The notes below the pieces were generated by a model. That model was given only the letters and a program-made list of their open reading frames with translations. It was not told the DNA's origin and did not search any database. From Rhodobiaceae bacterium (GTDB lineage: Bacteria > Pseudomonadota > Alphaproteobacteria > RS24): DNA of 64,000 nucleotides. The stretch is from positions 62,001 through 126,000 of the forward strand of contig JAHEGN010000001.1 of assembly GCA_024645085.1 (NCBI GenBank). The letters are read 5' to 3'. Of the stretch, positions 1 to 64,000 are shown one piece after another. How positions within the stretch are numbered: the first letter of the stretch is position 1; each line of letters begins with the position of its first letter. Made by a program: the position numbers and the translations under genes.

Positions 1-802
1 CACGGCGGTTTTGTTGCGGCAGAAAATCCATGGCGTAATGCACGCCGTCTAAGTCGCGGCCTTCGACCGGCAAATCGCGCGGCACTTCTGAGCCGCCTGA
101 TAAAATCAGCGCATCATGTTTGGTCTGCAAATCTTCAACCGACACATTAACCCCAATATGGGCGTCATAATGAAAGCTCACACCTTCGGCTTGCATTTGC
201 TCAACCCGACGATCAATGCCGTGTTTTTCCATTTTGAAATCTGGAATGCCATAGCGCAGAAGACCACCAGCTTTGGCGTTTTTCTCGTAAATATGCACAT
301 CATGGCCGGCCCGCGCCAATTGCTGGGCTGCGGCCATGCCAGCCGGACCAGCGCCAACGACGCCGATTGACTTGCCCGTTTTATTTGGGTTGATATGCGG
401 GACAATCCAGCCATTTTCCCAGCCGCGATCGACAATTGCGCATTCGATGGATTTAATGGTCACCGGATTGTCGTCAATATTCAGCGTGCATGAGGCTTCG
501 CAAGGGGCTGGGCAGATACGGCCAGTAAATTCTGGAAAATTATTGGTCGAGTGCAAATTGCTCAGCGCGGCTTGCCAATCGGCCGTGTAGACCAAATCAT
601 TCCAGTCTGGGATTTGGTTGTTGACCGGGCAGCCATTGTGGCAATAGGGCACGCCGCAATCCATGCAGCGTGAGGCTTGCGCACGCAGGTCTTTTTCACC
701 CAATGGCACGGTAAATTCGCGAAAGTTTTGCACCCGTTCTTCAGGCGGCAGATAGCTGCGGTCTTTGCGATCGAGTTCCAAAAATCCAGTTGCTTTTCCC
801 AT
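1..802 (-). CDS. gltD: Glutamate synthase small subunit, partial (3' end outside window)
   Basis: Beta subunit of NADPH-dependent glutamate synthase. It takes electrons from NADPH through FAD and passes them to the large subunit, which makes two glutamates from glutamine and 2-oxoglutarate in the cytoplasm. About 267 N-terminal residues are visible and the gene runs off the left edge. The N-terminal iron-sulfur domain shows Cys46, Cys49, Cys54 and Cys58, plus a second group Cys97, Cys101 and Cys105. A GAGPAG nucleotide-binding fingerprint follows at residues 150-155. The start lies 1 base after the gltB stop, with AGGAGAG inside the end of gltB as ribosome site, so translation is probably coupled. 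The C-terminal NADPH domain cannot be judged. Confidence 0.96.
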
Positions 803-803
803 T

Positions 804-3800
804 TTACTCTCCTGCAGCAGGGCGCGCCTGCTCAGCTTCATTTGCAAGTTCATTCAAGGCACGACGATATTCGGTCGGCATGACTTTGAGGAATTTCGGC
901 AAATAGTCTTGCCAATGAGCCAAAATATCTTTGGCGCGCTCAGAATTTGTGTAACGCGCATGATTTTCCAGCAATTTGTGCAGACGCTCAGCGTCGTGTT
1001 GCGTCATGTCTGTGTCCAAGCGGGTCAAGGCATTGCCAATCTCGCCGGTGACTGGTTCCAATTCAACCATGGCCATATTGCAACGGGCTTCGAAATCGCC
1101 GTTTTCGTCGAGCACATAGGCGATACCACCTGACATGCCAGCGGCGAAATTACGTCCTGTGGCGCCGAGTACGACGACACAGCCGCCGGTCATATATTCG
1201 CAGCAATGGTCGCCAGCACCTTCGACAACGGCCATGGCACCGGAGTTGCGCACGGCGAAACGTTCACCCGCAACGCCACGGAAATAGCATTCGCCTTCAA
1301 TGGCGCCGTATAGCACCGTATTGCCGACAATGATGCTTTTCTCTGGCACAATGGCGCTTTCGGCTGGCGGATAAATAGCAATACGCCCACCAGACAGGCC
1401 TTTGCCGACATAGTCATTGGCTTCGCCATTGAGTTCTAATGAAATGCCGCGGGCCAAAAATGCGCCGAAGCTTTGGCCGGCCGTGCCGTTTAGTTTCACT
1501 GAAATCGTGTCATCTGGCAGTCCAGCATGACCATGGCGCTTGGCCAATTCGCCGGACAACATAGTGCCGGCTGAGCGGTCAATATTGCTGATGGCTGTTT
1601 CAATTTGCACTGATTTTTTATCCTCCAAAGCCGGCATGGCTTGGGCAATCAGCTTGCGATCGAGAATATCGTCAATCGGATGCTGCTGCTTCATACTACG
1701 GTAAACCGTGCTTTGGCTTTCGATTTTGGTAAACAGACGGGTGAAGTCCAAGCCTTTGGCTTTCCATTGTTGAATCGCTTGGCGCGTATCCAGCAAATCG
1801 GTTTGACCAATAATCTCATTCAGCGTGCTAAAGCCCATTTCGGCCAGCATTTCGCGCACTTCCTCAGCAATGAAGAAGAAGTAGTTAATGACATGCTCAG
1901 GCTGACCGGTGAAGCGCTTGCGCAATTCTTCGTTTTGCGTAGCAATGCCGACCGGGCACGTGTTGAGATGGCATTTGCGCATCATAATACAGCCGGCGGC
2001 AATCAGCGGTGCGGTTGAGAAACCAAACTCATCAGCGCCCAGCAAGGCACCGACGATAACGTCGCGACCGGTGCGCAAACCGCCATCAACTTGCACGGCA
2101 ATGCGTGAGCGCAAATCATTTAGCACCAATGTTTGTTGGGTCTCGGCCAAACCGATTTCCCATGGGCTACCTGCGTGTTTGATTGAGGTCAGCGGGCTGG
2201 CACCCGTGCCACCTTCGAAACCAGAAATCGTCACATGGTCGGCGCGGGCTTTTGAAACACCAGCGGCAACTGTGCCGACACCAACTTCTGACACAAGTTT
2301 CACGGAAACATCTGCCGCAGGATTGGTGTTTTTCAAATCGAAAATCAGCTGTGCCAAATCTTCAATCGAGTAAATATCATGGTGAGGTGGCGGTGAAATT
2401 AGGCCAACGCCGGGGGTCGAATGGCGCACTGCGGCAATCCGACGGTCGACTTTATGGCCTGGCAATTGCCCGCCTTCGCCCGGCTTGGCGCCCTGTGCCA
2501 TTTTGATTTGAATCATGTCCGAATTGGCCAAATATTCCGTGGTCACGCCAAACCGGCCAGAGGCCACTTGCTTGATGGCTGAACGGCGCGAGTCGCCATT
2601 GGCATCTGGGGTAAAGCGGGCTGCTTCTTCGCCGCCTTCGCCAGTGTTTGATTTGGCACCCATGCGGTTCATGGCAATCGCTAGTGTTTCATGCGCTTCT
2701 GGGCTGATTGAGCCCAAAGACATAGCGCCAGTGGCAAAACGTTTGACGATTTCCGTTACTGGCTCAACCTCGTCGATCGAAATCGCTTGTCGGCCAGTGT
2801 CCTCGGCGGTGCGGATTTTGAACAAGCCGCGCAGGGTCAGCAGGCTTTCGTCTTGCTGATTAATCAGACGGGCATATTCACGATATTGGTCACGACTATT
2901 GCCGCGCACAGCATGTTGCAAAGTACCGACAGTATCGGCGTTCCAGACGTGGTTTTCGCCACGCACGCGCACCGCATATTCACCACCGACGGCCAGCGCA
3001 TCGCGCAAGACGATGGTGTCGCTAAAGGCGGCTTGGTGGCGCTCGACGGTTTCGCGGGCCACTTCAGCCAAGCCAACCCCTTCAATTGTGGTGGCTGTGC
3101 CGCGGAAATATTGGTCGACAAAGCTTTGCGCTAAACCAATGGCGTCAAAAATTTGCGCGCCGCAATAAGATTGATAGGTCGAAATGCCCATTTTTGACAT
3201 GACCTTGCGCAAGCCCTTGCCAGCCGCTTTGACAAAATGCTTTTGGCCTTGTTCGCGGGTCAGGTCGAGTTCGAGTTTTTCGCGCAATTGGTCAATCGTA
3301 TCAAACGCCAAATATGGGTTAATGGCTTCTGCACCATAACCTGCAAGGCAGGCAAAATGATGAATTTCGCGCGCTTCGCCGGTTTCAACAATCAAGCCAG
3401 CGGAAGTACGCAAATTGGCGCGAATGAGGTGGTGATGCACCGCCGCTGTCGCCAACAGCGCAGGAATCGCAACGCGCGTGGCACTCATGGCGCGGTCGGA
3501 GAGAATAATAATATTCTCATGGCCATTGCGAATGGCGTTTTCAGCTTCGGCACATAGCGCATCAATGCGGGTTTTGAGGCCATCTGCCCCGTCAGCCGCA
3601 TCAAAGGTCATGTCCAAAGTGGCGGCATGGAAATCATTGTCGCCAATGTCGCTGATACAGCGGATTTTTTCCAAATCATCATTGCTCAAAATTGGCTGCG
3701 CCACTTCAAGGCGTTTTTGCCCCGATGTGCCCTCCAAGTCGAGCAGGTTTGGCCGCGGGCCAATGAAGGAGACCAATGACATCACCAATTCTTCGCGAAT

Positions 3801-5450
3801 AGGGTCAATCGGTGGGTTGGTCACTTGCGCAAAGTTTTGTTTGAAATAGGCATATAGCGGCTTTGACTGGTCAGACAAAGCAGCCAGTGGCGTATCCGTG
3901 CCCATGGAGCCAGTGCCCTCTTCGCCATTTTGCAGCATTGGCGTCATCAGGAATTTCAAATCTTCTTGCGTATAACCAAAGGCTTTTTGTTGTGCCAAAA
4001 GCGGCAGCACAGAGCTGGCGTGCGGCTCACCTTTTGATACAGGCAATTCTTCCAATTTGATTTGCGCCCGCGCCAGCCACTCATCATAGGGGTGTGAGGC
4101 GGATAATTCGGCTTTGATCTCATCATCGGAAATAATCCGGCCTTGCTCCATATCAATAAGCAACATTTTGCCCGGCTGGAGACGCCATTTTTCGATAATT
4201 TTTTCTTCTGCGGCCGGTAACACACCCATTTCAGAGGCCATGACAACGCGATCGTCAGAGGTCACATAATAGCGCGCCGGACGCAGACCATTGCGATCAA
4301 GCGTGGCGCCAATTTGGCGACCATTGGAAAAAGCAACAGCAGCCGGGCCATCCCATGGCTCCATGAGGGCTGCATTATATTCGTAAAAGGCGCGGCGCTT
4401 TTCATCCATTAATGGATTGCCCGCCCAAGCTTCGGGAATCAGCATCATCATCGCATGTGCCATGGAATAACCGCCCATGACCAAAAGCTCGAGAGCGTTA
4501 TCAAAACACGCCGAGTCAGATTGGCCTTCTTGAATCAGCGGCCAAAGTTTTTTCAAATCATCGCCGAACAGCGCTGTTTTCAAAGTCTCTTCGCGCGCTG
4601 CCATCCAATTGACATTGCCGCGAACCGTATTGATTTCACCATTATGGCAAATCATCCGGAAAGGTTGCGACAGCGACCATGTGGGGAAAGTGTTGGTTGA
4701 AAACCGCTGGTGAACCAGGGCCATGGCTGAGACCGTGTCAGGGTCGCGCAGGTCATGGTAAAACGGCCCAAGCTGGCTCGACAGCAAAAGCCCCTTATAT
4801 AGAACCGTGTAGGACGACAAAGACGGAATATAGAAGAAATTCTTGGCTTCGGCCATTTTGGCTTTGGCCACATCAAGCTCAATCAAGCGGCGGATAACAA
4901 ATAGATCGCGCTCAAATGCATTTTGTTCTGCGTCATTGCCCTGGGCGATGAAGAATTGGCGGATAACTGGCTCAGTTGGCACAATTGAATAGCCCAAATC
5001 ACTATTGTCGACGGGCACATCGCGCCAGCCCAAAAGCACATGGCCCTCGGCCGCAATATGGCTGGCAACAAGCGCTTCAATTTTTGCCCGACACGCGTCA
5101 TCTGGTGGCAGAAAAATCATGCCAACGCCATATTTGCCCTCGGCTGGCAGGTCGAAGCCAAGATCAGCCGTGACTTTGCGGAAAAACCCATCTGGAATTT
5201 GCAGCAACATGCCAACACCGTCGCCAGCTTTTGGGTCGGCGCCAACGGCACCGCGGTGCTCAAGATTTTCGAGAATGGTCAGACCATCGCGGACGATATC
5301 ATGGCTTTTGACATTTTTAATATTGGCAACAAAACCAATACCGCAAGCGTCATGCTCATTGGCCGGATCATATAGACCTTGGCGTTCAGGCAAGCCGTTG
5401 CGCGCGGTTGACGCGGGCGATGACAAATTATTAAGGGGCTGCTTTTTCAT
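804..5450 (-). CDS. gltB: Glutamate synthase (NADPH) large subunit
   Basis: Alpha subunit of glutamate synthase, the GOGAT half of the GS/GOGAT ammonia-assimilation cycle. At 1548 residues it has the usual family length. A 35-residue propeptide precedes the class-II glutaminase nucleophile Cys36 in the ACGIGF motif. The central and FMN-binding synthase domains follow. Cys1154, Cys1160 and Cys1165 (CHLNTCPVG) are the 3Fe-4S ligands, and a glycine-rich GXGXG-type beta-helix domain forms the C terminus. It is first in an operon with gltD, and its leader carries a promoter and a palindromic operator candidate. Nothing in the reading frame looks damaged. Confidence 0.98.
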
Positions 5451-5591
5451 GCTGCCGTCTCCACTCGTCGCAAAGCTTGGCTGGCTAGATATCCAACGTC
5501 GGCTTCATCATTCTCTAAAAACTCTGGTTTATCGTCAGAGCACTCATCTTCATCACGCCGCGACTAATCCGCGGTGGCGATGCCAAACGGC

Positions 5592-5621
5592 ACTATAAGG
5601 GCAAGTGGGGTAAAAATTCAA
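5592..5621 (-). promoter_or_regulatory. Candidate sigma-70 promoter for gltBD
   Basis: Read on the minus strand, a -35 box TTGAAT (5616-5621) is followed after 18 bases by a -10 box TATAGT (5592-5597). This would start transcription near 5585 and leave a leader of about 135 bases before gltB. It is the best promoter-like pair I see in the 302-base gap 5451-5752, which holds no gene. The same gap also has a weak GGGG/CCCC hairpin (5685-5700) that may end the upstream esterase transcript. Confidence 0.5.
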
Positions 5622-5623
5622 GT

Positions 5624-5651
5624 AAATTGGTCAATGTTGTTGACCTAATTT
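5624..5651. promoter_or_regulatory. Near-palindromic operator upstream of gltB
   Basis: GGTCAA (5629-5634) and TTGACC (5640-5645) form a perfect 6-base inverted repeat around a 5-base spacer. The dyad extends outward as AAATT and AATTT with one unpaired base. It contains a T-N11-A core (T5631 to A5643), the usual form of a LysR-type site. Its centre lies about 52 bases upstream of the predicted gltB start and directly beside the -35 box, where an activator would bind. The regulator is not encoded nearby, and an Lrp-type protein is also possible. Confidence 0.5.
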
Positions 5652-5752
5652 GCTGAAAATAAATATCCAAACGCCGGAAAACTGGGGTTTTTTACCCCGC
5701 TGATAAAATCGCGCCGAGATGTCGCAGTTCAGTTTGGCGGTTTTTTGGCACT

Positions 5753-6655
5753 CTAAGCTTGCTGATGGCGGAAAAACCCCGCAATCGACTTCAGAGCCGC
5801 GCGCGATTCTGGCACCATTTTATGGCCGATTTGATGCACATGCGGCATGTCATGCCAAATTTCCAATTCTGCTGACACGCCCGCCGCCTTGGCATTATCG
5901 ACCAGACGGGTGCTGTCATTGAACAATACTTCTTCCGTGCCAACCTGCACAAACATGGGCGGCAAGCCAGATAAGTCCGCATAGAGAGGCGAAATAAGCG
6001 GATGATCGGCAGCCGCGTCGCCGCGATAAAAATCAATCACCTCGCCAATGCGCGACACATCAATCATTGGGTCGCGGTCGGCGCGTTGGGTATGCGAGTC
6101 GCCGGTGACCAGCAGGTCAACCCATGGTGATAATAAGGCGACGGCTTTTGGTTGCGGCTTGCTCTTTTGTTTTAAGGTCAGCATTAAAGCCATGCTCAGC
6201 CCGCCGCCAGCACTATCACCAGCGAGGAAAATATTTTCTGGTGCAAACCCCTTATTGAGCAAAAAATCATAAGCAGCTTCAGCGTCTTCAACGGCTGCCG
6301 GAAACGGGTTTTCAGGCGCCAAACGATAATCTGGCACCAGAGCCTGGAAGCCACCATAAGCGCATAATTGACTGACCATGGAGCGGTGGGTTGCTGGGCT
6401 GCCCATCACATATCCGCCGCCATGTAGATATAATAAAACCGTCTTGGCCTGCGGGTCGCCGAGCCATTCGGTGTAACAGCCATTAATGGTCTCGGTTCGC
6501 GTCGGGGCCTTTGAGCGAGTCAGCGAGCCCAATAGGCCGCCGCCGCTCATTCTTTCGCGCGCCAAGCGCACGCCCTCTGGGCCATTTGGTAAAAGTCCAC
6601 CGCGCAATAATTTACGCAATAAGGCGACATAAAGTTTTGATCTCAAACTAGCCAT
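5753..6655 (-). CDS. Alpha/beta hydrolase, hormone-sensitive-lipase (HSL) family esterase
   Basis: Predicted cytoplasmic carboxylesterase that hydrolyses short-chain esters. It shows the HSL oxyanion motif HGGGY at residues 78-82 and the nucleophile elbow GDSAGG with Ser148. A C-terminal Asp follows in VGTEEVLFND and a His in the HDMPHVHQ stretch. The length of 300 residues is normal for the family. I chose the ATG at 6655 because GAGGTG sits 5 bases upstream. A GTG three codons earlier has no such site. It is a single gene between gltB and hsp20, bounded upstream by a strong terminator. The natural substrate is unknown. Confidence 0.9.
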   Translation of the reverse strand: MASLRSKLYVALLRKLLRGGLLPNGPEGVRLARERMSGGGLLGSLTRSKAPTRTETINGCYTEWLGDPQAKTVLLYLHGGGYVMGSPATHRSMVSQLCAYGGFQALVPDYRLAPENPFPAAVEDAEAAYDFLLNKGFAPENIFLAGDSAGGGLSMALMLTLKQKSKPQPKAVALLSPWVDLLVTGDSHTQRADRDPMIDVSRIGEVIDFYRGDAAADHPLISPLYADLSGLPPMFVQVGTEEVLFNDSTRLVDNAKAAGVSAELEIWHDMPHVHQIGHKMVPESRAALKSIAGFFRHQQA

Positions 6656-6713
6656 TGGCAACACCTCACGAGAATAGACGTTTACATTAGGACAAAAGCC
6701 AACGGCTGGCGAT

Positions 6714-6750
6714 AAAAAACCCCGACCAGCGGGGAGGGGACTGGTCGGGG
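6714..6750 (-). terminator. Rho-independent terminator of the hsp20 gene
   Basis: On the minus strand CCCCGACCAG (6741-6750) pairs perfectly with CTGGTCGGGG (6720-6729) around an 11-base loop. Six T residues (6714-6719) follow. It lies 25 bases past the hsp20 stop and separates that gene from the esterase. Confidence 0.93.
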
Positions 6751-6774
6751 CAAAGGTTATCGGAGGGCCACGCC

Positions 6775-7215
6775 TTAAGCGGCTTTGAGGCTTTGTCCGA
6801 TGGCGATTTTGCGCGGTTTCTCGGCTTCGGGAATCTCGCGCACCAGATCGATAAACAGCAATCCATTCACCATATCGGCGCCATTTACTTTAACGTCGTC
6901 AGCGAGATGAAACTGTCGCTCAAAATCACGATTTGTGAAGCCGCGATAAAGAATTTCGGTTTTCTCTGCGCTGGGTTCGGTCTTGCGAACACCTGATACG
7001 GTCAAAATATTGCCGCGTTGTTCGAGTTGGATTTCATCGCGGTCAAAACCGGCGACGGCCATTGAAATGCGATAATCCAATTCGCCAGTGCGCTCGACAT
7101 TATAAGCCGGAAAAGAGGATTTCTTTTCTGAGCTATTCAAAGCGTCAAATACATGCGCCAGATGATCGAAGCCAATAGTGGATCGATAAAGCGGGGTTAA
7201 GTCAAAACGAGTCAT
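6775..7215 (-). CDS. Small heat-shock protein, Hsp20/IbpA family
   Basis: ATP-independent holdase chaperone that binds unfolding proteins during heat or oxidative stress and hands them to DnaK/ClpB. The N terminus TRFDLTPLYRSTIGFD is the typical alphaproteobacterial IbpA start. The alpha-crystallin domain fills residues 35-130, with the VSGVRK strand and GFTNRDFERQF segment. The protein is 146 residues. Two ATGs lie six bases apart; the second (7215) is preferred because AGGAG is 7 bases from it but only 1 base from the first. It is monocistronic, with its own leader hairpin, possible heat-shock promoter and terminator. Confidence 0.95.
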   Translation of the reverse strand: MTRFDLTPLYRSTIGFDHLAHVFDALNSSEKKSSFPAYNVERTGELDYRISMAVAGFDRDEIQLEQRGNILTVSGVRKTEPSAEKTEILYRGFTNRDFERQFHLADDVKVNGADMVNGLLFIDLVREIPEAEKPRKIAIGQSLKAA

Positions 7216-7240
7216 AGTCATTCTCCTGTCTTCTCATTTT

Positions 7241-7261
7241 GGCGCAAAGCTGATTTGCGCC
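7241..7261 (-). other. Stable hairpin in the hsp20 5' leader
   Basis: GGCGCAAA (minus strand 7261-7254) pairs perfectly with TTTGCGCC (7248-7241) around a 5-base loop. The 3' end of the stem is about 15 bases upstream of the AGGAG ribosome site. It does not cover that site, so it is more likely an mRNA-stabilising or protein-binding stem than a simple thermometer. Confidence 0.5.
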
Positions 7262-7271
7262 TGTGAACAAC

Positions 7272-7300
7272 AGGTGGGAATAAAAAAACCAATTTCAAAG
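7272..7300 (-). promoter_or_regulatory. Possible heat-shock (sigma-32) promoter of hsp20
   Basis: On the minus strand CTTTGAAA (7300-7293) is followed after 14 bases by CCCACCT (7278-7272). This is close to the known sigma-32 pattern CTTGAAA - 13 to 17 bases - CCCCATNT. The -10 match is incomplete and no ordinary sigma-70 pair is evident. Confidence 0.4.
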
Positions 7301-7392
7301 TCTTGAAAAATTTTTTGTTTTACCTAGGCCGACGATTTTTGAAAAAAAAATTAATTTAGGCCAAAAATAGCCGTTTTGAGCGGGTTTTAGCC

Positions 7393-8751
7393 TCAAAGAT
7401 TGGCAGCAATAATCCAAATAATGCCAATGGGCGCGACATAACGCGAGGTGATAAGCCATAATTTGAACAATAGCGCACGGCTGCCCAATGCTTGGCGCGC
7501 GGCCTGCTGGGGCAGGGCCCAACCGGCAAACATAATGGCCCCCAAGCCGCCCAGCGGCATGATATAGGCGGTGACCAAATAATCTTTCACATCGAATAAA
7601 GTCTTATCAGCCAAGCGGCCAGTATCAGCAAGGCGCACATCCTGCCATAGGTTGAAAGAAAACACCGTCGCCAAGCCAACAATAAAGGTCAGACCCATCA
7701 TGATGATGGCGGCGCGCGGGCGGGTCAGGGAAAACCGGTTTTCCGCCCAGCGAATAACCACCTCGGCTAGCGATAAGCCCGAGGTCAGAGCGGCGAAATA
7801 GACCAGAAAGAAAAACACCAAGGCGACCAATCCGCCGGCTGGAATTTGCGCAAAGGCCAATGGCAATGTGGTGAAAATCAGCCCCGGCCCAGCGGCGGCA
7901 TCTAATGATTGGCCGAAGACGATGGAAAAAATACCAATACCGGCGAGCAGGGCAATCACTGTATCGGCGAGGGCGATGAGAATGGCGGTTTTGCCCAAAT
8001 CAATTTTTTTGTCGATATAGGCACCATACGTAATCAGCATGGCGGCACCAACACCGACTGAGAAAAACCCGTGACCAATGGCTGATTGCACAACCTGTGG
8101 CGTGATTTTGCTGAAATCGGGGGTGAATAAGAATACCAAAGCGGCCGATAAATCACCAATGATGGCGCCATAAATGGCAATGGCGATGAGCATGAAAATT
8201 AAGCTCGGCATGAGCACTAAATTGGCGCGCTCTAAGCCGCTCGATAAATTGCGTACCAAAATCAGCCCGAGAAGCAGCAAAAATAAAATTTGATGAGCGA
8301 TCATTTTTCCCGGCTCAGCCAGAAGGTCGGCAAAATGAGCACCACTGGATTGCGCATCCAGCGATGACAGGCCGCCCGATGCGGCGCTGATGATATAGGC
8401 GCTGACCCATCCGGCAATCACTGCATAAAAGGTTAAAAGCGTGAACGCGCCGAGCACAGCAATGCCGCCAATCCAGCCAAGCAATTCACTGCGCTGATGG
8501 TCACGGGCCAATTTGCGCACTGATGACACAGCATCACTTTGGCCGCTGCGACCAATTAATAATTCAGCCGCCGCAATTGGCGTGGCAATGGCAAAAATAC
8601 TGGCGAGATAAATCAAAACAAAGGCGCCACCGCCCTGGGTGCCGGTCATATAGGGGAATTTCCAAATATTGCCGAGCCCGACCGCCGCCCCAATACAGGC
8701 CATGATGAAGCCGAGATTAGACGTCCAGAAGGAAGTGCTTGTTTTATGCAT
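7393..8751 (-). CDS. Sodium-dependent transporter, neurotransmitter:sodium symporter (NSS) family
   Basis: Inner-membrane secondary transporter of the LeuT/NSS fold, expected to import amino acids or similar amines with sodium. Transmembrane helix 1 carries the family signature around GAAVGLGNIWKFPY near residue 20, which forms the sodium and substrate site. The 452 residues contain about 11-12 hydrophobic segments, matching the shorter bacterial members. I chose ATG 8751 because AAGGTG lies 6 bases upstream. An ATG eight codons earlier lacks a site. It is divergent from the hydrolase at 8868. Substrate is not readable from sequence. Confidence 0.92.
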   Translation of the reverse strand: MHKTSTSFWTSNLGFIMACIGAAVGLGNIWKFPYMTGTQGGGAFVLIYLASIFAIATPIAAAELLIGRSGQSDAVSSVRKLARDHQRSELLGWIGGIAVLGAFTLLTFYAVIAGWVSAYIISAASGGLSSLDAQSSGAHFADLLAEPGKMIAHQILFLLLLGLILVRNLSSGLERANLVLMPSLIFMLIAIAIYGAIIGDLSAALVFLFTPDFSKITPQVVQSAIGHGFFSVGVGAAMLITYGAYIDKKIDLGKTAILIALADTVIALLAGIGIFSIVFGQSLDAAAGPGLIFTTLPLAFAQIPAGGLVALVFFFLVYFAALTSGLSLAEVVIRWAENRFSLTRPRAAIIMMGLTFIVGLATVFSFNLWQDVRLADTGRLADKTLFDVKDYLVTAYIMPLGGLGAIMFAGWALPQQAARQALGSRALLFKLWLITSRYVAPIGIIWIIAANL

Positions 8752-8867
8752 TGTGCTCACCTTTTCTCTTTGCACTAGTGTTCCAGATTCAAAATGAAAA
8801 TCAAGCGGCGAATATATTGGCCTGTTGGCGAACCCCTGATAAGGTTATGGCAAATAGGAAGTTAATC

Positions 8868-9845
8868 ATGACACAGCAAATCAAATGGGATGCCCCGGCC
8901 GAGGTCTACCTGATTGACGAAAACCCGATGCCAGCCAATGGCCAAGTCGGCTATTTGCGCAGCCGCGACGGCAAGCTTTTGCGCAATGGCGTGTTTATGC
9001 CGGAAGGGCCAGCGCGTGGCACGATTGTGTTGATGACGGGTTATTCGGAGTTTTTGGAAAAATATTTCGAAGCGATAGGTGATTTGACCGGCTTGGGCTA
9101 TTGTGTGGCGCTTCTGGAATGGCGCGGGCATGGTTTGTCGGATCGCGAATCCAGCGTCAGCGAGCGTTTGCACTTAGACGATTTCGACCAGAATATTGAA
9201 GATTTAGAAGACCGCTATGAGCGTCTGGTGCGCGGCCATTGTCCGGCACCTTATTTTGGTCTGGCACATAGTATGGGCGGACAAATTTCGCTGCGGGCGG
9301 CACAAAAACACCCTGATTGGTTTACGGCTCTGGCGCAATCGGCGCCGATGTATGGCATTCGTATGCCGTTTATTTTCCGTCTCATTCACTGGGCTGTGAC
9401 GTCAGTGTTGATAAGGCTGAAAGATGGCGATAGTTGGAGCCCCATTGACCCACCCATGCGCAAGCTTGATGGGCCGCCGGTCAATATTATTACCCATGAT
9501 GAAAAACGTTTTGCGCGCGGCGAGAAATTATGGCGCACCGATACACGGCTATTGATCAGCGGCCGTAGTTTGGGTTGGAGCTATACGACCTTTAAGACGA
9601 TGACAAAAACCATCAAGGCAAATTTTTTGCGTTCCGTCAGTGTGCCGCTATTTATCGGCACATCAGAAGACGAGCTGCTGGTTGACAATCGCGCCCATGC
9701 CATTGTTTTGGCGCATGTGCCAAATGCGCAGGGTAAATTTTACCCCAAGGCGCGGCATGAATTATTGATGGAAAAAGATGCCACGCGTGAGGCGTTTATC
9801 AAAGATGTTGATGATTTTTATCAGTCGGTGGTGGCCAGCCAATAG
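8868..9845 (+). CDS. Alpha/beta hydrolase, lysophospholipase/monoacylglycerol lipase type
   Basis: Predicted lipase of the PldB/monoglyceride-lipase group (COG2267), releasing fatty acids from lysophospholipids or monoacylglycerols. The 325 residues show the LLEWRGHGLSD strand-turn typical of the group and the nucleophile elbow AHSMGGQ with Ser135. A C-terminal Asp lies in GTSEDELLVD and a His in the KARHELLMEKD stretch. The start at 8868 is supported by AGGAAG 7 bases upstream. An in-frame ATG at 8739 would overlap the divergent transporter gene and has no ribosome site. No signal peptide is seen. Confidence 0.9.
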   Translation: MTQQIKWDAPAEVYLIDENPMPANGQVGYLRSRDGKLLRNGVFMPEGPARGTIVLMTGYSEFLEKYFEAIGDLTGLGYCVALLEWRGHGLSDRESSVSERLHLDDFDQNIEDLEDRYERLVRGHCPAPYFGLAHSMGGQISLRAAQKHPDWFTALAQSAPMYGIRMPFIFRLIHWAVTSVLIRLKDGDSWSPIDPPMRKLDGPPVNIITHDEKRFARGEKLWRTDTRLLISGRSLGWSYTTFKTMTKTIKANFLRSVSVPLFIGTSEDELLVDNRAHAIVLAHVPNAQGKFYPKARHELLMEKDATREAFIKDVDDFYQSVVASQ

Positions 9846-9876
9846 GCTTACGGCGACACTAAATGAGGCCGCAAAA

Positions 9877-10662
9877 TTAGGCCAGAAGGGCTAGAATTTC
9901 GGCGTGGAGGGCGCGGTCACCACAGGCCAGCACATCGCCGCCATTGGCCGCATCACCGCCCTGCCAATTGCTCACAATGCCGCCAGCTTCCTCGACAATC
10001 GGGATAAGCGCCTGAATGTCATAGGCCTGCAAGCCGCTTTCCATAACCGCATCAATATGGCCAGCCGCGAGCATGGCATAGCCATAACAATCGCCGCCAT
10101 AGCGCGCCAATTTGGCCTGGGCGGCTATTTTTTGCCATTTGCTGAGCGCCGCATCAGCCAAGTGTTCGACACTGGTGGTTGAAATAATCGCTTGGCTCAA
10201 ACTTGGGCAAGCGCGGGTCGATAATTTATACAGGTCTTGATGATGGCGCAAAAAAGCGCCGCCGCCGTCAATCGCATAAAAGCGCTCGCCAGTGAACGGC
10301 TGATCCATCATGCCAATTTTCGGCACGCCTTTTTCATTCAAGGCAATCAAAGCGCCCCATGTCGGCAGACCAGAAATAAATGCTCGCGTGCCGTCAATCG
10401 GGTCGAGCACCCACTGAAAATTATCGCCCGCTTTGGCCCCCCATTCCTCGCCCAAAATGGCGTGGCTTGGGAATTTATCTTCTATCATTTGCCGCATCGC
10501 CAATTCGCTATCGCGGTCGGCCTGCGTCACCGGGTCAAAGCCAGATGTCTGCTTATTGTCAATCATTGTCGGCTGGCGAAACAGCGGCAGACTAATGGCC
10601 GCCGCGGCATCGGCCATTTCATGGGCGAAAGCGAGGAATTGGGAATAAACGGCGTTTGGCAT
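9877..10662 (-). CDS. hisN: Histidinol-phosphatase, inositol-monophosphatase family
   Basis: Magnesium-dependent phosphatase. The IMPase fold is clear from GEEWG (Glu72/Glu73), DPIDGT (87-92) and the C-terminal AYDIQALIPIVEEAGG metal motif. The DPIDGTRAFISGLPTWG variant is typical of HisN, which removes phosphate from L-histidinol phosphate in histidine synthesis. A closely related IMPase (suhB) occurs at 42.1 kb, so the two are separable paralogues. GAGGG overlaps the stop region of the upstream N-formylglutamate amidohydrolase, only 10 bases away, which implies one transcript. Other histidine genes are not in the window. Confidence 0.86.
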   Translation of the reverse strand: MPNAVYSQFLAFAHEMADAAAAISLPLFRQPTMIDNKQTSGFDPVTQADRDSELAMRQMIEDKFPSHAILGEEWGAKAGDNFQWVLDPIDGTRAFISGLPTWGALIALNEKGVPKIGMMDQPFTGERFYAIDGGGAFLRHHQDLYKLSTRACPSLSQAIISTTSVEHLADAALSKWQKIAAQAKLARYGGDCYGYAMLAAGHIDAVMESGLQAYDIQALIPIVEEAGGIVSNWQGGDAANGGDVLACGDRALHAEILALLA

Positions 10663-10672
10663 TTATGACCCT

Positions 10673-11578
10673 CTATTCGGCGGCCGAGCGGTCGCCGTCA
10701 TCGGCCCGCAAATCATCTGCCAGTGCTGGCAATTCGGCAATTAAATCGGCCAATAGGCGCGACATGTTTTCTTGCACGCGGGCATAGCCATCATGCGGTT
10801 GATAGCTGTCTTCATCCATATAAATGGCGCGGTTGATTTCAATTTGCAAAGCATGGCAGCCACGGTTTGGTTGGCCATAATTTTCGGTGATATAGCCGCC
10901 CGCATAAGGTTTGTTCAACATCACCACATAGCCTTGCGCTTGCAGATAATTTTTTACCCAATCGGTCAACCGCATATCGCAGGCCTTATTATGGCGATTG
11001 CCGAGGACAAAATCGACTGGCGGCGCGCTCAGGCTATTGCGCCCGAGACGGGTCGCTTGTGAGGGCATGGAATGGGCATCCAGCAGAATGGCAAATCCAT
11101 ATTGGCGCTGCATATTTTGCAAAAGGCTAGCAATTTGATGGTGGAACGGGCGGTATATATTTTCAATCCGCTGCTCGGCATCGGCATAGGTCAGCTTGCC
11201 GTCATAAATTGGCGCATTTTCTGCCACCAGACGCGGCACTGTGCCGAGACCGGAACTGGCACGCAGCGATTTTTTATCGACGTGGTCGGGCAGGCGATCT
11301 TCAAACAAAACCTGCTCTAACTCATAGGGCGCGCGGTTCAAATCGACATAGGCGCGCGGGTGAATGGCGCTCAACAGGCTGGCGCCATGGCGTGGGGCGG
11401 TGGCGAATAAATCATCGACAAACATGTCTTCTGATTGGCGAATGGCGTGCGCATCAAGTCGTGAGGCGGTTAAAAACGCATCAGAATAGCGCGCCCCGCT
11501 GTGCGGCGAGGTTACCAAAACCGGCTGCTGAGCCGTGCTGTCGGGGTGACGCAACAAAAAGGGCAGGTCAGACTTCAT
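10673..11578 (-). CDS. N-formylglutamate amidohydrolase family protein
   Basis: Zinc-dependent amidohydrolase family whose HutG member hydrolyses N-formyl-L-glutamate to glutamate and formate at the end of histidine breakdown. Visible motifs are SPHSG (24-28), the acidic SED segment near 50, DLNR (79-82), DAHSMPS, and EINRAIYM near the C terminus. Starting at ATG 11578 gives 301 residues. A TTG 14 codons upstream is also open, and neither has a good ribosome site. It is in one operon with hisN, and a paralogue sits at 31.0 kb. No other hut genes are nearby, so the true substrate may differ. Confidence 0.84.
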   Translation of the reverse strand: MKSDLPFLLRHPDSTAQQPVLVTSPHSGARYSDAFLTASRLDAHAIRQSEDMFVDDLFATAPRHGASLLSAIHPRAYVDLNRAPYELEQVLFEDRLPDHVDKKSLRASSGLGTVPRLVAENAPIYDGKLTYADAEQRIENIYRPFHHQIASLLQNMQRQYGFAILLDAHSMPSQATRLGRNSLSAPPVDFVLGNRHNKACDMRLTDWVKNYLQAQGYVVMLNKPYAGGYITENYGQPNRGCHALQIEINRAIYMDEDSYQPHDGYARVQENMSRLLADLIAELPALADDLRADDGDRSAAE

Positions 11579-11653
11579 GCGAACATTTATATCACAGAGC
11601 TTTTGCGAGTGATATGCCAATTGAGAAAAACCGTCGGCAAGCGCACCAGTCGC

Positions 11654-11681
11654 TTGATTTTTCGTCTGCGACCTGTAATAA
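11654..11681 (+). promoter_or_regulatory. Candidate promoter of tRNA-Val
   Basis: TTGATT (11654-11659) and TAATAA (11676-11681) are separated by 16 bases and lie 22 bases upstream of the tRNA. They are divergent from the amidohydrolase gene. Confidence 0.5.
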
Positions 11682-11703
11682 GCAAATCTCCGTTTGTGGA
11701 AAC

Positions 11704-11778
11704 GGGCGATTAGCTCAGCGGGAGAGCACTACATTGACATTGTAGGGGTCACTGGTTCAATCCCAGTATCGCCCACCA
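11704..11778 (+). tRNA. tRNA-Val (anticodon GAC)
   Basis: Complete cloverleaf of 75 bases including an encoded CCA. The acceptor stem GGGCGAT (11704-11710) pairs with ATCGCCC (11768-11774). The D arm contains TAGCTCAGCGGGAGAGC. The anticodon stem CTACA/TGTAG encloses the loop TTGACAT, so the anticodon is GAC and reads GUC/GUU valine codons. The T arm has the standard GGTTCAATCCC. It is a single tRNA with its own promoter candidate. Confidence 0.98.
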
Positions 11779-11858
11779 CCAGCCAGCCGGCGCGCTTCGG
11801 CTCAACCATCTCTTGTTTATGACAAATTAAGATTAGCCGTGGCCTTTGCTTGATAGGC

Positions 11859-11886
11859 AAAAAAGAGGGCGCATTGAAGCGCCCTC
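11859..11886 (-). terminator. Rho-independent terminator of the beta-barrel gene at 11912
   Basis: On the minus strand GAGGGCGC (11886-11879) pairs with GCGCCCTC (11872-11865) around a 6-base loop. Six T residues follow. It lies 25 bases past the stop codon. Confidence 0.92.
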
Positions 11887-11911
11887 CTAACTATCACCAT
11901 GTGATTAGGTT

Positions 11912-12445
11912 TTAGAAATTTCTAATCAGACCTAAACGGATAGTCTCAACGTCAAGCTCTACGTTTGTATCGTCGGTAAATTCGTCATAAGTCATTTCGA
12001 ATCTCAAACCAAGATTTTCGCCCAAAGCATAGTCTAAGCCCACGCCATAGTAAAAACCATCATCATCAATTGAACCTGAGCCGCTGGCGCCGGAAAAATC
12101 GAAGTCAGTAGCTTCATAGCCTAAAAGGACGAAGGGTTTCGCAAAACCTACGTCATAGGCAAAGACGGCGGCAATCTCAGTTGATGTGGCTTCGCCATTC
12201 AATTGGGTTGAGCCATCATCACTCAAGAAATCATCATCGCCATGCTCGGCGTAAGTAATTTGAACCGCCGTGTCGACATTTGACAGAAGGTCAAGCTTGC
12301 GACCCACGGTAATGGCATAGCCGTTACTCTCGAGTGTCGAAACTTCAGAATCTACATAAGACAGACCAGCATAATATGGCCCGGCAATTGCTGAGGTCAT
12401 GACACCCAGTGTGACGGCCCCGCTTAACATGAATTGTTTAATCAT
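11912..12445 (-). CDS. Small outer-membrane beta-barrel protein
   Basis: Predicted secreted outer-membrane protein of 177 residues. A signal peptide covers residues 1-21, ending in TSAIA before GPYYAGLSY. The rest is rich in Gly, Asp and alternating aromatic strands (YAGLSYVDS, FYYGVGLDYAL, LGLRFEMTYDEF) and ends in Phe, the usual Bam recognition residue. This fits an 8-strand barrel of the OmpA-like/porin-like superfamily (outer membrane protein beta-barrel domain). The function is unknown and no peptidoglycan-binding domain is present. It is monocistronic, with its own terminator. Confidence 0.75.
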   Translation of the reverse strand: MIKQFMLSGAVTLGVMTSAIAGPYYAGLSYVDSEVSTLESNGYAITVGRKLDLLSNVDTAVQITYAEHGDDDFLSDDGSTQLNGEATSTEIAAVFAYDVGFAKPFVLLGYEATDFDFSGASGSGSIDDDGFYYGVGLDYALGENLGLRFEMTYDEFTDDTNVELDVETIRLGLIRNF

Positions 12446-12703
12446 TTATCGCTCCAATACAGAAATACTCAATTTTACTAATATAAGAGGAAAATCTAAT
12501 CCCCTAGCCAACACAGATTTTGTTCGTTATTTTTCAAGCCTGAAAAGAGGTTTGTTTTCTGGCCACAGCCCCGAATTGGTGCTGGCATTGCCGTCGGCTG
12601 TGGTCCTGCGCTTGCGGTAGGCGGCGTTGCCGATCTGAGTTTACTTATTGACGCTATTGCTGCAATTTACCAAAATAAGCCATTGCTCTCGGGAGTGTCG
12701 TTT

Positions 12704-13408
12704 ATGCAAAATGGTTATGTTGAATTCGGACTTTACATGTTTGGCGTCTTTCTTATCGCTCAGACGATAAGGCACATTAAATATCTAAATTCCCTTTATG
12801 GGGGAAAATACCCTCTCCTGCTGCTCCTAGCTTCACTTATTTACCCGGTCTTTGCAGCTGGGAAGAGCGGATATTTTTCAAAGGTTTTTGATTATTTCAT
12901 TATAAGCTTCTTCTTCTGGCTGGTTTACATTGCCGTCCGCCTGATAATCGCCTTCAGAAATAGTGAGATGTGGCAAAGTGCAAAGAGCGGATTCCAAAAG
13001 GGGCAGAATCTGGCCAACTATCAAATTGGAGGGGCCGCGTTCGGCAAATCTTCTTCTGGTGAGAAAAAGAAATCTGTTTTTGGCACGGCGGCTGCTCCTC
13101 CTCCGCCTAAAAAAGAGAAGAACATATCGGTTCAAAATACAACCGCCCAACAGCCTGCCCAACCGGCAAAAAAGGAAAAACCAAAACAATCCTCTCAAAA
13201 GACGGTTACCCCTTATTCCGCCTCGCATAAATTGTGTGCCACTTGTGCGTTGTGGGGGGGTGCTCGGGAGATTGATACCGGTCGAATTGTGGTCAGGACT
13301 GAAGGTCCTAACGTGAAAGGGAAATGTTTAGGCGGCGGTCACAACAACCAGCTGGTGCCGGCAACGGGACATTGTGCCCAACACCAAAAATGGAGTACTT
13401 TGCGTTAG
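12704..13408 (+). CDS. Membrane protein with disordered linker and C-terminal Cys4 domain, function unknown
   Basis: I do not recognise a named family. The 234 residues split into three parts. Three hydrophobic segments (about 4-21, 36-53, 62-84) form a membrane anchor. Residues 95-172 are a Pro/Lys/Gln-rich, probably disordered linker with a PPPP run. A compact C-terminal module follows with Cys178, Cys181, Cys208 and Cys224, of the pattern CATCALWGGAR...GKC...GHC. This spacing suggests a small zinc or redox knuckle facing the cytoplasm or periplasm. GGGAG precedes ATG 12704. The reading frame is open upstream to about 12502 without a start codon, so the true 5' end is uncertain. Confidence 0.7.
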   Translation: MQNGYVEFGLYMFGVFLIAQTIRHIKYLNSLYGGKYPLLLLLASLIYPVFAAGKSGYFSKVFDYFIISFFFWLVYIAVRLIIAFRNSEMWQSAKSGFQKGQNLANYQIGGAAFGKSSSGEKKKSVFGTAAAPPPPKKEKNISVQNTTAQQPAQPAKKEKPKQSSQKTVTPYSASHKLCATCALWGGAREIDTGRIVVRTEGPNVKGKCLGGGHNNQLVPATGHCAQHQKWSTLR

Positions 13409-13547
13409 GGCTGCCAATGCATGGGGCATTCTTTTAAGGGATAATCTAGTCTGTCTGCTGGCAATAGCTTTGACCGATCGCCGTGCCCTATCGCGTGTTG
13501 CGTGTGTGTTGAGCTTGGGTTTAGGATTGTGCATTGAGGAGATAGGC

Positions 13548-13589
13548 ATGACCCGCTTCATTTATCGCATGGCCGTGAAAAGCATATGA
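13548..13589 (+). other. Short open frame with strong ribosome site; probable frameshifted start of the next gene
   Basis: GGAGATAGGC directly precedes an ATG at 13548 that opens only 13 codons (MTRFIYRMAVKSI) and ends in a TGA overlapping the ATG at 13586. In the other frame the same DNA reads HGREKHMISALQAYHP and runs straight into the following protein. A single-base deletion near 13565 would explain both observations: the real protein would begin MTRFIY and continue with (S)HGREKHMISA. The alternative is a genuine 13-residue leader peptide that couples translation. Confidence 0.5.
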
Positions 13590-14212
13590 TTTCTGCATTG
13601 CAGGCCTATCATCCTTTGATCATCGAGGGAATGGGCGGCTATGACGCGCGCGATCCGGCGCTTGTCTGTCAGCAAATTATCAAAGATTTGCAGCAGGCAT
13701 GGCGCAGGCGCGCCCCTGAAAAACCAGTTCTGCTTGTCACCCAAGGCGACCCTTATGAGGACAGGGGCATCGCGGCCATCACCCGCGGTGTTGCCGATGG
13801 TCTAAAGATTCCGCGCGGCTTGATTTTTCTAGATCGCCAAATTGCTGATTACCACGCCGCCAATGCGGACCGTTATAAGGTGATTGTCGAGATTGCTTAT
13901 TCGCAGATGGCTGACCGCCTAGAGGCCGCACAGGCCGGGTGCCTCGAAGCGCTCTCGCAGCAGGTTCGCGCCCGTATAGCTGCCAAGAATGGTGAGCGTA
14001 AACAGCATCATAAGCCGGCATTACCGGCCTATTATTTCAATTTCGCCATGCTTCAGGAAACCACCAAAGCGGCCTGCAAACAGCTGTGTGGCGGCATCAC
14101 CATTGCCCATACAAGCCGCGAGATAAACCAGTTTTCGGTGACGAGTTTTTATCAGGTCGGGCTGGCCTTGGGGCTGATTGACGCCGCCGACATGGTGCCC
14201 TTCGGCGGCTAA
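13586..14212 (+). CDS. Uncharacterised protein, N terminus probably displaced by a frameshift
   Basis: I do not recognise this family. The 208-residue frame has no signal peptide or membrane helix. It begins with a beta-alpha pattern, HPLIIEGMGGYDARDP, followed by a second buried strand VLLVTQGDPYEDRGIAAITRG near 47-67, suggesting a Rossmann-like alpha/beta fold. A charged helical middle follows, and then a C-terminal half with ITIAHTSREINQFSVTSFYQVG. The in-frame ATG at 13586 has no proper ribosome site, whereas the ATG at 13548 in another frame does, so about 13 N-terminal residues are probably misplaced. It is flanked by other orphan genes on the same strand. Confidence 0.6.
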   Translation: MISALQAYHPLIIEGMGGYDARDPALVCQQIIKDLQQAWRRRAPEKPVLLVTQGDPYEDRGIAAITRGVADGLKIPRGLIFLDRQIADYHAANADRYKVIVEIAYSQMADRLEAAQAGCLEALSQQVRARIAAKNGERKQHHKPALPAYYFNFAMLQETTKAACKQLCGGITIAHTSREINQFSVTSFYQVGLALGLIDAADMVPFGG

Positions 14213-14391
14213 ACATCATGCTTTGCGCTTGTTTTTTGAGGCCCCCAGCCGCAATTTATCACTGAATATTTCAGAGGCAGCGTTTTCCTAAGGCCCTACG
14301 ATTGACGCCCCAATAAGGATTTGTTAGCCTCGAGACGTCAAAAAAACCAATAATAAGAAGATGAATCGATGCCTTTTTTTTACACGGAACT

Positions 14392-14868
14392 ATGAAGTTT
14401 CTAGCTGACTTCCTGAACCAGGCGCATACTGGTGAGCAGAAGGTTGTTGGGCGCTATCCAACGGAATTCGCAGGCCTGCGGGTCAGGGTTTCTTTTGGTC
14501 GGGGGAGACCAGCGCGTATTCCATGGATCGCTTTCCTTGCAGGTGGCATGGAAGTCAGAGACGGATATTACCCCAATTATTTGTATTACAAGAAAAATAA
14601 AAAGTTGGTTTTGGTCTTTGGTATTAGCGAAGATAACCAACACCACAGGCAATGGAGGGCAGACATAGTAAAGGGTAAGCCGCGCGTGTGTGAGGTCATT
14701 CAAAACCCGTATCGTTATGGAGATAGCTATGTGTACAAAATTTATGACGTGCGTGAGCAAAACGGCGTCAGGCAAATTTGCTATGGGAATCAGCAAGTTT
14801 CGGAAGAAAAATTGAAGGACGACCTTGAACAAATTTGTATATATTACGAGCTAAGTCTGTCCCATTAG
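14392..14868 (+). CDS. Orphan McrB N-terminal-like DNA-binding domain protein (DUF3578/MrcB_N)
   Basis: A 158-residue protein whose centre matches the MrcB_N pattern. It has VSFGRGRPARIPWIAFL at about 33-49, DGYYPNYLYYKK at 57-68 and LVLVFGISEDN at 73-83. In restriction systems this domain sits in front of an AAA+ GTPase (McrB) and helps recognise modified DNA. Here it stands alone: the frame stops at residue 158, and no GTPase, McrC nuclease or methylase lies nearby. The coding sequence is visibly richer in A/T than its neighbours, and the ribosome site is weak. It may be a remnant, or a stand-alone modified-base reader. Family assignment is by pattern recognition only. Confidence 0.65.
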   Translation: MKFLADFLNQAHTGEQKVVGRYPTEFAGLRVRVSFGRGRPARIPWIAFLAGGMEVRDGYYPNYLYYKKNKKLVLVFGISEDNQHHRQWRADIVKGKPRVCEVIQNPYRYGDSYVYKIYDVREQNGVRQICYGNQQVSEEKLKDDLEQICIYYELSLSH

Positions 14869-14956
14869 GGTGTGGGGGCTGCTTTCAAGGTTGCCATGCT
14901 TGCCGTAATTCGTGGTGCGGCTTAAGGTGGCTGACGCATCGTTTAGTGAGGTTTAA

Positions 14957-15316
14957 GTGGCTTTTTTTATTGTTAAAATAGTGCTCAGCGCGCTGGTGAT
15001 CGCTGTCGTGACTGAGGTGGCTAAGCTCAGTGATAAATGGGGTGGGCTGATTGCGGCGCTGCCGACCACCACATTTTTAATCATCCTATGGATGTATGTC
15101 GAAGGCGCCTCAGATGAAAAAATCGCCCGCCATGTCGGCTTTACCATTTATTTCGTCCTGCCAACCCTGCCCTTGTTTTTCGCCCTGCCATTTATCATCA
15201 ACCGTTTCGGCTTTCTGCCCGGGTTTTTTGTCAGCCTTGGGCTAACAGCACTGCTCATCTATTTATTCAATCTCGTCTATATGCGCTTTGGTGTGTCGAT
15301 TATCTCCGGCTCGTAA
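14957..15316 (+). CDS. Small four-helix membrane protein, DUF3147-like
   Basis: Inner-membrane protein of 119 residues with four hydrophobic segments (about 3-22, 30-50, 61-82, 84-110). The cytoplasmic loop ELAKLSDKWGG is replaced here by EVAKLSDKWGG, followed by LIAALPTTTFL, which resembles DUF3147 proteins. The role is unknown. It starts with GTG at 14957, supported by GAGG 5 bases upstream. The next gene begins 88 bases later on the same strand. Confidence 0.7.
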   Translation: MAFFIVKIVLSALVIAVVTEVAKLSDKWGGLIAALPTTTFLIILWMYVEGASDEKIARHVGFTIYFVLPTLPLFFALPFIINRFGFLPGFFVSLGLTALLIYLFNLVYMRFGVSIISGS

Positions 15317-15404
15317 GTGACACCACCTCTGCCCACTTGCCTGCGGGCCTTGGCCTGCGATAGGCTAGCATGAGCCAATTGCTGACAAATTTGGAGTTTG
15401 GGAT

Positions 15405-15836
15405 ATGAGCGCGCATGAAGAGATCGGTAATTTAATGAACGCTTATTGCTATGCCATTGATAGCGGCGATTTTTTAACCTTTGCGCAATTATTTGCCAAT
15501 GCCGAATGGATTGCAGAAGGCCAGAAACCAAGCAAGGAATCGGCCGACAATCTCATCATTTATGACGACGGCACGCCGAAAACCAAACATGTGATATCGA
15601 ATATTCGCATTGATATTGACGAGAATGAAACCAGCGCCAAGGCGCATTCCTATGTTACCGTTTGGCAGGCGACGGCGGATTTCCCGCTACAGGCAATTTT
15701 CGTTGGCGATTATTTCGACAGTTTTGAGAAGGTCGATGGGCGCTGGCGCTTTACCCGCCGCGAAATCCGCAATTCATTGGTCGGCGATATGACAGCCCAT
15801 TTGAAAGTGCCATCTTTGACCATACCCTCAGCCTAG
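15405..15836 (+). CDS. SnoaL-like/NTF2-fold protein
   Basis: A 143-residue single-domain protein of the nuclear-transport-factor-2 superfamily. The N-terminal helix AHEEIGNLMNAYCYAIDSGDFLTFAQLFA is followed by strands with TKHVISNIRIDIDEN, AKAHSYVTVW and RWRFTRREIRNSLVGD, the order seen in SnoaL_4 ring-hydroxylating or isomerase-like proteins. These often act as small-molecule dehydratases or isomerases, but the substrate cannot be read. The cupin gene follows 69 bases downstream and may be co-transcribed. Confidence 0.8.
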   Translation: MSAHEEIGNLMNAYCYAIDSGDFLTFAQLFANAEWIAEGQKPSKESADNLIIYDDGTPKTKHVISNIRIDIDENETSAKAHSYVTVWQATADFPLQAIFVGDYFDSFEKVDGRWRFTRREIRNSLVGDMTAHLKVPSLTIPSA

Positions 15837-15905
15837 CTTGCGGCCATGATGTTGCTTTGGCGCGGTGCTTGCGTTTAGAATAATGAAAAATAAGAGGAGC
15901 TGACG

Positions 15906-16358
15906 ATGAATTTATTCGACGATGAAAACCTGAAATGGCGCCGTTTTACGGGCGACGAAAGTTTTGATTACCCGATCGATTATGAAGCCGCACTATTGTC
16001 GATTCGCGATGACGGCCATGTCGATTTATTATATCGCTGGGCGCCCAATAGCTATTGCCATTTTCATCGCCATACGGCGGCCACCACCTCAACGGTTTTG
16101 GCCGGCGAATTGCACGTCGACACCATTGACCCGAGCACGGGCAAAGTGGTGCAGACGAAAATACGTCGAGCTGGTGACTATGCCCATAAAGAGCCAGGTG
16201 ATGTGCATATGGAACGCGGCGGCCCCGAAGGCGCGCTGGTGCTGTTCAATCTTCTGGCGATGGATAATTCACTGGCCGAATCGCTGGCCAAAGACGGCAC
16301 GATTATTGTCGAGTCAAAATTTGATGACATTCTCAACCGCCGCCGGCAAAAGCAATAA
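15906..16358 (+). CDS. Cupin-domain protein
   Basis: A 150-residue single-cupin protein of unknown function. The first cupin motif is visible as YCHFHRHTAATTSTVLAGEL (about 50-69), with metal-binding candidates His52, His54 and His55/57. The second motif, near residues 95-110, includes AHKEPGDVHMER with a further His. Proteins of this shape include ChrR-type and acetylacetone-dioxygenase-like cupins. AGGAGCTGACG lies directly upstream of the ATG. It probably shares a transcript with the SnoaL-like gene. Confidence 0.8.
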   Translation: MNLFDDENLKWRRFTGDESFDYPIDYEAALLSIRDDGHVDLLYRWAPNSYCHFHRHTAATTSTVLAGELHVDTIDPSTGKVVQTKIRRAGDYAHKEPGDVHMERGGPEGALVLFNLLAMDNSLAESLAKDGTIIVESKFDDILNRRRQKQ

Positions 16359-16378
16359 TCCCGCGGTGGCTTAGGAAT

Positions 16379-16711
16379 CTAGTCTATCCATTTGGCAAAG
16401 GGAGCGGTATCGACGCCGGCCGGAACGTACCATTTTTTGACGTCGCCATCCCAGCGCCCGCCTAATGATTTGCACTCATCCTTATCGCCAAACGGACAAT
16501 TCAAATAAGTCTTTTCGCCTTGTGCTTCCTCTTCGGCGGCAGCGACCGGGGCAGGGCTTGTGTCGCCTTGCATCCATTTTTCAAAGGGTGCGGCCTCCAT
16601 GTCATCGGTGATATACCATTTTCTGGCATCGCCATCCCATTTGCCGCCCAGCGATTTGCACTCATCCTTATCGTCAAAGGGACAGTTTAAGAATATTTTT
16701 TCTTCAGACAT
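16379..16711 (-). CDS. Tandem DUF5710 domain protein
   Basis: Two copies of one 43-residue module fill this 110-residue protein. Copy 1 (about 4-47) has FLNCPFDDKDECKSLGGKWD followed by RKWYI. Copy 2 (about 68-110) has YLNCPFGDKDECKSLGGRWD followed by KKWYV. An acidic Ala/Glu/Pro linker joins them. The pattern matches DUF5710, normally found attached to TraC-like primases, DNA-processing enzymes and phage proteins, where it is thought to contact DNA. Here it occurs without an enzyme. Each copy keeps two Cys. The binding partner is unknown. Confidence 0.82.
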   Translation of the reverse strand: MSEEKIFLNCPFDDKDECKSLGGKWDGDARKWYITDDMEAAPFEKWMQGDTSPAPVAAAEEEAQGEKTYLNCPFGDKDECKSLGGRWDGDVKKWYVPAGVDTAPFAKWID

Positions 16712-16847
16712 TGTTCCATCCTATATGTGCCAAGAGGCTTAGTGAATAGGATTGGCGGGAAAATTTCAAGGGCGCGATGGGCGGCGCAGTGTTTGGCGCT
16801 GGCGCCGGGCTCTTGACGGCTCGGCTAAATATGTGTCTTTTGAGAAG

Positions 16848-17306
16848 ATGAGCGAGACACAACAACAGGCGACACATATTTTTGCCATTAATTGGCGCTG
16901 CAAGCACACATGGCGAACCGCCAGTGTGAATACGCTATGGTGCCTTTTAGGCTGTTCGATTGGCGATTTTGGGACAATTTTATATTTTCAGCTGACCGGC
17001 ATTGCTTGGCCGGTTTGGGCAATTATGAGCTTGGCGATTGTTAATGGCCTGCTGACGTCGATTGCGCTGGAAACTGTCATTTTATCGCGGCAGATGGCGT
17101 TGAATCTGGCCTTTAAGACTGCCATTGGCATGTCGCTGATCTCAATGGTGTCAATGGAATTGGCGATGAATTTGGTGGATGTGGCGATGACTGGCGGGGC
17201 GATATTGACGCTTTGGGTGCTGCCATTCATGCTGCTGGCCGGTTTCATCACACCTTTACCATATAATTATTGGCGCCTGAAAGCGCTCGGCAAAGCCTGC
17301 CATTAG
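16848..17306 (+). CDS. DUF4396 membrane protein
   Basis: An integral membrane protein of 152 residues with three or four helices. The motif NTLWCLLGCSIGDFGTI and the second signature KTAIGMSLISMVSMELAMNLVD fit DUF4396, whose members are often found with copper or cation transport genes. Its function is unknown. The frame is open upstream to a TTG at 16752. I prefer ATG 16848 because GAGAAG precedes it and it gives the usual short N terminus. The gene is convergent with the barrel protein at 17364. Confidence 0.72.
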   Translation: MSETQQQATHIFAINWRCKHTWRTASVNTLWCLLGCSIGDFGTILYFQLTGIAWPVWAIMSLAIVNGLLTSIALETVILSRQMALNLAFKTAIGMSLISMVSMELAMNLVDVAMTGGAILTLWVLPFMLLAGFITPLPYNYWRLKALGKACH

Positions 17307-17309
17307 CGC

Positions 17310-17340
17310 AAAAAAAGGGCCCCCAGAAAACTGGGAGCCC
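17310..17340 (-). terminator. Terminator of the TIGR02001-family gene
   Basis: GGGCCCCCAG (17317-17326) pairs with CTGGGAGCCC (17331-17340), one mismatch, with loop AAAA. On the minus strand it is followed by seven T residues (17310-17316). It may also slow transcription arriving from the DUF4396 gene on the plus strand. Confidence 0.88.
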
Positions 17341-17363
17341 TCAAATTTTAGACGTTTAGAGGC

Positions 17364-18011
17364 TTAGAATGAGCGGCCCCAAGAAACGACAGCGCGTGTG
17401 TCGTCGTCTTCGTCACCTGAAACGGTGAAAGTGACTTCGCCTTTTGACAGTGAGATAGCTGTATCTGTGTCGCTTGCGGCAATATCGAAGTCTTCTTCAC
17501 CATAATGCAGGCCAAGTGACCAACCGTCGTTCAGCTCAAAGCCTGTGTCGATTGACAAATAAGTGCCTTTATTGTCGTTCTGGGTTGCATCTTCTGCATT
17601 GTCCAGACGGAAGTAAGAAACAGATACCAAGCCGAAATCAGCTGATACGAAATATTCTTCAAAGTCATTGCCTGAAGCAGCAACGCCAGGATATTGGTAA
17701 GCGATATAACCAACTTCCATGCCGATTGAACCGACGTCGAAGCTGTAGCTACCATAAAGATCAGTTTCGTAATCTGCGCTATCGCTGTCTTGGTTGCCGC
17801 CGAGTGAGGCTGTCCATACGCCAACCGCAAAACCACTGCCCAAATCTACGTCAATGCCGCCTGAAATGCTTGCATCGCCATTTGATTGGGTGTTGCCACG
17901 CCATACATAATCTGATGTTGCACCAATGTTACCTTTAATCGTTACCGCCAAAGCTGGTGTTGCCAGCATTGTGCCTGCCATAAGAGCAGCAGCTAGAGTT
18001 ACTTTTTGCAT
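17364..18011 (-). CDS. TIGR02001 (Gcw_chp) family outer-membrane protein
   Basis: Exported 215-residue protein. A signal peptide covers residues 1-22, ending in TPALA. The mature part opens with the family signature TSDYVWRGNTQSNGD and DLGSGFAVGVWTASLG. It continues as amphipathic strands and ends in a C-terminal Phe (WGRSF), all consistent with a small outer-membrane barrel. Gcw_chp proteins are widespread in marine proteobacteria, and their substrate is unknown. It lies directly downstream of the proteorhodopsin gene on the same strand, but a strong terminator separates them. Confidence 0.88.
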   Translation of the reverse strand: MQKVTLAAALMAGTMLATPALAVTIKGNIGATSDYVWRGNTQSNGDASISGGIDVDLGSGFAVGVWTASLGGNQDSDSADYETDLYGSYSFDVGSIGMEVGYIAYQYPGVAASGNDFEEYFVSADFGLVSVSYFRLDNAEDATQNDNKGTYLSIDTGFELNDGWSLGLHYGEEDFDIAASDTDTAISLSKGEVTFTVSGDEDDDTRAVVSWGRSF

Positions 18012-18187
18012 AGTGAAATCCTTTTCTACAAATAATCAAACGCAATATGAAAACGCTATGGAGTGTTCGGAAAACGGTCAATCAGAGTTATGTTCAACTG
18101 TTTTTTCTGAATGTTACAAAAACATGTCATCAGCGTGATGAAACAGCTTATTTTTGAGGCTATGCTTGGTTTTTTGAGGGATAAGGC

Positions 18188-18220
18188 AAAAAAAGGGCCG
18201 GTTTTCATGAAAACCGGCCC
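18188..18220 (-). terminator. Rho-independent terminator of proteorhodopsin
   Basis: GGGCCGGTTTT (18195-18205) pairs perfectly over 11 bases with AAAACCGGCCC (18210-18220) around CATG. Seven T residues follow on the minus strand (18188-18194). It is 25 bases past the stop codon. Confidence 0.96.
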
Positions 18221-18244
18221 TTTCATAGTCAATTTATGTTGTAT

Positions 18245-19015
18245 TTATGCATCACTTTCCGTGACCGCCACGTGCCAGATAATCAGGCCAAAGGCGATTT
18301 TGTTCAACACATCGGCGAGGTTATAAACGATGTTCAGAGTGCCTGAATCAACGCCTGAGCCCATATAGCCGAGGTAATAACCAATTGGATAAATTGCCCA
18401 ACCGAAAGTCACAATATTGCGCATCAGTTTAAAGGCTGACTGAACAGCCGGGCTCGCATCAGCTGAGCTAATGCGGCTTGCTTCACCCAGAAAGATTTCA
18501 TACAGGACGACCAACCAGAAGAAGGTACCGATGATGAAACCAGCGGTTACATTGATGTAACCAGCTTCGCCCAAATAACCGAATACCAGCATTAGTGTTG
18601 TGCCGATCAGCAAACGCCAGAACACACCTGTTGGCACTTTGGTGATGGCGGCGAGAATCAAGAAAAACTCAACCATCAAAAGCGGCACAGTGATCAACCA
18701 GTCAATGTAACGATAAACTGTTGGGGTTTCGCCAGTCGAAATCCAAACGTCGCGCATATAGAAATAATGCACGGCGGCGACCAGTGTTACCAAACCTGAA
18801 ACAGTCAGAGATGTTTTCCACTTTGCCTGAACGCGGTCACGTTCAATGAAGAAGAAAACAGTGGCGGCTACGAGAGCCATTGAAATGAGCCAAAATGAAA
18901 TACCAACGAAATCATTTGGCTGTAAGTTGGCTTCAGCCGCGACGGCCATCGATGGCAAAGCAGTCAAACCCAATGCACCAAAAACAGCGATGCAACTATT
19001 ACGCAAATTAAACAT
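18245..19015 (-). CDS. Proteorhodopsin, green-absorbing proton pump
   Basis: Light-driven outward proton pump of the inner membrane. The 256-residue protein has a signal peptide ending in AVA near residue 27 and seven helices. Key residues are His83 (partner of the acceptor), Asp105 (proton acceptor, in RYIDWL), Thr109, Leu113 (tuning site, Leu = green), Glu116 (proton donor) and Lys239 (retinal Schiff base, in LNKIAFG). They match D97, T101, L105, E108 and K231 of the SAR86 reference. I chose the second of two ATGs because GGAGGA is 6 bases from it but touches the first. It is transcribed alone. No carotenoid or blh gene for retinal is in the window. Confidence 0.97.
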   Translation of the reverse strand: MFNLRNSCIAVFGALGLTALPSMAVAAEANLQPNDFVGISFWLISMALVAATVFFFIERDRVQAKWKTSLTVSGLVTLVAAVHYFYMRDVWISTGETPTVYRYIDWLITVPLLMVEFFLILAAITKVPTGVFWRLLIGTTLMLVFGYLGEAGYINVTAGFIIGTFFWLVVLYEIFLGEASRISSADASPAVQSAFKLMRNIVTFGWAIYPIGYYLGYMGSGVDSGTLNIVYNLADVLNKIAFGLIIWHVAVTESDA

Positions 19016-19043
19016 AAACATTCCTCCCGTTATGTTAGCTATG

Positions 19044-19071
19044 ATAGTAACGTGCTAAAATGTCGCATCAA
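19044..19071 (-). promoter_or_regulatory. Candidate promoter of proteorhodopsin
   Basis: On the minus strand TTGATG (19071-19066) is followed after 16 bases by TACTAT (19049-19044). This predicts a start near 19036 and a leader of about 20 bases carrying GGGAGGA. Confidence 0.45.
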
Positions 19072-19191
19072 GCAAAAAATGAACGTTTTGTCAGCGCCAG
19101 CGTTTCGCGCGGCACTTAAATTAAATGAAAATTAGGGCAAAGCTGTGCTCTCGGCGTGCCGCCGACAGACGAGACGGGGCAAATATTAGCC

Positions 19192-19226
19192 AAAAAAAAG
19201 TGCGGTAGGACAGCCCACCGCACTTT
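19192..19226 (-). terminator. Rho-independent terminator of the cold-shock gene
   Basis: AAAGTGCGGT (19197-19206) pairs perfectly with ACCGCACTTT (19217-19226). On the minus strand a run of T residues (19192-19199) follows the stem. It lies 33 bases past the stop. Confidence 0.93.
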
Positions 19227-19234
19227 AAACGTTC

Positions 19235-19252
19235 AACCTACAATTGTAGGTT
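19235..19252. repeat. Perfect 18-base palindrome between csp stop and terminator
   Basis: AACCTACAA/TTGTAGGTT is a perfect inverted repeat without spacer, starting 6 bases after the cold-shock gene stop and preceding the terminator hairpin. It could be a protein-binding site or a 3'-UTR element. Confidence 0.7.
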
Positions 19253-19258
19253 CAGAAA

Positions 19259-19462
19259 CTAATCCCGCAATTGCAGGTTAACCGCTGAATATTTACCGTT
19301 TTTGCCTTGCTCTTTTTCGAAAGAGACTTTTGAGTTTTCTGCAATCTGAATGCCAGATGCTTCAACTGCTGTGATGTGGACAAAAACATCGTCATGTCCA
19401 TCAACTTCAATAAAACCATATCCTTTGGTTGCATTGAACCATTTCACTACGCCATCAATCAT
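19259..19462 (-). CDS. Cold-shock protein, CspA family
   Basis: Single cold-shock (OB-fold) domain of 67 residues that binds single-stranded RNA and DNA and melts mRNA structure. RNP1 KGYGFI is at residues 13-18 and RNP2 VFVHI at 26-30. Surface aromatics Trp8 and Phe9 are also present. AAAGGAAAAG precedes the ATG. The 184-base gap upstream, shared with no other gene, leaves room for the long structured 5' leader that many csp genes use for cold induction, but I cannot fix its promoter. It does not overlap the NAD(P)-binding gene at 19647 on the same strand. Confidence 0.96.
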   Translation of the reverse strand: MIDGVVKWFNATKGYGFIEVDGHDDVFVHITAVEASGIQIAENSKVSFEKEQGKNGKYSAVNLQLRD

Positions 19463-19646
19463 GACTTTTCCTTTATGTTTCGAACCGTCTGCGTTCTAAA
19501 ATTTAATGTCGACAAGTTCAGGAAGTACCATGTAGATGTCGGCGCGCATCAAACGAAAATGCAAAGCATTATGCGCATATCTTTTGGATATAGAAAATAT
19601 ACGCAAGCGACAAGTAAAACTTTCGTGAATAATTTTTGATTCGTCG

Positions 19647-20288
19647 CTAGGCGTCGAAAATCTCGTCCAAGCGATAGGTCGCAACAGCTTGGGTTTGGTC
19701 CTCAAACACGCGCCACATTTTTTGTGCCACCACGTCACAATGTATCGGTCGGTACTTGCGCAAGCCGGGCAGCCAGGTGAATAAGGGCATAATTATTTGC
19801 CCAATGATTTCTCCTGTCCGGGCTGGCTGGCGTGGCCCCCGTAAAAGCGAAGGCTGCAAAATACTAATCCGCTGAAATGGCAATTGCTTGACGGCGTCTT
19901 CCAGCTCGCCCTTCATTTTCAGATAGGGATTGCTGCTTGCCGCATTGGCGCCGCTAGAGGACACAAGCACATAATGCGGCACCTTATTTTCAGCAGCGAT
20001 TTTGGCAATGTTAAGCTGATAATCGACGTCGACGATTTTTTGCGCGGCAATTGATCCGGCCTGCGCCTTGGTGGTGCCCAGCGTTGAAAATAAAACATCG
20101 CCGGTAATATGCGCTGCATGGGCCGATAGATTGTCAAAGTCGATAATTTGCTCATCAACTTTGGCGAGGTCGGCAAAATGCTGGCGACGACCCAAGCTGG
20201 TCACCGCCGTGCACTCAGTCTGATCGGCCAATTGCCGTATCAGACTGGTGCCAATGAGGCCGGTTGCTCCAAGAACCACCGCCTTCAT
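19647..20288 (-). CDS. NAD(P)-binding Rossmann protein, HTATIP2/TIP30-like
   Basis: Atypical short-chain dehydrogenase of 213 residues. The N-terminal dinucleotide motif VVLGATGLIGTSL (4-16) is followed by the basic LGRRQH turn that favours NADPH. The LVSSSGANAASSNPYLKMKGELE stretch matches the TIP30/YbjT group, in which YxxxK becomes YLKMK. These proteins act as NADPH sensors or oxidoreductases, and the substrate is unknown. The gene starts 3 bases after the stop of the MDR oxidoreductase, so the two are one operon. Confidence 0.85.
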   Translation of the reverse strand: MKAVVLGATGLIGTSLIRQLADQTECTAVTSLGRRQHFADLAKVDEQIIDFDNLSAHAAHITGDVLFSTLGTTKAQAGSIAAQKIVDVDYQLNIAKIAAENKVPHYVLVSSSGANAASSNPYLKMKGELEDAVKQLPFQRISILQPSLLRGPRQPARTGEIIGQIIMPLFTWLPGLRKYRPIHCDVVAQKMWRVFEDQTQAVATYRLDEIFDA

Positions 20289-20291
20289 TGA

Positions 20292-21422
20292 TTAGGCGTC
20301 CTTTTGAGCGGCGACGAGATATTTCTCGCCGGTTTTCTTCGGCAGGTAGCGAGCGATGTTTTTCGGATCCATGGCTTCCACCAAAGACAATTGATCCGTA
20401 TAGGCGCTGGCGAAAGTTGTTTTCAGCTCGTCGGCAACTTTTTGGCGCAGCTCAGCCGCCCGCTCAAGCCCGATGCGGGCCAATAATAGCGGCATTAACC
20501 AACCGCCAACTGACCAGCTCATGCCATAGGCGCGTTTCAAAATAGTCGGGCCGACATCAAGGCCGCCATAGAGATAGACTTGTTTCAATTCGCTGGAGCC
20601 GTAAGTGTTCAGACCTTTGGCGTTTTTGCTCAAAGCCCGTTCCATGCAGGACAGAATAATATGCGCCAATTCACCACCACCGGTCGCATCAAAGCCCAGC
20701 GTGGCGCCAGTGGCTTCCAAAGTGTCGGTTAATTTTTCGGCAAAATCATCATCGGCTGAATTGCAAATATGCTTGGCGCCGACTGATTTCAAAATATCCA
20801 CTTGCTGTTGTGAGCGCACAATATTGACCAATTCTACGCCTTCATTGGCGCAATGTTTGACCAACATTTGCCCAAGGTTGGAGGCCGCGGCCGTATGCAC
20901 AAGCGCTGTGTGGTTTTCCAGCCGCATGGTCTCCAAAAAGCACAGCACGGTCAGCGGATTGACAAAAGACGAGGCGGCTTCAACAGAAGTCGTGCCTTCA
21001 TTATGCGGCAAGCACATCATTGCTGGTACGACGACATATTTTGAGAATGAATGGCCAGACATCACCGCCACGACTTTGCCCTCAAGGGCTTTGGCGGCTG
21101 GGCTGTCGCCGGTGGCAACCACGACGCCAGCGCCTTCATTGCCAACTGGCAAAGTCTGGTCGAGGCGGGCCTGAACGGCGCCCAAAAAGGCTTCTGGAAC
21201 CGGTGCTGTCAGCGTTGCTTCATTGCCATTAATGGCTAAATCAGCCTTGCTCATATCGGCGGGGCCGAAAAGCGGCCACATGTCGGATGGGTTAATTGGC
21301 GCCGCTTCCATGCGCACAACAACATCATCTGGGCCCGGTGTTGGCATGTCCGATTCTTTGAGGGTGAGTTTCAACTCGCCGCTGGCGGTAATGGTTGAAT
21401 ACATTTGTTGGTTTTTGCTCAT
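20292..21422 (-). CDS. MDR-family NAD(P)-dependent oxidoreductase
   Basis: Medium-chain dehydrogenase/reductase without the usual zinc ligands, 376 residues. The N-terminal GroES-like domain contains PINPSDMWPLFG and VGNEGAGVV. The cofactor domain contains HTAAASNLGQMLVKHC, a variant of the AxxGxxG pocket, and FDATGGGEL. The family includes quinone and enoyl reductases. The exact substrate is not evident. A normal ribosome site, CAGGAGAT, precedes the ATG. It is co-transcribed with the NAD(P)-binding gene that follows 3 bases later. Confidence 0.88.
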   Translation of the reverse strand: MSKNQQMYSTITASGELKLTLKESDMPTPGPDDVVVRMEAAPINPSDMWPLFGPADMSKADLAINGNEATLTAPVPEAFLGAVQARLDQTLPVGNEGAGVVVATGDSPAAKALEGKVVAVMSGHSFSKYVVVPAMMCLPHNEGTTSVEAASSFVNPLTVLCFLETMRLENHTALVHTAAASNLGQMLVKHCANEGVELVNIVRSQQQVDILKSVGAKHICNSADDDFAEKLTDTLEATGATLGFDATGGGELAHIILSCMERALSKNAKGLNTYGSSELKQVYLYGGLDVGPTILKRAYGMSWSVGGWLMPLLLARIGLERAAELRQKVADELKTTFASAYTDQLSLVEAMDPKNIARYLPKKTGEKYLVAAQKDA

Positions 21423-21467
21423 ATCAATCTCCTGAGAATAAATCTGTAATTTGTATATAGGCCTAGC

Positions 21468-23042
21468 CTATGGACGCATAGTGGTTAAATAGGGTTGCGG
21501 TGCCTGTGTGCGGTAAGCGGCCTGCGCGTTTTCCAACCAGGCAATCAGCTTGGGGCGGGTTTCACGCGGGTCGATAATCTCGTGCACGGAAAGCCCCTCC
21601 GCGCGTGGGAAGGGTGATTGGCTGGCTGCCAACATATCTTCCAGTTCTTTTTGTCGCGCGGCCGGGTCTTCGGCGGCGGCAATTTCGCGGGCAAAGGCAA
21701 CGGCGACGCCGCCCTCTACCGGTAAAGCCCCGCTGGCGGCGCTGGGCCAAGATAAGACATAGGCGTCAGGGCCAAAATGCGCTTGCGCGGCGACGCCAAA
21801 GGCTTTCAAAACCTGCACACAAGCCCATGGCACGCGCGATTGCAGCACCGCAGAAATCGCCGATGTGCCGTGCCGTATGGTGCCCGCCATTTCGCTATCG
21901 GGGCCAATCATAAAGCCCGGTTCGTCGACAAAGCTGACAATTGGCAGGTGGAAACTATTGCAGAAATCAACAAAGCGTCGCAATTTTTGCGCCGCGCTGG
22001 CCGTCATGGCGCCAGCGTAAAACATACAATCATTGCCAATCACGCCGACGCTATGGCCATTCATGCGGGCCAATCCGGTGATCAGGCTGGGGCCGAACTT
22101 GCGACCCATTTCGAAAAAGCTCGACCCGTCATCAGCTTGCTGGTCGACCACCATGTCGATGATCTTGCGCATTTGAAAAGGCTGGCGCCGATTGCGTGGA
22201 ACAATGCTGGCCAAAGCATCTTCGCAGCGGTCAATTTTATCATCGCTCGGCTGATGGGCCGGAAATGACCAAACATTGTCGGGCAGATAGGATAAAAACC
22301 GCGCAATCTGCTGCAAAGCGTCTTGCTCATCGCTGGCCAAATTATCAATCGCCCCGCTTTTCAAATGCACTTGCGGGCCGCCCAATTGCTCTTTGGTCAA
22401 ATCATGGCCGAGGGCGCGTTTGACCACTTGCGGGCCAGCAATCAGCACGGCGGCATTTTCTGTCATTACCGAAAAATGCGACGCCACCAAACGTGCGGCC
22501 GGAAGCCCAGCTACCGGCCCAAGCGCCGCTGTTGCCACCGGCACGGCACCCAAGGTTTGCGCTAACGGCAAAAACCGCGAGGTTGAAAACACTGGCTCGC
22601 CGAGCGGACGACGATTTTTGTCTTGTCCGGTGCCGCCCACAGAGCCGCCGCCACCCTCATGCAGACGAATGAGCGGCAGCTTATATTGCAATGCCAATTC
22701 TTCCGTATAAACCGACTTGCGCAGCCCCGCCGGATTGGGCGAGCCGCCTTTGACGGTAAAGTCTTCGCCGCCAATAATTACTTTACGGCCGTTGAGCTTG
22801 CCAAAGCCGAGAATAAAATTGGCCGGTTGAAAATTGCTGAGATTGCCGTCGTTATCATATTCCGGCACGCCAGCGCCTTGGCCGATTTCGTCGAAACTAT
22901 CGGCATCGACCAGCGCGTCAATGCGCTCACGAATGCTCTGCCGGCCTTTTTCATGATGTTTGGCCACCGCCTGTGCGCCGCCTTGTTGTTTGGCCAGCGC
23001 CCGGCGTTTGTTGATTTCATCAATTTCGTCTTGCCAACTCAT
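21468..23042 (-). CDS. Acyl-CoA carboxylase carboxyltransferase subunit
   Basis: Carboxyltransferase that moves a carboxyl group from biotin to an acyl-CoA (propionyl-, methylcrotonyl- or geranyl-CoA type). The 524 residues contain both crotonase-like halves. The N half has EDFTVKGGSPNP and RLHEGGGGSVGGTGQ. The C half has ARMNGHSVGVIGND, FVDEPGFMIG and PSAASGALPVEGG. ATG 23042 lies 5 bases after the stop of the biotin-carrier gene, so translation is coupled. The matching biotin carboxylase subunit, usually adjacent, is not encoded within the window. Which acyl-CoA is used is unclear. Confidence 0.88.
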   Translation of the reverse strand: MSWQDEIDEINKRRALAKQQGGAQAVAKHHEKGRQSIRERIDALVDADSFDEIGQGAGVPEYDNDGNLSNFQPANFILGFGKLNGRKVIIGGEDFTVKGGSPNPAGLRKSVYTEELALQYKLPLIRLHEGGGGSVGGTGQDKNRRPLGEPVFSTSRFLPLAQTLGAVPVATAALGPVAGLPAARLVASHFSVMTENAAVLIAGPQVVKRALGHDLTKEQLGGPQVHLKSGAIDNLASDEQDALQQIARFLSYLPDNVWSFPAHQPSDDKIDRCEDALASIVPRNRRQPFQMRKIIDMVVDQQADDGSSFFEMGRKFGPSLITGLARMNGHSVGVIGNDCMFYAGAMTASAAQKLRRFVDFCNSFHLPIVSFVDEPGFMIGPDSEMAGTIRHGTSAISAVLQSRVPWACVQVLKAFGVAAQAHFGPDAYVLSWPSAASGALPVEGGVAVAFAREIAAAEDPAARQKELEDMLAASQSPFPRAEGLSVHEIIDPRETRPKLIAWLENAQAAYRTQAPQPYLTTMRP

Positions 23043-23047
23043 CGCGC

Positions 23048-23269
23048 TTATCGGCTTTCTATAACGCAAATCAGCTGGCCTTCAGCGACCATATCTTCTT
23101 CTGCCACATGCAATTCGATAAGCTTGCCAGCGGTTGGCGCCAGAATTGGGATTTCCATTTTCATCGATTCCAAAATGACAATTGGCGCATCGGCGGCCAC
23201 ATCATCGCCCGGTTGGGCAACCAGTTTCCAAACCTGACCGGCAATTTCAGTGGTAATTTTTGACCGCAT
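23048..23269 (-). CDS. Stand-alone biotin carboxyl carrier protein
   Basis: A 73-residue protein made entirely of one biotinyl/lipoyl domain. The biotin attachment motif is ESMKMEIP with Lys37, two residues off the consensus AMKM. Flanking glycines GQVWKLVAQPGDDV and APTAGKLIELHV give the hammerhead fold. It would be charged by a biotin carboxylase and deliver carboxybiotin to the carboxyltransferase encoded 5 bases downstream. Its shortness (no Pro/Ala-rich N-terminal arm) distinguishes it from the AccB of fatty-acid synthesis. Confidence 0.93.
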   Translation of the reverse strand: MRSKITTEIAGQVWKLVAQPGDDVAADAPIVILESMKMEIPILAPTAGKLIELHVAEEDMVAEGQLICVIESR

Positions 23270-23339
23270 GGACCTCTCCCTATCTGCCGAGCCTAACCAA
23301 TTCTATGACCAAGGCGCAAGGGGCCTTTGCCGGTTAGAC

Positions 23340-25451
23340 TTACTCCGTGCCGCCGAGGGTTTTAAGGACGAAGGTGATGCCAATGCTGGTTTCCGGCTCG
23401 ATATTGTCGATTTCAGCATAATCGCGGCTGAAGGAAACCCGTACCAATGTGCAAATATCTTCATAAACAAAATCAAGCGACGACAGCACGTCGCGGTCAT
23501 TGCGCAAGTCGCGGCGATTGAGCGCTTCAACTTGCCAATAATCATTCATTTGCCAATTCATCGTCACCGTCTGCTCTTTTTTCGATTCCGCCGCGGTTTG
23601 TCCGGCGGCAAAAAATGAATAATCGACATTGGCGCCAAAGCCAGCGCGCTGGTAACTGGCATTGACCTGATTGCGCAAAGTGGAATTATCGCTCGGATCA
23701 ATACGCAGGTTTTGCGTTAAAGCCATTTTGGCGTCCGCTGTTTGATAGGCAAGATTGCCTTGCACGACATAGGCCGAGCTGCTGTCGCCATAGCCCGAGG
23801 CCAGTGAATAATCGCTATCGGAAAGATTAAACGACTGGCCAATAAACAAGTCGGTTTCGACGCCCCGACTATGCAGCAGACCATGCGATACGCCAAGGTT
23901 TACACGACTGGCTTCATCATTTGGCGCGGCCAATTGGAACAGGCTTGCGCGCGTCAAATCTAATGTTGGCGAGGTAATATAGGGCACGTCTTGATAGCGG
24001 TCATTGTCAGTGGCCAACACGAGCTGCGCTTGCGGGGTCAATGTTTGGTTATGGCTTGGGGCCAATTTCTCCATTGGATAAGAGGCTTTTAAGCTGATTG
24101 AATTGGCCGCCAAAGCATGCGGTGCATTATCGCTTTGAATCGGGTCGCTGGCTTCTTCGTCATAGTGATAGGCATCAAATTGCAAAAGATTTTGCATTTC
24201 CCAAACCACCCCATGGCGCGGGGCAAATTCGCGCGTCCACTCAAAGCTTGATTTGGCCGAGGTGATATCAAGACCGAGCGCGCGGCGGTCATGGCTTAAT
24301 TGATTGGTCATCGTTAGCTGACCGCCAGCAATCGGGTTGGCAAAATCCTGCTTATGGGTCACGCTGGGCAAAATGTCATCGACCGTTTCATCGGTTTGAT
24401 CATTCAACACGCTACGATATTTGTGCGCCGCAATGCGAATATAACCATTTTCGATGTAACGCGTGGTCACCGCTTTGCTTTCCATCTGGTCTTTGTCGTC
24501 GATTTTATAGCGGCGGAAAAACAAATCATCATTGGCGTCTTTCACCACCAGCTCGGTTTGCCATTGGCCGAGCGCGAAATTACCTTTCGCTTCAAAGCCA
24601 AGATTCAGGTCTTCATCTGGATCTGATGTTAGCAATGGATCATCTGACTGATGGGCATAAGTGGTGATGTCATAAGTGCCTGCGGCGATTAAATGGCGCC
24701 AATGACCAACCAAATAAGGCTCTTGTTTTTCGCTGATGCGCGGTGTCAGCGTCACATCATAATTCGGCGCCAAGTCGAAATAATAGGGTGTCTCAAAGCC
24801 GAAACCAAAAGCTTTATTGGACTCAATGCGCGGGCTCAAAAAGCCGCTGCGCCGCACGACCTTTGGTCCCGGATGGGTGAAATATGGCATGTAAAACACC
24901 GGCGCACCGGCCACTTCCAGCCACATATGATTATAAATCACGTCTTGCTTGGCCTTGTCGTAATTGATCTTACGGGCCCTCAATTGCCAAAATGGTTTAG
25001 CATTTGGGTCTTCGCATTCGGGGCAGGCAGTGTAGCCGACGTTTTTTAATAAAAGCCCCTCATCTGACTGCACAGCACTGTCGGCTTGCAGTCGCGCTTG
25101 ATTGGTTAAGGTGCGGCGGAAGGTATAAATTTCACCCTCTGATAATTGATTATCCAGCACCATACGCTGAGCTTGTGTCAACGTGCCGTCGGGTTCACGC
25201 AAGATGACATTGCCTTCGGCGTTCATCTCATCATCGGCTTGTTTCCATATGACTTTATCGGCTGATAGGGTTTGGCCGTTTTTCTCAATTTTCACATTGC
25301 CATCGGCCTTGATGGTGCTTTGTCCATCATCAAAAGATAATGTGTCGGCTTCCAAGGCATTATTTTGCGCTGTTGTTTGCGCATAGGCGGGCAGTGCGAC
25401 GCAGAACATCAGCATGGCAACGATGAGGTTTGCGGAGCGTGAATAAAACAT
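23340..25451 (-). CDS. lptD: LPS-assembly outer-membrane protein LptD
   Basis: Inserts lipopolysaccharide into the outer leaflet of the outer membrane. The 703 residues comprise a signal peptide (1-24, ending PAYA), a periplasmic OstA/LptA-like jellyroll (about 30-150: DTLSFDDGQSTIKADGNV, GQTLSADKVIW), and a large C-terminal barrel. The Cys pair ACPEC near 143 would serve disulfide-linked maturation. The NYDVTLTPRISEKQEPYLVGHWRH stretch is split by the family's typical barrel-entry motif, here DVTLTPRIS. In many proteobacteria lptD precedes surA-pdxA-rsmA. Here it stands alone, followed by the biotin-carrier operon. Confidence 0.94.
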   Translation of the reverse strand: MFYSRSANLIVAMLMFCVALPAYAQTTAQNNALEADTLSFDDGQSTIKADGNVKIEKNGQTLSADKVIWKQADDEMNAEGNVILREPDGTLTQAQRMVLDNQLSEGEIYTFRRTLTNQARLQADSAVQSDEGLLLKNVGYTACPECEDPNAKPFWQLRARKINYDKAKQDVIYNHMWLEVAGAPVFYMPYFTHPGPKVVRRSGFLSPRIESNKAFGFGFETPYYFDLAPNYDVTLTPRISEKQEPYLVGHWRHLIAAGTYDITTYAHQSDDPLLTSDPDEDLNLGFEAKGNFALGQWQTELVVKDANDDLFFRRYKIDDKDQMESKAVTTRYIENGYIRIAAHKYRSVLNDQTDETVDDILPSVTHKQDFANPIAGGQLTMTNQLSHDRRALGLDITSAKSSFEWTREFAPRHGVVWEMQNLLQFDAYHYDEEASDPIQSDNAPHALAANSISLKASYPMEKLAPSHNQTLTPQAQLVLATDNDRYQDVPYITSPTLDLTRASLFQLAAPNDEASRVNLGVSHGLLHSRGVETDLFIGQSFNLSDSDYSLASGYGDSSSAYVVQGNLAYQTADAKMALTQNLRIDPSDNSTLRNQVNASYQRAGFGANVDYSFFAAGQTAAESKKEQTVTMNWQMNDYWQVEALNRRDLRNDRDVLSSLDFVYEDICTLVRVSFSRDYAEIDNIEPETSIGITFVLKTLGGTE

Positions 25452-25649
25452 CGTGTACCTTTCGCCTGAGCTTTGAGCCTGAATAAACTAGGGCCAGCAT
25501 AATGCAGTTTGCCCAGAACGAAATAGTTTTAACGCCTGTTTCATTGCGCCAGCAATCTGTTGCGCGAAAACCCGCGATTCAGCGTAAGATCGGAAGCTGG
25601 CGTTTCCTGGCGTCGCGGTTTAGTTTCGGGCGGAAAAGAGTGAGTGGAA

Positions 25650-26690
25650 ATGACGGCACAAAAAACAGCCTTAATTACCGGCGTAACGGGCCAAGATGGC
25701 GCCTATTTGGCGGCCTTATTGGTGGCCAAAAATTACCGCGTGATTGGCGCCTCGCGGCGTGCGTCAACGCTCAACTTGCCGCGCCTTGCCGCATTGGATG
25801 TCGTCAAAGATATTGAACTGCGCACGCTTGATGTGTTGGACCCGACCAATGTGGCGCGGATTATTGAGGAGGTTGCCCCCGATGAGATTTACAATCTCGG
25901 CGGGCAAAGCTCGGTGCAGACCAGTTTTCAGCAGCCGATTTACACCAGTGAAGTGATCGGGCTGGGGGTGTTGCGCTTGCTGGAAATGGTGCGTTTGGTG
26001 AAGCCCGACACGCGCATTTATAATGCTTCGAGTAGTGAAATTTTTGGTCATGTCGATACGCTAATGGTGAGCGAAGACACGCCGTGTCAGCCGCGCTCGC
26101 CCTATGGTGTGGCCAAACTCTATGCCCATTGGGCGGTGATAAACTACCGCGAGGCCTATGATTTATTCGCCGCCTCGGGAATTTTGTTTAACCATGAAAG
26201 CCCGTTGCGCGGCATGGATTTTGTCACCCGTAAGATTACCGCCACATTGGCGCAAATTGCTTGTGGCGGTCAGCAAATCCTGTCGCTTGGCAATTTAGAC
26301 AATGCCCGCGATTGGGGTTTTGCCGGTGATTATGTCGAGGCAATGTGGCGGATGCTGCAGCAAGATAAGGCCGAGGATTTCATTATTGCCAGCGGCCATA
26401 AACATAGTGTGCGCCAATTTGTTGAACAGGCGGGCCAAGCCGCCGGCCTTGATATTGTCTGGCAAGGCGAGGGCGTCAATGAAGTTGGGCTTGAACGCAA
26501 AACCGGCCGCCAATTGGTCGGCGTTGATGCCAAATTTTACCGCCCCAGCGAGCCTGACGCGCTGATTGGCGATATCACAAAAGCAAAAAACCAATTACAA
26601 TGGCAACCAACGGTGAGTTTTGACAGGCTTGTCGAAATGATGATCGATGAGGATATGCGGCGCGCCCGCGATGGACAGGTCTGGTTCTAA
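25650..26690 (+). CDS. gmd: GDP-mannose 4,6-dehydratase
   Basis: Converts GDP-mannose to GDP-4-dehydro-6-deoxy-mannose, the first step to GDP-fucose, GDP-rhamnose or GDP-perosamine for surface polysaccharides. This is an extended SDR of 346 residues. It has TGVTGQDGAYLA for NADP binding (about 8-19), NASSSEIFG with the catalytic Ser/Glu region, YGVAKLYAHW with Tyr and Lys, NHESPLRG, and RDWGFAGDYVEAMW. The start at ATG 25650 follows GAGTGGAA; a GTG two codons earlier is also possible. The stop overlaps the next ATG by one base (TAATG). No downstream GDP-sugar reductase is present, so the end product is unknown. Confidence 0.95.
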   Translation: MTAQKTALITGVTGQDGAYLAALLVAKNYRVIGASRRASTLNLPRLAALDVVKDIELRTLDVLDPTNVARIIEEVAPDEIYNLGGQSSVQTSFQQPIYTSEVIGLGVLRLLEMVRLVKPDTRIYNASSSEIFGHVDTLMVSEDTPCQPRSPYGVAKLYAHWAVINYREAYDLFAASGILFNHESPLRGMDFVTRKITATLAQIACGGQQILSLGNLDNARDWGFAGDYVEAMWRMLQQDKAEDFIIASGHKHSVRQFVEQAGQAAGLDIVWQGEGVNEVGLERKTGRQLVGVDAKFYRPSEPDALIGDITKAKNQLQWQPTVSFDRLVEMMIDEDMRRARDGQVWF

Positions 26691-27385
26691 TGAAATTAGT
26701 CGCTTTTTTAATCCATGGCTTTACCGCATCAGGGATGATTGCCGTGCTACTGTCGCTGGACGCGATTTGGCAGGGCGATGCCAAGCTTGCCATGTTGTGG
26801 CTGTGGGCAGCGCTGCTGATTGATGGTCTCGACGGGCCTCTGGCGCGCTGGGCGAAAGTGTCTGAACGCTTGCCACATATTGATGGCGCCATTCTTGACC
26901 ATGTCATTGATTATATGAGTTATTGCGTCTTGCCAGCGGTGATGATTTACCGCTTTGGGCTGGTACCGGAAGGCTTTGAACTGCCGATTGCAGGGCTGAT
27001 ATTAGTGGCGTCGCTGTATGTTTTCGCCAATCGCGATTTGAAAACTGCTGAAAATGATTTTCGCGGCTTTCCGGCGCTGTGGAATATTGTGGTGTTTTAT
27101 CTCATCGTTTTTGACACGCCGGATATATTTAATGCAGTGCTCTGCGGGTTTTTATCGCTGATGATTTTTGCGCCGATTTTGGTGGTTCATCCGTTCCGCG
27201 TGGTCGCCTTGCGTCCCTATACAATCTTCGCCAGCATTGTCTGGCTGTCGCTTTCTCTGGCCTATTTATTGGTGCCCAATTTGACGCAGAACCTGATGGC
27301 TAATTTAGGCTTTGCGATTGCTTCACTCTATTTCGCCGTATTATGTCTGTGGCGTTCTCTGCGTTTGCCGCTTGGCAAATTATAA
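26690..27385 (+). CDS. pcs: Phosphatidylcholine synthase
   Basis: Integral membrane CDP-alcohol phosphotransferase of 231 residues that makes phosphatidylcholine from CDP-diacylglycerol and choline, as in rhizobia and other alphaproteobacteria. The motif DGPLAR-x8-HIDG-xxx-D-xxx-D is seen at about 48-75, next to DGLDG. It has about eight hydrophobic segments, and the N-terminal LIHGFTASG and late RPYTIFA segments are typical of Pcs rather than PssA or PgsA. It overlaps gmd by one base and is followed by an MFS gene 13 bases later, so all three share a transcript. Use of external choline is inferred from the family. Confidence 0.88.
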   Translation: MKLVAFLIHGFTASGMIAVLLSLDAIWQGDAKLAMLWLWAALLIDGLDGPLARWAKVSERLPHIDGAILDHVIDYMSYCVLPAVMIYRFGLVPEGFELPIAGLILVASLYVFANRDLKTAENDFRGFPALWNIVVFYLIVFDTPDIFNAVLCGFLSLMIFAPILVVHPFRVVALRPYTIFASIVWLSLSLAYLLVPNLTQNLMANLGFAIASLYFAVLCLWRSLRLPLGKL

Positions 27386-27398
27386 TTGAAAGATTTCC

Positions 27399-28673
27399 AT
27401 GTCGTCGCCACCTCGAACAACCACACCTAAAGAACGGACGCGCGGTTTAAGCCTTTTGTTCATCTGTCTTTTGTCATTGGGCATGGGGCAATCGCTTTTC
27501 TTTGCGCTGCTGCCACCAATTGCCCGCGACCTTGGGTTGAGCGAAGTGCAAGTCAGTGCGATTTTTACGCTTTCGGCGGTTTTGTGGGTGGTGATGAGCC
27601 CGTTTTGGGGTCGCCGCAGCGATATTTGGGGCCGCAAGCCGGTGATTTTGATGGGGCTGACGGGGTTTGGAATTTCCACCGGCGGCTTTGGCATTTTGCT
27701 GGTTCTGGGCCAGCAAGGTGTGATGCCGCTGATGACGCTCTACGCCATGATGATTTTTGTACGGGCGATTTTTGGGTTTTTTGGCTCTGGCACACCATCG
27801 GCGGCACAAGCCTATATTGCCGATAGAACCTCGCGCGAGGAACGCACATCTGGGGTGGCGGCGATTGGCGCAGCGTTTGGCATGGGCACGATTTTAGGCC
27901 CGGGCTTTGCCGCCGTGCTGGCCGCGTTTCACTTATTTGCGCCGTTTTTCGCCCTGTCAATTTTTGCATTGGGTGGGGCAATTACCATTGCTCTGTTTTT
28001 GCCGGAACGCCGTCGCCCGAAAGAAACTGAGGTTGAACGGCCGCGTTTGAAGATCAGCGATAAGCGCATTCGGCCGTTTTTATTCATGGGCGTTGCCGTG
28101 TCGATGATTCAAGCGGCGGTCATGCAAGTGGCGGCGTTTTTTGTTATGGATACTTTATTGCTGGATGGTGCCGAAACCGCGCAATTGGTGGGCGGCGGCA
28201 TGATGAGCATGGCGATTGCCACATTATTTGCCCAATTGGTGATTATTCCGCGCGCAAATTTATCAGTGCGCGCACTTTTGACCTATGGCATTGGCTTTAA
28301 CATTGTCGGCGTCGGTCTTTTGCTAATTCCGATGAGCATGGGGGTGTTTATTTGCGCTTTGACTTTGCAGGGTTTTGGCATGGGGCTGATGCGTCCGGCG
28401 GTGGCGGCTGGCGGGTCGCTGGCAGTGTCGCCGGAAGAGCAGGGGGCAGTGGCCGGACTCAATAGTTCAACCGCCGCAGTCGGCATTATTTTTGTTCCCG
28501 TGGTGGCCATGCCGCTTTATCTGATTTTGCCGACCGGCCCGTTTTGGATTGCCTTTGGCCTGTCAATTGCCATGCTCATGCTGGCCCGCTCACCGGCCCT
28601 CGATGTTCTCGAATCGCCAATTGATGTGGAAGAAGTCGAAGAAGAAACGCTGTCGCGGGTTGACCGGCACTAA
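27399..28673 (+). CDS. Major facilitator superfamily transporter
   Basis: A 12-helix inner-membrane transporter of 424 residues. Loop 2-3 carries the family motif GRRSDIWGRKPVILMG (about 67-82), and helix 5 carries the drug:H+ antiporter-like GAAFGMGTILGPGFAA (antiporter motif C, about 151-166). The central loop is basic (ERRRPKETEVERPRLK) and the C-terminal tail acidic (DVEEVEEETLSRVD). This resembles TetA/Bcr-type efflux pumps, so export of a small lipophilic compound is the likeliest role. It is the third gene of the gmd-pcs transcript and converges on the hydrolase gene, 2 bases apart. Confidence 0.9.
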   Translation: MSSPPRTTTPKERTRGLSLLFICLLSLGMGQSLFFALLPPIARDLGLSEVQVSAIFTLSAVLWVVMSPFWGRRSDIWGRKPVILMGLTGFGISTGGFGILLVLGQQGVMPLMTLYAMMIFVRAIFGFFGSGTPSAAQAYIADRTSREERTSGVAAIGAAFGMGTILGPGFAAVLAAFHLFAPFFALSIFALGGAITIALFLPERRRPKETEVERPRLKISDKRIRPFLFMGVAVSMIQAAVMQVAAFFVMDTLLLDGAETAQLVGGGMMSMAIATLFAQLVIIPRANLSVRALLTYGIGFNIVGVGLLLIPMSMGVFICALTLQGFGMGLMRPAVAAGGSLAVSPEEQGAVAGLNSSTAAVGIIFVPVVAMPLYLILPTGPFWIAFGLSIAMLMLARSPALDVLESPIDVEEVEEETLSRVDRH

Positions 28674-28675
28674 AA

Positions 28676-29665
28676 TTATTTATCGAAAGCACCGCCGGCG
28701 CGCCAGTTTTCCATTTGGGTAATGACCGAGGCGACAAAGCCGTGTGGCCGATCGAGCATAATATGATGGCGCGCACCGGCGACGTCAAAATGCGGCACAT
28801 CAGGGCGCAAACTGCGCATGTGAGCGATTACATCGGTGCGGGTGACGGCGTCGAAATTATGGCTATCGGCGCCAAACATGGCGGTCAGCGGAATATCAAT
28901 CTTGCGGTAAATTTCCGGCAAATCTGTGCCAACGACAAAGCCAGGGTAAATTGCTGGATCAAATTTCCATGTCCAACCCGCCTCATCGGAATGACCACGC
29001 CGCCCATTTTCGCCAATCTCAATCTGGCGAATAGAATGGGCGCCGATATATTCGACAATAAAATGGTTCTCGCACGGCTGTTCAGGGGCCAAACGGAAAC
29101 GGGCTTCGGCCTCGTCGCGGCTGGCATAGACGCGGGTCGGGCGGGCCTGTTTAATATCGGCATACCATTCGTGATGGGTTTCAGGGGATTTGACGTGAAA
29201 ATCACATATCATCAAAGCGGCCAGCTCATCGCCATAATGATGGGCCGTTAAAAGCCCAACCAAACCACCGAAACTATGGGCAATAAACGCCGGTTTGCTG
29301 GTAAAGCCAGCGTCACGTATCATGGTGATCATCGCCTCAGCCATAATCTCGCGCGAATAGCTCTGCAGCCAACCGCTTTCGCCCATGCCCGGCATGTCCA
29401 GCGCAATCACATTGTAATAGGGGGTCAGTAGCGGGGCGATAAAATCAAACCAATGGGCATGCGCGCCATCGCCGTGCAGCAGCACAATATTTGCCGCTTC
29501 AGCCGACGGGCCTTGCCATGCGCTATAATGAATTTCCGAGCCGCGAAAGGCGACAAAATGGTCTGTAGGCTTGTTTTCAATGGCTTTTTCAAACCATGTT
29601 GGGGCTTGTAAAATCAGCTCATGGGCTGGAATTAACCCTTGTTGACCGCCATTATCGGTTTTCAT
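28676..29665 (-). CDS. Alpha/beta hydrolase
   Basis: A 329-residue alpha/beta-hydrolase-fold protein. The oxyanion segment [15 protein letters not shown] is at about 59-73, the dipeptide turn [10 protein letters not shown] near 95, and the nucleophile elbow AHSFGGLVG at about 129-137. A C-terminal His lies in [13 protein letters not shown]. No signal peptide is visible. Epoxide hydrolases, haloalkane dehalogenases and esterases share this pattern, and nothing decides between them. It ends 2 bases from the MFS gene stop on the opposite strand. Confidence 0.87.
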
Positions 29666-29743
29666 TACGCTTACTCCCTATTGGTGAGCGCACACTACAT
29701 AAAATTTGTTTTATGCCAAGTCAAAATCGGCCGCTTGTGGTGC

Positions 29744-29772
29744 TTGACAGCGCCCCGCGTGTCGCGTAGTTT
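29744..29772 (+). promoter_or_regulatory. Promoter of rpmJ
   Basis: A perfect -35 TTGACA (29744-29749), a 17-base spacer and TAGTTT (29767-29772). Transcription would start near 29779, giving an 80-base leader before rpmJ. Confidence 0.6.
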
Positions 29773-29784
29773 CCGCGCTTCTAG

Positions 29785-29845
29785 AGGGCGTTGCCCTTTT
29801 TCCTGCTCTTCGTTTGGAGAGTGTTTTACTGCCACCCATTGGGTG
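29785..29845 (+). promoter_or_regulatory. Structured leader of rpmJ with attenuator-like hairpin
   Basis: Two small hairpins lie between the predicted start and rpmJ. The first is AGGGC-GTT-GCCCT (29785-29797), immediately followed by a run of five T residues (29797-29801), the form of a weak intrinsic terminator. The second is CACCC-ATT-GGGTG (29833-29845), 5 bases before the GGAG ribosome site at 29851. Together they could tune expression of rpmJ. Ribosomal-protein autoregulation is an inference. Confidence 0.4.
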
Positions 29846-29860
29846 CCCATGGAGCCGTCG

Positions 29861-29986
29861 ATGAAAGTCCGGAATTCGCTTAAGTCACTACGTGACCGTC
29901 ATCAAAAAAACCAGCTGGTGCGCCGGCGCGGTCGTCTTTACGTGATCAACAAAGTCAATAAACGCTTCAAAGCCCGCCAAGGCTAA
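29861..29986 (+). CDS. rpmJ: 50S ribosomal protein L36
   Basis: A 41-residue basic protein of the large ribosomal subunit: [14 protein letters not shown] at the start, [11 protein letters not shown] in the middle and RFKARQG at the end. This is the zinc-less, 41-residue L36 form found in alphaproteobacteria, which lacks the CXXC-CH ligands of the 37-residue form. GGAG precedes the ATG. A hydrolase gene starts 8 bases downstream and may be co-transcribed. Confidence 0.97.
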
Positions 29987-29994
29987 GGGTTGAT

Positions 29995-31011
29995 TTGATT
30001 TGGCTTGGCCAAATGTTGATCATTGTTCTGCTGAGTTTACTCTTTATCTTTGCGCTTTTATGGGCGCACGATAGTTATCTGCGCCGCCAAATAACGGCGC
30101 AGCTACCGGCCGCTGGACAGTTTATTGAAACACCGCGCGCCGATTTACATTATCTGAAATCTGAAGCCGACACAGGCGCTGAAGAGCAGCCGGTATTTGT
30201 GCTAATCCATGGCTCGTCGGCCTCATGCTATGATGTGATGGCCTCAATGGGGGCAGCTTTGCAGCCGTTTGGCACGGTGTTGGCATTTGATCGCCCTGGA
30301 CTTGGCCGCAGCCGCTTAAAAGTTTCGGCTGAGGCGATGGCGCATCCGGGCGAACAGGCTGATGAACTTCATCTAGCAATTGCCAAGCTTGGCTATAAAA
30401 ACCCGATTATCATTGGCCATAGCTGGGGCGGCAGTGTGGCGATGGCCTATGCACAGCGGCACGGCGATGCGATGACCGGCGCGGTGATATTGGCGGCGCC
30501 GCTTTATCCGTGGGACAATAAACCAGCGTGGTATAATCGCATGGTCACATGGCCGCTGGTCGGGCGGTTATTGACACATAGTGTGGTGACCAAATATGGG
30601 CTTGGGCAATTGCAAGCTGGCGTGGCCGCGACCGCTTATCCGGAGCGTATTTTCGACGGCTATAGTGAGAAAGTCGGTCTGGCCGGCGTTTTGCTGCCGC
30701 GCAATTTCATTACCAATGCGATTTATTCTAATCAGTTGAGCGATCATTTGGCGAAGATGCAACATGGCTATGGGTCGGTGACCACGCCATTGATTTTAAT
30801 CGGCGGCGACCGTGACCAAACGGTACACACCAAACGCAATTCGCACCGATTGCAGGAAACCTTACCGCAGACGGAACTGATTTACCTACGCGGTGTTGGG
30901 CATATGCTGCATCACACACAAATTGATAAAATCACCGACGCCGCCCGCCGACTGGCCAAGCGGCAGGTGCAGGCTGGTATTCATGAATTTGGCCAAAGGC
31001 AGGCTGACTGA
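29995..31011 (+). CDS. Membrane-anchored alpha/beta hydrolase
   Basis: A 338-residue hydrolase with an N-terminal membrane anchor (about 4-24, LIIVLLSLLFIFALLWA), so the enzyme should face the periplasm. Catalytic signatures are VLIHGSSASCYD (about 69-80), FDRPGLGRS, the nucleophile elbow GHSWGGS with Ser near 142, GGDRDQTV (Asp) and GVGHMLHHT (His). I kept the TTG start because AAGGG is 5 bases upstream; ATG 30013 is the alternative. The stop overlaps the ATG of the next gene (TGATG), so the two are translationally coupled. Confidence 0.86.
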   Translation: MIWLGQMLIIVLLSLLFIFALLWAHDSYLRRQITAQLPAAGQFIETPRADLHYLKSEADTGAEEQPVFVLIHGSSASCYDVMASMGAALQPFGTVLAFDRPGLGRSRLKVSAEAMAHPGEQADELHLAIAKLGYKNPIIIGHSWGGSVAMAYAQRHGDAMTGAVILAAPLYPWDNKPAWYNRMVTWPLVGRLLTHSVVTKYGLGQLQAGVAATAYPERIFDGYSEKVGLAGVLLPRNFITNAIYSNQLSDHLAKMQHGYGSVTTPLILIGGDRDQTVHTKRNSHRLQETLPQTELIYLRGVGHMLHHTQIDKITDAARRLAKRQVQAGIHEFGQRQAD

Positions 31012-31835
31012 TGTATCAGCGCGCGTCACCGGCTCAAAATCTGCCCGCTTTCACCACCGCACATCTCACCGGCGACCAGAGGTTTTTGGTGATTTGCGAC
31101 CACGCCAGCAATTATCTGCCGCCGGAATATGATAATCTGGGTCTGCCGCCGGAACAGCTTGACCGGCATATTGCCTCAGATTTGGGGGCGCTGGCGGTGG
31201 CTGGCAAAATTTCCGAGCGTCTTAATTGCCCGCTGATCGCGTCGCAATTTTCGCGCTTGCTGATTGACCCTAATCGTGGCCTCGACGACCCGACTTTGGT
31301 GATGAAATTATCTGACGGGGCGGTGATTCCGGGAAACCAGAATGTCGACCCTTATGGCGATAGGGCCGAATGGCAGCGGCGCATTGACTTATTCTATAAG
31401 CCTTATGACGCGGCCATTAAAAGCGCCCTGCAAGCCGCGAAAACCGCTGGTATCGCGCCGATTATTTTATCTGTTCACAGTTTCACACCGATTTGGCGCG
31501 GCACCAAACGACCTTGGCACGCTGGCGTTTTATGGGACAAAGACCCTCGGCTTGCCAAATTGATGATGTCATATATGGCGCAATTACCGGATTTGGTATT
31601 TGGCGATAATGAACCCTATGACGGGCAGTTGATTCACGACACTTTATATCGTCATGGCACCAGCAATGGCCTGCCGCATGCGATTATCGAACTGCGCCAA
31701 GACGAGATTGAAACAAATGCGCAGCAAGATGTGTGGGCGGCGCGATTGGTTGATTTTTTGCGACTGGCTGTCAGCCAAGCAGATATTGCCACTTATCAAT
31801 ATTTTGGTTCGGTAAATGATGCCCCAAATGGCTAA
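31011..31835 (+). CDS. N-formylglutamate amidohydrolase family protein (second copy)
   Basis: A 274-residue member of the same zinc amidohydrolase family as the gene at 10673 but clearly divergent. Motifs: VICDHASNYLP (28-38), DPNRGLDDP, SVHSFTPIWRG and GDNEPYDG near the C-terminal third. Members of this branch are often annotated as N-formylglutamate deformylases outside the hut operon. It is coupled to the membrane-anchored hydrolase by a one-base overlap, which hints at a shared substrate route, but no pathway can be named. Confidence 0.85.
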   Translation: MYQRASPAQNLPAFTTAHLTGDQRFLVICDHASNYLPPEYDNLGLPPEQLDRHIASDLGALAVAGKISERLNCPLIASQFSRLLIDPNRGLDDPTLVMKLSDGAVIPGNQNVDPYGDRAEWQRRIDLFYKPYDAAIKSALQAAKTAGIAPIILSVHSFTPIWRGTKRPWHAGVLWDKDPRLAKLMMSYMAQLPDLVFGDNEPYDGQLIHDTLYRHGTSNGLPHAIIELRQDEIETNAQQDVWAARLVDFLRLAVSQADIATYQYFGSVNDAPNG

Positions 31836-31842
31836 TGGGAGC

Positions 31843-31870
31843 TTGCCAGCGAGGGCCTGTCTGCTATATT
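31843..31870 (+). promoter_or_regulatory. Candidate promoter of the aa3 subunit IV-pnt operon
   Basis: TTGCCA (31843-31848) and TATATT (31865-31870) are spaced by 16 bases, 32 bases upstream of the small oxidase gene. Confidence 0.55.
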
Positions 31871-31901
31871 CCGAACAACTTTTACATCAGTAGGGAAAAT
31901 A

Positions 31902-32054
31902 ATGTTTGAAGAACAAAACTCACAAGAATGGGGCCAGGAAATGGACCGTTCAGAACATGAGCACACGTTTAACGCTTTCATCTCAATGTCTAAATGGGGC
32001 AGTGTTGCTGTCACCCTGATTTTGTTAGGCCTTTTGATCTTCGTTTATAATTAA
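31902..32054 (+). CDS. aa3-type cytochrome c oxidase subunit IV, small bacterial form
   Basis: A 50-residue protein. The acidic, soluble N terminus (MFEEQNSQEWGQEMDRSEHEH is its first 21 residues in outline) is followed by HTFNAFISMSKWG and one membrane helix (about 33-48). This is the layout of the COX4_pro_2 family, the accessory fourth subunit of alphaproteobacterial aa3 oxidases, built as H-x-T/Y-x-x-F then K-W before the helix. GTAGGG precedes the ATG. The gene leads the pnt operon, an arrangement known from other alphaproteobacteria, and lies away from the main cox genes. Confidence 0.82.
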   Translation: MFEEQNSQEWGQEMDRSEHEHTFNAFISMSKWGSVAVTLILLGLLIFVYN

Positions 32055-32087
32055 ACGACATTCTAATTCAGTTTGAAGGAGAACGAC

Positions 32088-33263
32088 ATGGCAGTCAGCC
32101 TGGTTGTAGTTAAAGAGCAGGGCGACGAAACGCGTGTCGCCGCGACACCGGAAACCGTCAAGAAACTGATTGCCCTCGGCTTTAGTTTGACGGTTCAAGC
32201 CGGTGCCGGTAAGGCTTCAGGTTTTAGCGACGAACTTTATCGAGACGAAGGCGCTAAGATTGCGAAGTCAGTCGCCAGCGCCATTGCGAAAGCCGATGTT
32301 GTGGTCGGTGTTAAAGCCCCTTCTAAGGCCACGGTGAAGGCGATGAAAACGGGTGCTTTGTTGATTGCCCAGCTCAATCCGTATCAAGATGCCAGTGGCG
32401 TTAAGAGCTATGCCGCGCAAGGTGTTGACGCCATGGCAATGGAGCTGATGCCGCGGATTACCCGGGCGCAGTCTATGGATGTTTTGTCATCGCAGTCTAA
32501 TCTGTCTGGCTATAAGGCTGTGTTGGATGCAACCGCAGAATATAACCGTGCTTTGCCTATGATGATGACGGCGGCGGGTACTGTGCCCGCGGCGCGGGTT
32601 TTTGTTATGGGTGCGGGTGTAGCTGGTTTGCAAGCGATTGCCACCGCCAAACGTTTAGGCGCCATTGTTAGCGCGACAGACGTTCGGCGTGCGGCGGCTG
32701 AGCAAGTCCAAAGCCTCGGCGGCACATTTGTTATGGTTGAAGCTGATGAAGAAGACAGCGGCGAAACTGCCGGCGGCTATGCCAAGGAAATGAGCGCTGA
32801 TTATCAAAAACGCCAAGCGGCTTTGGTCAGTGAGCATATTGCCAAGCAAGATATTGTGATTTGCACGGCACTTATTCCCGGGCGTCCCGCCCCTGAATTG
32901 GTGACCAAGGCGATGGTTGAGAAAATGAAACCCGGTTCTGTGATTGTTGATTTAGCGGCGGAGCAGGGCGGCAATTGTAAATTGTCAAAATTCGGCGAAG
33001 TGAGCGACCATAAGGGCGTCAAGATTGTTGCTCACGCAAATGTGCCGGGCCGTTTGGCCGGCAATGCGAGCGAGCTTTATTCACGCAATATTTTCAATTT
33101 CATCAGCGCTTTTTATGATGCCGAAGGCGCAAAATTGGCGATTGATTGGGACGATGAAATTATTGCAGGTATTGGCCTGACGCGCGATGGCGCCATTGTG
33201 CACCCTGCTTTGGCAGCCCCGGTTGCTAAAGGCAAAAATAATGGAGAAAAAAATGCAAGCTGA
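32088..33263 (+). CDS. pntAA: NAD(P)(+) transhydrogenase alpha subunit part 1
   Basis: Soluble NAD(H)-binding domain I of the proton-translocating transhydrogenase, which uses the proton gradient to make NADPH from NADH. The 391 residues resemble alanine dehydrogenase. [10 protein letters not shown] is near the N terminus, [14 protein letters not shown] at about 122-135, the Rossmann motif [20 protein letters not shown] at about 174-193, and [10 protein letters not shown] later. AAGGAGAA precedes ATG 32088. Its 3' end overlaps pntAB by 11 bases. The three-gene split is normal in alphaproteobacteria. Confidence 0.97.
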
Positions 33264-33561
33264 TGTGTTTATTTACCTTTTGAGCATCTTCGTGATGGCC
33301 GTATTTGTCGGCTATTACGTTGTTTGGTCGGTAACGCCGGCGCTGCATACACCGCTGATGTCGGTGACCAATGCGATTTCTTCGGTGATTATCGTTGGTG
33401 CGCTTTTGGCCATTGGTGCCGAGACAGCGGCCAATAATGAAAATGCTGATTTGACCCGCTGGTTGAGCTTTGGCGCGGTCATTCTGGCCTCGATCAATAT
33501 TTTTGGCGGATTTCTCGTAACCCAACGCATGCTTGCCATGTACCGTAAAAAAGACAAGTGA
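33253..33561 (+). CDS. pntAB: NAD(P)(+) transhydrogenase alpha subunit part 2
   Basis: A 102-residue membrane part of domain II with three helices (about 3-24, 34-55, 66-88). The [20 protein letters not shown] region forms part of the proton channel. I chose ATG 33253, inside the end of pntAA, because GGAG is 6 bases upstream; ATG 33241 is four codons earlier and has no site. pntB begins 10 bases after its stop. Confidence 0.95.
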
Positions 33562-33571
33562 GGCTAGACCG

Positions 33572-34984
33572 ATGAGCGCAAATATTTCTTCTCTTCTCTA
33601 TCTCGTCTCCGGCGTGCTTTTTGTATTGGCACTGCGCGGGCTGAGTTCACCGACGACGGCCCGCCAAGGCAATTACTTCGGCATGGCCGGCATGTTGGTG
33701 GCTGTGGTCACAACTTTGACGGTGATGGACACGCAAAGCCTCGACACATGGGGCATTATCATCGCAGGTATTGCGATTGGTGGCATTATTGGCGCGGTGA
33801 TTGCGCGTCGTATTGCGATGACTGATATGCCGCAATTGGTTGCTGCTTTCCACTCTTTGGTCGGCATGGCCGCCGTGCTCGTGGCATGGGCTGCCTTTTT
33901 GTCGCCAGATGCGTTTAACATTGCTGAAAACGGCGTTATTAAAGCCGCCAGCTTGGTTGAAATGTCACTTGGTGTAGCGATTGGTGCGATTACATTTTCT
34001 GGCTCAGTTATCGCCTTTGCCAAATTGCAGGGCACAATGTCTGGGGCGCCGATTATGTTGCCGCAGCGTCATGCGATTAACCTGCTTTTGGCCTTGAGCA
34101 TTATTGCTGGCATTATTTATCTGTGCACTGGCGAGGGCGCCAGCCATCAAATTGGCGAAGCCTTCTTGTTTATTACCGTACTGTCTTTCGTCATCGGCTT
34201 CTTGATCATCATTCCAATTGGTGGCGCTGATATGCCTGTGGTTGTTTCCATGCTGAATTCATATTCAGGTTGGGCAGCGGCTGGTATCGGCTTTACCATG
34301 GGCAATCTGGCACTGATTATTACCGGTTCCCTGGTTGGCTCGTCGGGCGCGATTTTGTCTTACATTATGTGTAAGGGCATGAACCGCTCTTTCATCTCAG
34401 TTATTCTGGGTGGCTTTGGCGGCGAAACAGTGGCTGGCGCTGGCGGTGCTGTTGAAACCCGTCCGGTCAAACAAGGCAGTGCGGAAGATGCCGCCTTCAT
34501 CATGAAAAACGCCTCATCTGTTATCATCGTGCCGGGCTATGGCATGGCGGTGGCGCAGGCGCAGCACGCTTTGCGTGAAATGGTTGATGAACTGAAAAAA
34601 GAAGGCGTCAAAGTGAGCTATGCGATTCACCCCGTGGCTGGCCGTATGCCGGGGCACATGAATGTTCTGCTAGCGGAAGCCAATGTGCCTTATGATGAAG
34701 TGTTTGAGTTGGAAGACATTAACAGCGAATTTGCGCAAGCCGATGTGGCATTCGTAATTGGCGCCAATGATGTGACCAACCCATCAGCTAAAACCGATCC
34801 GCAAAGCCCGATTTATGGCATGCCGATTCTCGATGTTGAGCGGGCCGGTACAGTGCTGTTCATCAAACGCGGCATGGGCTCTGGTTATGCTGGTGTGGAG
34901 AATGAATTATTCTTCCGCGATAACACGATGATGTTATTTGCTGACGCCAAGAAAATGGTCGAGAGCATTGTGAAATCGTTCTAA
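33572..34984 (+). CDS. pntB: NAD(P)(+) transhydrogenase beta subunit
   Basis: A 470-residue subunit with the remaining membrane helices of domain II and the cytoplasmic NADP(H)-binding domain III. About eight or nine hydrophobic segments occupy residues 1-265, with the His-containing HSLVGMAAVLVAWA near 90. Domain III has VPGYGMAVAQAQHALREM (about 320-337), HPVAGRMPGHMNVLLAEANV and VIGANDVTNP. GAGG lies upstream of ATG 33572. In an organism with proteorhodopsin, light-made proton force could feed NADPH production here. That link is inference. Confidence 0.97.
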   Translation: MSANISSLLYLVSGVLFVLALRGLSSPTTARQGNYFGMAGMLVAVVTTLTVMDTQSLDTWGIIIAGIAIGGIIGAVIARRIAMTDMPQLVAAFHSLVGMAAVLVAWAAFLSPDAFNIAENGVIKAASLVEMSLGVAIGAITFSGSVIAFAKLQGTMSGAPIMLPQRHAINLLLALSIIAGIIYLCTGEGASHQIGEAFLFITVLSFVIGFLIIIPIGGADMPVVVSMLNSYSGWAAAGIGFTMGNLALIITGSLVGSSGAILSYIMCKGMNRSFISVILGGFGGETVAGAGGAVETRPVKQGSAEDAAFIMKNASSVIIVPGYGMAVAQAQHALREMVDELKKEGVKVSYAIHPVAGRMPGHMNVLLAEANVPYDEVFELEDINSEFAQADVAFVIGANDVTNPSAKTDPQSPIYGMPILDVERAGTVLFIKRGMGSGYAGVENELFFRDNTMMLFADAKKMVESIVKSF

Positions 34985-35003
34985 AGATTTGTTTCGGCAA
35001 AAG

Positions 35004-35032
35004 AAAAGCGCCCTCTCGGGGGCGCTTTTTTT
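35004..35032. terminator. Bidirectional terminator between pntB and rpsU
   Basis: AAAAGCGCCC (35004-35013) pairs perfectly with GGGCGCTTTT (35020-35029) around a 6-base loop, with seven T residues on the plus strand. The A-rich side gives a weaker T tract on the minus strand. It serves both convergent genes. Confidence 0.92.
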
Positions 35033-35071
35033 ATGCTCACTGCTTTTGGGCAGAGAAGAGTGGGGCAGTGC

Positions 35072-35296
35072 TTAATATTTGCGTTTGCCGATAACCAAAC
35101 CTTCACGCTGCGCGGCTTTACGGGCCAGTTTACGCACACGACGCACTGACTCTGCCTTTTCACGGGCGCGCTTTTCAGATGGCTTTTCATAATGACCGCG
35201 CAGTTTCATTTCGCGGAAGACACCTTCGCGCTGCAGCTTTTTCTTCAGAACCTTATAGGCCTGGTCAACATTGTTATCACGAACGGAAACTAGCAC
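35072..35296 (-). CDS. rpsU: 30S ribosomal protein S21
   Basis: A 74-residue basic protein of the small subunit, needed for initiation on natural mRNAs. The order [46 protein letters not shown] and an Arg/Lys tail is typical. It starts with GTG at 35296, preceded by AAGGAG with a 9-base gap, and no ATG is available. It is divergent from COQ9. A GACGCG/CGCGTC hairpin (35325-35341) sits just upstream of the ribosome site. Confidence 0.97.
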
Positions 35297-35437
35297 GTTT
35301 CATCACTCCTTAAATATCGATTTTGACGCGCTGACCGCGTCGCTTACCCGTGGGTTTAGCAAACCAGCGACAGCTTGTCCAGTCTATCTGGCGTTTTGTC
35401 GCTTGTTTTTCGGGGGCATTATGGCCATTATCGGCAG

Positions 35438-36112
35438 ATGGAAAACACCAATCCCTATGCCGAAATACAAGCGCAAATCCTCGCCGCCGCACTCGATGAA
35501 GTGAGTTTTAGCGGCTGGACACCTAAAACCTTACAGCTGGCTGTGCAAAATGCTGATGTCGACGCCGATATGGCGCTCTTAGCGTTTCCCGATGGCGTGG
35601 CCGGACTGATTAAATGTTTTTCTAAAGCCGGTGATCAGGCCATGCAGGCGCATTTGCCTGACGCCGAAGGGTTGAAAATCCGTGAGCGCATCAGCCGTGC
35701 TGTGATGGCGCGATTGCAGGCCGATGCGCCTCATCGCGACGCCGCGCGGCGGGCAGCGGCTTGGCTCAGCGTACCCGGTCGACAGGCTTTGGCGGGGCGG
35801 CTATTGTTCGCCAGCGCCCATCATATGTGGCATTGGGCCGGTGATACGGCGACCGACTATAATTACTATTCCAAACGAACCATTCTCAGCGGGGTGATTG
35901 CCACCACACGTGTGGTGTGGTTTGACGATGACAGCGAAGATTTGGCTGCAACGCGAGGGTTCCTCGACCGGCGCATTGATAATGTGATGCAATTTGAAAA
36001 AACCAAAGCCAAAGTCACCAAAATGACGGCGCAAATGCAGGCCGATGGCTCTGGTTTTGCTGATGTTTTGACGAAATTGGCGCAATGGCGGTTTGGCTCA
36101 AAAGCCGAGTAA
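35438..36112 (+). CDS. COQ9-family ubiquinone biosynthesis protein
   Basis: A 224-residue all-helical protein of the TetR-like COQ9 family, found in alphaproteobacteria and mitochondria. There it binds lipid or quinone intermediates and helps the COQ7 hydroxylase step of ubiquinone synthesis. The diagnostic C-terminal stretch reads HHMWHWAGDTATDYNYYSKR followed by TILSGVIATTRVVWFDDDS and the terminal amphipathic helix with FLDRRIDNVMQFEK. I chose ATG 35438, although its ribosome site is poor; an upstream TTG at 35375 is open. It is divergent from rpsU, a common arrangement in this class. Confidence 0.9.
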   Translation: MENTNPYAEIQAQILAAALDEVSFSGWTPKTLQLAVQNADVDADMALLAFPDGVAGLIKCFSKAGDQAMQAHLPDAEGLKIRERISRAVMARLQADAPHRDAARRAAAWLSVPGRQALAGRLLFASAHHMWHWAGDTATDYNYYSKRTILSGVIATTRVVWFDDDSEDLAATRGFLDRRIDNVMQFEKTKAKVTKMTAQMQADGSGFADVLTKLAQWRFGSKAE

Positions 36113-36123
36113 GTCTGGTCGGC

Positions 36124-37197
36124 CTATTTGGCTTTTAATTGTGTGACATGACCCATTTTTCGTCCGGCTTTGGCGTGTTGCTTGCCATAGAGGTGAACCG
36201 CCGTATTGGCTTGCGCCGCCCAATCGGCCCATTGATTAATCTCATCGCCCAGTAAATTGGTCATCACCGCATGGCTATGGGCCTGCGTGTCGCCCAAGGG
36301 CCAACCGCTGATGGCGCGAATATGTTGTTCGAACTGACCGACGGTGCAGGCATCTTGCGTTAAATGGCCGGAATTATGCACACGCGGGGCGATTTCATTG
36401 ACCACCAGCCCGTCGGCGGTGACAAAAGTTTCAATACTCAACACGCCGATATAATCCAGCGCTGCCGCCAGCTTTTCGGCCAATTGCGTGGCACTTTGCG
36501 CCACGCCCTCAGAAATTTGCGCTGGTAGCAGTGAGCGCCGCAAAATATGGTTTTCATGCTGGTTTTCAATCGGCGCATAGCAAGTGATTTGGCCGTTTAG
36601 ATCGCGCGCCACAATCACTGATACTTCGCGTTCGAAATTGACCAGAGCCTCCAGAATGGCCGGTTGGCCGTCTAATTGCGCAACCACCTCGGCGAGGTCG
36701 CTGTCGGGTGACAAGCGCCACTGGCCTTTGCCGTCATAGCCAAAGCGGCGGGTCTTCAAAATACCGTGGCCACCCGTGTGCTGCAATGCTTGCGCCAAGG
36801 TCTCGGTGGTTGTGATGTCGTAAAAATCAGCCACGGCAATGCCGAGCTGGCTGATGAAGGTTTTCTCGTCAAGGCGGTCTTGCGAAACCGCCAGCGCTTT
36901 GGCTGATGGATATACTGGTTTGCTGGCGGCCAGCACGGCGACACTATCGGCCGGAATATTTTCAAATTCATAAGTGACGACATCGACATGGGCGGCGAAT
37001 TCGGCCAGTGCTTGCAGGTCGTCATAGGCGGCAATGGTTGTGTGGTCGGCCACTTGGCTGGCCGGTGCGTTATCTTCGGGGCAGAATATATGGCATTTAA
37101 GGCCGAGGCGCGCCGCTGCTAAAGCCAACATACGGCCCAATTGGCCACCGCCAATAATACCAATAATATGGCCGGGTGCGAGCGCTTTAGGCGTCAC
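36124..37197 (-). CDS. purK: N5-carboxyaminoimidazole ribonucleotide synthase
   Basis: ATP-grasp enzyme of purine synthesis that makes N5-CAIR from AIR, ATP and bicarbonate. The N terminus [13 protein letters not shown] is the family signature. The ATP-grasp core includes [15 protein letters not shown] (about 145-159) and the metal-binding [17 protein letters not shown] (about 260-276). GTG 37197 is preferred, with GAAGAG 7 bases upstream; it overlaps the end of purE by 11 bases. A TTG five codons earlier is possible. With purE it forms a two-gene operon for steps 6a and 6b of the pathway. Confidence 0.95.
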
Positions 37198-37678
37198 GCG
37201 GGGTCTCTTCAACGGCTTGGCTGCGGGCGTCGCGCCAAGCTTCTAAACGCGTGCTCAGCGCCTCATCGCTGGTTGCCAAAATGGCGGCGGCGAGCAATGC
37301 GGCATTGGTAGCGCCAGCCTCGCCAATCGCCAATGTGCCAACCGGCACGCCAGCTGGCATTTGCACGATAGATAAAAGACTGTCTTGGCCGGATAGGGCT
37401 TTTGATTGAACCGGCACGCCGAGCACTGGCAGGCTGGTCATGGCGGCCACCATGCCGGGCAAATGCGCAGCTCCACCCGCGCCAGCAATCACCACTTTCA
37501 AACCGCGCTGTTTGGCGGTTTTGGCGTAATCATAAAGGCGGTCAGGCGTGCGGTGAGCCGAGACAATGCGGCTTTCAAAGCTCACACCAAGTTCGGTAAG
37601 AATATCGGCGGCAGCCTTCATGGTTGCCCAGTCAGACTGGCTACCCATAATAATTCCAACATCAATAGTCGAGGCCAT
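37187..37678 (-). CDS. purE: N5-carboxyaminoimidazole ribonucleotide mutase
   Basis: Class I PurE of 163 residues that converts N5-CAIR to CAIR. It shows [10 protein letters not shown] (8-17), the catalytic SAHRTP (40-45, His42), [11 protein letters not shown] and [20 protein letters not shown], all diagnostic. GAGGAAG precedes ATG 37678. The frame extends 11 codons further upstream, but without a ribosome site. It is followed by the overlapping purK. Confidence 0.97.
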
Positions 37679-37798
37679 AGGGCTTCCTCTCAAACGTTTC
37701 TCGACAATCACCCGCAGGAACGCGGAATCTTGAGAAGCGCGGAGTTAAACCTATTTGCGCACGCTTATCAAGCGCAATTCAGCAAAATACAGGCGATA

Positions 37799-38554
37799 TT
37801 ACTTGCTGCCGAAGACGTCATCGGCCGTCAGATTATCGTCATCTGCGTGATCATCGTCTGCCGCTGCATCGGAGGCGCTGCCCATATTGGCAAATACATC
37901 TGACGCCTTTGGCTCGGCGGCTGGCCGTGATGGCACATCGGCTTCAATGGCGGTTGTGGTGTCCGCGTCTTTCAACACATCACCTTCCGGCGTGCCATTT
38001 TCTTTCGCCAATTTTTTCAAACGACGCTCTTCGCGGCGGGCCGATTTGGCGACATAATCGTCGAGATCAATCTGCGAACACAGACCAAGTGTGACCGGAT
38101 CGACCGGCGTAATTTGACCCATATTCCAATGTGTGCGCTCGCGAATGCTTTGAATGGTGGGCTTGGTGGTGCCAACCAGTCGGCCAATTTCCGCGTCATT
38201 GAGCTCTGGGTGATTGCGCACCAACCAAGCAATGGCGTCTGGGCGTTCTTGGCGTTTTGACAGCGGCGTATAGCGCGCGCCTTTGCGCGGCTTGGCGGCT
38301 GGAATATCGCGTTTGCTCTCGGCTATTTCAAGATAGGCGCTCGGGTCTTCTTGGCAGCGCTCTAATTCGGCGCGGGTCAATTGACCATTAGAAATCGGAT
38401 CCAAGCCTTTGATGCCCTGGGCAACATCGCCATTGGCAATGCCTTTCACTTCCAAAGGATGCAAGCCGCAAAAAACGGCAATCTGGTCAAATGTAAGGGC
38501 GGTGTTATCAACCAACCAAACGGCGGTGGCTTTTGGCATTAATGGGGTTGTCAT
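37799..38554 (-). CDS. DUF1013 / TrcR cell-cycle transcriptional regulator
   Basis: A 251-residue protein of the alphaproteobacterial DUF1013 family, whose Caulobacter member TrcR associates with RNA polymerase and affects cell-cycle transcription. An N-terminal helix-turn-helix-like part includes ATAVWLVDNTALTFDQIAVFCGLHPLEV (about 8-35, named in outline). A second, with IAWLVRNHPELNDAEIGRLVGTTKPTI (about 105-131), follows. The basic SARREERRLKKLAKENG stretch comes next, and the C terminus is acidic and disordered. GGAGACG precedes ATG 38554. It is monocistronic. Confidence 0.88.
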   Translation of the reverse strand: MTTPLMPKATAVWLVDNTALTFDQIAVFCGLHPLEVKGIANGDVAQGIKGLDPISNGQLTRAELERCQEDPSAYLEIAESKRDIPAAKPRKGARYTPLSKRQERPDAIAWLVRNHPELNDAEIGRLVGTTKPTIQSIRERTHWNMGQITPVDPVTLGLCSQIDLDDYVAKSARREERRLKKLAKENGTPEGDVLKDADTTTAIEADVPSRPAAEPKASDVFANMGSASDAAADDDHADDDNLTADDVFGSK

Positions 38555-38674
38555 TTTCGTCTCCAACAGTGATGTCGCGCAAGGTTTTGATGCACGTCCA
38601 TGCACCAATTCAAAACCTAAGAATTAAAGCTATGGCGTCTGTATAGCCGACAAAAGGCGTGGCTGTAAAACACT

Positions 38675-39679
38675 TTAATTGTCGCAAGTCAGAATGATTT
38701 TGCCAATATGCGCACTCGATTCCATTAATTGATGCGCTGCACCGGCTTGTGACAGGGCAAATGTCGTGTCGACAATGGGTTTCACCTGGTCACCAATATG
38801 CGGCCAAACATGCTTGGCAATGGCTTGCGTAAGGCGGGTTTTTTCTTCAATCGCCCGGGCCCGAAGGGTCGAGCCGGTCAAAGTCAGATTTTTTAGCATC
38901 ACCGGCATCATGTCAATTTCAGCCTGGCTGCCTTGCAAATGGGCGATATTGATAATCCGTCCGCCGCGCGCCGCCGCTTGAATATTGCGTTGAAAATACG
39001 GCCCGCCAACCATATCGAGAATAATATCCATGCCGTGGCCATCGCTGAAACTTGCGCTTTGCGCGACAAAATCATCTTGCCGATAATTGACCGCTAGATC
39101 TGCGCCTAAATCGGTGCAGGCGGCGCATTTTTGCGCATTGCCGGCGGTGGTCATGACCTTGGCGCCGGCCATTTTTGCCATTTGAATGGCGGTGGTGCCA
39201 ATGCCGCTAGAGCCGCCATGGATGAGCAGATAATCGTCTTTTTTCAGTTCGCCGAGTTCAAAGACATTGGCCCAAACGGTGAAAATGGTTTCCGGCAGGG
39301 CGGCCGCCTCGACAAAGCTCATATCATCGGGCACGGGAAGAATATGGTCTTGATGAACAACCGCATATTCGGCATAGCCGCCACCCGCGACAAGGGCGGC
39401 GATGCGGGCGCCGATTTGCCATTTGCTGACATTGGCGCCACAGGCGACGATGGTGCCGGAAAATTCCAGACCCATAATGTCGGAAGCGCCCGGAGGCGGT
39501 GGATAAAACCCCATGCGTTGATAGCAATCACCGCGATTAACACCGGCCGCTGCGACTTTCACAAGCACCTCATCGGCGCTAAAGGCTGGCAGCGGATAGG
39601 CGTCGCAGCTCAGGCTTTCTGCGGTTTTCTCGGGGCCTATTGTAATCGCTTGCATGGTTGCAGGTAAATTTCCACTCAT
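38675..39679 (-). CDS. NAD(P)H-quinone oxidoreductase, PIG3-type MDR protein
   Basis: A 334-residue zinc-free medium-chain reductase. N domain: AAAGVNRGDCYQRMGFYPPPPG (about 44-65, in outline) and GLEFSGTIV. Cofactor domain: LLIHGGSSGIGTTAIQMAK (about 148-166) with the NADPH-type GGSSGIG. The RxGxYPPPPG loop and length match the human TP53I3/PIG3 quinone reductase group. The likely role is one-electron reduction of quinones or detoxification of enals. It is divergent from DUF1192. Confidence 0.9.
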   Translation of the reverse strand: MSGNLPATMQAITIGPEKTAESLSCDAYPLPAFSADEVLVKVAAAGVNRGDCYQRMGFYPPPPGASDIMGLEFSGTIVACGANVSKWQIGARIAALVAGGGYAEYAVVHQDHILPVPDDMSFVEAAALPETIFTVWANVFELGELKKDDYLLIHGGSSGIGTTAIQMAKMAGAKVMTTAGNAQKCAACTDLGADLAVNYRQDDFVAQSASFSDGHGMDIILDMVGGPYFQRNIQAAARGGRIINIAHLQGSQAEIDMMPVMLKNLTLTGSTLRARAIEEKTRLTQAIAKHVWPHIGDQVKPIVDTTFALSQAGAAHQLMESSAHIGKIILTCDN

Positions 39680-39730
39680 TGTACTTATTTTCCTCTATAT
39701 TTATGCCCAGACTATAGGCAGGAGGATGGC

Positions 39731-39922
39731 ATGATGGAAGAGGAAATCAGGACAAGTCTTGGCTCTGCTCTACGCGATTTAGTGGCCGAGGATTTGGCTT
39801 TAATGAGTTTGGACGACTTATCGCTGCGGGTCGAGGTTTTGCAAGCCGAGATCGAGCGCGCTTTGGCGATGATAGAAAGCAAAAAGGGCTCCCACAGTGA
39901 TGCAGAAGCCCTTTTCAAATAG
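39731..39922 (+). CDS. DUF1192 small coiled-coil protein
   Basis: A 63-residue soluble protein specific to alphaproteobacteria. LMSLDDLSLRVEVLQAEIERALAMIESK forms one long helix with a heptad-like spacing (about 25-52). The family-specific tail is DAEALFK. Its role is unknown. AGGAGG lies 6 bases upstream of the ATG. The last quarter of the reading frame also encodes, on the other strand, the terminator stem of rpmE. Convergence with rpmE next to an ABC exporter gene is common in this class. Confidence 0.88.
   Translation: MMEEEIRTSLGSALRDLVAEDLALMSLDDLSLRVEVLQAEIERALAMIESKKGSHSDAEALFK
39881..39915 (-). terminator. rpmE terminator embedded in the DUF1192 coding region
   Basis: AAAAGGGCT (39882-39890) pairs perfectly with AGCCCTTTT (39907-39915) around a 16-base loop. 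On the minus strand five T residues end the stem. It lies 23 bases past the rpmE stop and wholly within the convergent DUF1192 gene, so both functions constrain the same bases. Confidence 0.75.
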
Positions 39923-39937
39923 TCTTGAGGAAACTGA

Positions 39938-40159
39938 TTAGCCGATAAAGCTGTCAAATTTCTTGTTAAAGCGGCTAACGCGACCGGCACGGTCAACAAG
40001 CGTTTGCGAGCCTTTGGTCCAAGCCGGATGGGTTGTTGGATCAATGTCCAAAGTCAGCGTCGCGCCTTCTTCACCATAAGTCGAGCGCGTCTGATATGTG
40101 GTCCCATCTGTCATGGCCACGGTGATCATGTGATATTCTGGATGAATGTCCTTTTTCAT
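39938..40159 (-). CDS. rpmE: 50S ribosomal protein L31
   Basis: A 73-residue large-subunit protein: [14 protein letters not shown] at the start, [14 protein letters not shown] and [14 protein letters not shown] in the middle, and the family end [12 protein letters not shown]. It lacks the Cys pairs of the zinc-binding form, so it is the C-minus type usual in alphaproteobacteria. AAAAGGAATG precedes the start. It is divergent from the ABC exporter and convergent with DUF1192. Confidence 0.97.
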
Positions 40160-40289
40160 AGGTGCATTCCTTTTCTATTGCGGTTTGAGGCTTATATAGC
40201 TGGAACCAAGGCTGGGTGCAAGCCTGTTTACGCACTGGCGTGAAGATGTTGACGCTGTTATAAAGCAGCCAATCTGAGGAATGGTAATT

Positions 40290-42107
40290 ATGTCACGAGA
40301 TGACGCCGCTGATGTGGTTGAACAAATTGAAGAAGACGCAAAACGCCGACCACGAGCCCGCAATATGCGGCCCTTGCGCGCTCTGATTCCGTTTATCGCG
40401 CAATATCCGCTGATGATTGCGGCCGCCTTTATGGCGCTGATTTTGGCGACAGCGGCAACGCTGGCAATGCCAGTGGCTGTGCGTTTCATGATCGATAATG
40501 GCTTTTCAAATGCTGATGCCAGCTCCATTGACCGTTATTTCCTAGCCATGTTGGTGGTCGCCATTGTACTTGGGCTCGCCAGTGCGACGCGGTTTTTCTT
40601 TGTTTCATGGCTTGGCGAACGGGTCACCGCTGATTTGCGCGCCGCCGTCTATAATCATATCACCAAATTGAGCCCAGCGTTTTTTGAAGTCACTCGCACT
40701 GGCGAGGTGTTATCGCGGCTGACGGCCGACACGACTTTGATTAAAACCGTCGTTGGTTCCTCTGCTTCAATTGCTTTGCGCAATGCTTTCATGTTTGTCG
40801 GCTCGGCCGCCATGCTGGTCTACACCAGCTCAACGCTGAGCGCGATGGCTGCTCTGACCTTGCCGGGGGTGATTATTCCGGTGATTTTATTCGGTCGCAT
40901 GGTGCGCCGTTTGGCGCGCGCCAGCCAAGACCGCATTGCCGACACCAGCGCCCATGCGGCGGAGACCATCTCGGCCATGCAAACGGTGCAGTCCTTCACC
41001 CATGAAATTGAAGACCGGCGGGTGTTTGGGGCAGCGGTCGAGCAGTCATTTGAAACCGCTCGTTTGCGTATTCTGGCGCGGGCTGGCATGACCGCTATTG
41101 CCATTGTGCTGATTTTTGGCGGTGTTGTTGGTATTTTATGGGTCGGCGCGCAATATGTGCTGGAAGGCACGATGAGTGGCGGCACGCTAAGCCAGTTCAT
41201 TCTTTATGCCGTCTTATGCGCCACCTCGATTGGTGCTTTGTCGGAAGTTTGGGGCGAGGTGCAATTGGCGGCTGGGGCGACTGAGCGCTTGATGGAGATT
41301 CTCGATGTCGAGCCAGAAATCCAAGCCCCTGCCAATCCGCAATTATTGCCGAAACCGGCGCGCGGTGATGTGAGTTTTGAGGCGGTGACATTCCAATATC
41401 CGTCGCGCCCAAGCGTGTCGGCGTTGCAGCAGGTTTCATTGCAGATTAACTCTGGTGAAACGGTTGCCTTGGTCGGTGCCTCAGGGGCTGGTAAGAGCAC
41501 CATGTTCCAGCTTCTATTGCGGTTTTATGACCCGCAATCCGGGCGCATTACAATTGACGGCGTCGATATTAAAACAGCGGCCCCTGAAGATGTTCGCGAA
41601 GCCCTATCTATTGTGCCGCAAGAGACAGTTATTTTTGCCAAATCGGCGCTGGAAAACATTCGTTTCGGGCGTCCTGACGCCAGCCGCGAAGATGTCATCG
41701 CCGCCGCTCAAGCGGCGCAGGCCGACGAATTTTTAAGCCGCCTGCCAGAGGGCTATGACACGCAATTGGGTGAGCGCGGGGTGACCCTATCGGGTGGCCA
41801 GCGTCAGCGCTTGGCGATTGCGCGGGCGATTTTGCGCAATGCACCGGTATTGTTGCTGGATGAAGCGACAAGTGCGTTGGATGCAGAGAGTGAAGTTCTG
41901 GTGCAAAAAGCCTTGGGCACACTAATGGGCGGGCGCACCACTTTGGTGATTGCCCACCGTCTGGCTACTGTATTGAAAGCCGACCGTATTGTGGTGATGG
42001 AAGACGGGCAGATTATTGCCAGCGGCAAACACCATGAATTGCTGGCCGATGGCGGACTTTATGCGCGGCTCGCCGATTTGCAATTTGGTCAGGCCGCCGC
42101 CGAATAA
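40290..42107 (+). CDS. ABC exporter, fused permease and ATPase (MsbA/LmrA type)
   Basis: A half-transporter of 605 residues that works as a homodimer in the inner membrane. Six helices span about 30-310. The nucleotide-binding domain has Walker [10 protein letters not shown] (396-404), signature LSGGQ (500-504), Walker B VLLLDEA with Glu525, and His556 in IAHRLAT. All catalytic residues are intact. The family exports lipids or lipophilic drugs. The rpmE neighbourhood is usual for this orthologue in alphaproteobacteria, but its substrate is unknown. ATG 40290 is favoured over ATG 40281, which touches the GAGGA site. It ends next to the suhB stop on the other strand with no gap. Confidence 0.93.
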
Positions 42108-42893
42108 TTATTTTTCGAGATTTTTGAGCAGGGCTTCGTGAATGGCTTCATTGCCGGCGACCACTGTGCCGGTTTCCATAAAGCGATTACGGTTGGTCTC
42201 GTCCGAGACCATGCCACCAGCTTCACGCACCAACATAATCCCAGCCGCCATATCCCATGGTGCCAGACCACGTTCCCAGAAGCCGTCAAAACGCCCAGCA
42301 GCGACAAAAGCCAGATCAAGTGAGGCGGCGCCAAAGCGGCGAATGCCAGCGACTTTTGGCAATAGGGTTTGCATTTCAGTAATGAATTCAGGGCGACCAG
42401 CGCGTTCACCATGCGGGGCGCCGCAAGCCAGAACGGCGTCTGATAAGGCAGTGCGCCCAGCCACCCGTAGGCGGCCATGTTGGTAAAATGCACCTTGCCC
42501 ACGTTCGGCGTGGAATAATTCATCGGTAATCGGATTATACACGACACCGGCGGTCAATTTTCTGTCACGTTCAAGAGCAATCGAAATGGCAAAATGCGGA
42601 ATGCCGTGCATGAAATTAGTGGTGCCATCCAATGGGTCGATAATCCACCGGTGTGATTTATCGGTTCCTTCGATCTCACCAGCTTCTTCTAACAAAAACC
42701 CATAACCGGGGCGCGCTTCTTGCAATTCTTCGAAGATAATTTTTTCCGCCCGCAAATCGGCATTGGTAACAAAATCACCGGGCCCTTTGCGTGACACTTG
42801 TAGATTCTCAATTTCACCGAAATCGCGACGCAACGCCCGACCAGCTTTTTCAGCCGTGGCAATCATTACATTCAAAATAGGGGATAGAGCCAT
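42108..42893 (-). CDS. suhB: Inositol-1-monophosphatase / SuhB-like
   Basis: Magnesium-dependent phosphatase of 261 residues. Metal and catalytic motifs are LLEEAGEIEG with Glu69/Glu70, WIIDPLDGTTNFMHGIPHF (Asp86 and Asp89), and WERGLAPWDMAAGIMLVREAGG near 220. FGAASLDLAFVAAGRFDGF matches true IMPases rather than HisN or CysQ. In E. coli SuhB also binds the rRNA antitermination complex. The gene starts 3 bases after the efp stop and shares its transcript, an order common in alphaproteobacteria. Confidence 0.92.
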   Translation of the reverse strand: MALSPILNVMIATAEKAGRALRRDFGEIENLQVSRKGPGDFVTNADLRAEKIIFEELQEARPGYGFLLEEAGEIEGTDKSHRWIIDPLDGTTNFMHGIPHFAISIALERDRKLTAGVVYNPITDELFHAERGQGAFYQHGRLRVAGRTALSDAVLACGAPHGERAGRPEFITEMQTLLPKVAGIRRFGAASLDLAFVAAGRFDGFWERGLAPWDMAAGIMLVREAGGMVSDETNRNRFMETGTVVAGNEAIHEALLKNLEK

Positions 42894-42896
42894 AAG

Positions 42897-43460
42897 TTAT
42901 TCAGCCCTTTTGAGGTAAGTGACTTCAGTAGTATCAACGACAATTTTATCGCCAATCGAAATGAAAGGCGGCACACCGAGGCGCACGCCATTTTCTAAAA
43001 CCGCGGGCTTATATGATGATGACACAGTCTGGCCTTTAACCACCGGCTCGGTGTCGGTGACTTCCAGCGTCACTTGATCGGGCAGGCGTACGCCAATGGC
43101 TTTTTCTTCGTGCATCTCAACAACCACCATCATGCCGTCTTGCAAAAACGCCGCGCGCTCGCCAACAAAATCACTCTGCAATTCAATTTGGTCGTAGCTC
43201 TCAGTGTCCATAAAGGTCAAAACGCCGTCGGCTTCATAAAGGAATTGATAATCACGCTGCTCCAAACGAACTTTCTCAATGGTCTCGGATGAGCGAAAAC
43301 GCTCATTGAGTTTTGATCCAGTGACGAGGTTTTTTAACTCAACCTGCGCAAATGCTCCGCCTTTGCCGGGTTTGACGTGCTGCAATTTCACCGCAATCCA
43401 CAGGCCGTCATTATGTTTAATGACATTGCCGGGGCGAATTTCGTTTCCGTTGATTTTCAT
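42897..43460 (-). CDS. efp: Elongation factor P
   Basis: A 187-residue translation factor that rescues ribosomes stalled on polyproline. Three OB-like domains are visible: the N-terminal KOW-like domain with [10 protein letters not shown], where Lys33 is the modified tip residue; the middle with [22 protein letters not shown]; and the C-terminal [29 protein letters not shown] precedes ATG 43460, and the longer frame upstream has no site. Lys at position 33 implies lysylation or a similar modification, but no epmA/epmB is in the window. Confidence 0.97.
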
Positions 43461-43540
43461 GGCGACTACCTTTTTTCTCAGATGCGCTCTGATAGCACCC
43501 CTTGGCGTGTGAAACAAAGCCAAACTTTACTGCTGGGCGA

Positions 43541-44221
43541 CTAATCGCGGTCTAATTTATCGAATAGGGTGGCAAATTGCCCGTCAATTAGCTGATTAAG
43601 CGCAGTCACCGCCGCTTCGGGCCCCTCAGCGTGGTTCCATATGCCAGAGGATATGGCGAGAAAATCAGCCCCTGCGGTGATTAAAGGCGCCGCATTATCA
43701 ACTGTGATGCCACCAATGGCCAGGCACGGCGGCTCCATCATTTCTTGCCACCAGCTCAATAGGTCAAGCTCGGCAGTGGCTTCCACTTGTTTGGTTTGGG
43801 TCGGGTAAAAGGCGCCAAAGGCGACATAATCGGCGCCGGCCTCACCGGCGGTCATCGCCAAATGCCGCGAATTATGGCAAGTGACGCCAATAATTTTATC
43901 GGCGCCCAAAATTTCGCGGGCCTGTTTCACCGTGCCGTCTTGTTGGCCAATATGCACGCCGTCGCAATCATATTGCTTGGCAAGGGCCGCATAGTCATTG
44001 ATCAAAAACGCCACATCATGGGCCAAAGCAATTGGTTTTAAGGCGTCAATCGCTTGGCCGATAATCTCATGATCTTGCGGGCCGCCGTCAGCGGCTTTCA
44101 AACGCAATTGCAAACAGGCGACATCGCCAGCCGCCAACGTCGTTTCCAAAATTGGGGCAAATTTTTCTAAGTCAATTTGCGGCGGGGTGATGAGATAAAG
44201 ACGGGTCGGCGGGCGGGCCAT
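43541..44221 (-). CDS. thiE: Thiamine-phosphate synthase
   Basis: TIM-barrel enzyme that joins HMP-pyrophosphate and thiazole phosphate to thiamine phosphate. The 226 residues show LYLITPP (8-14), LQLRLKAADGG, FLINDYAALAKQYDCDGVHIGQQD (diphosphate and Mg site), the GVTCHNSRHLAM loop, YVAFGAFYPTQTK, and a final AIGGITVDNAAPLITAGADFLAISSGIW. The start lies 1 base after the aroC stop, so it is translated with aroC and has no leader of its own. A TPP riboswitch would have to lie upstream of fabI if present, and none is evident. Confidence 0.93.
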   Translation of the reverse strand: MARPPTRLYLITPPQIDLEKFAPILETTLAAGDVACLQLRLKAADGGPQDHEIIGQAIDALKPIALAHDVAFLINDYAALAKQYDCDGVHIGQQDGTVKQAREILGADKIIGVTCHNSRHLAMTAGEAGADYVAFGAFYPTQTKQVEATAELDLLSWWQEMMEPPCLAIGGITVDNAAPLITAGADFLAISSGIWNHAEGPEAAVTALNQLIDGQFATLFDKLDRD

Positions 44222-44222
44222 T

Positions 44223-45314
44223 TTATTTGCCAGCACGCTGGCCAAAATGGCGCAATTTATGGTCGGCCAGAACACAGGCCATCATCGCCTCGCCAACTGG
44301 CACAGCGCGAATGCCGACGCAGGGATCATGGCGGCCTTTGGTGATGATTTCGGTTTCTTCACCAGCGCGTGAAATGGTTTTGCGCGGCGTCAAAATCGAC
44401 GAGGTCGGTTTGACGGCAAAGCGCACGACAATATCTTGACCGGTTGAAATGCCGCCCAAAATGCCACCGGCGTGATTGCTGTCAAAACTGGCTTTTGCGC
44501 CATCGGCGTGCATTTCATCAGCATTGGCTTCGCCGGTCAGCGCAGCAGCGCCGAAACCTTCGCCGATTTCAACGCCTTTGACGGCATTTATGCTCATCAT
44601 GGCGCCAGCTAAATCGGCGTCTAATTTGCCATAGACCGGGGCGCCCCAGCCGACCGGTACGCCGCTGGCGACAATTTCAATGACGGCACCGCAAGACGAG
44701 CCTGCCTTGCGCACGCCGTCGAGATAGTCTTCCCATTGCGCCGCCGCTTGTTTGTCGGGGCACCAGAAAGGATTGTTTTCAACTTCGGCCCAATCCCAAT
44801 TGTCGCGGTTGATTTTATGCGGCCCCATTTGCACCAAAGCGCCACGAATGGTGACACCATCGAGGACTTTGCGGGCAATGCCGCCAGCTGCGACACGGGC
44901 GGCTGTTTCGCGTGCTGATTGACGGCCACCGCCGCGATAATCGCGCACGCCATATTTTTCCATATAGGTGTAATCGGCGTGGCCTGGGCGGTATTTATCT
45001 TTAATGTCGCCATAATCTTTTGAGCGTTGGTCGGTGTTTTCAATCAGCAATTGAATCGGCGTGCCCGTGGTCACTTGCGCGCCAGTATCAGGATCTTCAA
45101 ACACGCCGGACAGGATTTTGACGGCATCGGGTTCTTGGCGTTGGGTGGTGAAACGATTTTGCCCGGGGCGGCGCCGATCGAGCCAGTGCTGCAAATCAGC
45201 CTCGCTTATTGGCAAACGCGCAGGCGCACCGTCGACCACGGCGCCAAGCGCTGGCCCGTGGCTTTCGCCCCATGTGGTGATGGTGAATAAATGCCCGAAA
45301 CGATTATGCGACAT
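44223..45314 (-). CDS. aroC: Chorismate synthase
   Basis: FMN-dependent last enzyme of the shikimate pathway, making chorismate from EPSP. The 363 residues carry all three signatures: [14 protein letters not shown] at 17-30, the conserved [22 protein letters not shown] at about 125-146 (in outline), and a late [23 protein letters not shown] with the catalytic His and Asp. The length is normal. It follows fabI by 8 bases and precedes thiE by 1 base, giving an operon fabI-aroC-thiE. Confidence 0.97.
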
Positions 45315-45322
45315 TATGTGGC

Positions 45323-46123
45323 CTAAGCCCCTTCCTCGTCGGAAATCATGCGCATGCCAATGGCATTATAGCCAGCATCAACGTGATGATTTTCGCCGGT
45401 TACGCCAGTGCTCAAATCAGACAATAAATAAAGCGCTGAATTACCAACTTCCTCAATCGTCACATTTTTACGCATTGGTGCGTTTTCTTCATTCCATTTC
45501 AGCATCATCCGCAGACCGCCAATACCGGCGGCGGCGAGGGTTTTAATTGGCCCCGCTGAAACTGAGTTTACGCGAATATTTTGCTTGCCCAAATCTGCCG
45601 CCAAATAACGCACGCTGGCTTCCAGCGCTGCCTTGGCCACACCCATGACGTTATAATGCGGGATGACTTTTTCGGCCCCGAAATAGCTCAAGGTCAGCAG
45701 CGAGCCGCCATTGGGCATGAGTTTTTCGGCCCGATTGGCAACAGCGGTGAAGCTATAGCAAGAAATATTTAAGCTCATGGCAAAATTGCCCGGCGATGTA
45801 TCAACATAACGGCCGGTCAATTCATCCTTATCGGCAAAGGCAATGGCGTGGACGACGAAATCGATCTCGCCCCATTGTTGTTTGAGCGTGTCAAACACCG
45901 CATCAATACTGGCTTCATCGGTGACGTCGCACGGCAGAACAAGGTTGGCGCCAATACTGTCGGCCAATGGTTTGACACGCCGCTCCAGCGCTTCGCCTTG
46001 ATAGGTGAAGGCTAATTCAGCACCGGCATCGGCGCAGGCTTGGGCAATGCCCCAAGCGATTGAGCGCTGATTGGCGACCCCCATAATCAGGCCGCGTTTG
46101 CCTTTCATCAATCCATTTGTCAT
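45323..46123 (-). CDS. fabI: Enoyl-ACP reductase (NADH), FabI type
   Basis: Final reductive step of each fatty-acid elongation round. The 266-residue SDR shows [13 protein letters not shown] (15-27) for NAD binding and the catalytic set Tyr147, Tyr157 and Lys164 ([19 protein letters not shown]). The [12 protein letters not shown] substrate loop follows. The residues that confer triclosan sensitivity in E. coli FabI appear conserved in type. It heads the fabI-aroC-thiE operon. The 88 bases upstream separate it from the Sel1 lipoprotein gene on the same strand. Confidence 0.96.
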
Positions 46124-46211
46124 GAACCATATCCTTTGTTCGTTTATCTCTCATTTGTGTATAAACTGCTCTGCCGCGAAAGCCTAGAGGTGTCAGTGGC
46201 AAATTTCATGG

Positions 46212-46664
46212 CTATTGGTCGAAATTCTGCAGCGGCATATCTTGTATTTGCTGCAATTCAACAGCCGGTTGGTAGTTTTGCGCTGCCGCCAGCGCCAGCC
46301 ATTTGCGGGCTTGCTCGCCATCATAACCAATGCCGTCAGCTTCGAAATACATCATGGCGAGGTTGAATTGGGCTGGCGCAAAACCTAATCGGGCGGCGCG
46401 ATAATAATAGCCACGGGCTATTTCAGGGTTTTTTTCAACGCCCAAACCACGGCGGTATAAATGGCCGATATTGCGCAGGGCAGCGAGGTCGTAATTATCG
46501 GCCAAGGGCTGCCAATAGCTGCGCGCGGCCCGATAGTCACCGGCATCATAAGCGGCCGTGCCTTTGGCAAATAAATCATCGATTTTTTGCGCCGGAACAT
46601 GCGCCGCGCAGCCAGCGACGGCAAGGCAGATAAAAACTGCAATAAATTTGGACGCACGGGTCAT
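46212..46664 (-). CDS. Sel1-repeat lipoprotein
   Basis: Predicted lipoprotein of 150 residues. The N terminus MTRASKFIAVFICLAVAGC has lipobox AVAGC with Cys19, so it should be anchored to the outer membrane. Three helical TPR/Sel1-like repeats follow: AKGTAAYDAGDYRAARSYW, LAALRNIGHLYRRGLGVEKN and APAQFNLAMMYFEADGIG-YDGEQARKW, the last two with the Sel1 G-L-G-V pattern. Such proteins act as binding scaffolds in envelope processes. The start at 46664 is the only one consistent with the signal sequence. It is divergent from pdxH, sharing a 44-base promoter gap. Confidence 0.85.
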   Translation of the reverse strand: MTRASKFIAVFICLAVAGCAAHVPAQKIDDLFAKGTAAYDAGDYRAARSYWQPLADNYDLAALRNIGHLYRRGLGVEKNPEIARGYYYRAARLGFAPAQFNLAMMYFEADGIGYDGEQARKWLALAAAQNYQPAVELQQIQDMPLQNFDQ

Positions 46665-46679
46665 GCGCCTATATATAAT
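46648..46679 (+). promoter_or_regulatory. Candidate promoter of pdxH
   Basis: A TATATAAT tract (46672-46679) gives a strong -10. TTGGAC (46648-46653) is the best -35, 16 bases from TATATA. The -35 lies inside the 5' end of the divergent lipoprotein gene. Confidence 0.45.
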
Positions 46680-46708
46680 ACAGTTATTAGCAAAGAGGAA
46701 CGCAGCAG

Positions 46709-47323
46709 ATGAGTGGCTTTGACGAGATTTTTGATGCGCCAGCGGCCGATCCAATGGCAGTTTTTGACGCATGGTTGAGCCAAGCGGCGGCATCAGAACC
46801 CAATGACCCCAATGCCATGTCACTGGCGACAGTGGATGGTGATGGCATGCCGAATGCCCGCATGGTGTTGTTGAAAGGCCATGATCAACGCGGCTTTGTG
46901 TTCTATACAAATTTGAACAGCCAAAAGGGCGCTGAGCTCAATGATAATGCGCGCGCGGCGCTGTGTTTTCATTGGAAAAGCCTGCACCGGCAAGTGCGCG
47001 TGCAAGGGCCTGTGAGTGCTGTCAGCGAACAAGAAGCTGACGCTTATTTCACCTCGCGCGGGGCCGAAAGCCGCCTCGGCGCTTGGGCGTCGCAGCAATC
47101 GCAAACCTTGCAAAACCGAGCAACGCTGGACGCCGCCTATGATGCCGCATTGGCGCAATATGGCGAGGAAAATATTCCCCGCCCACCGCATTGGTCAGGG
47201 CGACGCATCATCCCATTGAAAATTGAGTTTTGGCAAGATGGAGCTCATCGCTTGCACAATCGTTTGGTCTATCATCGTGCGACGCCAGATGACGCTTGGT
47301 CGACCCGACTTTTATACCCGTAA
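46709..47323 (+). CDS. pdxH: Pyridoxamine 5'-phosphate oxidase
   Basis: FMN enzyme that makes pyridoxal 5'-phosphate from pyridoxine or pyridoxamine phosphate. The 204 residues show AMSLATVDGDGMPNARMVLLKG (about 36-57, in outline), FYTNLNSQKGAEL and ALCFHWKSLHRQVRVQGPV. The C-terminal signature RPPHWSGRRIIPLKIEFWQ is followed by HNRLVYHR and the end STRLLYP. AGAGGAACG precedes the ATG. The CDF transporter gene follows 42 bases later. Confidence 0.96.
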   Translation: MSGFDEIFDAPAADPMAVFDAWLSQAAASEPNDPNAMSLATVDGDGMPNARMVLLKGHDQRGFVFYTNLNSQKGAELNDNARAALCFHWKSLHRQVRVQGPVSAVSEQEADAYFTSRGAESRLGAWASQQSQTLQNRATLDAAYDAALAQYGEENIPRPPHWSGRRIIPLKIEFWQDGAHRLHNRLVYHRATPDDAWSTRLLYP

Positions 47324-47365
47324 GCGCATCATTGGTGCGTTGACGAATATCTGATACAACAAGCT

Positions 47366-48301
47366 ATGACCCAGTCACATAATCATTTATCACACGATCA
47401 CATCGGGCTTGAGCCCGGCAAGCGGGTGCGTGGCACGGCGCTGCTGGCGATTGTTGTCGCCAGCGTGTTGATTGTCATCAAAGCCGGCGCTTGGATGCTA
47501 ACCGGCTCTGTGGCTTTGCTCGGCTCATTTCTCGATTCCGTGATGGATTTGTCTTTGTCGGTGATGAATTTTTTCGCCATTCGCCATGCGCAAACACCAG
47601 CTGATAAAGAACATCGGTTTGGCCATGGCAAGGCAGAAGCCTTAGCGGCGCTGGTGCAGGCCGCCATGTTGTTATCGGCGGCTTTGTTTTTGCTCTATGA
47701 AGCCTTGCAGGCGATTTTGGCGCCACAACCAATCGCCGCCAGCAATATTGGTATTGGCGTGATGGTGGTGTCGATTATTTTGACGCTTGGTTTGGTCTTC
47801 GTGCAACGCCGCGTGGCCAAAGCCACACAATCAGTGGCTATTTCCGCCGATAGCGCGCATTACACCGGCGATATTGTCATCAATCTTGGGGTGATTTTGG
47901 CGTTGGTGTTGTCAGGCCATTTTGGTTTGCCTTATGCCGACCCGACTCTTGGCATGGTGGTGGCGCTGATTTTGATCAACAGCTCGCGCCAGGTTTTCGT
48001 CAATGCCGCCGATCAATTGATGGACCGCGAATTTGACGATGCCGATCGGGCCGAAATCAAGCGGCTGATTTTATCGCATCCGCAGGTCTTGGGCCTGCAT
48101 GATTTACGCACCCGCCGCGCTGGACTGACCAGTTTTATTCAGTGTCATATTGAGCTTGATGGCGCCATGTCATTGACTATGGCGCATCAAATTTCTGACG
48201 CGGTTGAGGCGTTGGTGCTGGCCAAATTCCCGCAATCGGAAGTGCTGTTGCATCAAGACCCTGAAGGCCAAGAGCCGATTACCCAGCTTGAAAAACACTA
48301 G
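47366..48301 (+). CDS. Cation diffusion facilitator (FieF-like metal exporter)
   Basis: Inner-membrane proton-coupled exporter of zinc or iron, 311 residues. Six helices fill about 20-205. The transport site is DSVMD (Asp57 and Asp61) in helix 2 and HYTGD (about 164-168) in helix 5, the DD-HD set of FieF-type Zn/Fe carriers. A cytoplasmic ferredoxin-like domain follows (about 210-300, GLHDLRTRRAGLTSFIQCHIELD) with His-containing dimer contacts. The N terminus is His-rich (SHNHLSHDH), as is common in the family. It converges on the amidase gene. Confidence 0.92.
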   Translation: MTQSHNHLSHDHIGLEPGKRVRGTALLAIVVASVLIVIKAGAWMLTGSVALLGSFLDSVMDLSLSVMNFFAIRHAQTPADKEHRFGHGKAEALAALVQAAMLLSAALFLLYEALQAILAPQPIAASNIGIGVMVVSIILTLGLVFVQRRVAKATQSVAISADSAHYTGDIVINLGVILALVLSGHFGLPYADPTLGMVVALILINSSRQVFVNAADQLMDREFDDADRAEIKRLILSHPQVLGLHDLRTRRAGLTSFIQCHIELDGAMSLTMAHQISDAVEALVLAKFPQSEVLLHQDPEGQEPITQLEKH

Positions 48302-48316
48302 CGCCCTGAAGGCTGT

Positions 48317-49774
48317 TTAATCATCAAATCCGGCGGGTGGCTGGAAGTGATGACCGTTTTGTTCCAACATGCGGGCCACGGCAATCGGTGTTTTGTCCTC
48401 ATAGGCTGGGCCAATAATTTGCATGCCCATGGGAAGACCCGACGAATGGCGCGCCAAGGGAGCAATGGTCGAGGGCAGGCCGCATAAGGTGCTGACCCCG
48501 GGCCAGACGATGTTTTCCATATAATTGCGGGCCGCGCCATTAACCGAAAAAGCGCGACCATGAAAATCAGCGTCTTGCGTATGCGGCATGGCAGGCGTCG
48601 GCGTGACCGGACAGAATAAAACGTCGACTTGCTCAAATAGAGCCAGCCATTTTGCCGCCATTTGCGCCCGCACTTCGTTCCAATAAAGCCAATCTTTGTG
48701 CAATAGGCGCACGCCGCGAGCTTGCGACATGCGCAGTGATTTGTCGTCCTTATCAGCGGCATCAATCATCGCTTGCAGCGATTGATGCACAGGAGCTGGG
48801 AAATCAGCCCCCATAATGGAGCTGAGCAAAATCAAAAAAGTTTCGGTGTGATGGGCTAAATCGAAATCTGGCTTTATGTGCACGACACGGGCGCCTTGTT
48901 TTTCCAATGTGCGGGCGGCGGCTTCAATATTGCTGGCCATTTCGCTATCAACCGGACAATAGGGGTCGTCGGCCCATAGGCCAATGCGCAGGCCTTCAGG
49001 GCGCGTAAAACGCGGGCCCTGCAAACTTATCTGCATGGCCTGCGAGGCCGGACGCAAGAGACCAAGGGTCAGATCAAAGGCTAATTCCAGATCGTCGACA
49101 CTGCGCGCCAAAGGCCCAACGACATTCAAATCTCCGGCGGCCAGCGCGCCATGCGGCGGCGGCACATGCCCGCGTGTTGGCACAATGCCATGGGTTGGCT
49201 TATGGCCAAATAAGCCGCAAAAATGCGCCGGCACACGAATCGAACCGCCAATATCAGAGCCATATTCAAGCGGCGTCAGGCCAGCCGCCAAAGCGGCAGC
49301 CGAGCCTCCCGATGAGCCGCCTGGCGTGTGTTGCAAATTATACGGATTATTTGTCGTGCCATGGATGTCATTAAAACTTTGCCAATCGCCGCACATAAAA
49401 GGGGTGTTGGTTTTGCCAAGAATAATCGCCCCTGCTGATTTAAGCCGCGCCGTAACATGCGAGTCGGATGTCGACACAGTGCCGGCAAATTGCGGTGCCC
49501 CAACATCACAACTCAAACCGTCGACTTCAAAAGCATCTTTAATGGTCATTGGCACGCCGTGCAGCGGCCCGAGGGTTTGACCAGACTGACGCGCCGCATC
49601 GGCTTTATCGGCATCTTTTAAGGCCTCGTCGAAGCGCTCGGCGACGACCGCATTCAAGGCCGGATTATGCTTTTTAATGCGGTCGATAAAAAACTGCGTC
49701 ACTTCGCGTGCGCTGAGCACTCCTTTGGCGATATCTTGGCCTAATTGATGTGCATTTTTCTGGTTTATTGGCAT
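48317..49774 (-). CDS. Amidase (amidase-signature family)
   Basis: Serine amidohydrolase of 485 residues with a complete Ser-cisSer-Lys triad: Lys79 in PMTIKDAFE, cis-Ser154/155 in GGSSGGSAAALAAG, and nucleophile Ser178 in GSDIGGSIRVPA. It is closest in style to aryl/aliphatic amidases rather than GatA, because the C-terminal part (RNYMENIVWPGVSTLCGLPS) lacks GatB-linked features and no gatB/gatC is adjacent. It may break down amides, nitrile products or peptide-like substrates. Confidence 0.9.
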   Translation of the reverse strand: MPINQKNAHQLGQDIAKGVLSAREVTQFFIDRIKKHNPALNAVVAERFDEALKDADKADAARQSGQTLGPLHGVPMTIKDAFEVDGLSCDVGAPQFAGTVSTSDSHVTARLKSAGAIILGKTNTPFMCGDWQSFNDIHGTTNNPYNLQHTPGGSSGGSAAALAAGLTPLEYGSDIGGSIRVPAHFCGLFGHKPTHGIVPTRGHVPPPHGALAAGDLNVVGPLARSVDDLELAFDLTLGLLRPASQAMQISLQGPRFTRPEGLRIGLWADDPYCPVDSEMASNIEAAARTLEKQGARVVHIKPDFDLAHHTETFLILLSSIMGADFPAPVHQSLQAMIDAADKDDKSLRMSQARGVRLLHKDWLYWNEVRAQMAAKWLALFEQVDVLFCPVTPTPAMPHTQDADFHGRAFSVNGAARNYMENIVWPGVSTLCGLPSTIAPLARHSSGLPMGMQIIGPAYEDKTPIAVARMLEQNGHHFQPPAGFDD

Positions 49775-49865
49775 TTTTCACTTTCCCCCTATGGACACAG
49801 ACAACCAGTTTGCGGCAAGTTAAACTTCAAACCGATATGACGGGGAAAACTCTAGGGAGAAAAAT

Positions 49866-51509
49866 ATGTTCGGTCAAATGCAAGACGTGCCACTACTAGT
49901 CAACCGGATTTTAGACCATGCGCTGGTCAATCATGGCGAGCGCGAGATTGTCTCGCGCCTTGTCGAGGGAAATATTCATCGCGAAACTTATGCCGACGCG
50001 CATTTGCGGGCCCGCAAATTATCGCAAGCTCTGCAAGCTTTGGGCATGGGAGTTGGCGATGTCGTCGCCACTATGGCATGGAATACCCACCGCCATTTTG
50101 AGGCTTGGTATGGCATCACCGGTGTTGGCGGCATTTACCACACATTGAACCCGCGGCTGTTTCCTGAACAGCTGAGCTATATTATCAATCACGCAGAAGA
50201 TAAAATCATTCTGACGGATTTGACCTTTGTGCCGGTTCTTGAGGGTATTGAAAAAGACATTCCCAATGTGAAGGCCATCATCATTATGACCGATGCCGCG
50301 CATATGCCAGAAACCAGCCTGAAAAATGTGCTGTGCTATGAAGATTTAATCGACAGCAATAATGGCGATTTTAATTGGGTGGAAGTCGATGAGCGGGCGC
50401 CATCGGGCATGTGCTACACATCTGGCACCACCGGTAATCCAAAAGGCGTTTGCTACACGCATCGGTCTAATGTGCTGCACACATTGACCAGCCTTTCAAA
50501 TGACGTCATGGGGCTGAGCAGCATGGATAGTGTGATGCCAGTTGTGCCCATGTTCCACGCCAATGCTTGGGGCCTTGCCTTTAGTGCGCCAGCAGTGGGG
50601 TCTAAAATTGTTAACCCTGGCCCGAATATGGATGGCGAGAGCATTTATCAGCTATTGACCGAAGAAGAAGTGACCTTCTCGGCTGCCGTGCCGACGGTTT
50701 GGCTGATGCTTTTGCAGCATATGGAAGCCAATAATTTGAAACTGCCGAAATTAAATAATGTGACCATTGGCGGGTCAGCTGTGCCACGCATGATGCTTGA
50801 GAAATTCGAGCGTGATTATGGGGTGATGGTGAAACATGCTTGGGGGATGACAGAATTGTCGCCACTCGGTTCAATCGCCAGCTTCAAATCTGGCATGGAA
50901 CATATGAGCTTTGACGAGCAAATGGACATTAAGGTTAAACAAGGCCGTCCGCCATATTTGGTAGAAATGAAAATCACCGATGATGAGGGCAATGAATTGC
51001 CGCGCGACGGTAAAGCCTTCGGCCATTTGATGGTGCGCGGGCCGTTTATTGTTGGCGAATATGTCAAAGGCGATGGCGGTCAAATTCTCGACAAAGACGG
51101 GTTTTTCGATACGGGCGATGTCGCCACACTCGACCCGCTCGGCTTTATGCAAATCACTGACCGCGCCAAAGATGTCATCAAATCAGGCGGCGAGTGGATT
51201 TCGTCTATTGAGATTGAAAATATCGCCGTTGGCTTTGATAAATTGCAGGAAACGGCGGTGATTGGCGTTGAGCATCCGAAATGGGATGAGCGGCCTTTGC
51301 TGATTGTCGTGAAAAACCCTGGTGTCGAGGTGACCAAGGAAGAGGTATTGGCCTATTTGGATGGCAAAATTGCTAAATGGTGGATGCCCGACGATGTTGT
51401 TTTTGTTGATGAAATTCCACATACAGCAACCGGTAAGATTCAAAAGCTGACGCTGCGTCAGCAATTTGCTGATTACACCTTACCAACAGCAGAAAAGGCG
51501 GCGGAATAA
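49866..51509 (+). CDS. Acyl-CoA synthetase of the MCFA/DmdB-like group
   Basis: AMP-forming ligase that activates a carboxylic acid with ATP and CoA. The 547 residues show P-loop [10 protein letters not shown] (185-194), an [12 protein letters not shown]5 motif, GFFDTGDVA, and the C-terminal [10 protein letters not shown] with catalytic Lys524. The opening [16 protein letters not shown] and the [22 protein letters not shown] stretches resemble the clade containing DmdB (methylmercaptopropionyl-CoA ligase of DMSP demethylation) and medium-chain ligases. No dmdC/dmdD lies nearby, so substrate choice is open. AGGGAGAAAA precedes the ATG. Confidence 0.92.
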
Positions 51510-51511
51510 TT

Positions 51512-52237
51512 ATGCTTGGCATGAGTGTTGAATTTTTAGCTCACTGGGGTGCCCGCTTGGCGATCGCCTCGCCGATTGTCGCGGTCTCTGGTCTGGTGTT
51601 ATTCCGCAGCGGCGTGATGGCCTTTGGTGGCCCCTTATTGATTGTCGCCGTGGCGACGATTATTGCGCTGATTGCGTTGCTGATGAGCGTCTTGGCGTTG
51701 GTCGGCGGCTTGGGCGGCGATGGGGCGCAAACCAATCGGGCCCTGCTCGGGCTTGTTGTGTCACTGGTCGTGGTATTCGCGCCGCTCAATGGTTTTCGTA
51801 AAGCCATGACGGTGCCGCCAATTCACGACATTAGCACTGATTTGGCCAATCCGCCGGTGTTCAGCCATGTGCCAACTTTGCGGGCTGATAGTGACAATAG
51901 TCTGGCGCTTGATAGCAAAGTCATGGACATGCAAAAAGCCCATTATACAAATCTACGGCCTGTAACTTTAGAAGTTGGCATGGCTGAGGCTTTTGCGCAG
52001 GCGGTTTTGACGGCTGAAGATATGGGCTGGGAGATTGTTCATAGCGATGCCGCAAGCGGCCAGATTGAAGCGGTTGTCAGCACCTTATTGTTTGGCTTCA
52101 AAGATGATGTGGCCATTCGTCTAACGGCTGTTGAGGGTGGCACGCAAGTTGATTTGCGCTCAGTGTCACGCGTCGGGCAAAGCGATTTGGGGGCCAATGC
52201 GGCCCGTATCCAAGAGTTTTTGGACGCCATTCAATAG
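51512..52237 (+). CDS. DUF1499 membrane protein
   Basis: A 241-residue protein with three N-terminal helices (about 10-95) and a C-terminal soluble DUF1499 domain. Signature pieces are IHDISTDLANPPVF (about 104-117), MGWEIVHSDAASGQIEA, FGFKDDVAIRL, and DLRSVSRVGQSDLGANAARIQEFL near the end. The domain is widespread in proteobacteria and plastids, with no settled function. The start is 2 bases after the acyl-CoA ligase stop, implying one transcript. Confidence 0.86.
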   Translation: MLGMSVEFLAHWGARLAIASPIVAVSGLVLFRSGVMAFGGPLLIVAVATIIALIALLMSVLALVGGLGGDGAQTNRALLGLVVSLVVVFAPLNGFRKAMTVPPIHDISTDLANPPVFSHVPTLRADSDNSLALDSKVMDMQKAHYTNLRPVTLEVGMAEAFAQAVLTAEDMGWEIVHSDAASGQIEAVVSTLLFGFKDDVAIRLTAVEGGTQVDLRSVSRVGQSDLGANAARIQEFLDAIQ

Positions 52238-52268
52238 GCTGATAAAGCGCCCAATTTAACCGACAAGT

Positions 52269-53171
52269 TCAGCCAACAAGGTGATAGCTTGCGTCAAGCG
52301 TCGGCTTGTCGGCGCAGCTTACTTTGCCGCGCTCGACCAAATCTTGCATATGGGCAAATACCGATAAGGCGGCTGCCGGATGCAGGCGCTTATCGACATC
52401 GACATACATGGTGGCGACCATTTGCCGAATATTGTCATCGCCAGCTTCGAGGCGGGCAATAATTTGCGCCTCGCGCCCCCGCCGGTGGCTGATATAGGCG
52501 CGGACAAAATTTTGCGGATCATCAATGCTGGTGCCATGGGTCGGCCAATAGATTTTATCATCACGGCTCAGCAGTAAATCCAGCGACGCCATATAGGCAT
52601 TCATATTGCCATCTGGCGGGGCAATCACCGTGGTCGACCAGCCCATCACATGGTCGCCGGTAAATAGGGCTTTTTCTTCGCGTAGCGCATAGCACATATG
52701 ATTGGCCATATGGCCAGGTGTGAACACGCATTCAAGCGTCCAATCATCGCCGGCAATAATATCGCCATGGCCGACAATATGGTCGGGGCGGAAATTATCA
52801 TCAGCGTCTTCTTCCAGCCGAGGCCCATCAAATTGGTCTGGGCTGGGCGGGCTATAGCTGTAAATTTTCGCGCCCGTGCGCTGTTGCAGCGGGGTGCAGG
52901 CTGGCGAGTGATCAAGATGTGTGTGAGTGACAACAATATGGCTGACGCGCTCATCTGGGCCAAGAGCGGCCAGAATGGCGTCGACATGGGCATCAAGCAG
53001 CGGCCCGGGGTCAATGACTGCGACATTACCGGTGCCGATAATATAAGTGCCGGTGCCGGTGAAGGTAAACGGGCTGGGGTTATTGGCAATAACGCGCCGA
53101 ATGAGCGGTGATAATTGATCGCACCGGCCATATTCAAAATAAAATTCAGTTACAAATGGGATACCCGCCAT
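52269..53171 (-). CDS. Metallo-beta-lactamase-fold hydrolase, LACTB2-like
   Basis: A 300-residue MBL-fold protein. The metal-binding THTHLDHSPA (about 80-89), later HMANHMCY, TGDHVMGWS and YWPTHGTSI supply the His/Asp ligands for two zinc ions. The C-terminal winged-helix-like part (HRRGREAQIIARL, VDKRLHPAAALSVFAHM) matches LACTB2, which acts on RNA in mitochondria, and related hydrolases. ATG 53171 has AGGCGAG just upstream; the open frame extends 39 codons further without a site. The substrate could be an ester, thioester or nucleic acid. Confidence 0.86.
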   Translation of the reverse strand: MAGIPFVTEFYFEYGRCDQLSPLIRRVIANNPSPFTFTGTGTYIIGTGNVAVIDPGPLLDAHVDAILAALGPDERVSHIVVTHTHLDHSPACTPLQQRTGAKIYSYSPPSPDQFDGPRLEEDADDNFRPDHIVGHGDIIAGDDWTLECVFTPGHMANHMCYALREEKALFTGDHVMGWSTTVIAPPDGNMNAYMASLDLLLSRDDKIYWPTHGTSIDDPQNFVRAYISHRRGREAQIIARLEAGDDNIRQMVATMYVDVDKRLHPAAALSVFAHMQDLVERGKVSCADKPTLDASYHLVG

Positions 53172-53349
53172 TGTCTCGCCTATCATTTTGCATTTACTTT
53201 TACTGTGCCCCCACCATAGCCATCTTGGGCTTTGTGCAAAGCAAAAACAGCGCTTCATGGGTGAGAAATAAATCATCGCTGGGTGCATCCGGCGCTTGTC
53301 AAGGCGGGGTCGCTGACATAGCCTTAGCTATCAAATGGGAGATATTTCA

Positions 53350-53721
53350 ATGCAACGTGTTCTACAAATTCTTAGCGCTCTTACGGGCGTGTTTCTGGCT
53401 TATACGGCTTTCAATTGGATGTTTAATCCGCAAGCGGCGGCGGCTGGGCTGGGCATGGACTTGCTGACTGGCATGGGGCGTAATACGCAAATTGGCGATA
53501 TGACGGCGTTTTTCACCACTAGCAGCATTTTTATTCTGCTGGGGGTTTGGCAAAAGCGGCCGGATTTTCTGCTGGTGCCAGCATTTTTGCTGCTCAGCGC
53601 GGCGCTTTTCCGCCTGACCTCGGCGCAGTTTTACGACGCCGAGCTGATCACGCAAGCGGTGGTTTTTGAAGTGGTTACAGGCGTCATTTTGCTGGCCTAT
53701 CGCCGCGAAATCAGCCAGTAA
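53350..53721 (+). CDS. Small four-helix membrane protein, function unknown
   Basis: I do not recognise a firmly named family. The 123 residues contain four hydrophobic stretches (about 4-24, 50-66, 73-90, 95-117), with a loop WMFNPQAAAAGLGMDLLTGMGRNTQIGD that is split by the first turn into a short Gly-rich segment. GGGAG precedes ATG 53350 at 8 bases. The strictosidine-synthase-like gene follows 29 bases later, and the two may be co-expressed. Confidence 0.7.
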   Translation: MQRVLQILSALTGVFLAYTAFNWMFNPQAAAAGLGMDLLTGMGRNTQIGDMTAFFTTSSIFILLGVWQKRPDFLLVPAFLLLSAALFRLTSAQFYDAELITQAVVFEVVTGVILLAYRREISQ

Positions 53722-53750
53722 AGGCACCAAATAAATACGGGAGTAGAGTA

Positions 53751-54830
53751 ATGGATAATGTGAAAAAACGGCCAATTTTGGCGGGGTTTCTGGCCATTTT
53801 AGGTATTTTCTTCGGCTATTTATTGCTCTGGCCAGTGCCGTTTGATCCGGTAGCAGGCCCGCCGCGTGCGGCCAATCCGGCGGGCACTGGCATTTTCGCC
53901 AAAAACAACGCATTGGCAGCAGCCAAAATGGTTGAAATCGGCCATGGGCCAGAGGGCACAGCCTTTGACGCGCAGGGTCGGCTTTACACTGGCCTGACCG
54001 ATGGCCGCATTTTGCGGGTCAATGTGGCGAGCGGCGCCATTGAGGAGTTGGCCAATACCGGCGGTCGGCCTTTGGGGCTCAATTTTGACGCCAATGGTGA
54101 TTTGATTATTGCTGACGCCGTCAAAGGGCTGATTGCCATGTCTCCGGATGGTATAATACGCACGCTGGCGACTGATTTTGACGGTGTGCGCATGGTCTTC
54201 GTCGATGATCTGGCGATTGATAAAGACGGCATTATTTATTTCTCCGATGCCTCGCAACGCCATGCATTCGGCAATGATGATATTATCGAAATATTCGAAC
54301 GCCGGCCTTCTGGGCGGTTGATTTCTTATAATCCGGCCAATGGCGAGATGAAGCTTTTGCTGGATGATTTATATTTCGCCAATGGGGTGGCGCTGTCAAA
54401 GGCGCAAGATTTTGTGTTGGTCAATGAAACCTTTGAGCACCGCATTATGCGCTATTGGCTGAAAGGCCCGAAGGCAGGCACGGCGGATGTGTTTGCCGAG
54501 AATTTACCCGGCTATATCGACAATATTACCGAAGCCCCAGATGGCGGCTTCTGGCTGGCTGTGGTGGCGCCGCGTGTCGACGAATTGGATAATCTGGTCG
54601 ATAAGCCATTTATGCGCAAAGTCCTCTGGCGGGTGTTTCGGCTAACTGGCGACTCGCCGGTGCAAATGCATAGCTATGCGGTAAAATTTGATTCCGACGG
54701 CAATGTGCAGGCTTCTTTGGAAGATGACAGCGGGCATATTTTTATGATGACCAGTGTTTTGCAGCATAAAGGCCAGCTTTTCCTTGGAAGTTTGATAAAT
54801 AATGCCATCGGCATAATTGACGCACCATAA
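53751..54830 (+). CDS. Strictosidine synthase/SMP-30-like beta-propeller protein
   Basis: Membrane-anchored six-bladed propeller of 359 residues. An N-terminal helix (about 9-28) anchors it, so the enzyme should lie in the periplasm. Blade motifs include GPEGTAFDAQGRLYTGLTDG (about 65-84), LGLNFDANGDLIIAD, IYFSDAS, and FANGVALSKAQDFVLVNETFEHRI with the family's YRI/HRI end. The C-terminal DNITEAPDGGFWLAV also matches. Relatives (APMAP, SMP-30, paraoxonase-like) are calcium-dependent lactonases or esterases. A plain hydrolase is more likely than alkaloid synthesis. Confidence 0.9.
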   Translation: MDNVKKRPILAGFLAILGIFFGYLLLWPVPFDPVAGPPRAANPAGTGIFAKNNALAAAKMVEIGHGPEGTAFDAQGRLYTGLTDGRILRVNVASGAIEELANTGGRPLGLNFDANGDLIIADAVKGLIAMSPDGIIRTLATDFDGVRMVFVDDLAIDKDGIIYFSDASQRHAFGNDDIIEIFERRPSGRLISYNPANGEMKLLLDDLYFANGVALSKAQDFVLVNETFEHRIMRYWLKGPKAGTADVFAENLPGYIDNITEAPDGGFWLAVVAPRVDELDNLVDKPFMRKVLWRVFRLTGDSPVQMHSYAVKFDSDGNVQASLEDDSGHIFMMTSVLQHKGQLFLGSLINNAIGIIDAP

Positions 54831-54884
54831 AGTTAAAAAGAGGGCTAGACCGCGGGCCCTGCATTATGTATTTTCCGGCTCAGT

Positions 54885-54959
54885 TGGGGTGTGGCCAAGT
54901 GGTAAGGCACCGGTTTTTGGTATCGGCATGCGCAGGTTCGAATCCTGCCACCCCAGCCA
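54885..54959 (+). tRNA. tRNA-Gln (anticodon TTG)
   Basis: A 75-base cloverleaf including CCA. The acceptor stem TGGGGTG (54885-54891) pairs with CACCCCA (54949-54955). The D arm is GGCCAAGTGGTAAGGC. The anticodon stem CCGGT/ATCGG encloses TTTTGGT, so the anticodon is TTG, reading CAA and CAG. The T arm is standard GGTTCGAATCC. A possible hairpin terminator (CCCCCTT/AAGGGGG, 54979-55001) follows. Confidence 0.97.
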
Positions 54960-54978
54960 GTTCTCTTAAAAAATAATC

Positions 54979-55001
54979 CCCCCTTTGGGGCCGCAAGGGG
55001 G
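54979..55001 (+). terminator. Possible terminator after tRNA-Gln
   Basis: CCCCCTT (54979-54985) pairs with AAGGGGG (54995-55001), 9-base loop. A T run of only four follows at 55007-55010, so termination strength is doubtful. Confidence 0.4.
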
Positions 55002-55116
55002 CCGCGTTTTAGGTTTGCGGCTGGTTGGCAAACTTATCTTGCGCTTAATTGCGGGTGCTCCTAAGCTGAACAGGCGAGCAAAAATGCCTGCACCCCAATA
55101 AAAAAAAGGGTGGATG

Positions 55117-56070
55117 ATGTCTAAACAACCAAAAAACAAGAACGTTTCCTATGATGACGCAAGAAAGCTAATCAAAGATGATGATTTGATTGGCTTCGAA
55201 AAAGAGCTGCACAGATGTCGAGAACCTTGCTACGAGGCCCTGTTGGAATTGCGGCGCGAATATGAAAAAGAAGAGCTAAAGACATATGAGCAGGTTCGCC
55301 CAGCGGTAGATGAAGCTGTCGAACATTTATCGCCAATGATTATTTTTGCTCTTGCAGGTGTTCAGTCGCAGCGGCCCTCATTTAATGACCAGCGCGCATT
55401 ATTTGATGACATTTATCATCTGCGAGATTGGTCGTGGGACGGCCGGTCAATGATAAGGGGTTTGCCAGATGCGCTTTGCTTTTTATATCAAAGTTTGCAT
55501 GGAGCCGTGGCCTGTAAAACTGGGCAAACTCATGTTGCCTTAAATTTGGCGCGTATGTTGGTCGTAGACCGATTTAATGAAGCGAAACCTTTATGGCAAC
55601 GATATGAGTTCACTCGTTCACCCGAAACCTTAGATAATAATTTTAGGGGGTCATGGGAATATTTATTGGAATCACACACTAAGTGGAATTGGCTGCAATT
55701 TTTTTTCAATGATGAGGAGGATTTTAAAATATCTCTTGTGACCTATTACATGCTTCTCAATTTTAACGAGTATATCTTTCATCTAAACCAAGGAAAATTT
55801 TCGGACGAAACACCCCTCGAACTTGAGAAAGTTTATATTCCGCTGACTTTTTCCCTTATGGGTATAGATATTTGTTCAAAAGCCTTTTCGCGTCTTTCGC
55901 GCGAAGAAACCGCACTTTTAGAAATCATGGAAAGAAAGGGCGTTACTGCTCAAGAGGTAAAGGACTCATGGAATCATTGGATTGAGGTCTGTGCGAACTG
56001 GATAGAGCAATATCTGCAAGAGAATAATAAGAGGGTACCGCACCATGACCTCATAAAAATTTTCGACTAA
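55117..56070 (+). CDS. Orphan protein of unknown function next to tRNA-Gln
   Basis: I do not recognise this 317-residue protein. It is soluble, mostly helical and charged. It opens with KKxxx-rich KQPKNKNVSYDDARKLIKDD and a helix with LLELRREYEKEELKTYEQVRP, then has aromatic-rich segments (LRDWSWDGRSMIRGLPDALCF, HTKWNWLQFFFNDEEDF) and a C-terminal helix WIEVCANWIEQYLQE. Its DNA is clearly richer in A/T and in rare-looking codons (ATA, AGA, TTT, AAA runs) than the flanking genes, which suggests transfer. AAGGG precedes the paired ATGs; the second is used here. Confidence 0.65.
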   Translation: MSKQPKNKNVSYDDARKLIKDDDLIGFEKELHRCREPCYEALLELRREYEKEELKTYEQVRPAVDEAVEHLSPMIIFALAGVQSQRPSFNDQRALFDDIYHLRDWSWDGRSMIRGLPDALCFLYQSLHGAVACKTGQTHVALNLARMLVVDRFNEAKPLWQRYEFTRSPETLDNNFRGSWEYLLESHTKWNWLQFFFNDEEDFKISLVTYYMLLNFNEYIFHLNQGKFSDETPLELEKVYIPLTFSLMGIDICSKAFSRLSREETALLEIMERKGVTAQEVKDSWNHWIEVCANWIEQYLQENNKRVPHHDLIKIFD

Positions 56071-56105
56071 ACCGCGCCGGTCTCAGCGAGGCGGTTTGGG
56101 TTTTT
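56069..56105 (+). terminator. Terminator of the orphan gene at 55117
   Basis: AAACCGC (56069-56075, overlapping the stop) pairs with GCGGTTT (56091-56097). The sequence continues GGG and five T residues. Confidence 0.7.
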
Positions 56106-56652
56106 ATTTATCAGTTATAAACCCGACATCGCGCAGGTCTTGCAGGCTGCTGCGGTGGATGCCCTTGGCGTAATTTTCAGCATTGCGGGCGTAAAAGGCG
56201 GCGTTCATTGCATTGGCTTGGCCGCTGTCGCGGGTTTTGATGAGCTTGGCAGGCGCCCCGGCAATGATTGAGTTTTCCGGAAAATGGCTGTTCTCAGAAA
56301 CAATCGAATGACCGGCAACAATCGAATTAGCGCCAATCGTCGCGCCATCCATAATCGTTGCATTAATGCCAATCAGGCAGCGGTCGCCAATGGTGCAGCC
56401 GTGTAAGGTCACATGATGGGTGATGGAGCAATCAGCGCCAACAATCGTCGGTGTGGCGCCGCCAACATGCACCATGACAAAATCTTGAATATTGCTGCGC
56501 GGGCCAATTTCAATATGGTGCATTTCGCTGCGCATCACCACATAGGGCCAGACCGAGGCGTTCTCAGCGATTTTAATATGCCCATAAAGCCGCGCCGTAT
56601 CGTGAATCCAGACGCTCTCATGAGTTTCAATTTTTGACTGACGATCATCCAT
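56104..56652 (-). CDS. Gamma-carbonic-anhydrase-like hexapeptide protein
   Basis: Left-handed beta-helix of 182 residues in the gamma-CA/YrdA/PaaY group. Hexapeptide turns run from IAENASVWPYVVMRSE to GATIGANSIVAGHSIV. Candidate zinc ligands are His in NIQDFVMVHVGG, and two more in SITHHVTLHGC, the spacing of gamma carbonic anhydrases. The C-terminal helix (NAAFYARNAENYAKGIHR) packs the trimer. Real CA activity is not assured, because YrdA-like members are often inactive. Its ATG lies 8 bases inside the end of the CDP-alcohol transferase gene. Confidence 0.9.
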   Translation of the reverse strand: MDDRQSKIETHESVWIHDTARLYGHIKIAENASVWPYVVMRSEMHHIEIGPRSNIQDFVMVHVGGATPTIVGADCSITHHVTLHGCTIGDRCLIGINATIMDGATIGANSIVAGHSIVSENSHFPENSIIAGAPAKLIKTRDSGQANAMNAAFYARNAENYAKGIHRSSLQDLRDVGFITDK

Positions 56653-57259
56653 GCTCAGTTTCCTTTAGGGCAATAACACTGGTCCATAAACGGCCAATGA
56701 CGGATAAATATACCAGAGCCGCAAAACCATATGCGGCCGGTATGAAATAAGCTGGCGCGACCATAACAAAGACAAAAAACCCAATCGTTTCCGTGCCTTC
56801 GGCGAGGCCCGCCATATAGAAAAAACTCTTTTTTCCTTGGCTTTCTGTGCTGACGCCGCGTTTCTCAGCCATAATGGCAAAGGCTAGAAACACCACCATC
56901 GACATGGCAAAGCTAGATAATAAAACGGCGGCGGAGACGGCATTTTGCGGCGTCCCAATAATGAAGGCCAAGGGCAAAAGCGACCATAAAAGAAAATCGG
57001 CAACAATATCTAAATAGGCGCCTAAATCTGTCGCCCCATTGCGCCGCGCTAAGGCGCCATCCAAGCCATCGCCTAGACGATTGATTATTAACAGCAGCAA
57101 AGCCAGCTCATAGGCATGGCTGGCCACGGCCCAGCAGGCGGCCAAGCCGACGCCAAAACCGATAATGGTGATTTGATTGGCAGTAATAACCGATGGCCAA
57201 TAGCCCGCCGCCTTATTCAGCGGCGGGTCTATGAGACGGCGCATCAGCGGGTCAAGCAT
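56645..57259 (-). CDS. CDP-alcohol phosphatidyltransferase family protein
   Basis: Integral membrane phosphotransferase of 204 residues. The catalytic motif D-G-xx-A-R-x8-G-xxx-D-xxx-D is complete: DGLDGALARRNGATDLGAYLDIVADF (about 64-89, in outline), flanked by about six helices. It joins a CDP-linked lipid or alcohol to an acceptor. The sequence differs from Pcs at 26.7 kb and from usual PgsA/PssA, so the product lipid is unknown. It forms an operon with the nitronate monooxygenase 5 bases upstream and the overlapping hexapeptide gene. Confidence 0.86.
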   Translation of the reverse strand: MLDPLMRRLIDPPLNKAAGYWPSVITANQITIIGFGVGLAACWAVASHAYELALLLLIINRLGDGLDGALARRNGATDLGAYLDIVADFLLWSLLPLAFIIGTPQNAVSAAVLLSSFAMSMVVFLAFAIMAEKRGVSTESQGKKSFFYMAGLAEGTETIGFFVFVMVAPAYFIPAAYGFAALVYLSVIGRLWTSVIALKETEHG

Positions 57260-57264
57260 GGTCT

Positions 57265-58236
57265 CTAAGAGGCGCGCGACACGAGGTTGCTGACGGCGGC
57301 TTTATAGTCGCGTTCCAGCTCGCTGACCACGGTTTCAACCGTGTCGACTTTGGCGATTGCGCCAATGCCTTGGCCTGAACCCCAAATATCTTTCCAAGCT
57401 TTGGTTTTCATATTGCCGCCCGACCCGAAGTTCATTTTTGACTTATCGGCATCTGGCAGATTATTTGGGTCGAGACCGGCAGCGGCGATGGAGGGTTTGA
57501 GATAATTGCCATCAACACCGGTGAACAGCGATGAATAGACAATGTCATCCGCCGCTGAGGCGACCAGCATGTCTTTATAGCCTTGGTCGGCATTGGCTTC
57601 TTCTGTGGCGATAAAGCGCGAGCCCATATAGGCCAAATCAGCGCCCATGGCCAAAGCCGAAGCAACGCAATAGCCGTCGCCAATGGCGCCGGATAGCAAA
57701 ATTGTGCCGTCGAACCATTCTTTCACTTCGCGCACCAAAGCAAATGGGCTGAGCGCGCCAGCGTGGCCGCCAGCACCAGCGCAGACCAAAATCAGGCCAT
57801 CGACGCCTTGCTCGGCGGCTTTTTTGGCATGTTTCACGCTAATTACATCATGGAACACAAGACCACCATAACTATGCGCCGCCTCTACCACTTCGGCTGG
57901 TGGGCGCAAGCTGGTGATGATAATCGGCACTTTGTGCTTCACACATGTTTCCATGTCTTGCATCAGACGGTCATTGGAGGCATGGCAAATTTGATTAACC
58001 GCATAAGGCGCAACATAGGCGTCTGGGTTGGCGGCTTTATAGGCCTCCAACTCGGTGCTGATGCGGGTCAACCATTCGTCGAGCACTTCAGCCGGACGCG
58101 CGTTCAGGGCTGGGAATGACCCAACAATGCCGGCCTTGCACTGGGCAATGACCAGTTCCGGGCCAGAGACCAGAAATAGCGGCGAACCAACAACCGGTAC
58201 GCGTAGGTTGTTTTTCAAAATATCAGGAAGGGCCAT
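57265..58236 (-). CDS. Nitronate monooxygenase (2-nitropropane dioxygenase-like)
   Basis: FMN-dependent TIM-barrel oxidase of 323 residues that detoxifies alkyl nitronates such as propionate-3-nitronate. It shows PVVGSPLFLVSGPELVIAQCKAGIVGSFP near the N terminus (in outline), ICHASNDRLMQD, the FMN-phosphate pocket VCAGAGGHAGALSPFALV (about 158-175) with the active-site His, and GAIGDGYCVASALAMGADLAYMGSRF. GGAG precedes ATG 58236; the open frame continues 23 codons upstream without a site. Confidence 0.92.
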   Translation of the reverse strand: MALPDILKNNLRVPVVGSPLFLVSGPELVIAQCKAGIVGSFPALNARPAEVLDEWLTRISTELEAYKAANPDAYVAPYAVNQICHASNDRLMQDMETCVKHKVPIIITSLRPPAEVVEAAHSYGGLVFHDVISVKHAKKAAEQGVDGLILVCAGAGGHAGALSPFALVREVKEWFDGTILLSGAIGDGYCVASALAMGADLAYMGSRFIATEEANADQGYKDMLVASAADDIVYSSLFTGVDGNYLKPSIAAAGLDPNNLPDADKSKMNFGSGGNMKTKAWKDIWGSGQGIGAIAKVDTVETVVSELERDYKAAVSNLVSRAS

Positions 58237-58338
58237 ATGTATAACTCCGTTAAACGATGGGTAAGAATTCAAACAAGATAATAGGTCGATGACGCCGCAA
58301 AGCAAGTGTTTCTCATGCTTTTTGGCCGTAAAACAGGC

Positions 58339-59571
58339 TTAATCGCAGGCCGCGTAGACCAATTGTGACAATTGCGGACGCAAAGGATAGCAGCCCGATG
58401 GCATCATTTGGGTCATTAAAATCACCGTGATATCTTCCACCGGATCGACCCAGAAAATCGTGCTCGCCAGTCCGCCCCATGAGTAATTGCCCTTGGAGCT
58501 GACAGTTGAGGTTTGCGCTGGATCGACAACCACGGAAAAGCCAAGGCCAAAGCCGGTGCCGAGGTAAGTGACTTCAGAAAAACTTCCAAGCGCGCGATTC
58601 ACCAGCGTGTCATTGTCTGGTAAATGATTGCTGGTCATATAGGCAACGGTTTTGCGGCTCAAAATGCGGGCCGTTGGCGTAGAGCCGCCACGGCGCATCA
58701 TATCGGCGAATTTATGATAATCACTAACCGTCGAAAGCAAGCCACCACCGCCGGATAGGAATTGCCGGCCCGGCGCATAAATGGTTCTCTCGGGACTGTC
58801 GGCGAGGGTAATTTTGCCGTCAATCGGCGAGCGCGAATAATTATGCATCATGCGGTGGCGCTTATCATCGCTAATGGTGAAGCTGGTGTCATGCATGCCC
58901 AAGGGCTTGAAAATATTTTCTTCAAAAAACACGTCCAGCGGCTTGCCGGAAATCACTTCCACCAAACGACCAACGACATCGGTGGAAACCGAATAATTCC
59001 AATTGCTGCCCGGTGAAAACACCAATGGCAATTCCGGTAATTTATCGACCAATTGCTCAAGCGTTTGCTTTTCAGAGCGCGCGCCATTGATTTTATGATT
59101 GCGATAAAGCGCGTCAACCGGATGCGATAGCATGAAATCATAGGTCAGCCCCGATTGGTGGGTCAGAAGATCATGCACAGTAATCATCCGCTCTGGCTCG
59201 CGGGTGGTGTAGTCTTGCGGCGTGCCTTTATCGAACACGCGCACGTCTTTGAACTTAGGGAAAAATTTAGTGATGGGGTCTTGCAATTGCACCAGACCTT
59301 GCTCGTAAAGCATCATCAGCGCCACGGAGGTGATTGGCTTAGTCATTGAATAAATGCGGAAAATCGCCTCATCATTGACCGCAAAGCCGCCGTCAAAAGC
59401 GCTGTTTCCCAAATGCGATAAATGCGCAACTTTACCCTCGCGGGCGACCATAAGGCTGATGCCGGCCAGCCGCTGTTTTTCGATATAGCTGTTAAAAAAC
59501 GCCGGTATGGCGTCGAGCCGCTGGCGGTTGAAACCTAATTTCTCAGCATCTTCAAAGGTAAATTCACTCAT
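58339..59571 (-). CDS. Class-C beta-lactamase-family serine hydrolase
   Basis: A 410-residue penicillin-binding-fold hydrolase. The nucleophile motif is SMTK with Ser75 and Lys78, and the second motif is the Tyr of WNYSVSTDV (Tyr193). A glycine-rich KTG-like box is less clear near SSKGNYSWGGLAS (about 366-378), where the WGG form is typical of EstB-type esterases. There is no signal peptide, so the enzyme should be cytoplasmic and is more likely an esterase than a beta-lactamase. It is separate from the nitronate monooxygenase by 102 bases. Confidence 0.9.
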   Translation of the reverse strand: MSEFTFEDAEKLGFNRQRLDAIPAFFNSYIEKQRLAGISLMVAREGKVAHLSHLGNSAFDGGFAVNDEAIFRIYSMTKPITSVALMMLYEQGLVQLQDPITKFFPKFKDVRVFDKGTPQDYTTREPERMITVHDLLTHQSGLTYDFMLSHPVDALYRNHKINGARSEKQTLEQLVDKLPELPLVFSPGSNWNYSVSTDVVGRLVEVISGKPLDVFFEENIFKPLGMHDTSFTISDDKRHRMMHNYSRSPIDGKITLADSPERTIYAPGRQFLSGGGGLLSTVSDYHKFADMMRRGGSTPTARILSRKTVAYMTSNHLPDNDTLVNRALGSFSEVTYLGTGFGLGFSVVVDPAQTSTVSSKGNYSWGGLASTIFWVDPVEDITVILMTQMMPSGCYPLRPQLSQLVYAACD

Positions 59572-59597
59572 GATCGTTCTCCCTAATCGTAACTTCT

Positions 59598-61766
59598 TTA
59601 TAGGCTATTTTCACCCTGATGAATGGCCAAAACAAAGGCGTAAACAAAGGCGATTTCGTGCAATTGATTATAGCGTCCGGCTTTGCCACCATGGCCAGCG
59701 GTCATTTCTGTGCGCAATAGGGTCAGCCCGTCATCTGTGCGCCTGTCGCGCAGACGCGCGACCCATTTGGCTGGCTCCCAATAGGTCACGCGCGGGTCGG
59801 TCAATCCGGCGGTGGCGAGAATATGCGGATAGGCGGTGGCGGTGATGTTTTCGTATGGCGCATAGCCAGCTATTAGGTCATAGGCCTCGGCACTGGCGAT
59901 CGGATTGCCCCATTCGGGCCATTCGGGCGGCGTCAGCGGCAAGGAGGCGTCGAGCATAGTGGTCAGCACATCGACAAACGGCACTTCAGCAACGGCGCCG
60001 CAAAACAGCGATGGTGCCATATTAACACTGGCCCCCACCAGCAGCCCACCGGCGCTGCCGCCATGAATGGTGATTTGCCTTTCGCGCGTCCATCCACGCG
60101 CAATCAGATCACGGGCGACGCTGATAAAATCATGGAATGTATTGGTTTTTTTGGCCCCGCGGCCCTGCATGAACCAATCATGGCCACGCGCTTTGCCGCC
60201 CCGAATATGGGCAATCGCATAAATAAACCCACGGTTGACTAGGCTCAGCCGGGTGACTGAGAAGCTGGCCGGGATGGTAATGCCATAAGAGCCATAGCCG
60301 TACAGCAGAACCGGCGCGCTGCCATCAAGCTTGGTGTTTTTGTGATATACAACCGATACTGGAATTTCCGCCCCGTCATGGCCAATGGCGGTCAACCGTC
60401 TTGTGATATAATCGCTTGGCTGATGACCGCTGGGCACGATTTGTGTTTTGCGCAAAACCCGCTCGCCGCTGGCCATATCGAAATCATAGGTGGCGGTCGG
60501 CGAGGTCATGGAGGCATAGGTGAAACGCAAAATTGTCGTGTCATATTCAGCCATGGCGCCGAGCGCTAAATCATAGGCTTCTTCATCAAAGCCAATCGGC
60601 TGACTAGCGCCACTTTGCCAGCTGACGATTTCAATATGCGGCAAAGCGTTTTGCCGCACTAAAACCACCAGATGGTCGGCAAAGGGCAGGGCATCAAGCA
60701 CCAAACAACCGGCTTGGTGCGGGCGCAGAACCTGCCAATTTTGCATCGCATCATCGGTATCAGCATCGGCATCGGCGGCTTTGTCTGATAGCGGCAGTGG
60801 GTGGGTGACGATTTGAAAATCATCAGCTTTTGTGTCTGCTTTTCCATTAGCTGGCCAATTGGTAACAATAATCAGCTGCTCGCGCTGGGCGTCATCGTCA
60901 ACGCTATATTCAATGCCGGGACGGCGCTTGGCGACACATATCGGCGTTGCCAGAGGTGCGTCTGTTGGTATGAGCCAGGCTTCGCTGGTTTCGTGGTCAT
61001 GCGCTGAAATCACCAGAAACCGGCCACTGCGCGTTGCTGAGAGGCCGATAAAGAAACCAGCGTCGGTTTCTTCATAGACGCATATGTCCGCGCTTTGTTG
61101 GCTGCCAAGCGCGTGGCGCATAATCCGATTGGGACGATGGTTGTCGTCGACCATGACATAGAATAAATAATCGCCACATGCCGACCAGGCCATTGCGCCA
61201 GTGGTGTCTAGCAATCGGTTTGGCGTGTCTTCACCGGTGGCCAAATCGCGCACGCATATGGTGAAATATTCCGAACCCTTATCGTCAAAACTCCATGCCA
61301 GATAACGGCCTTGGCGATCGGCTTCATAGCCAGCTAATTTGAAAAAATCGCGGCCGTGCGCTTCGGCGTCGCCGTCAATGACCAGCTTCATGGCGTCAAT
61401 ATCTGCGTCGCGGGCCCCCATGCAAATATGCGGATGTTCGCCGCCGACGGCATAGCGTGAGGCCCAGGCAAAAGCCCCGTCATTGACTGGCACGCTGGCT
61501 TCGTCTTCTTGCAAGCGGGCGCGCATTTCGTCGAATAATTGTTTTTGCAAATCTTGTGTCGGCGCTAAAAGCTCATCTGTATAGGCGTTTTCGGCTTCTA
61601 AATGGGCGCGAATATTGGCCTTCAAGAGTTCCGGCTGTTTCATCACCGCTTGCCAATTATCGTCGCTCAGCCAAGCGAATTCGTCTTGGCGGGTGATGCC
61701 GTGGTGGCTATCTTCGGCGATTATTTTTTCTGCAATCGGCGCCGGTTTGGAATTATCAGCTCGCAT
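59598..61766 (-). CDS. ptrB: Oligopeptidase B, S9 prolyl-oligopeptidase family
   Basis: Cytoplasmic serine peptidase of 722 residues that cuts short peptides after Lys or Arg. A seven-bladed propeller (about 70-420) covers the catalytic alpha/beta-hydrolase domain. The triad is Ser571 in HGGSAGG, Asp657 in GLTDPRV and His692 in AGHGGKAGR. The flanking YGSYGITIPASFS and AHIRGGKARGHDWF are the family's S1-binding segments. msrB ends 6 bases upstream on the same strand, so both may be made together. Confidence 0.94.
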   Translation of the reverse strand: MRADNSKPAPIAEKIIAEDSHHGITRQDEFAWLSDDNWQAVMKQPELLKANIRAHLEAENAYTDELLAPTQDLQKQLFDEMRARLQEDEASVPVNDGAFAWASRYAVGGEHPHICMGARDADIDAMKLVIDGDAEAHGRDFFKLAGYEADRQGRYLAWSFDDKGSEYFTICVRDLATGEDTPNRLLDTTGAMAWSACGDYLFYVMVDDNHRPNRIMRHALGSQQSADICVYEETDAGFFIGLSATRSGRFLVISAHDHETSEAWLIPTDAPLATPICVAKRRPGIEYSVDDDAQREQLIIVTNWPANGKADTKADDFQIVTHPLPLSDKAADADADTDDAMQNWQVLRPHQAGCLVLDALPFADHLVVLVRQNALPHIEIVSWQSGASQPIGFDEEAYDLALGAMAEYDTTILRFTYASMTSPTATYDFDMASGERVLRKTQIVPSGHQPSDYITRRLTAIGHDGAEIPVSVVYHKNTKLDGSAPVLLYGYGSYGITIPASFSVTRLSLVNRGFIYAIAHIRGGKARGHDWFMQGRGAKKTNTFHDFISVARDLIARGWTRERQITIHGGSAGGLLVGASVNMAPSLFCGAVAEVPFVDVLTTMLDASLPLTPPEWPEWGNPIASAEAYDLIAGYAPYENITATAYPHILATAGLTDPRVTYWEPAKWVARLRDRRTDDGLTLLRTEMTAGHGGKAGRYNQLHEIAFVYAFVLAIHQGENSL

Positions 61767-61772
61767 CCGCCC

Positions 61773-62207
61773 CTAATTGTCGTCTGTATCGTCGGCTTTG
61801 CGGAAATCCAGCGCGTGGCCATTCATGCAAAACCGCAGACCGGTTGGGGCAGGGCCATCTGGAAACACATGACCCAAATGAGCGCCGCAAGAGCTGCAAA
61901 CAACTTCCGTGCGGCGCATGAAAAGCGTGTTATCGGCGCGTTCGGTGACCGCGCCTTCTTTAACCGCTGCGTAAAAGCTCGGCCAGCCGGTGCCACTATC
62001 ATATTTGGTAGCGGCATCGAATAATGGCTCATGGCAGCAGATGCAATGATAGACACCGTCATCTTTGGCGTCCCAATTGGGGCCGGTAAAGGCCCGCTCA
62101 GTGCCGGCCTGACGTGTCACGTAGAACTGCTCATCGGTGAGTTGTTCACGCCACACGTCATCCGGTTTCATGACCGGCCAAATGGTATCGTCTTTTTTTC
62201 GACCCAT
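61773..62207 (-). CDS. msrB: Peptide-methionine (R)-S-oxide reductase
   Basis: Repairs methionine-R-sulfoxide in proteins after oxidative damage. The 144-residue MsrB has both zinc CXXC pairs (Cys55/Cys58 and Cys104/Cys107), the YDSGTGWPSFY segment, and the catalytic Cys127 in RFCMNG. A second thiol for recycling could be Cys57, one residue inside the first pair. It is soluble, with no signal peptide. It precedes ptrB by 6 bases and follows the MaoC gene by 11, on the same strand. Confidence 0.97.
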   Translation of the reverse strand: MGRKKDDTIWPVMKPDDVWREQLTDEQFYVTRQAGTERAFTGPNWDAKDDGVYHCICCHEPLFDAATKYDSGTGWPSFYAAVKEGAVTERADNTLFMRRTEVVCSSCGAHLGHVFPDGPAPTGLRFCMNGHALDFRKADDTDDN

Positions 62208-62218
62208 AGGCCTCAGTC

Positions 62219-62671
62219 CTATTCGAACAAAAGGGTCAGGTTTTCGCTGACCAAGGCAGGCATTTCGGCGCCTTCAATTTCAACCGAAACTTCTGCTGTA
62301 AACAACATGCCACCGGCTTTTGGCTCGGCAGATTTGAGTTTGGCGCGAGCGCGAACTTTTGAGTTCACGGGCACCATGCTGGTGAAGCGGGTTTTGTTGG
62401 AGCCATAGTTAATGCCCCGCGTAACACTTTTGACGCCAGAAATCTGCGCCATCAAAACCGGCAAAAGTGACAAGGTCAAAAACCCATGAGCAATGGTTGG
62501 CATGCCCAATTCTTTTTGCGTGCGTTCACCATCAAGGTGAATCCACTGGTGATCACCGGTTGCGTCGGCAAATAGGTTAATCCGGTCTTGGTCGATTTCC
62601 ATCCACTCGCTGACACCGATTTCTTCGCCAACGGCAGCGGCATAGTCAGCCAAATTTTCAAATAAACGCAT
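62219..62671 (-). CDS. MaoC-like (R)-specific enoyl-CoA hydratase
   Basis: Hot-dog-fold hydratase of 150 residues acting on 2-enoyl-CoA to give (R)-3-hydroxyacyl-CoA. The catalytic pair lies in FADATGDHQWIHLD, with Asp and His in the conserved D-x4-H spacing (about 36-45). The IAHGFLTLSLLP stretch closes the active site, and the NYGSNKTRFTSMVPVNSKVRAR segment is the usual second half. Neighbouring acyl-CoA ligase and hydratase genes point to fatty-acid or branched-acid breakdown. Confidence 0.92.
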   Translation of the reverse strand: MRLFENLADYAAAVGEEIGVSEWMEIDQDRINLFADATGDHQWIHLDGERTQKELGMPTIAHGFLTLSLLPVLMAQISGVKSVTRGINYGSNKTRFTSMVPVNSKVRARAKLKSAEPKAGGMLFTAEVSVEIEGAEMPALVSENLTLLFE

Positions 62672-62717
62672 CGTTTTTCTCCTTTATGCTTTTGTTAGAA
62701 TAGGTCGCGCGGGGCGG

Positions 62718-64000
62718 CTATACAATCTTTGAATCTTGATTTCCCCAATAACGGTCGCGCACCAAGCGTTTGTAGAGTTTACCGGTCGGGTGGCGCGGCA
62801 ATTCCTTGTCGAAATCAACCGAGCGCGGGCATTTAATGGCCGACAGGTTTTCTTTGCAAAAGGCAATCAGCTCTGCCGCTAGTTCGTCACCGACTTGGTT
62901 CCAATCCATTGGCTGAACCACGGCTTTGACTTCCTCGCCAAAATCCTCATTGGGCACACCAATGACCGCCACATCGGCGACTTTCGGATGGGTAATCAGT
63001 AGGTTTTCGGTTTCCTGCGGGTAAATATTCACGCCGCCAGAAATAATCATAAAGGCTTTGCGGTCGGTGAGATATAAATAGCCGTCCTCATCAACCTTGC
63101 CGACATCGCCCAAAGTAGACCAATTCTTTTTGCTCGGGTGACGGCTTTCAGCGGTTTTCTTCGGGTCATTGTAATATTCGAAAGAGGCGGCGCCCTCTTC
63201 ACCTTCGAAATAGATCGAACCTGACTCGCCGATTGGCAGCTCATTGCCCTCGTCGTCACAAATGTGAATAATGCCCATCAAGGCCTTACCCACCGAGCCC
63301 TTATGGCCCAGCCATTCTTCTGAATTCAGCTGGGTGAAGCCATTGCCCTCACTGCCGGCGTAATATTCATAGATTACCGGCCCCCACCAATCGATCATTT
63401 GTTCCTTCACTGGAATCGGGCATGGGGCGGCCGCGTGAATGGCATATTGCATGCTTGAGGTGTCATATTTGCTGCGCACATCTTCAGGTAGTTTCAGCAT
63501 GCGCACAAACATGGTCGGCACCCATTGACTATGCGTCGCCTGATATTTTTCCAATAGCGCCAAGCTTTCCTCAGGGTCGAAATTTTCCATAATAATGCAG
63601 GTCGCGCCCAGATGCTGGGCCGCCATATTATAACGCAGCGGGGCGGCGTGATAGAGCGGTGCTGGCGACAGATAAATGCTGGTTTCGGTAAAGCCATAAA
63701 GAATCGTGACCAGGCCGAGCAGGCTGTCAGCCCCTTCAATCGGGCCTTCTGGCAATGCCCGACGAATGCCCTTTGGGCGGCCAGTGGTGCCGGATGAATA
63801 TAGCATATCAAGGCCACGGCACTCATCAGCAACCGGTTCGGCTGGCTGCGCATCGCGGCTTGGCAAATAGGCTTCATAGCCATCAATCGCTTGCCCGACC
63901 ATAAACATTCCAGCCATTTCTGGCAGCATATCGACCAGCTTAGCGGCTTCGGCTTTCATATAATCAGAGGTGAATAAAATTTTGGCGCCGCAATCGCGCA
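62718..64000 (-). CDS. Acyl-CoA synthetase, AMP-binding family, partial (5' end outside window)
   Basis: The C-terminal 427 residues of an AMP-forming ligase; the frame stays open to the right edge. The P-loop MLYSSGTTGRPKGIRR is intact, followed by YEYYAGSEGNGFT (A5), STLGDVGKVDEDGYLYLTDR and the C-terminal HPTGKLYKR with the catalytic Lys. Wording of the motifs fits the FadD-like group acting on sterol side chains, medium-chain or branched acids. It precedes the MaoC gene on the far side by 46 bases, on the same strand, and may be part of the same catabolic set. Confidence 0.92.
   Translation of the reverse strand, partial: RDCGAKILFTSDYMKAEAAKLVDMLPEMAGMFMVGQAIDGYEAYLPSRDAQPAEPVADECRGLDMLYSSGTTGRPKGIRRALPEGPIEGADSLLGLVTILYGFTETSIYLSPAPLYHAAPLRYNMAAQHLGATCIIMENFDPEESLALLEKYQATHSQWVPTMFVRMLKLPEDVRSKYDTSSMQYAIHAAAPCPIPVKEQMIDWWGPVIYEYYAGSEGNGFTQLNSEEWLGHKGSVGKALMGIIHICDDEGNELPIGESGSIYFEGEEGAASFEYYNDPKKTAESRHPSKKNWSTLGDVGKVDEDGYLYLTDRKAFMIISGGVNIYPQETENLLITHPKVADVAVIGVPNEDFGEEVKAVVQPMDWNQVGDELAAELIAFCKENLSAIKCPRSVDFDKELPRHPTGKLYKRLVRDRYWGNQDSKIV

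Follow-up and report, generated by a model that had tools for sequence, protein, structure and literature searches.

The window analysed here, 64,000 nucleotides of a contig from a Rhodobiaceae bacterium, holds a gene for a protein of 158 amino acids, which we call the reader. The gene lies at 76 kb within a contig of 154.8 kb. It and its nearest features are, in window positions:

11704-11778, tRNA-Val
11912-12445, outer-membrane barrel gene
12683-13408, + strand, gene upstream of the reader gene, with no Pfam family over the cut-off
13586-14212, + strand, second gene upstream of the reader gene, with no Pfam family over the cut-off
14392-14868, + strand, reader gene (ATG to TAG), a stand-alone MrcB_N/DUF3578/ADAM domain of 158 amino acids, assigned by profiles and structure model
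14869-14956, + strand, the 88 bases 3' of the stop codon, with no trace by six-frame inspection or tblastn of the linker and NucS_C nuclease present in relatives

The next gene starts at 14957, 88 bases after the stop codon, and has relatives in four other genomes (G002, G004, G005 and G009). An empty site could not be defined by synteny; in G002 this downstream gene has different surroundings. Among ten neighbouring genes scanned with Pfam, none carries a defence-type domain or a nuclease. A search for a sigma-70-like promoter and for a terminator around the reader gene returned zero of each, but as 0.9 of each is expected in shuffled sequence, this result is uninformative. The interval from the tRNA-Val to the reader gene, with the barrel gene and the two Pfam-less genes, is possibly a variable stretch. 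Farther downstream the minus strand encodes a small protein with two DUF5710 domains (16379-16711) and a bacteriorhodopsin-like protein (18245-19021; Pfam E 2.1e-49).

The first-pass annotation had seen an MrcB_N/DUF3578 domain in this frame from the stretches PWIAFL and YPNYLYY, both of which lie inside it. This was borne out by Pfam MrcB_N (PF12102), which matches residues 27-149 with an E value of 9.3e-8 and 32.3 bits (cut-off 25). The McrB equivalog of NCBIfam matches residues 3-114 (E 5e-22), with 78 bits against a cut-off of 637, so that the protein is not a full McrB. In a phmmer search of the PDB, the closest solved structures by sequence were those of the DNA-binding domain of E. coli McrB (3ssc, E value 4.4e-21). 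The fold, too, agrees with what had been proposed. An AlphaFold2 model built from 13 aligned sequences has a mean pLDDT of 89.2, a pTM of 0.88 and no segment below 50; all 20 Foldseek matches at E <= 0.001 are McrB-N chains. By VIA-align the model superimposes over the whole chain on E. coli McrB-N (3sse; Z 20.6, rmsd 1.9, 144 residues aligned, 35% identity; same fold in 3ssc and 3ssd), whereas the best entry that is not McrB-N reaches only Z 4.6. The last helix of the model spans residues 138-156 and the chain finishes two residues later, at 158; the end of the gene (14868) thus coincides with the end of the domain. Pfam finds no AAA domain in the chain, which ends at residue 158, and none of the PADLOC families matches it up to E 10. 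The protein is a complete McrB-N domain and nothing more. In E. coli, on the contrary, an AAA+ GTPase follows the domain in the same chain (PMC11090510, in part) and mcrB lies beside mcrC.

Single-chain relatives with a NucS-type nuclease

The best match in our genome surveys is a protein of 301 amino acids from a genome of the same family as the source (G012), 44% identical to the reader and fused to a NucS_C domain. In this protein, in one from a genome of the same class (G146) and in three from archaeal or bacterial genome bins (L005, L006 and L007), the MrcB_N domain is joined directly to NucS_C in one chain of about 300 residues. Pfam recognizes both parts (MrcB_N with E 1.5e-8 to 1.5e-11, NucS_C with E 1.7e-10 to 1.1e-14), and the window domain is 40-44% identical to the five fusion proteins. 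What they have and the reader lacks is a NucS_C nuclease, about 130 residues long, at the C-terminus. McrB_N-NucS_C single-chain proteins are encoded at:

L003, 1501-2406
L020, 1492-2406
L005, 6001-6912
L006, 5989-6915
L007, 5989-6927

In a maximum-likelihood tree of 17 domains, the window domain and the five fusions form a group with support 99/96, apart from 11 McrB domains; the tree omits two partial copies (L012 and L004) as well as the more distant matches L021, L022, L026-L029 and L050. In addition, in both the window domain and the NucS_C fusions the hairpin that precedes the last helix is longer. The fusions are, therefore, the closest kin of the reader, and the earlier description of the protein as the front half of McrB does not hold. 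From its place among the single-chain NucS_C fusions it follows that the lost part is a fused nuclease and not a GTPase motor with McrC beside it. That the gene is nevertheless a remnant of a classical McrBC system which lost GTPase and McrC is the most improbable of the explanations that we considered. It could be argued for from the frequency of such systems, since nine of 13 loci from the species-genome collection have long McrB-type frames (four by Pfam, the rest by eye), but the tree and the shared hairpin speak against it, and no McrC was matched in the source genome by a profile of limited reach.

The nuclease half of the fusion proteins resembles NucS. Its sole matches among solved structures at E <= 0.01 are NucS and EndoMS (PDB 2vld and 5gke), which have the same nuclease core; the reader has none of it. 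NucS/EndoMS has a role in mismatch repair and carries a different N-terminal domain. D222, E237 and K239 (numbering of L006), which we take to be the PD-(D/E)XK catalytic residues, are invariant in the three aligned fusion rows and are visible in L003 and L020. PADLOC PDC-S02 matches the five fusion proteins with E values of 3e-44 to 2e-49, solely from residue 140-163 to the end, and does not match the window protein; in the accessible part of one of the four papers naming PDC-S02, it appears merely as a listed candidate system. A structure prediction of the full fusion (L006 and two relatives) was too poor for use (pLDDT 52.0, pTM 0.38).

McrB_N-NucS_C proteins occur in unrelated bacteria and archaea, and it is probable that they are Type IV restriction enzymes that need no GTPase. 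In the literature searched, which lacks most subscription papers, we found no name or description for this architecture; this is weak evidence for its novelty. ADAM/DUF3578 is assigned to McrB in the accessible portions of PMC11090510 and PMC7641849, and NucS is named in the main text of neither. The G+C content of the reader gene is 45.5%, compared to 51.8% for the window, and the fusion genes are below their own flanks in G+C at four of five loci. Both observations fit a horizontal arrival.

In our surveys for relatives of the reader, the single-protein query matched 3 of 144 genomes, alignment A2 matched 3 of 28 and 6 of 385, and alignment A3 matched 5 of 398, 1 of 2 and 2 of 369; the samples overlap, and the source genome is included in the sets of 144, 28, 385 and 398. 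Twelve distinct genomes have a match, and the bare domain is found in one of them, the source genome itself. Two have NucS_C fusions (G012 and G146), three have GTPase-type proteins with AAA_5 (G266, G311 and G614) and one, of the same genus as the source, has a broken fragment (G001). This fragment (L004, 1219-1461) covers residues 53-132 only, is 80% identical to the G012 protein and contains an internal stop. The other genome of the genus, G002, which is 85% complete, gave no match with alignment A2. G672 has yet another reader architecture, MrcB_N joined to NOV_C in one frame of 378 amino acids (L029, 1291-2424), and in G710 MrcB_N is followed by 435 residues that have no Pfam match at 1e-5. 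In G700 the frame of a McrB-like gene (L026, 409-2842) ends within MrcB_N, and a transposase-like ORF comes just after, both judged by eye. The match in G292 carries a UvrD helicase and has no MrcB_N match at 1e-5, and that in G1028 has no Pfam match at the same threshold.

A scan of the species-genome collection gave 13 loci, comprising three NucS_C fusions, one fragment (L012) and nine long McrB-like frames. Four of the nine were scanned with Pfam and all four have MrcB_N over the cut-off; AAA_5 falls below it in L008 and exceeds it in three, barely so in L014 (22.1 against 22). McrB was assigned to the remaining five from their length and a Walker-A-like GLSGSGKT or GLAGSGKT. The L012 fragment consists of just the first 86 residues and is 80% identical to L007. 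Together with G001, this indicates that genes of the McrB_N-NucS_C family do get broken.

We also looked for the reader on mobile elements. A phage origin was rejected, as neither the window protein nor the G146 fusion matched any of 50,697 phage records. The single-protein query found nothing in viral contigs, and a profile match in one viral contig (L030), with 25% identity in a phage ORF of 378 amino acids and no likeness by eye, was taken as chance. A plasmid origin was dismissed as well; the window protein gave one partial match of 37 residues, in an E. coli record of 4.9 Mb. The G146 fusion matched 23 plasmid records, none over more than 80% of its length and, among the 20 listed, mostly with the nuclease half. 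Six of the 23 were inspected. Five are annotated as NucS-domain proteins and L056 as hypothetical, Pfam finds NucS_C in five of the six (not in L056), and four of the six adjoin restriction-modification genes. Two of the six have an N-terminal domain named by Pfam, DUF7669 in L053 and a weak AlwI-like match under the cut-off in L055.

The missing nuclease half

The NucS_C nuclease half is absent from the reader frame and from its flank. When four full-length fusion proteins were compared to the window by tblastn, all four found the reader half at 14392-14862 with E 2e-32 or better. Among the first 12 pieces listed, the others were scattered, with E 0.034 or worse, and none fell in 14869-14956; inspection by eye of these 88 bases in six frames likewise gave no likeness to a nuclease. 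Since no trace of linker or nuclease is left next door, the loss was not a simple nonsense mutation, and it could be old.

An error of the assembly, by which the nuclease half of a gene that really encodes the whole fusion was dropped, has to be considered because the genome is a draft in 48 contigs. We regard it as highly improbable. The gene lies deep in its contig, the next gene begins 88 bases on and has orthologues in related genomes, although with other surroundings in G002, and no nuclease sequence is found nearby in any frame.

The source genome (1,705,443 bases, 48 contigs) is 99.65% complete. The MrcB_N profile matches it once, in the frame at 14392-14868, although this profile misses some members and matched none of 14 control genomes, E. 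coli included. With protein and alignment queries the reader was again a single copy. The stand-alone nature of the domain asserted by the first-pass annotation thus stands: the chain lacks a GTPase, and the McrC profile (PF10117) has no match in the genome. This profile misses some McrC proteins; among the 14 controls it matched only Methanosarcina and not E. coli, although E. coli K-12 carries mcrB and mcrC. NucS_C has no match over the cut-off in the genome. Its sole match, a frame of 137 amino acids with 20 bits against 24, was considered as a nuclease acting in trans and rejected, as sequence and neighbours look UPF0102-like by eye.

The first-pass annotation had proposed a genome search for mcrB/mcrC and DNA methylases. 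McrC was unmatched, as was the cytosine-C5 methylase family PF00145, which was found in none of the five genomes searched, the source included, and in 10 of the 14 controls. One N6/N4 methylase is present; its best match is CcrM (1.9e-186), under the cut-off of the model (619 of 830 bits).

These searches also bear on the idea that the fusion was split and that the reader acts together with a nuclease whose gene lies at another place of the genome. There is precedent for such an arrangement, since reader and cutter of McrBC are separate chains (PMC11090510, in part), and NucS_C-type domains are also found with other N-terminal parts. A partner of the reader is hard to name, however, given that McrC is unmatched, that the only NucS_C candidate is the UPF0102-like frame below the cut-off and that the ten scanned neighbours include no nuclease. 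A split fusion is, accordingly, very unlikely.

The modified-base pocket and the fate of the gene

In E. coli McrB, W49 and Y117 are presumably pocket residues. The corresponding codons of the reader gene and three others in question are:

14524-14526, + strand, W45, equivalent to E. coli McrB W49 by alignment, W in 16 of 16 other domains
14569-14571, + strand, Y60, equivalent to E. coli McrB Y64 by alignment (role from PMC3874153, in part)
14575-14577, + strand, N62, an unusual residue in the pocket strand, V in five of five fusion proteins and in 10 of 11 McrB domains (G in one)
14581-14583, + strand, L64, equivalent to E. coli McrB L68 by alignment (role from PMC3874153, in part)
14716-14718, + strand, Y109, equivalent to E. 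coli McrB Y117 by alignment

According to the accessible part of PMC3874153, McrB-N flips a base into its pocket, where Y64 and L68 contact the methyl group, and E. coli McrB binds DNA via its N-terminal 161 residues. A protein of 158 residues should, then, be able to bind DNA without the remainder. W49, Y64, L68 and Y117 are the same residues in the window protein; indeed, W45, Y60, L64 and Y109 are identical in all 17 aligned domains. Among the 21 columns that are invariant across the 16 other domains, 20 are retained in the reader, the exception being Y to F at residue 76. In contrast to V66 of E. coli McrB-N, the reader has N62, which sits between Y60 and L64 and could alter the specificity. 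With the pocket residues kept and the nuclease half absent, the protein is probably able to bind modified DNA and unable to cleave it.

The best explanation of the locus is a truncated single-chain, modification-dependent nuclease, and the gene is most likely a leftover whose reader has not decayed. The ancestor would have been one chain of McrB-N reader, short linker and NucS-type PD-(D/E)XK nuclease. Linker and nuclease would have been lost in the source genome, leaving the complete reader. Intact fusion relatives are expected to cut near modified bases without a GTPase motor. The reader that is left would fold alone and flip a modified cytosine (5mC, 5hmC or 4mC) of incoming DNA into its pocket, so that modified DNA may be held but not cut by it. 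Given that the genome has no match to a cytosine-C5 methylase, it would target DNA from outside, for example of phages with 5mC or 5hmC. As a leftover, it would be at most a weak obstacle on such DNA that acts by binding only.

Three functions had been offered at first for the gene. The decayed restriction gene fits best, given the broken relatives in G001 and L012, and the other two have less in their favour. That the protein reads 5mC placed by the cell itself is less likely as the genome has no PF00145 match, and for a competitor of modification-dependent nucleases no known rival nuclease was found (McrC none, NucS_C none clear).

Not everything agrees with a leftover. The reader frame is not visibly decayed and has no internal stop. 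In relative-rate tests of the window domain against two nuclease-bearing relatives, none of 30 gave p < 0.05 (lowest 0.053), a result compatible with a recent truncation or with an old one under constraint. Moreover, the stop lies at the border of the domain, a place that random truncation would hit only rarely, by our estimate about one time in ten. The main alternative is a stand-alone reader kept by selection as a binder of modified cytosine, which may coat 5hmC or 5mC phage DNA and block its expression without cutting. We consider a kept reader possible, but rather unlikely. Its strengths are the clean end at the domain border, a complete fold modelled with high confidence, the retained pocket residues, a rate of change that is not measurably raised and the missing PF00145 match, by which modified cytosine would mark foreign DNA. 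Against it, the bare form occurs in one genome only while two other members of the family are plain fragments, and the ten scanned neighbours have no defence-type domain. Furthermore, two substitutions, V to N at 62 and Y to F at 76, affect sites at which the other domains vary hardly or not at all. In a leave-one-out count the window domain retains 36-40 of 43-48 invariant columns and the fusion proteins retain 41 of 43-48; the fusion protein is ahead by one to five columns in every pairing. Somewhat more doubtful still is a sentinel for modified cytosine that works without cleavage, a former nuclease now selected as a reader. It would silence or shield foreign DNA that is modified, in a host without a C5 methylase match. 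Weighing leftover and kept reader against each other, we lean towards the leftover.

A reader maintained by selection would be nature's version of the isolated McrB-N domain. It would mark modified DNA but leave it intact, and would offer a small probe for modified cytosine that is ready for use. The fusion relatives, for which the literature searched holds no description, lend themselves to a direct test for Type IV restriction activity. Even as a leftover, the reader draws attention to a compact enzyme of about 300 residues in bacteria and archaea, which would combine McrB-N and NucS and work without a GTPase.
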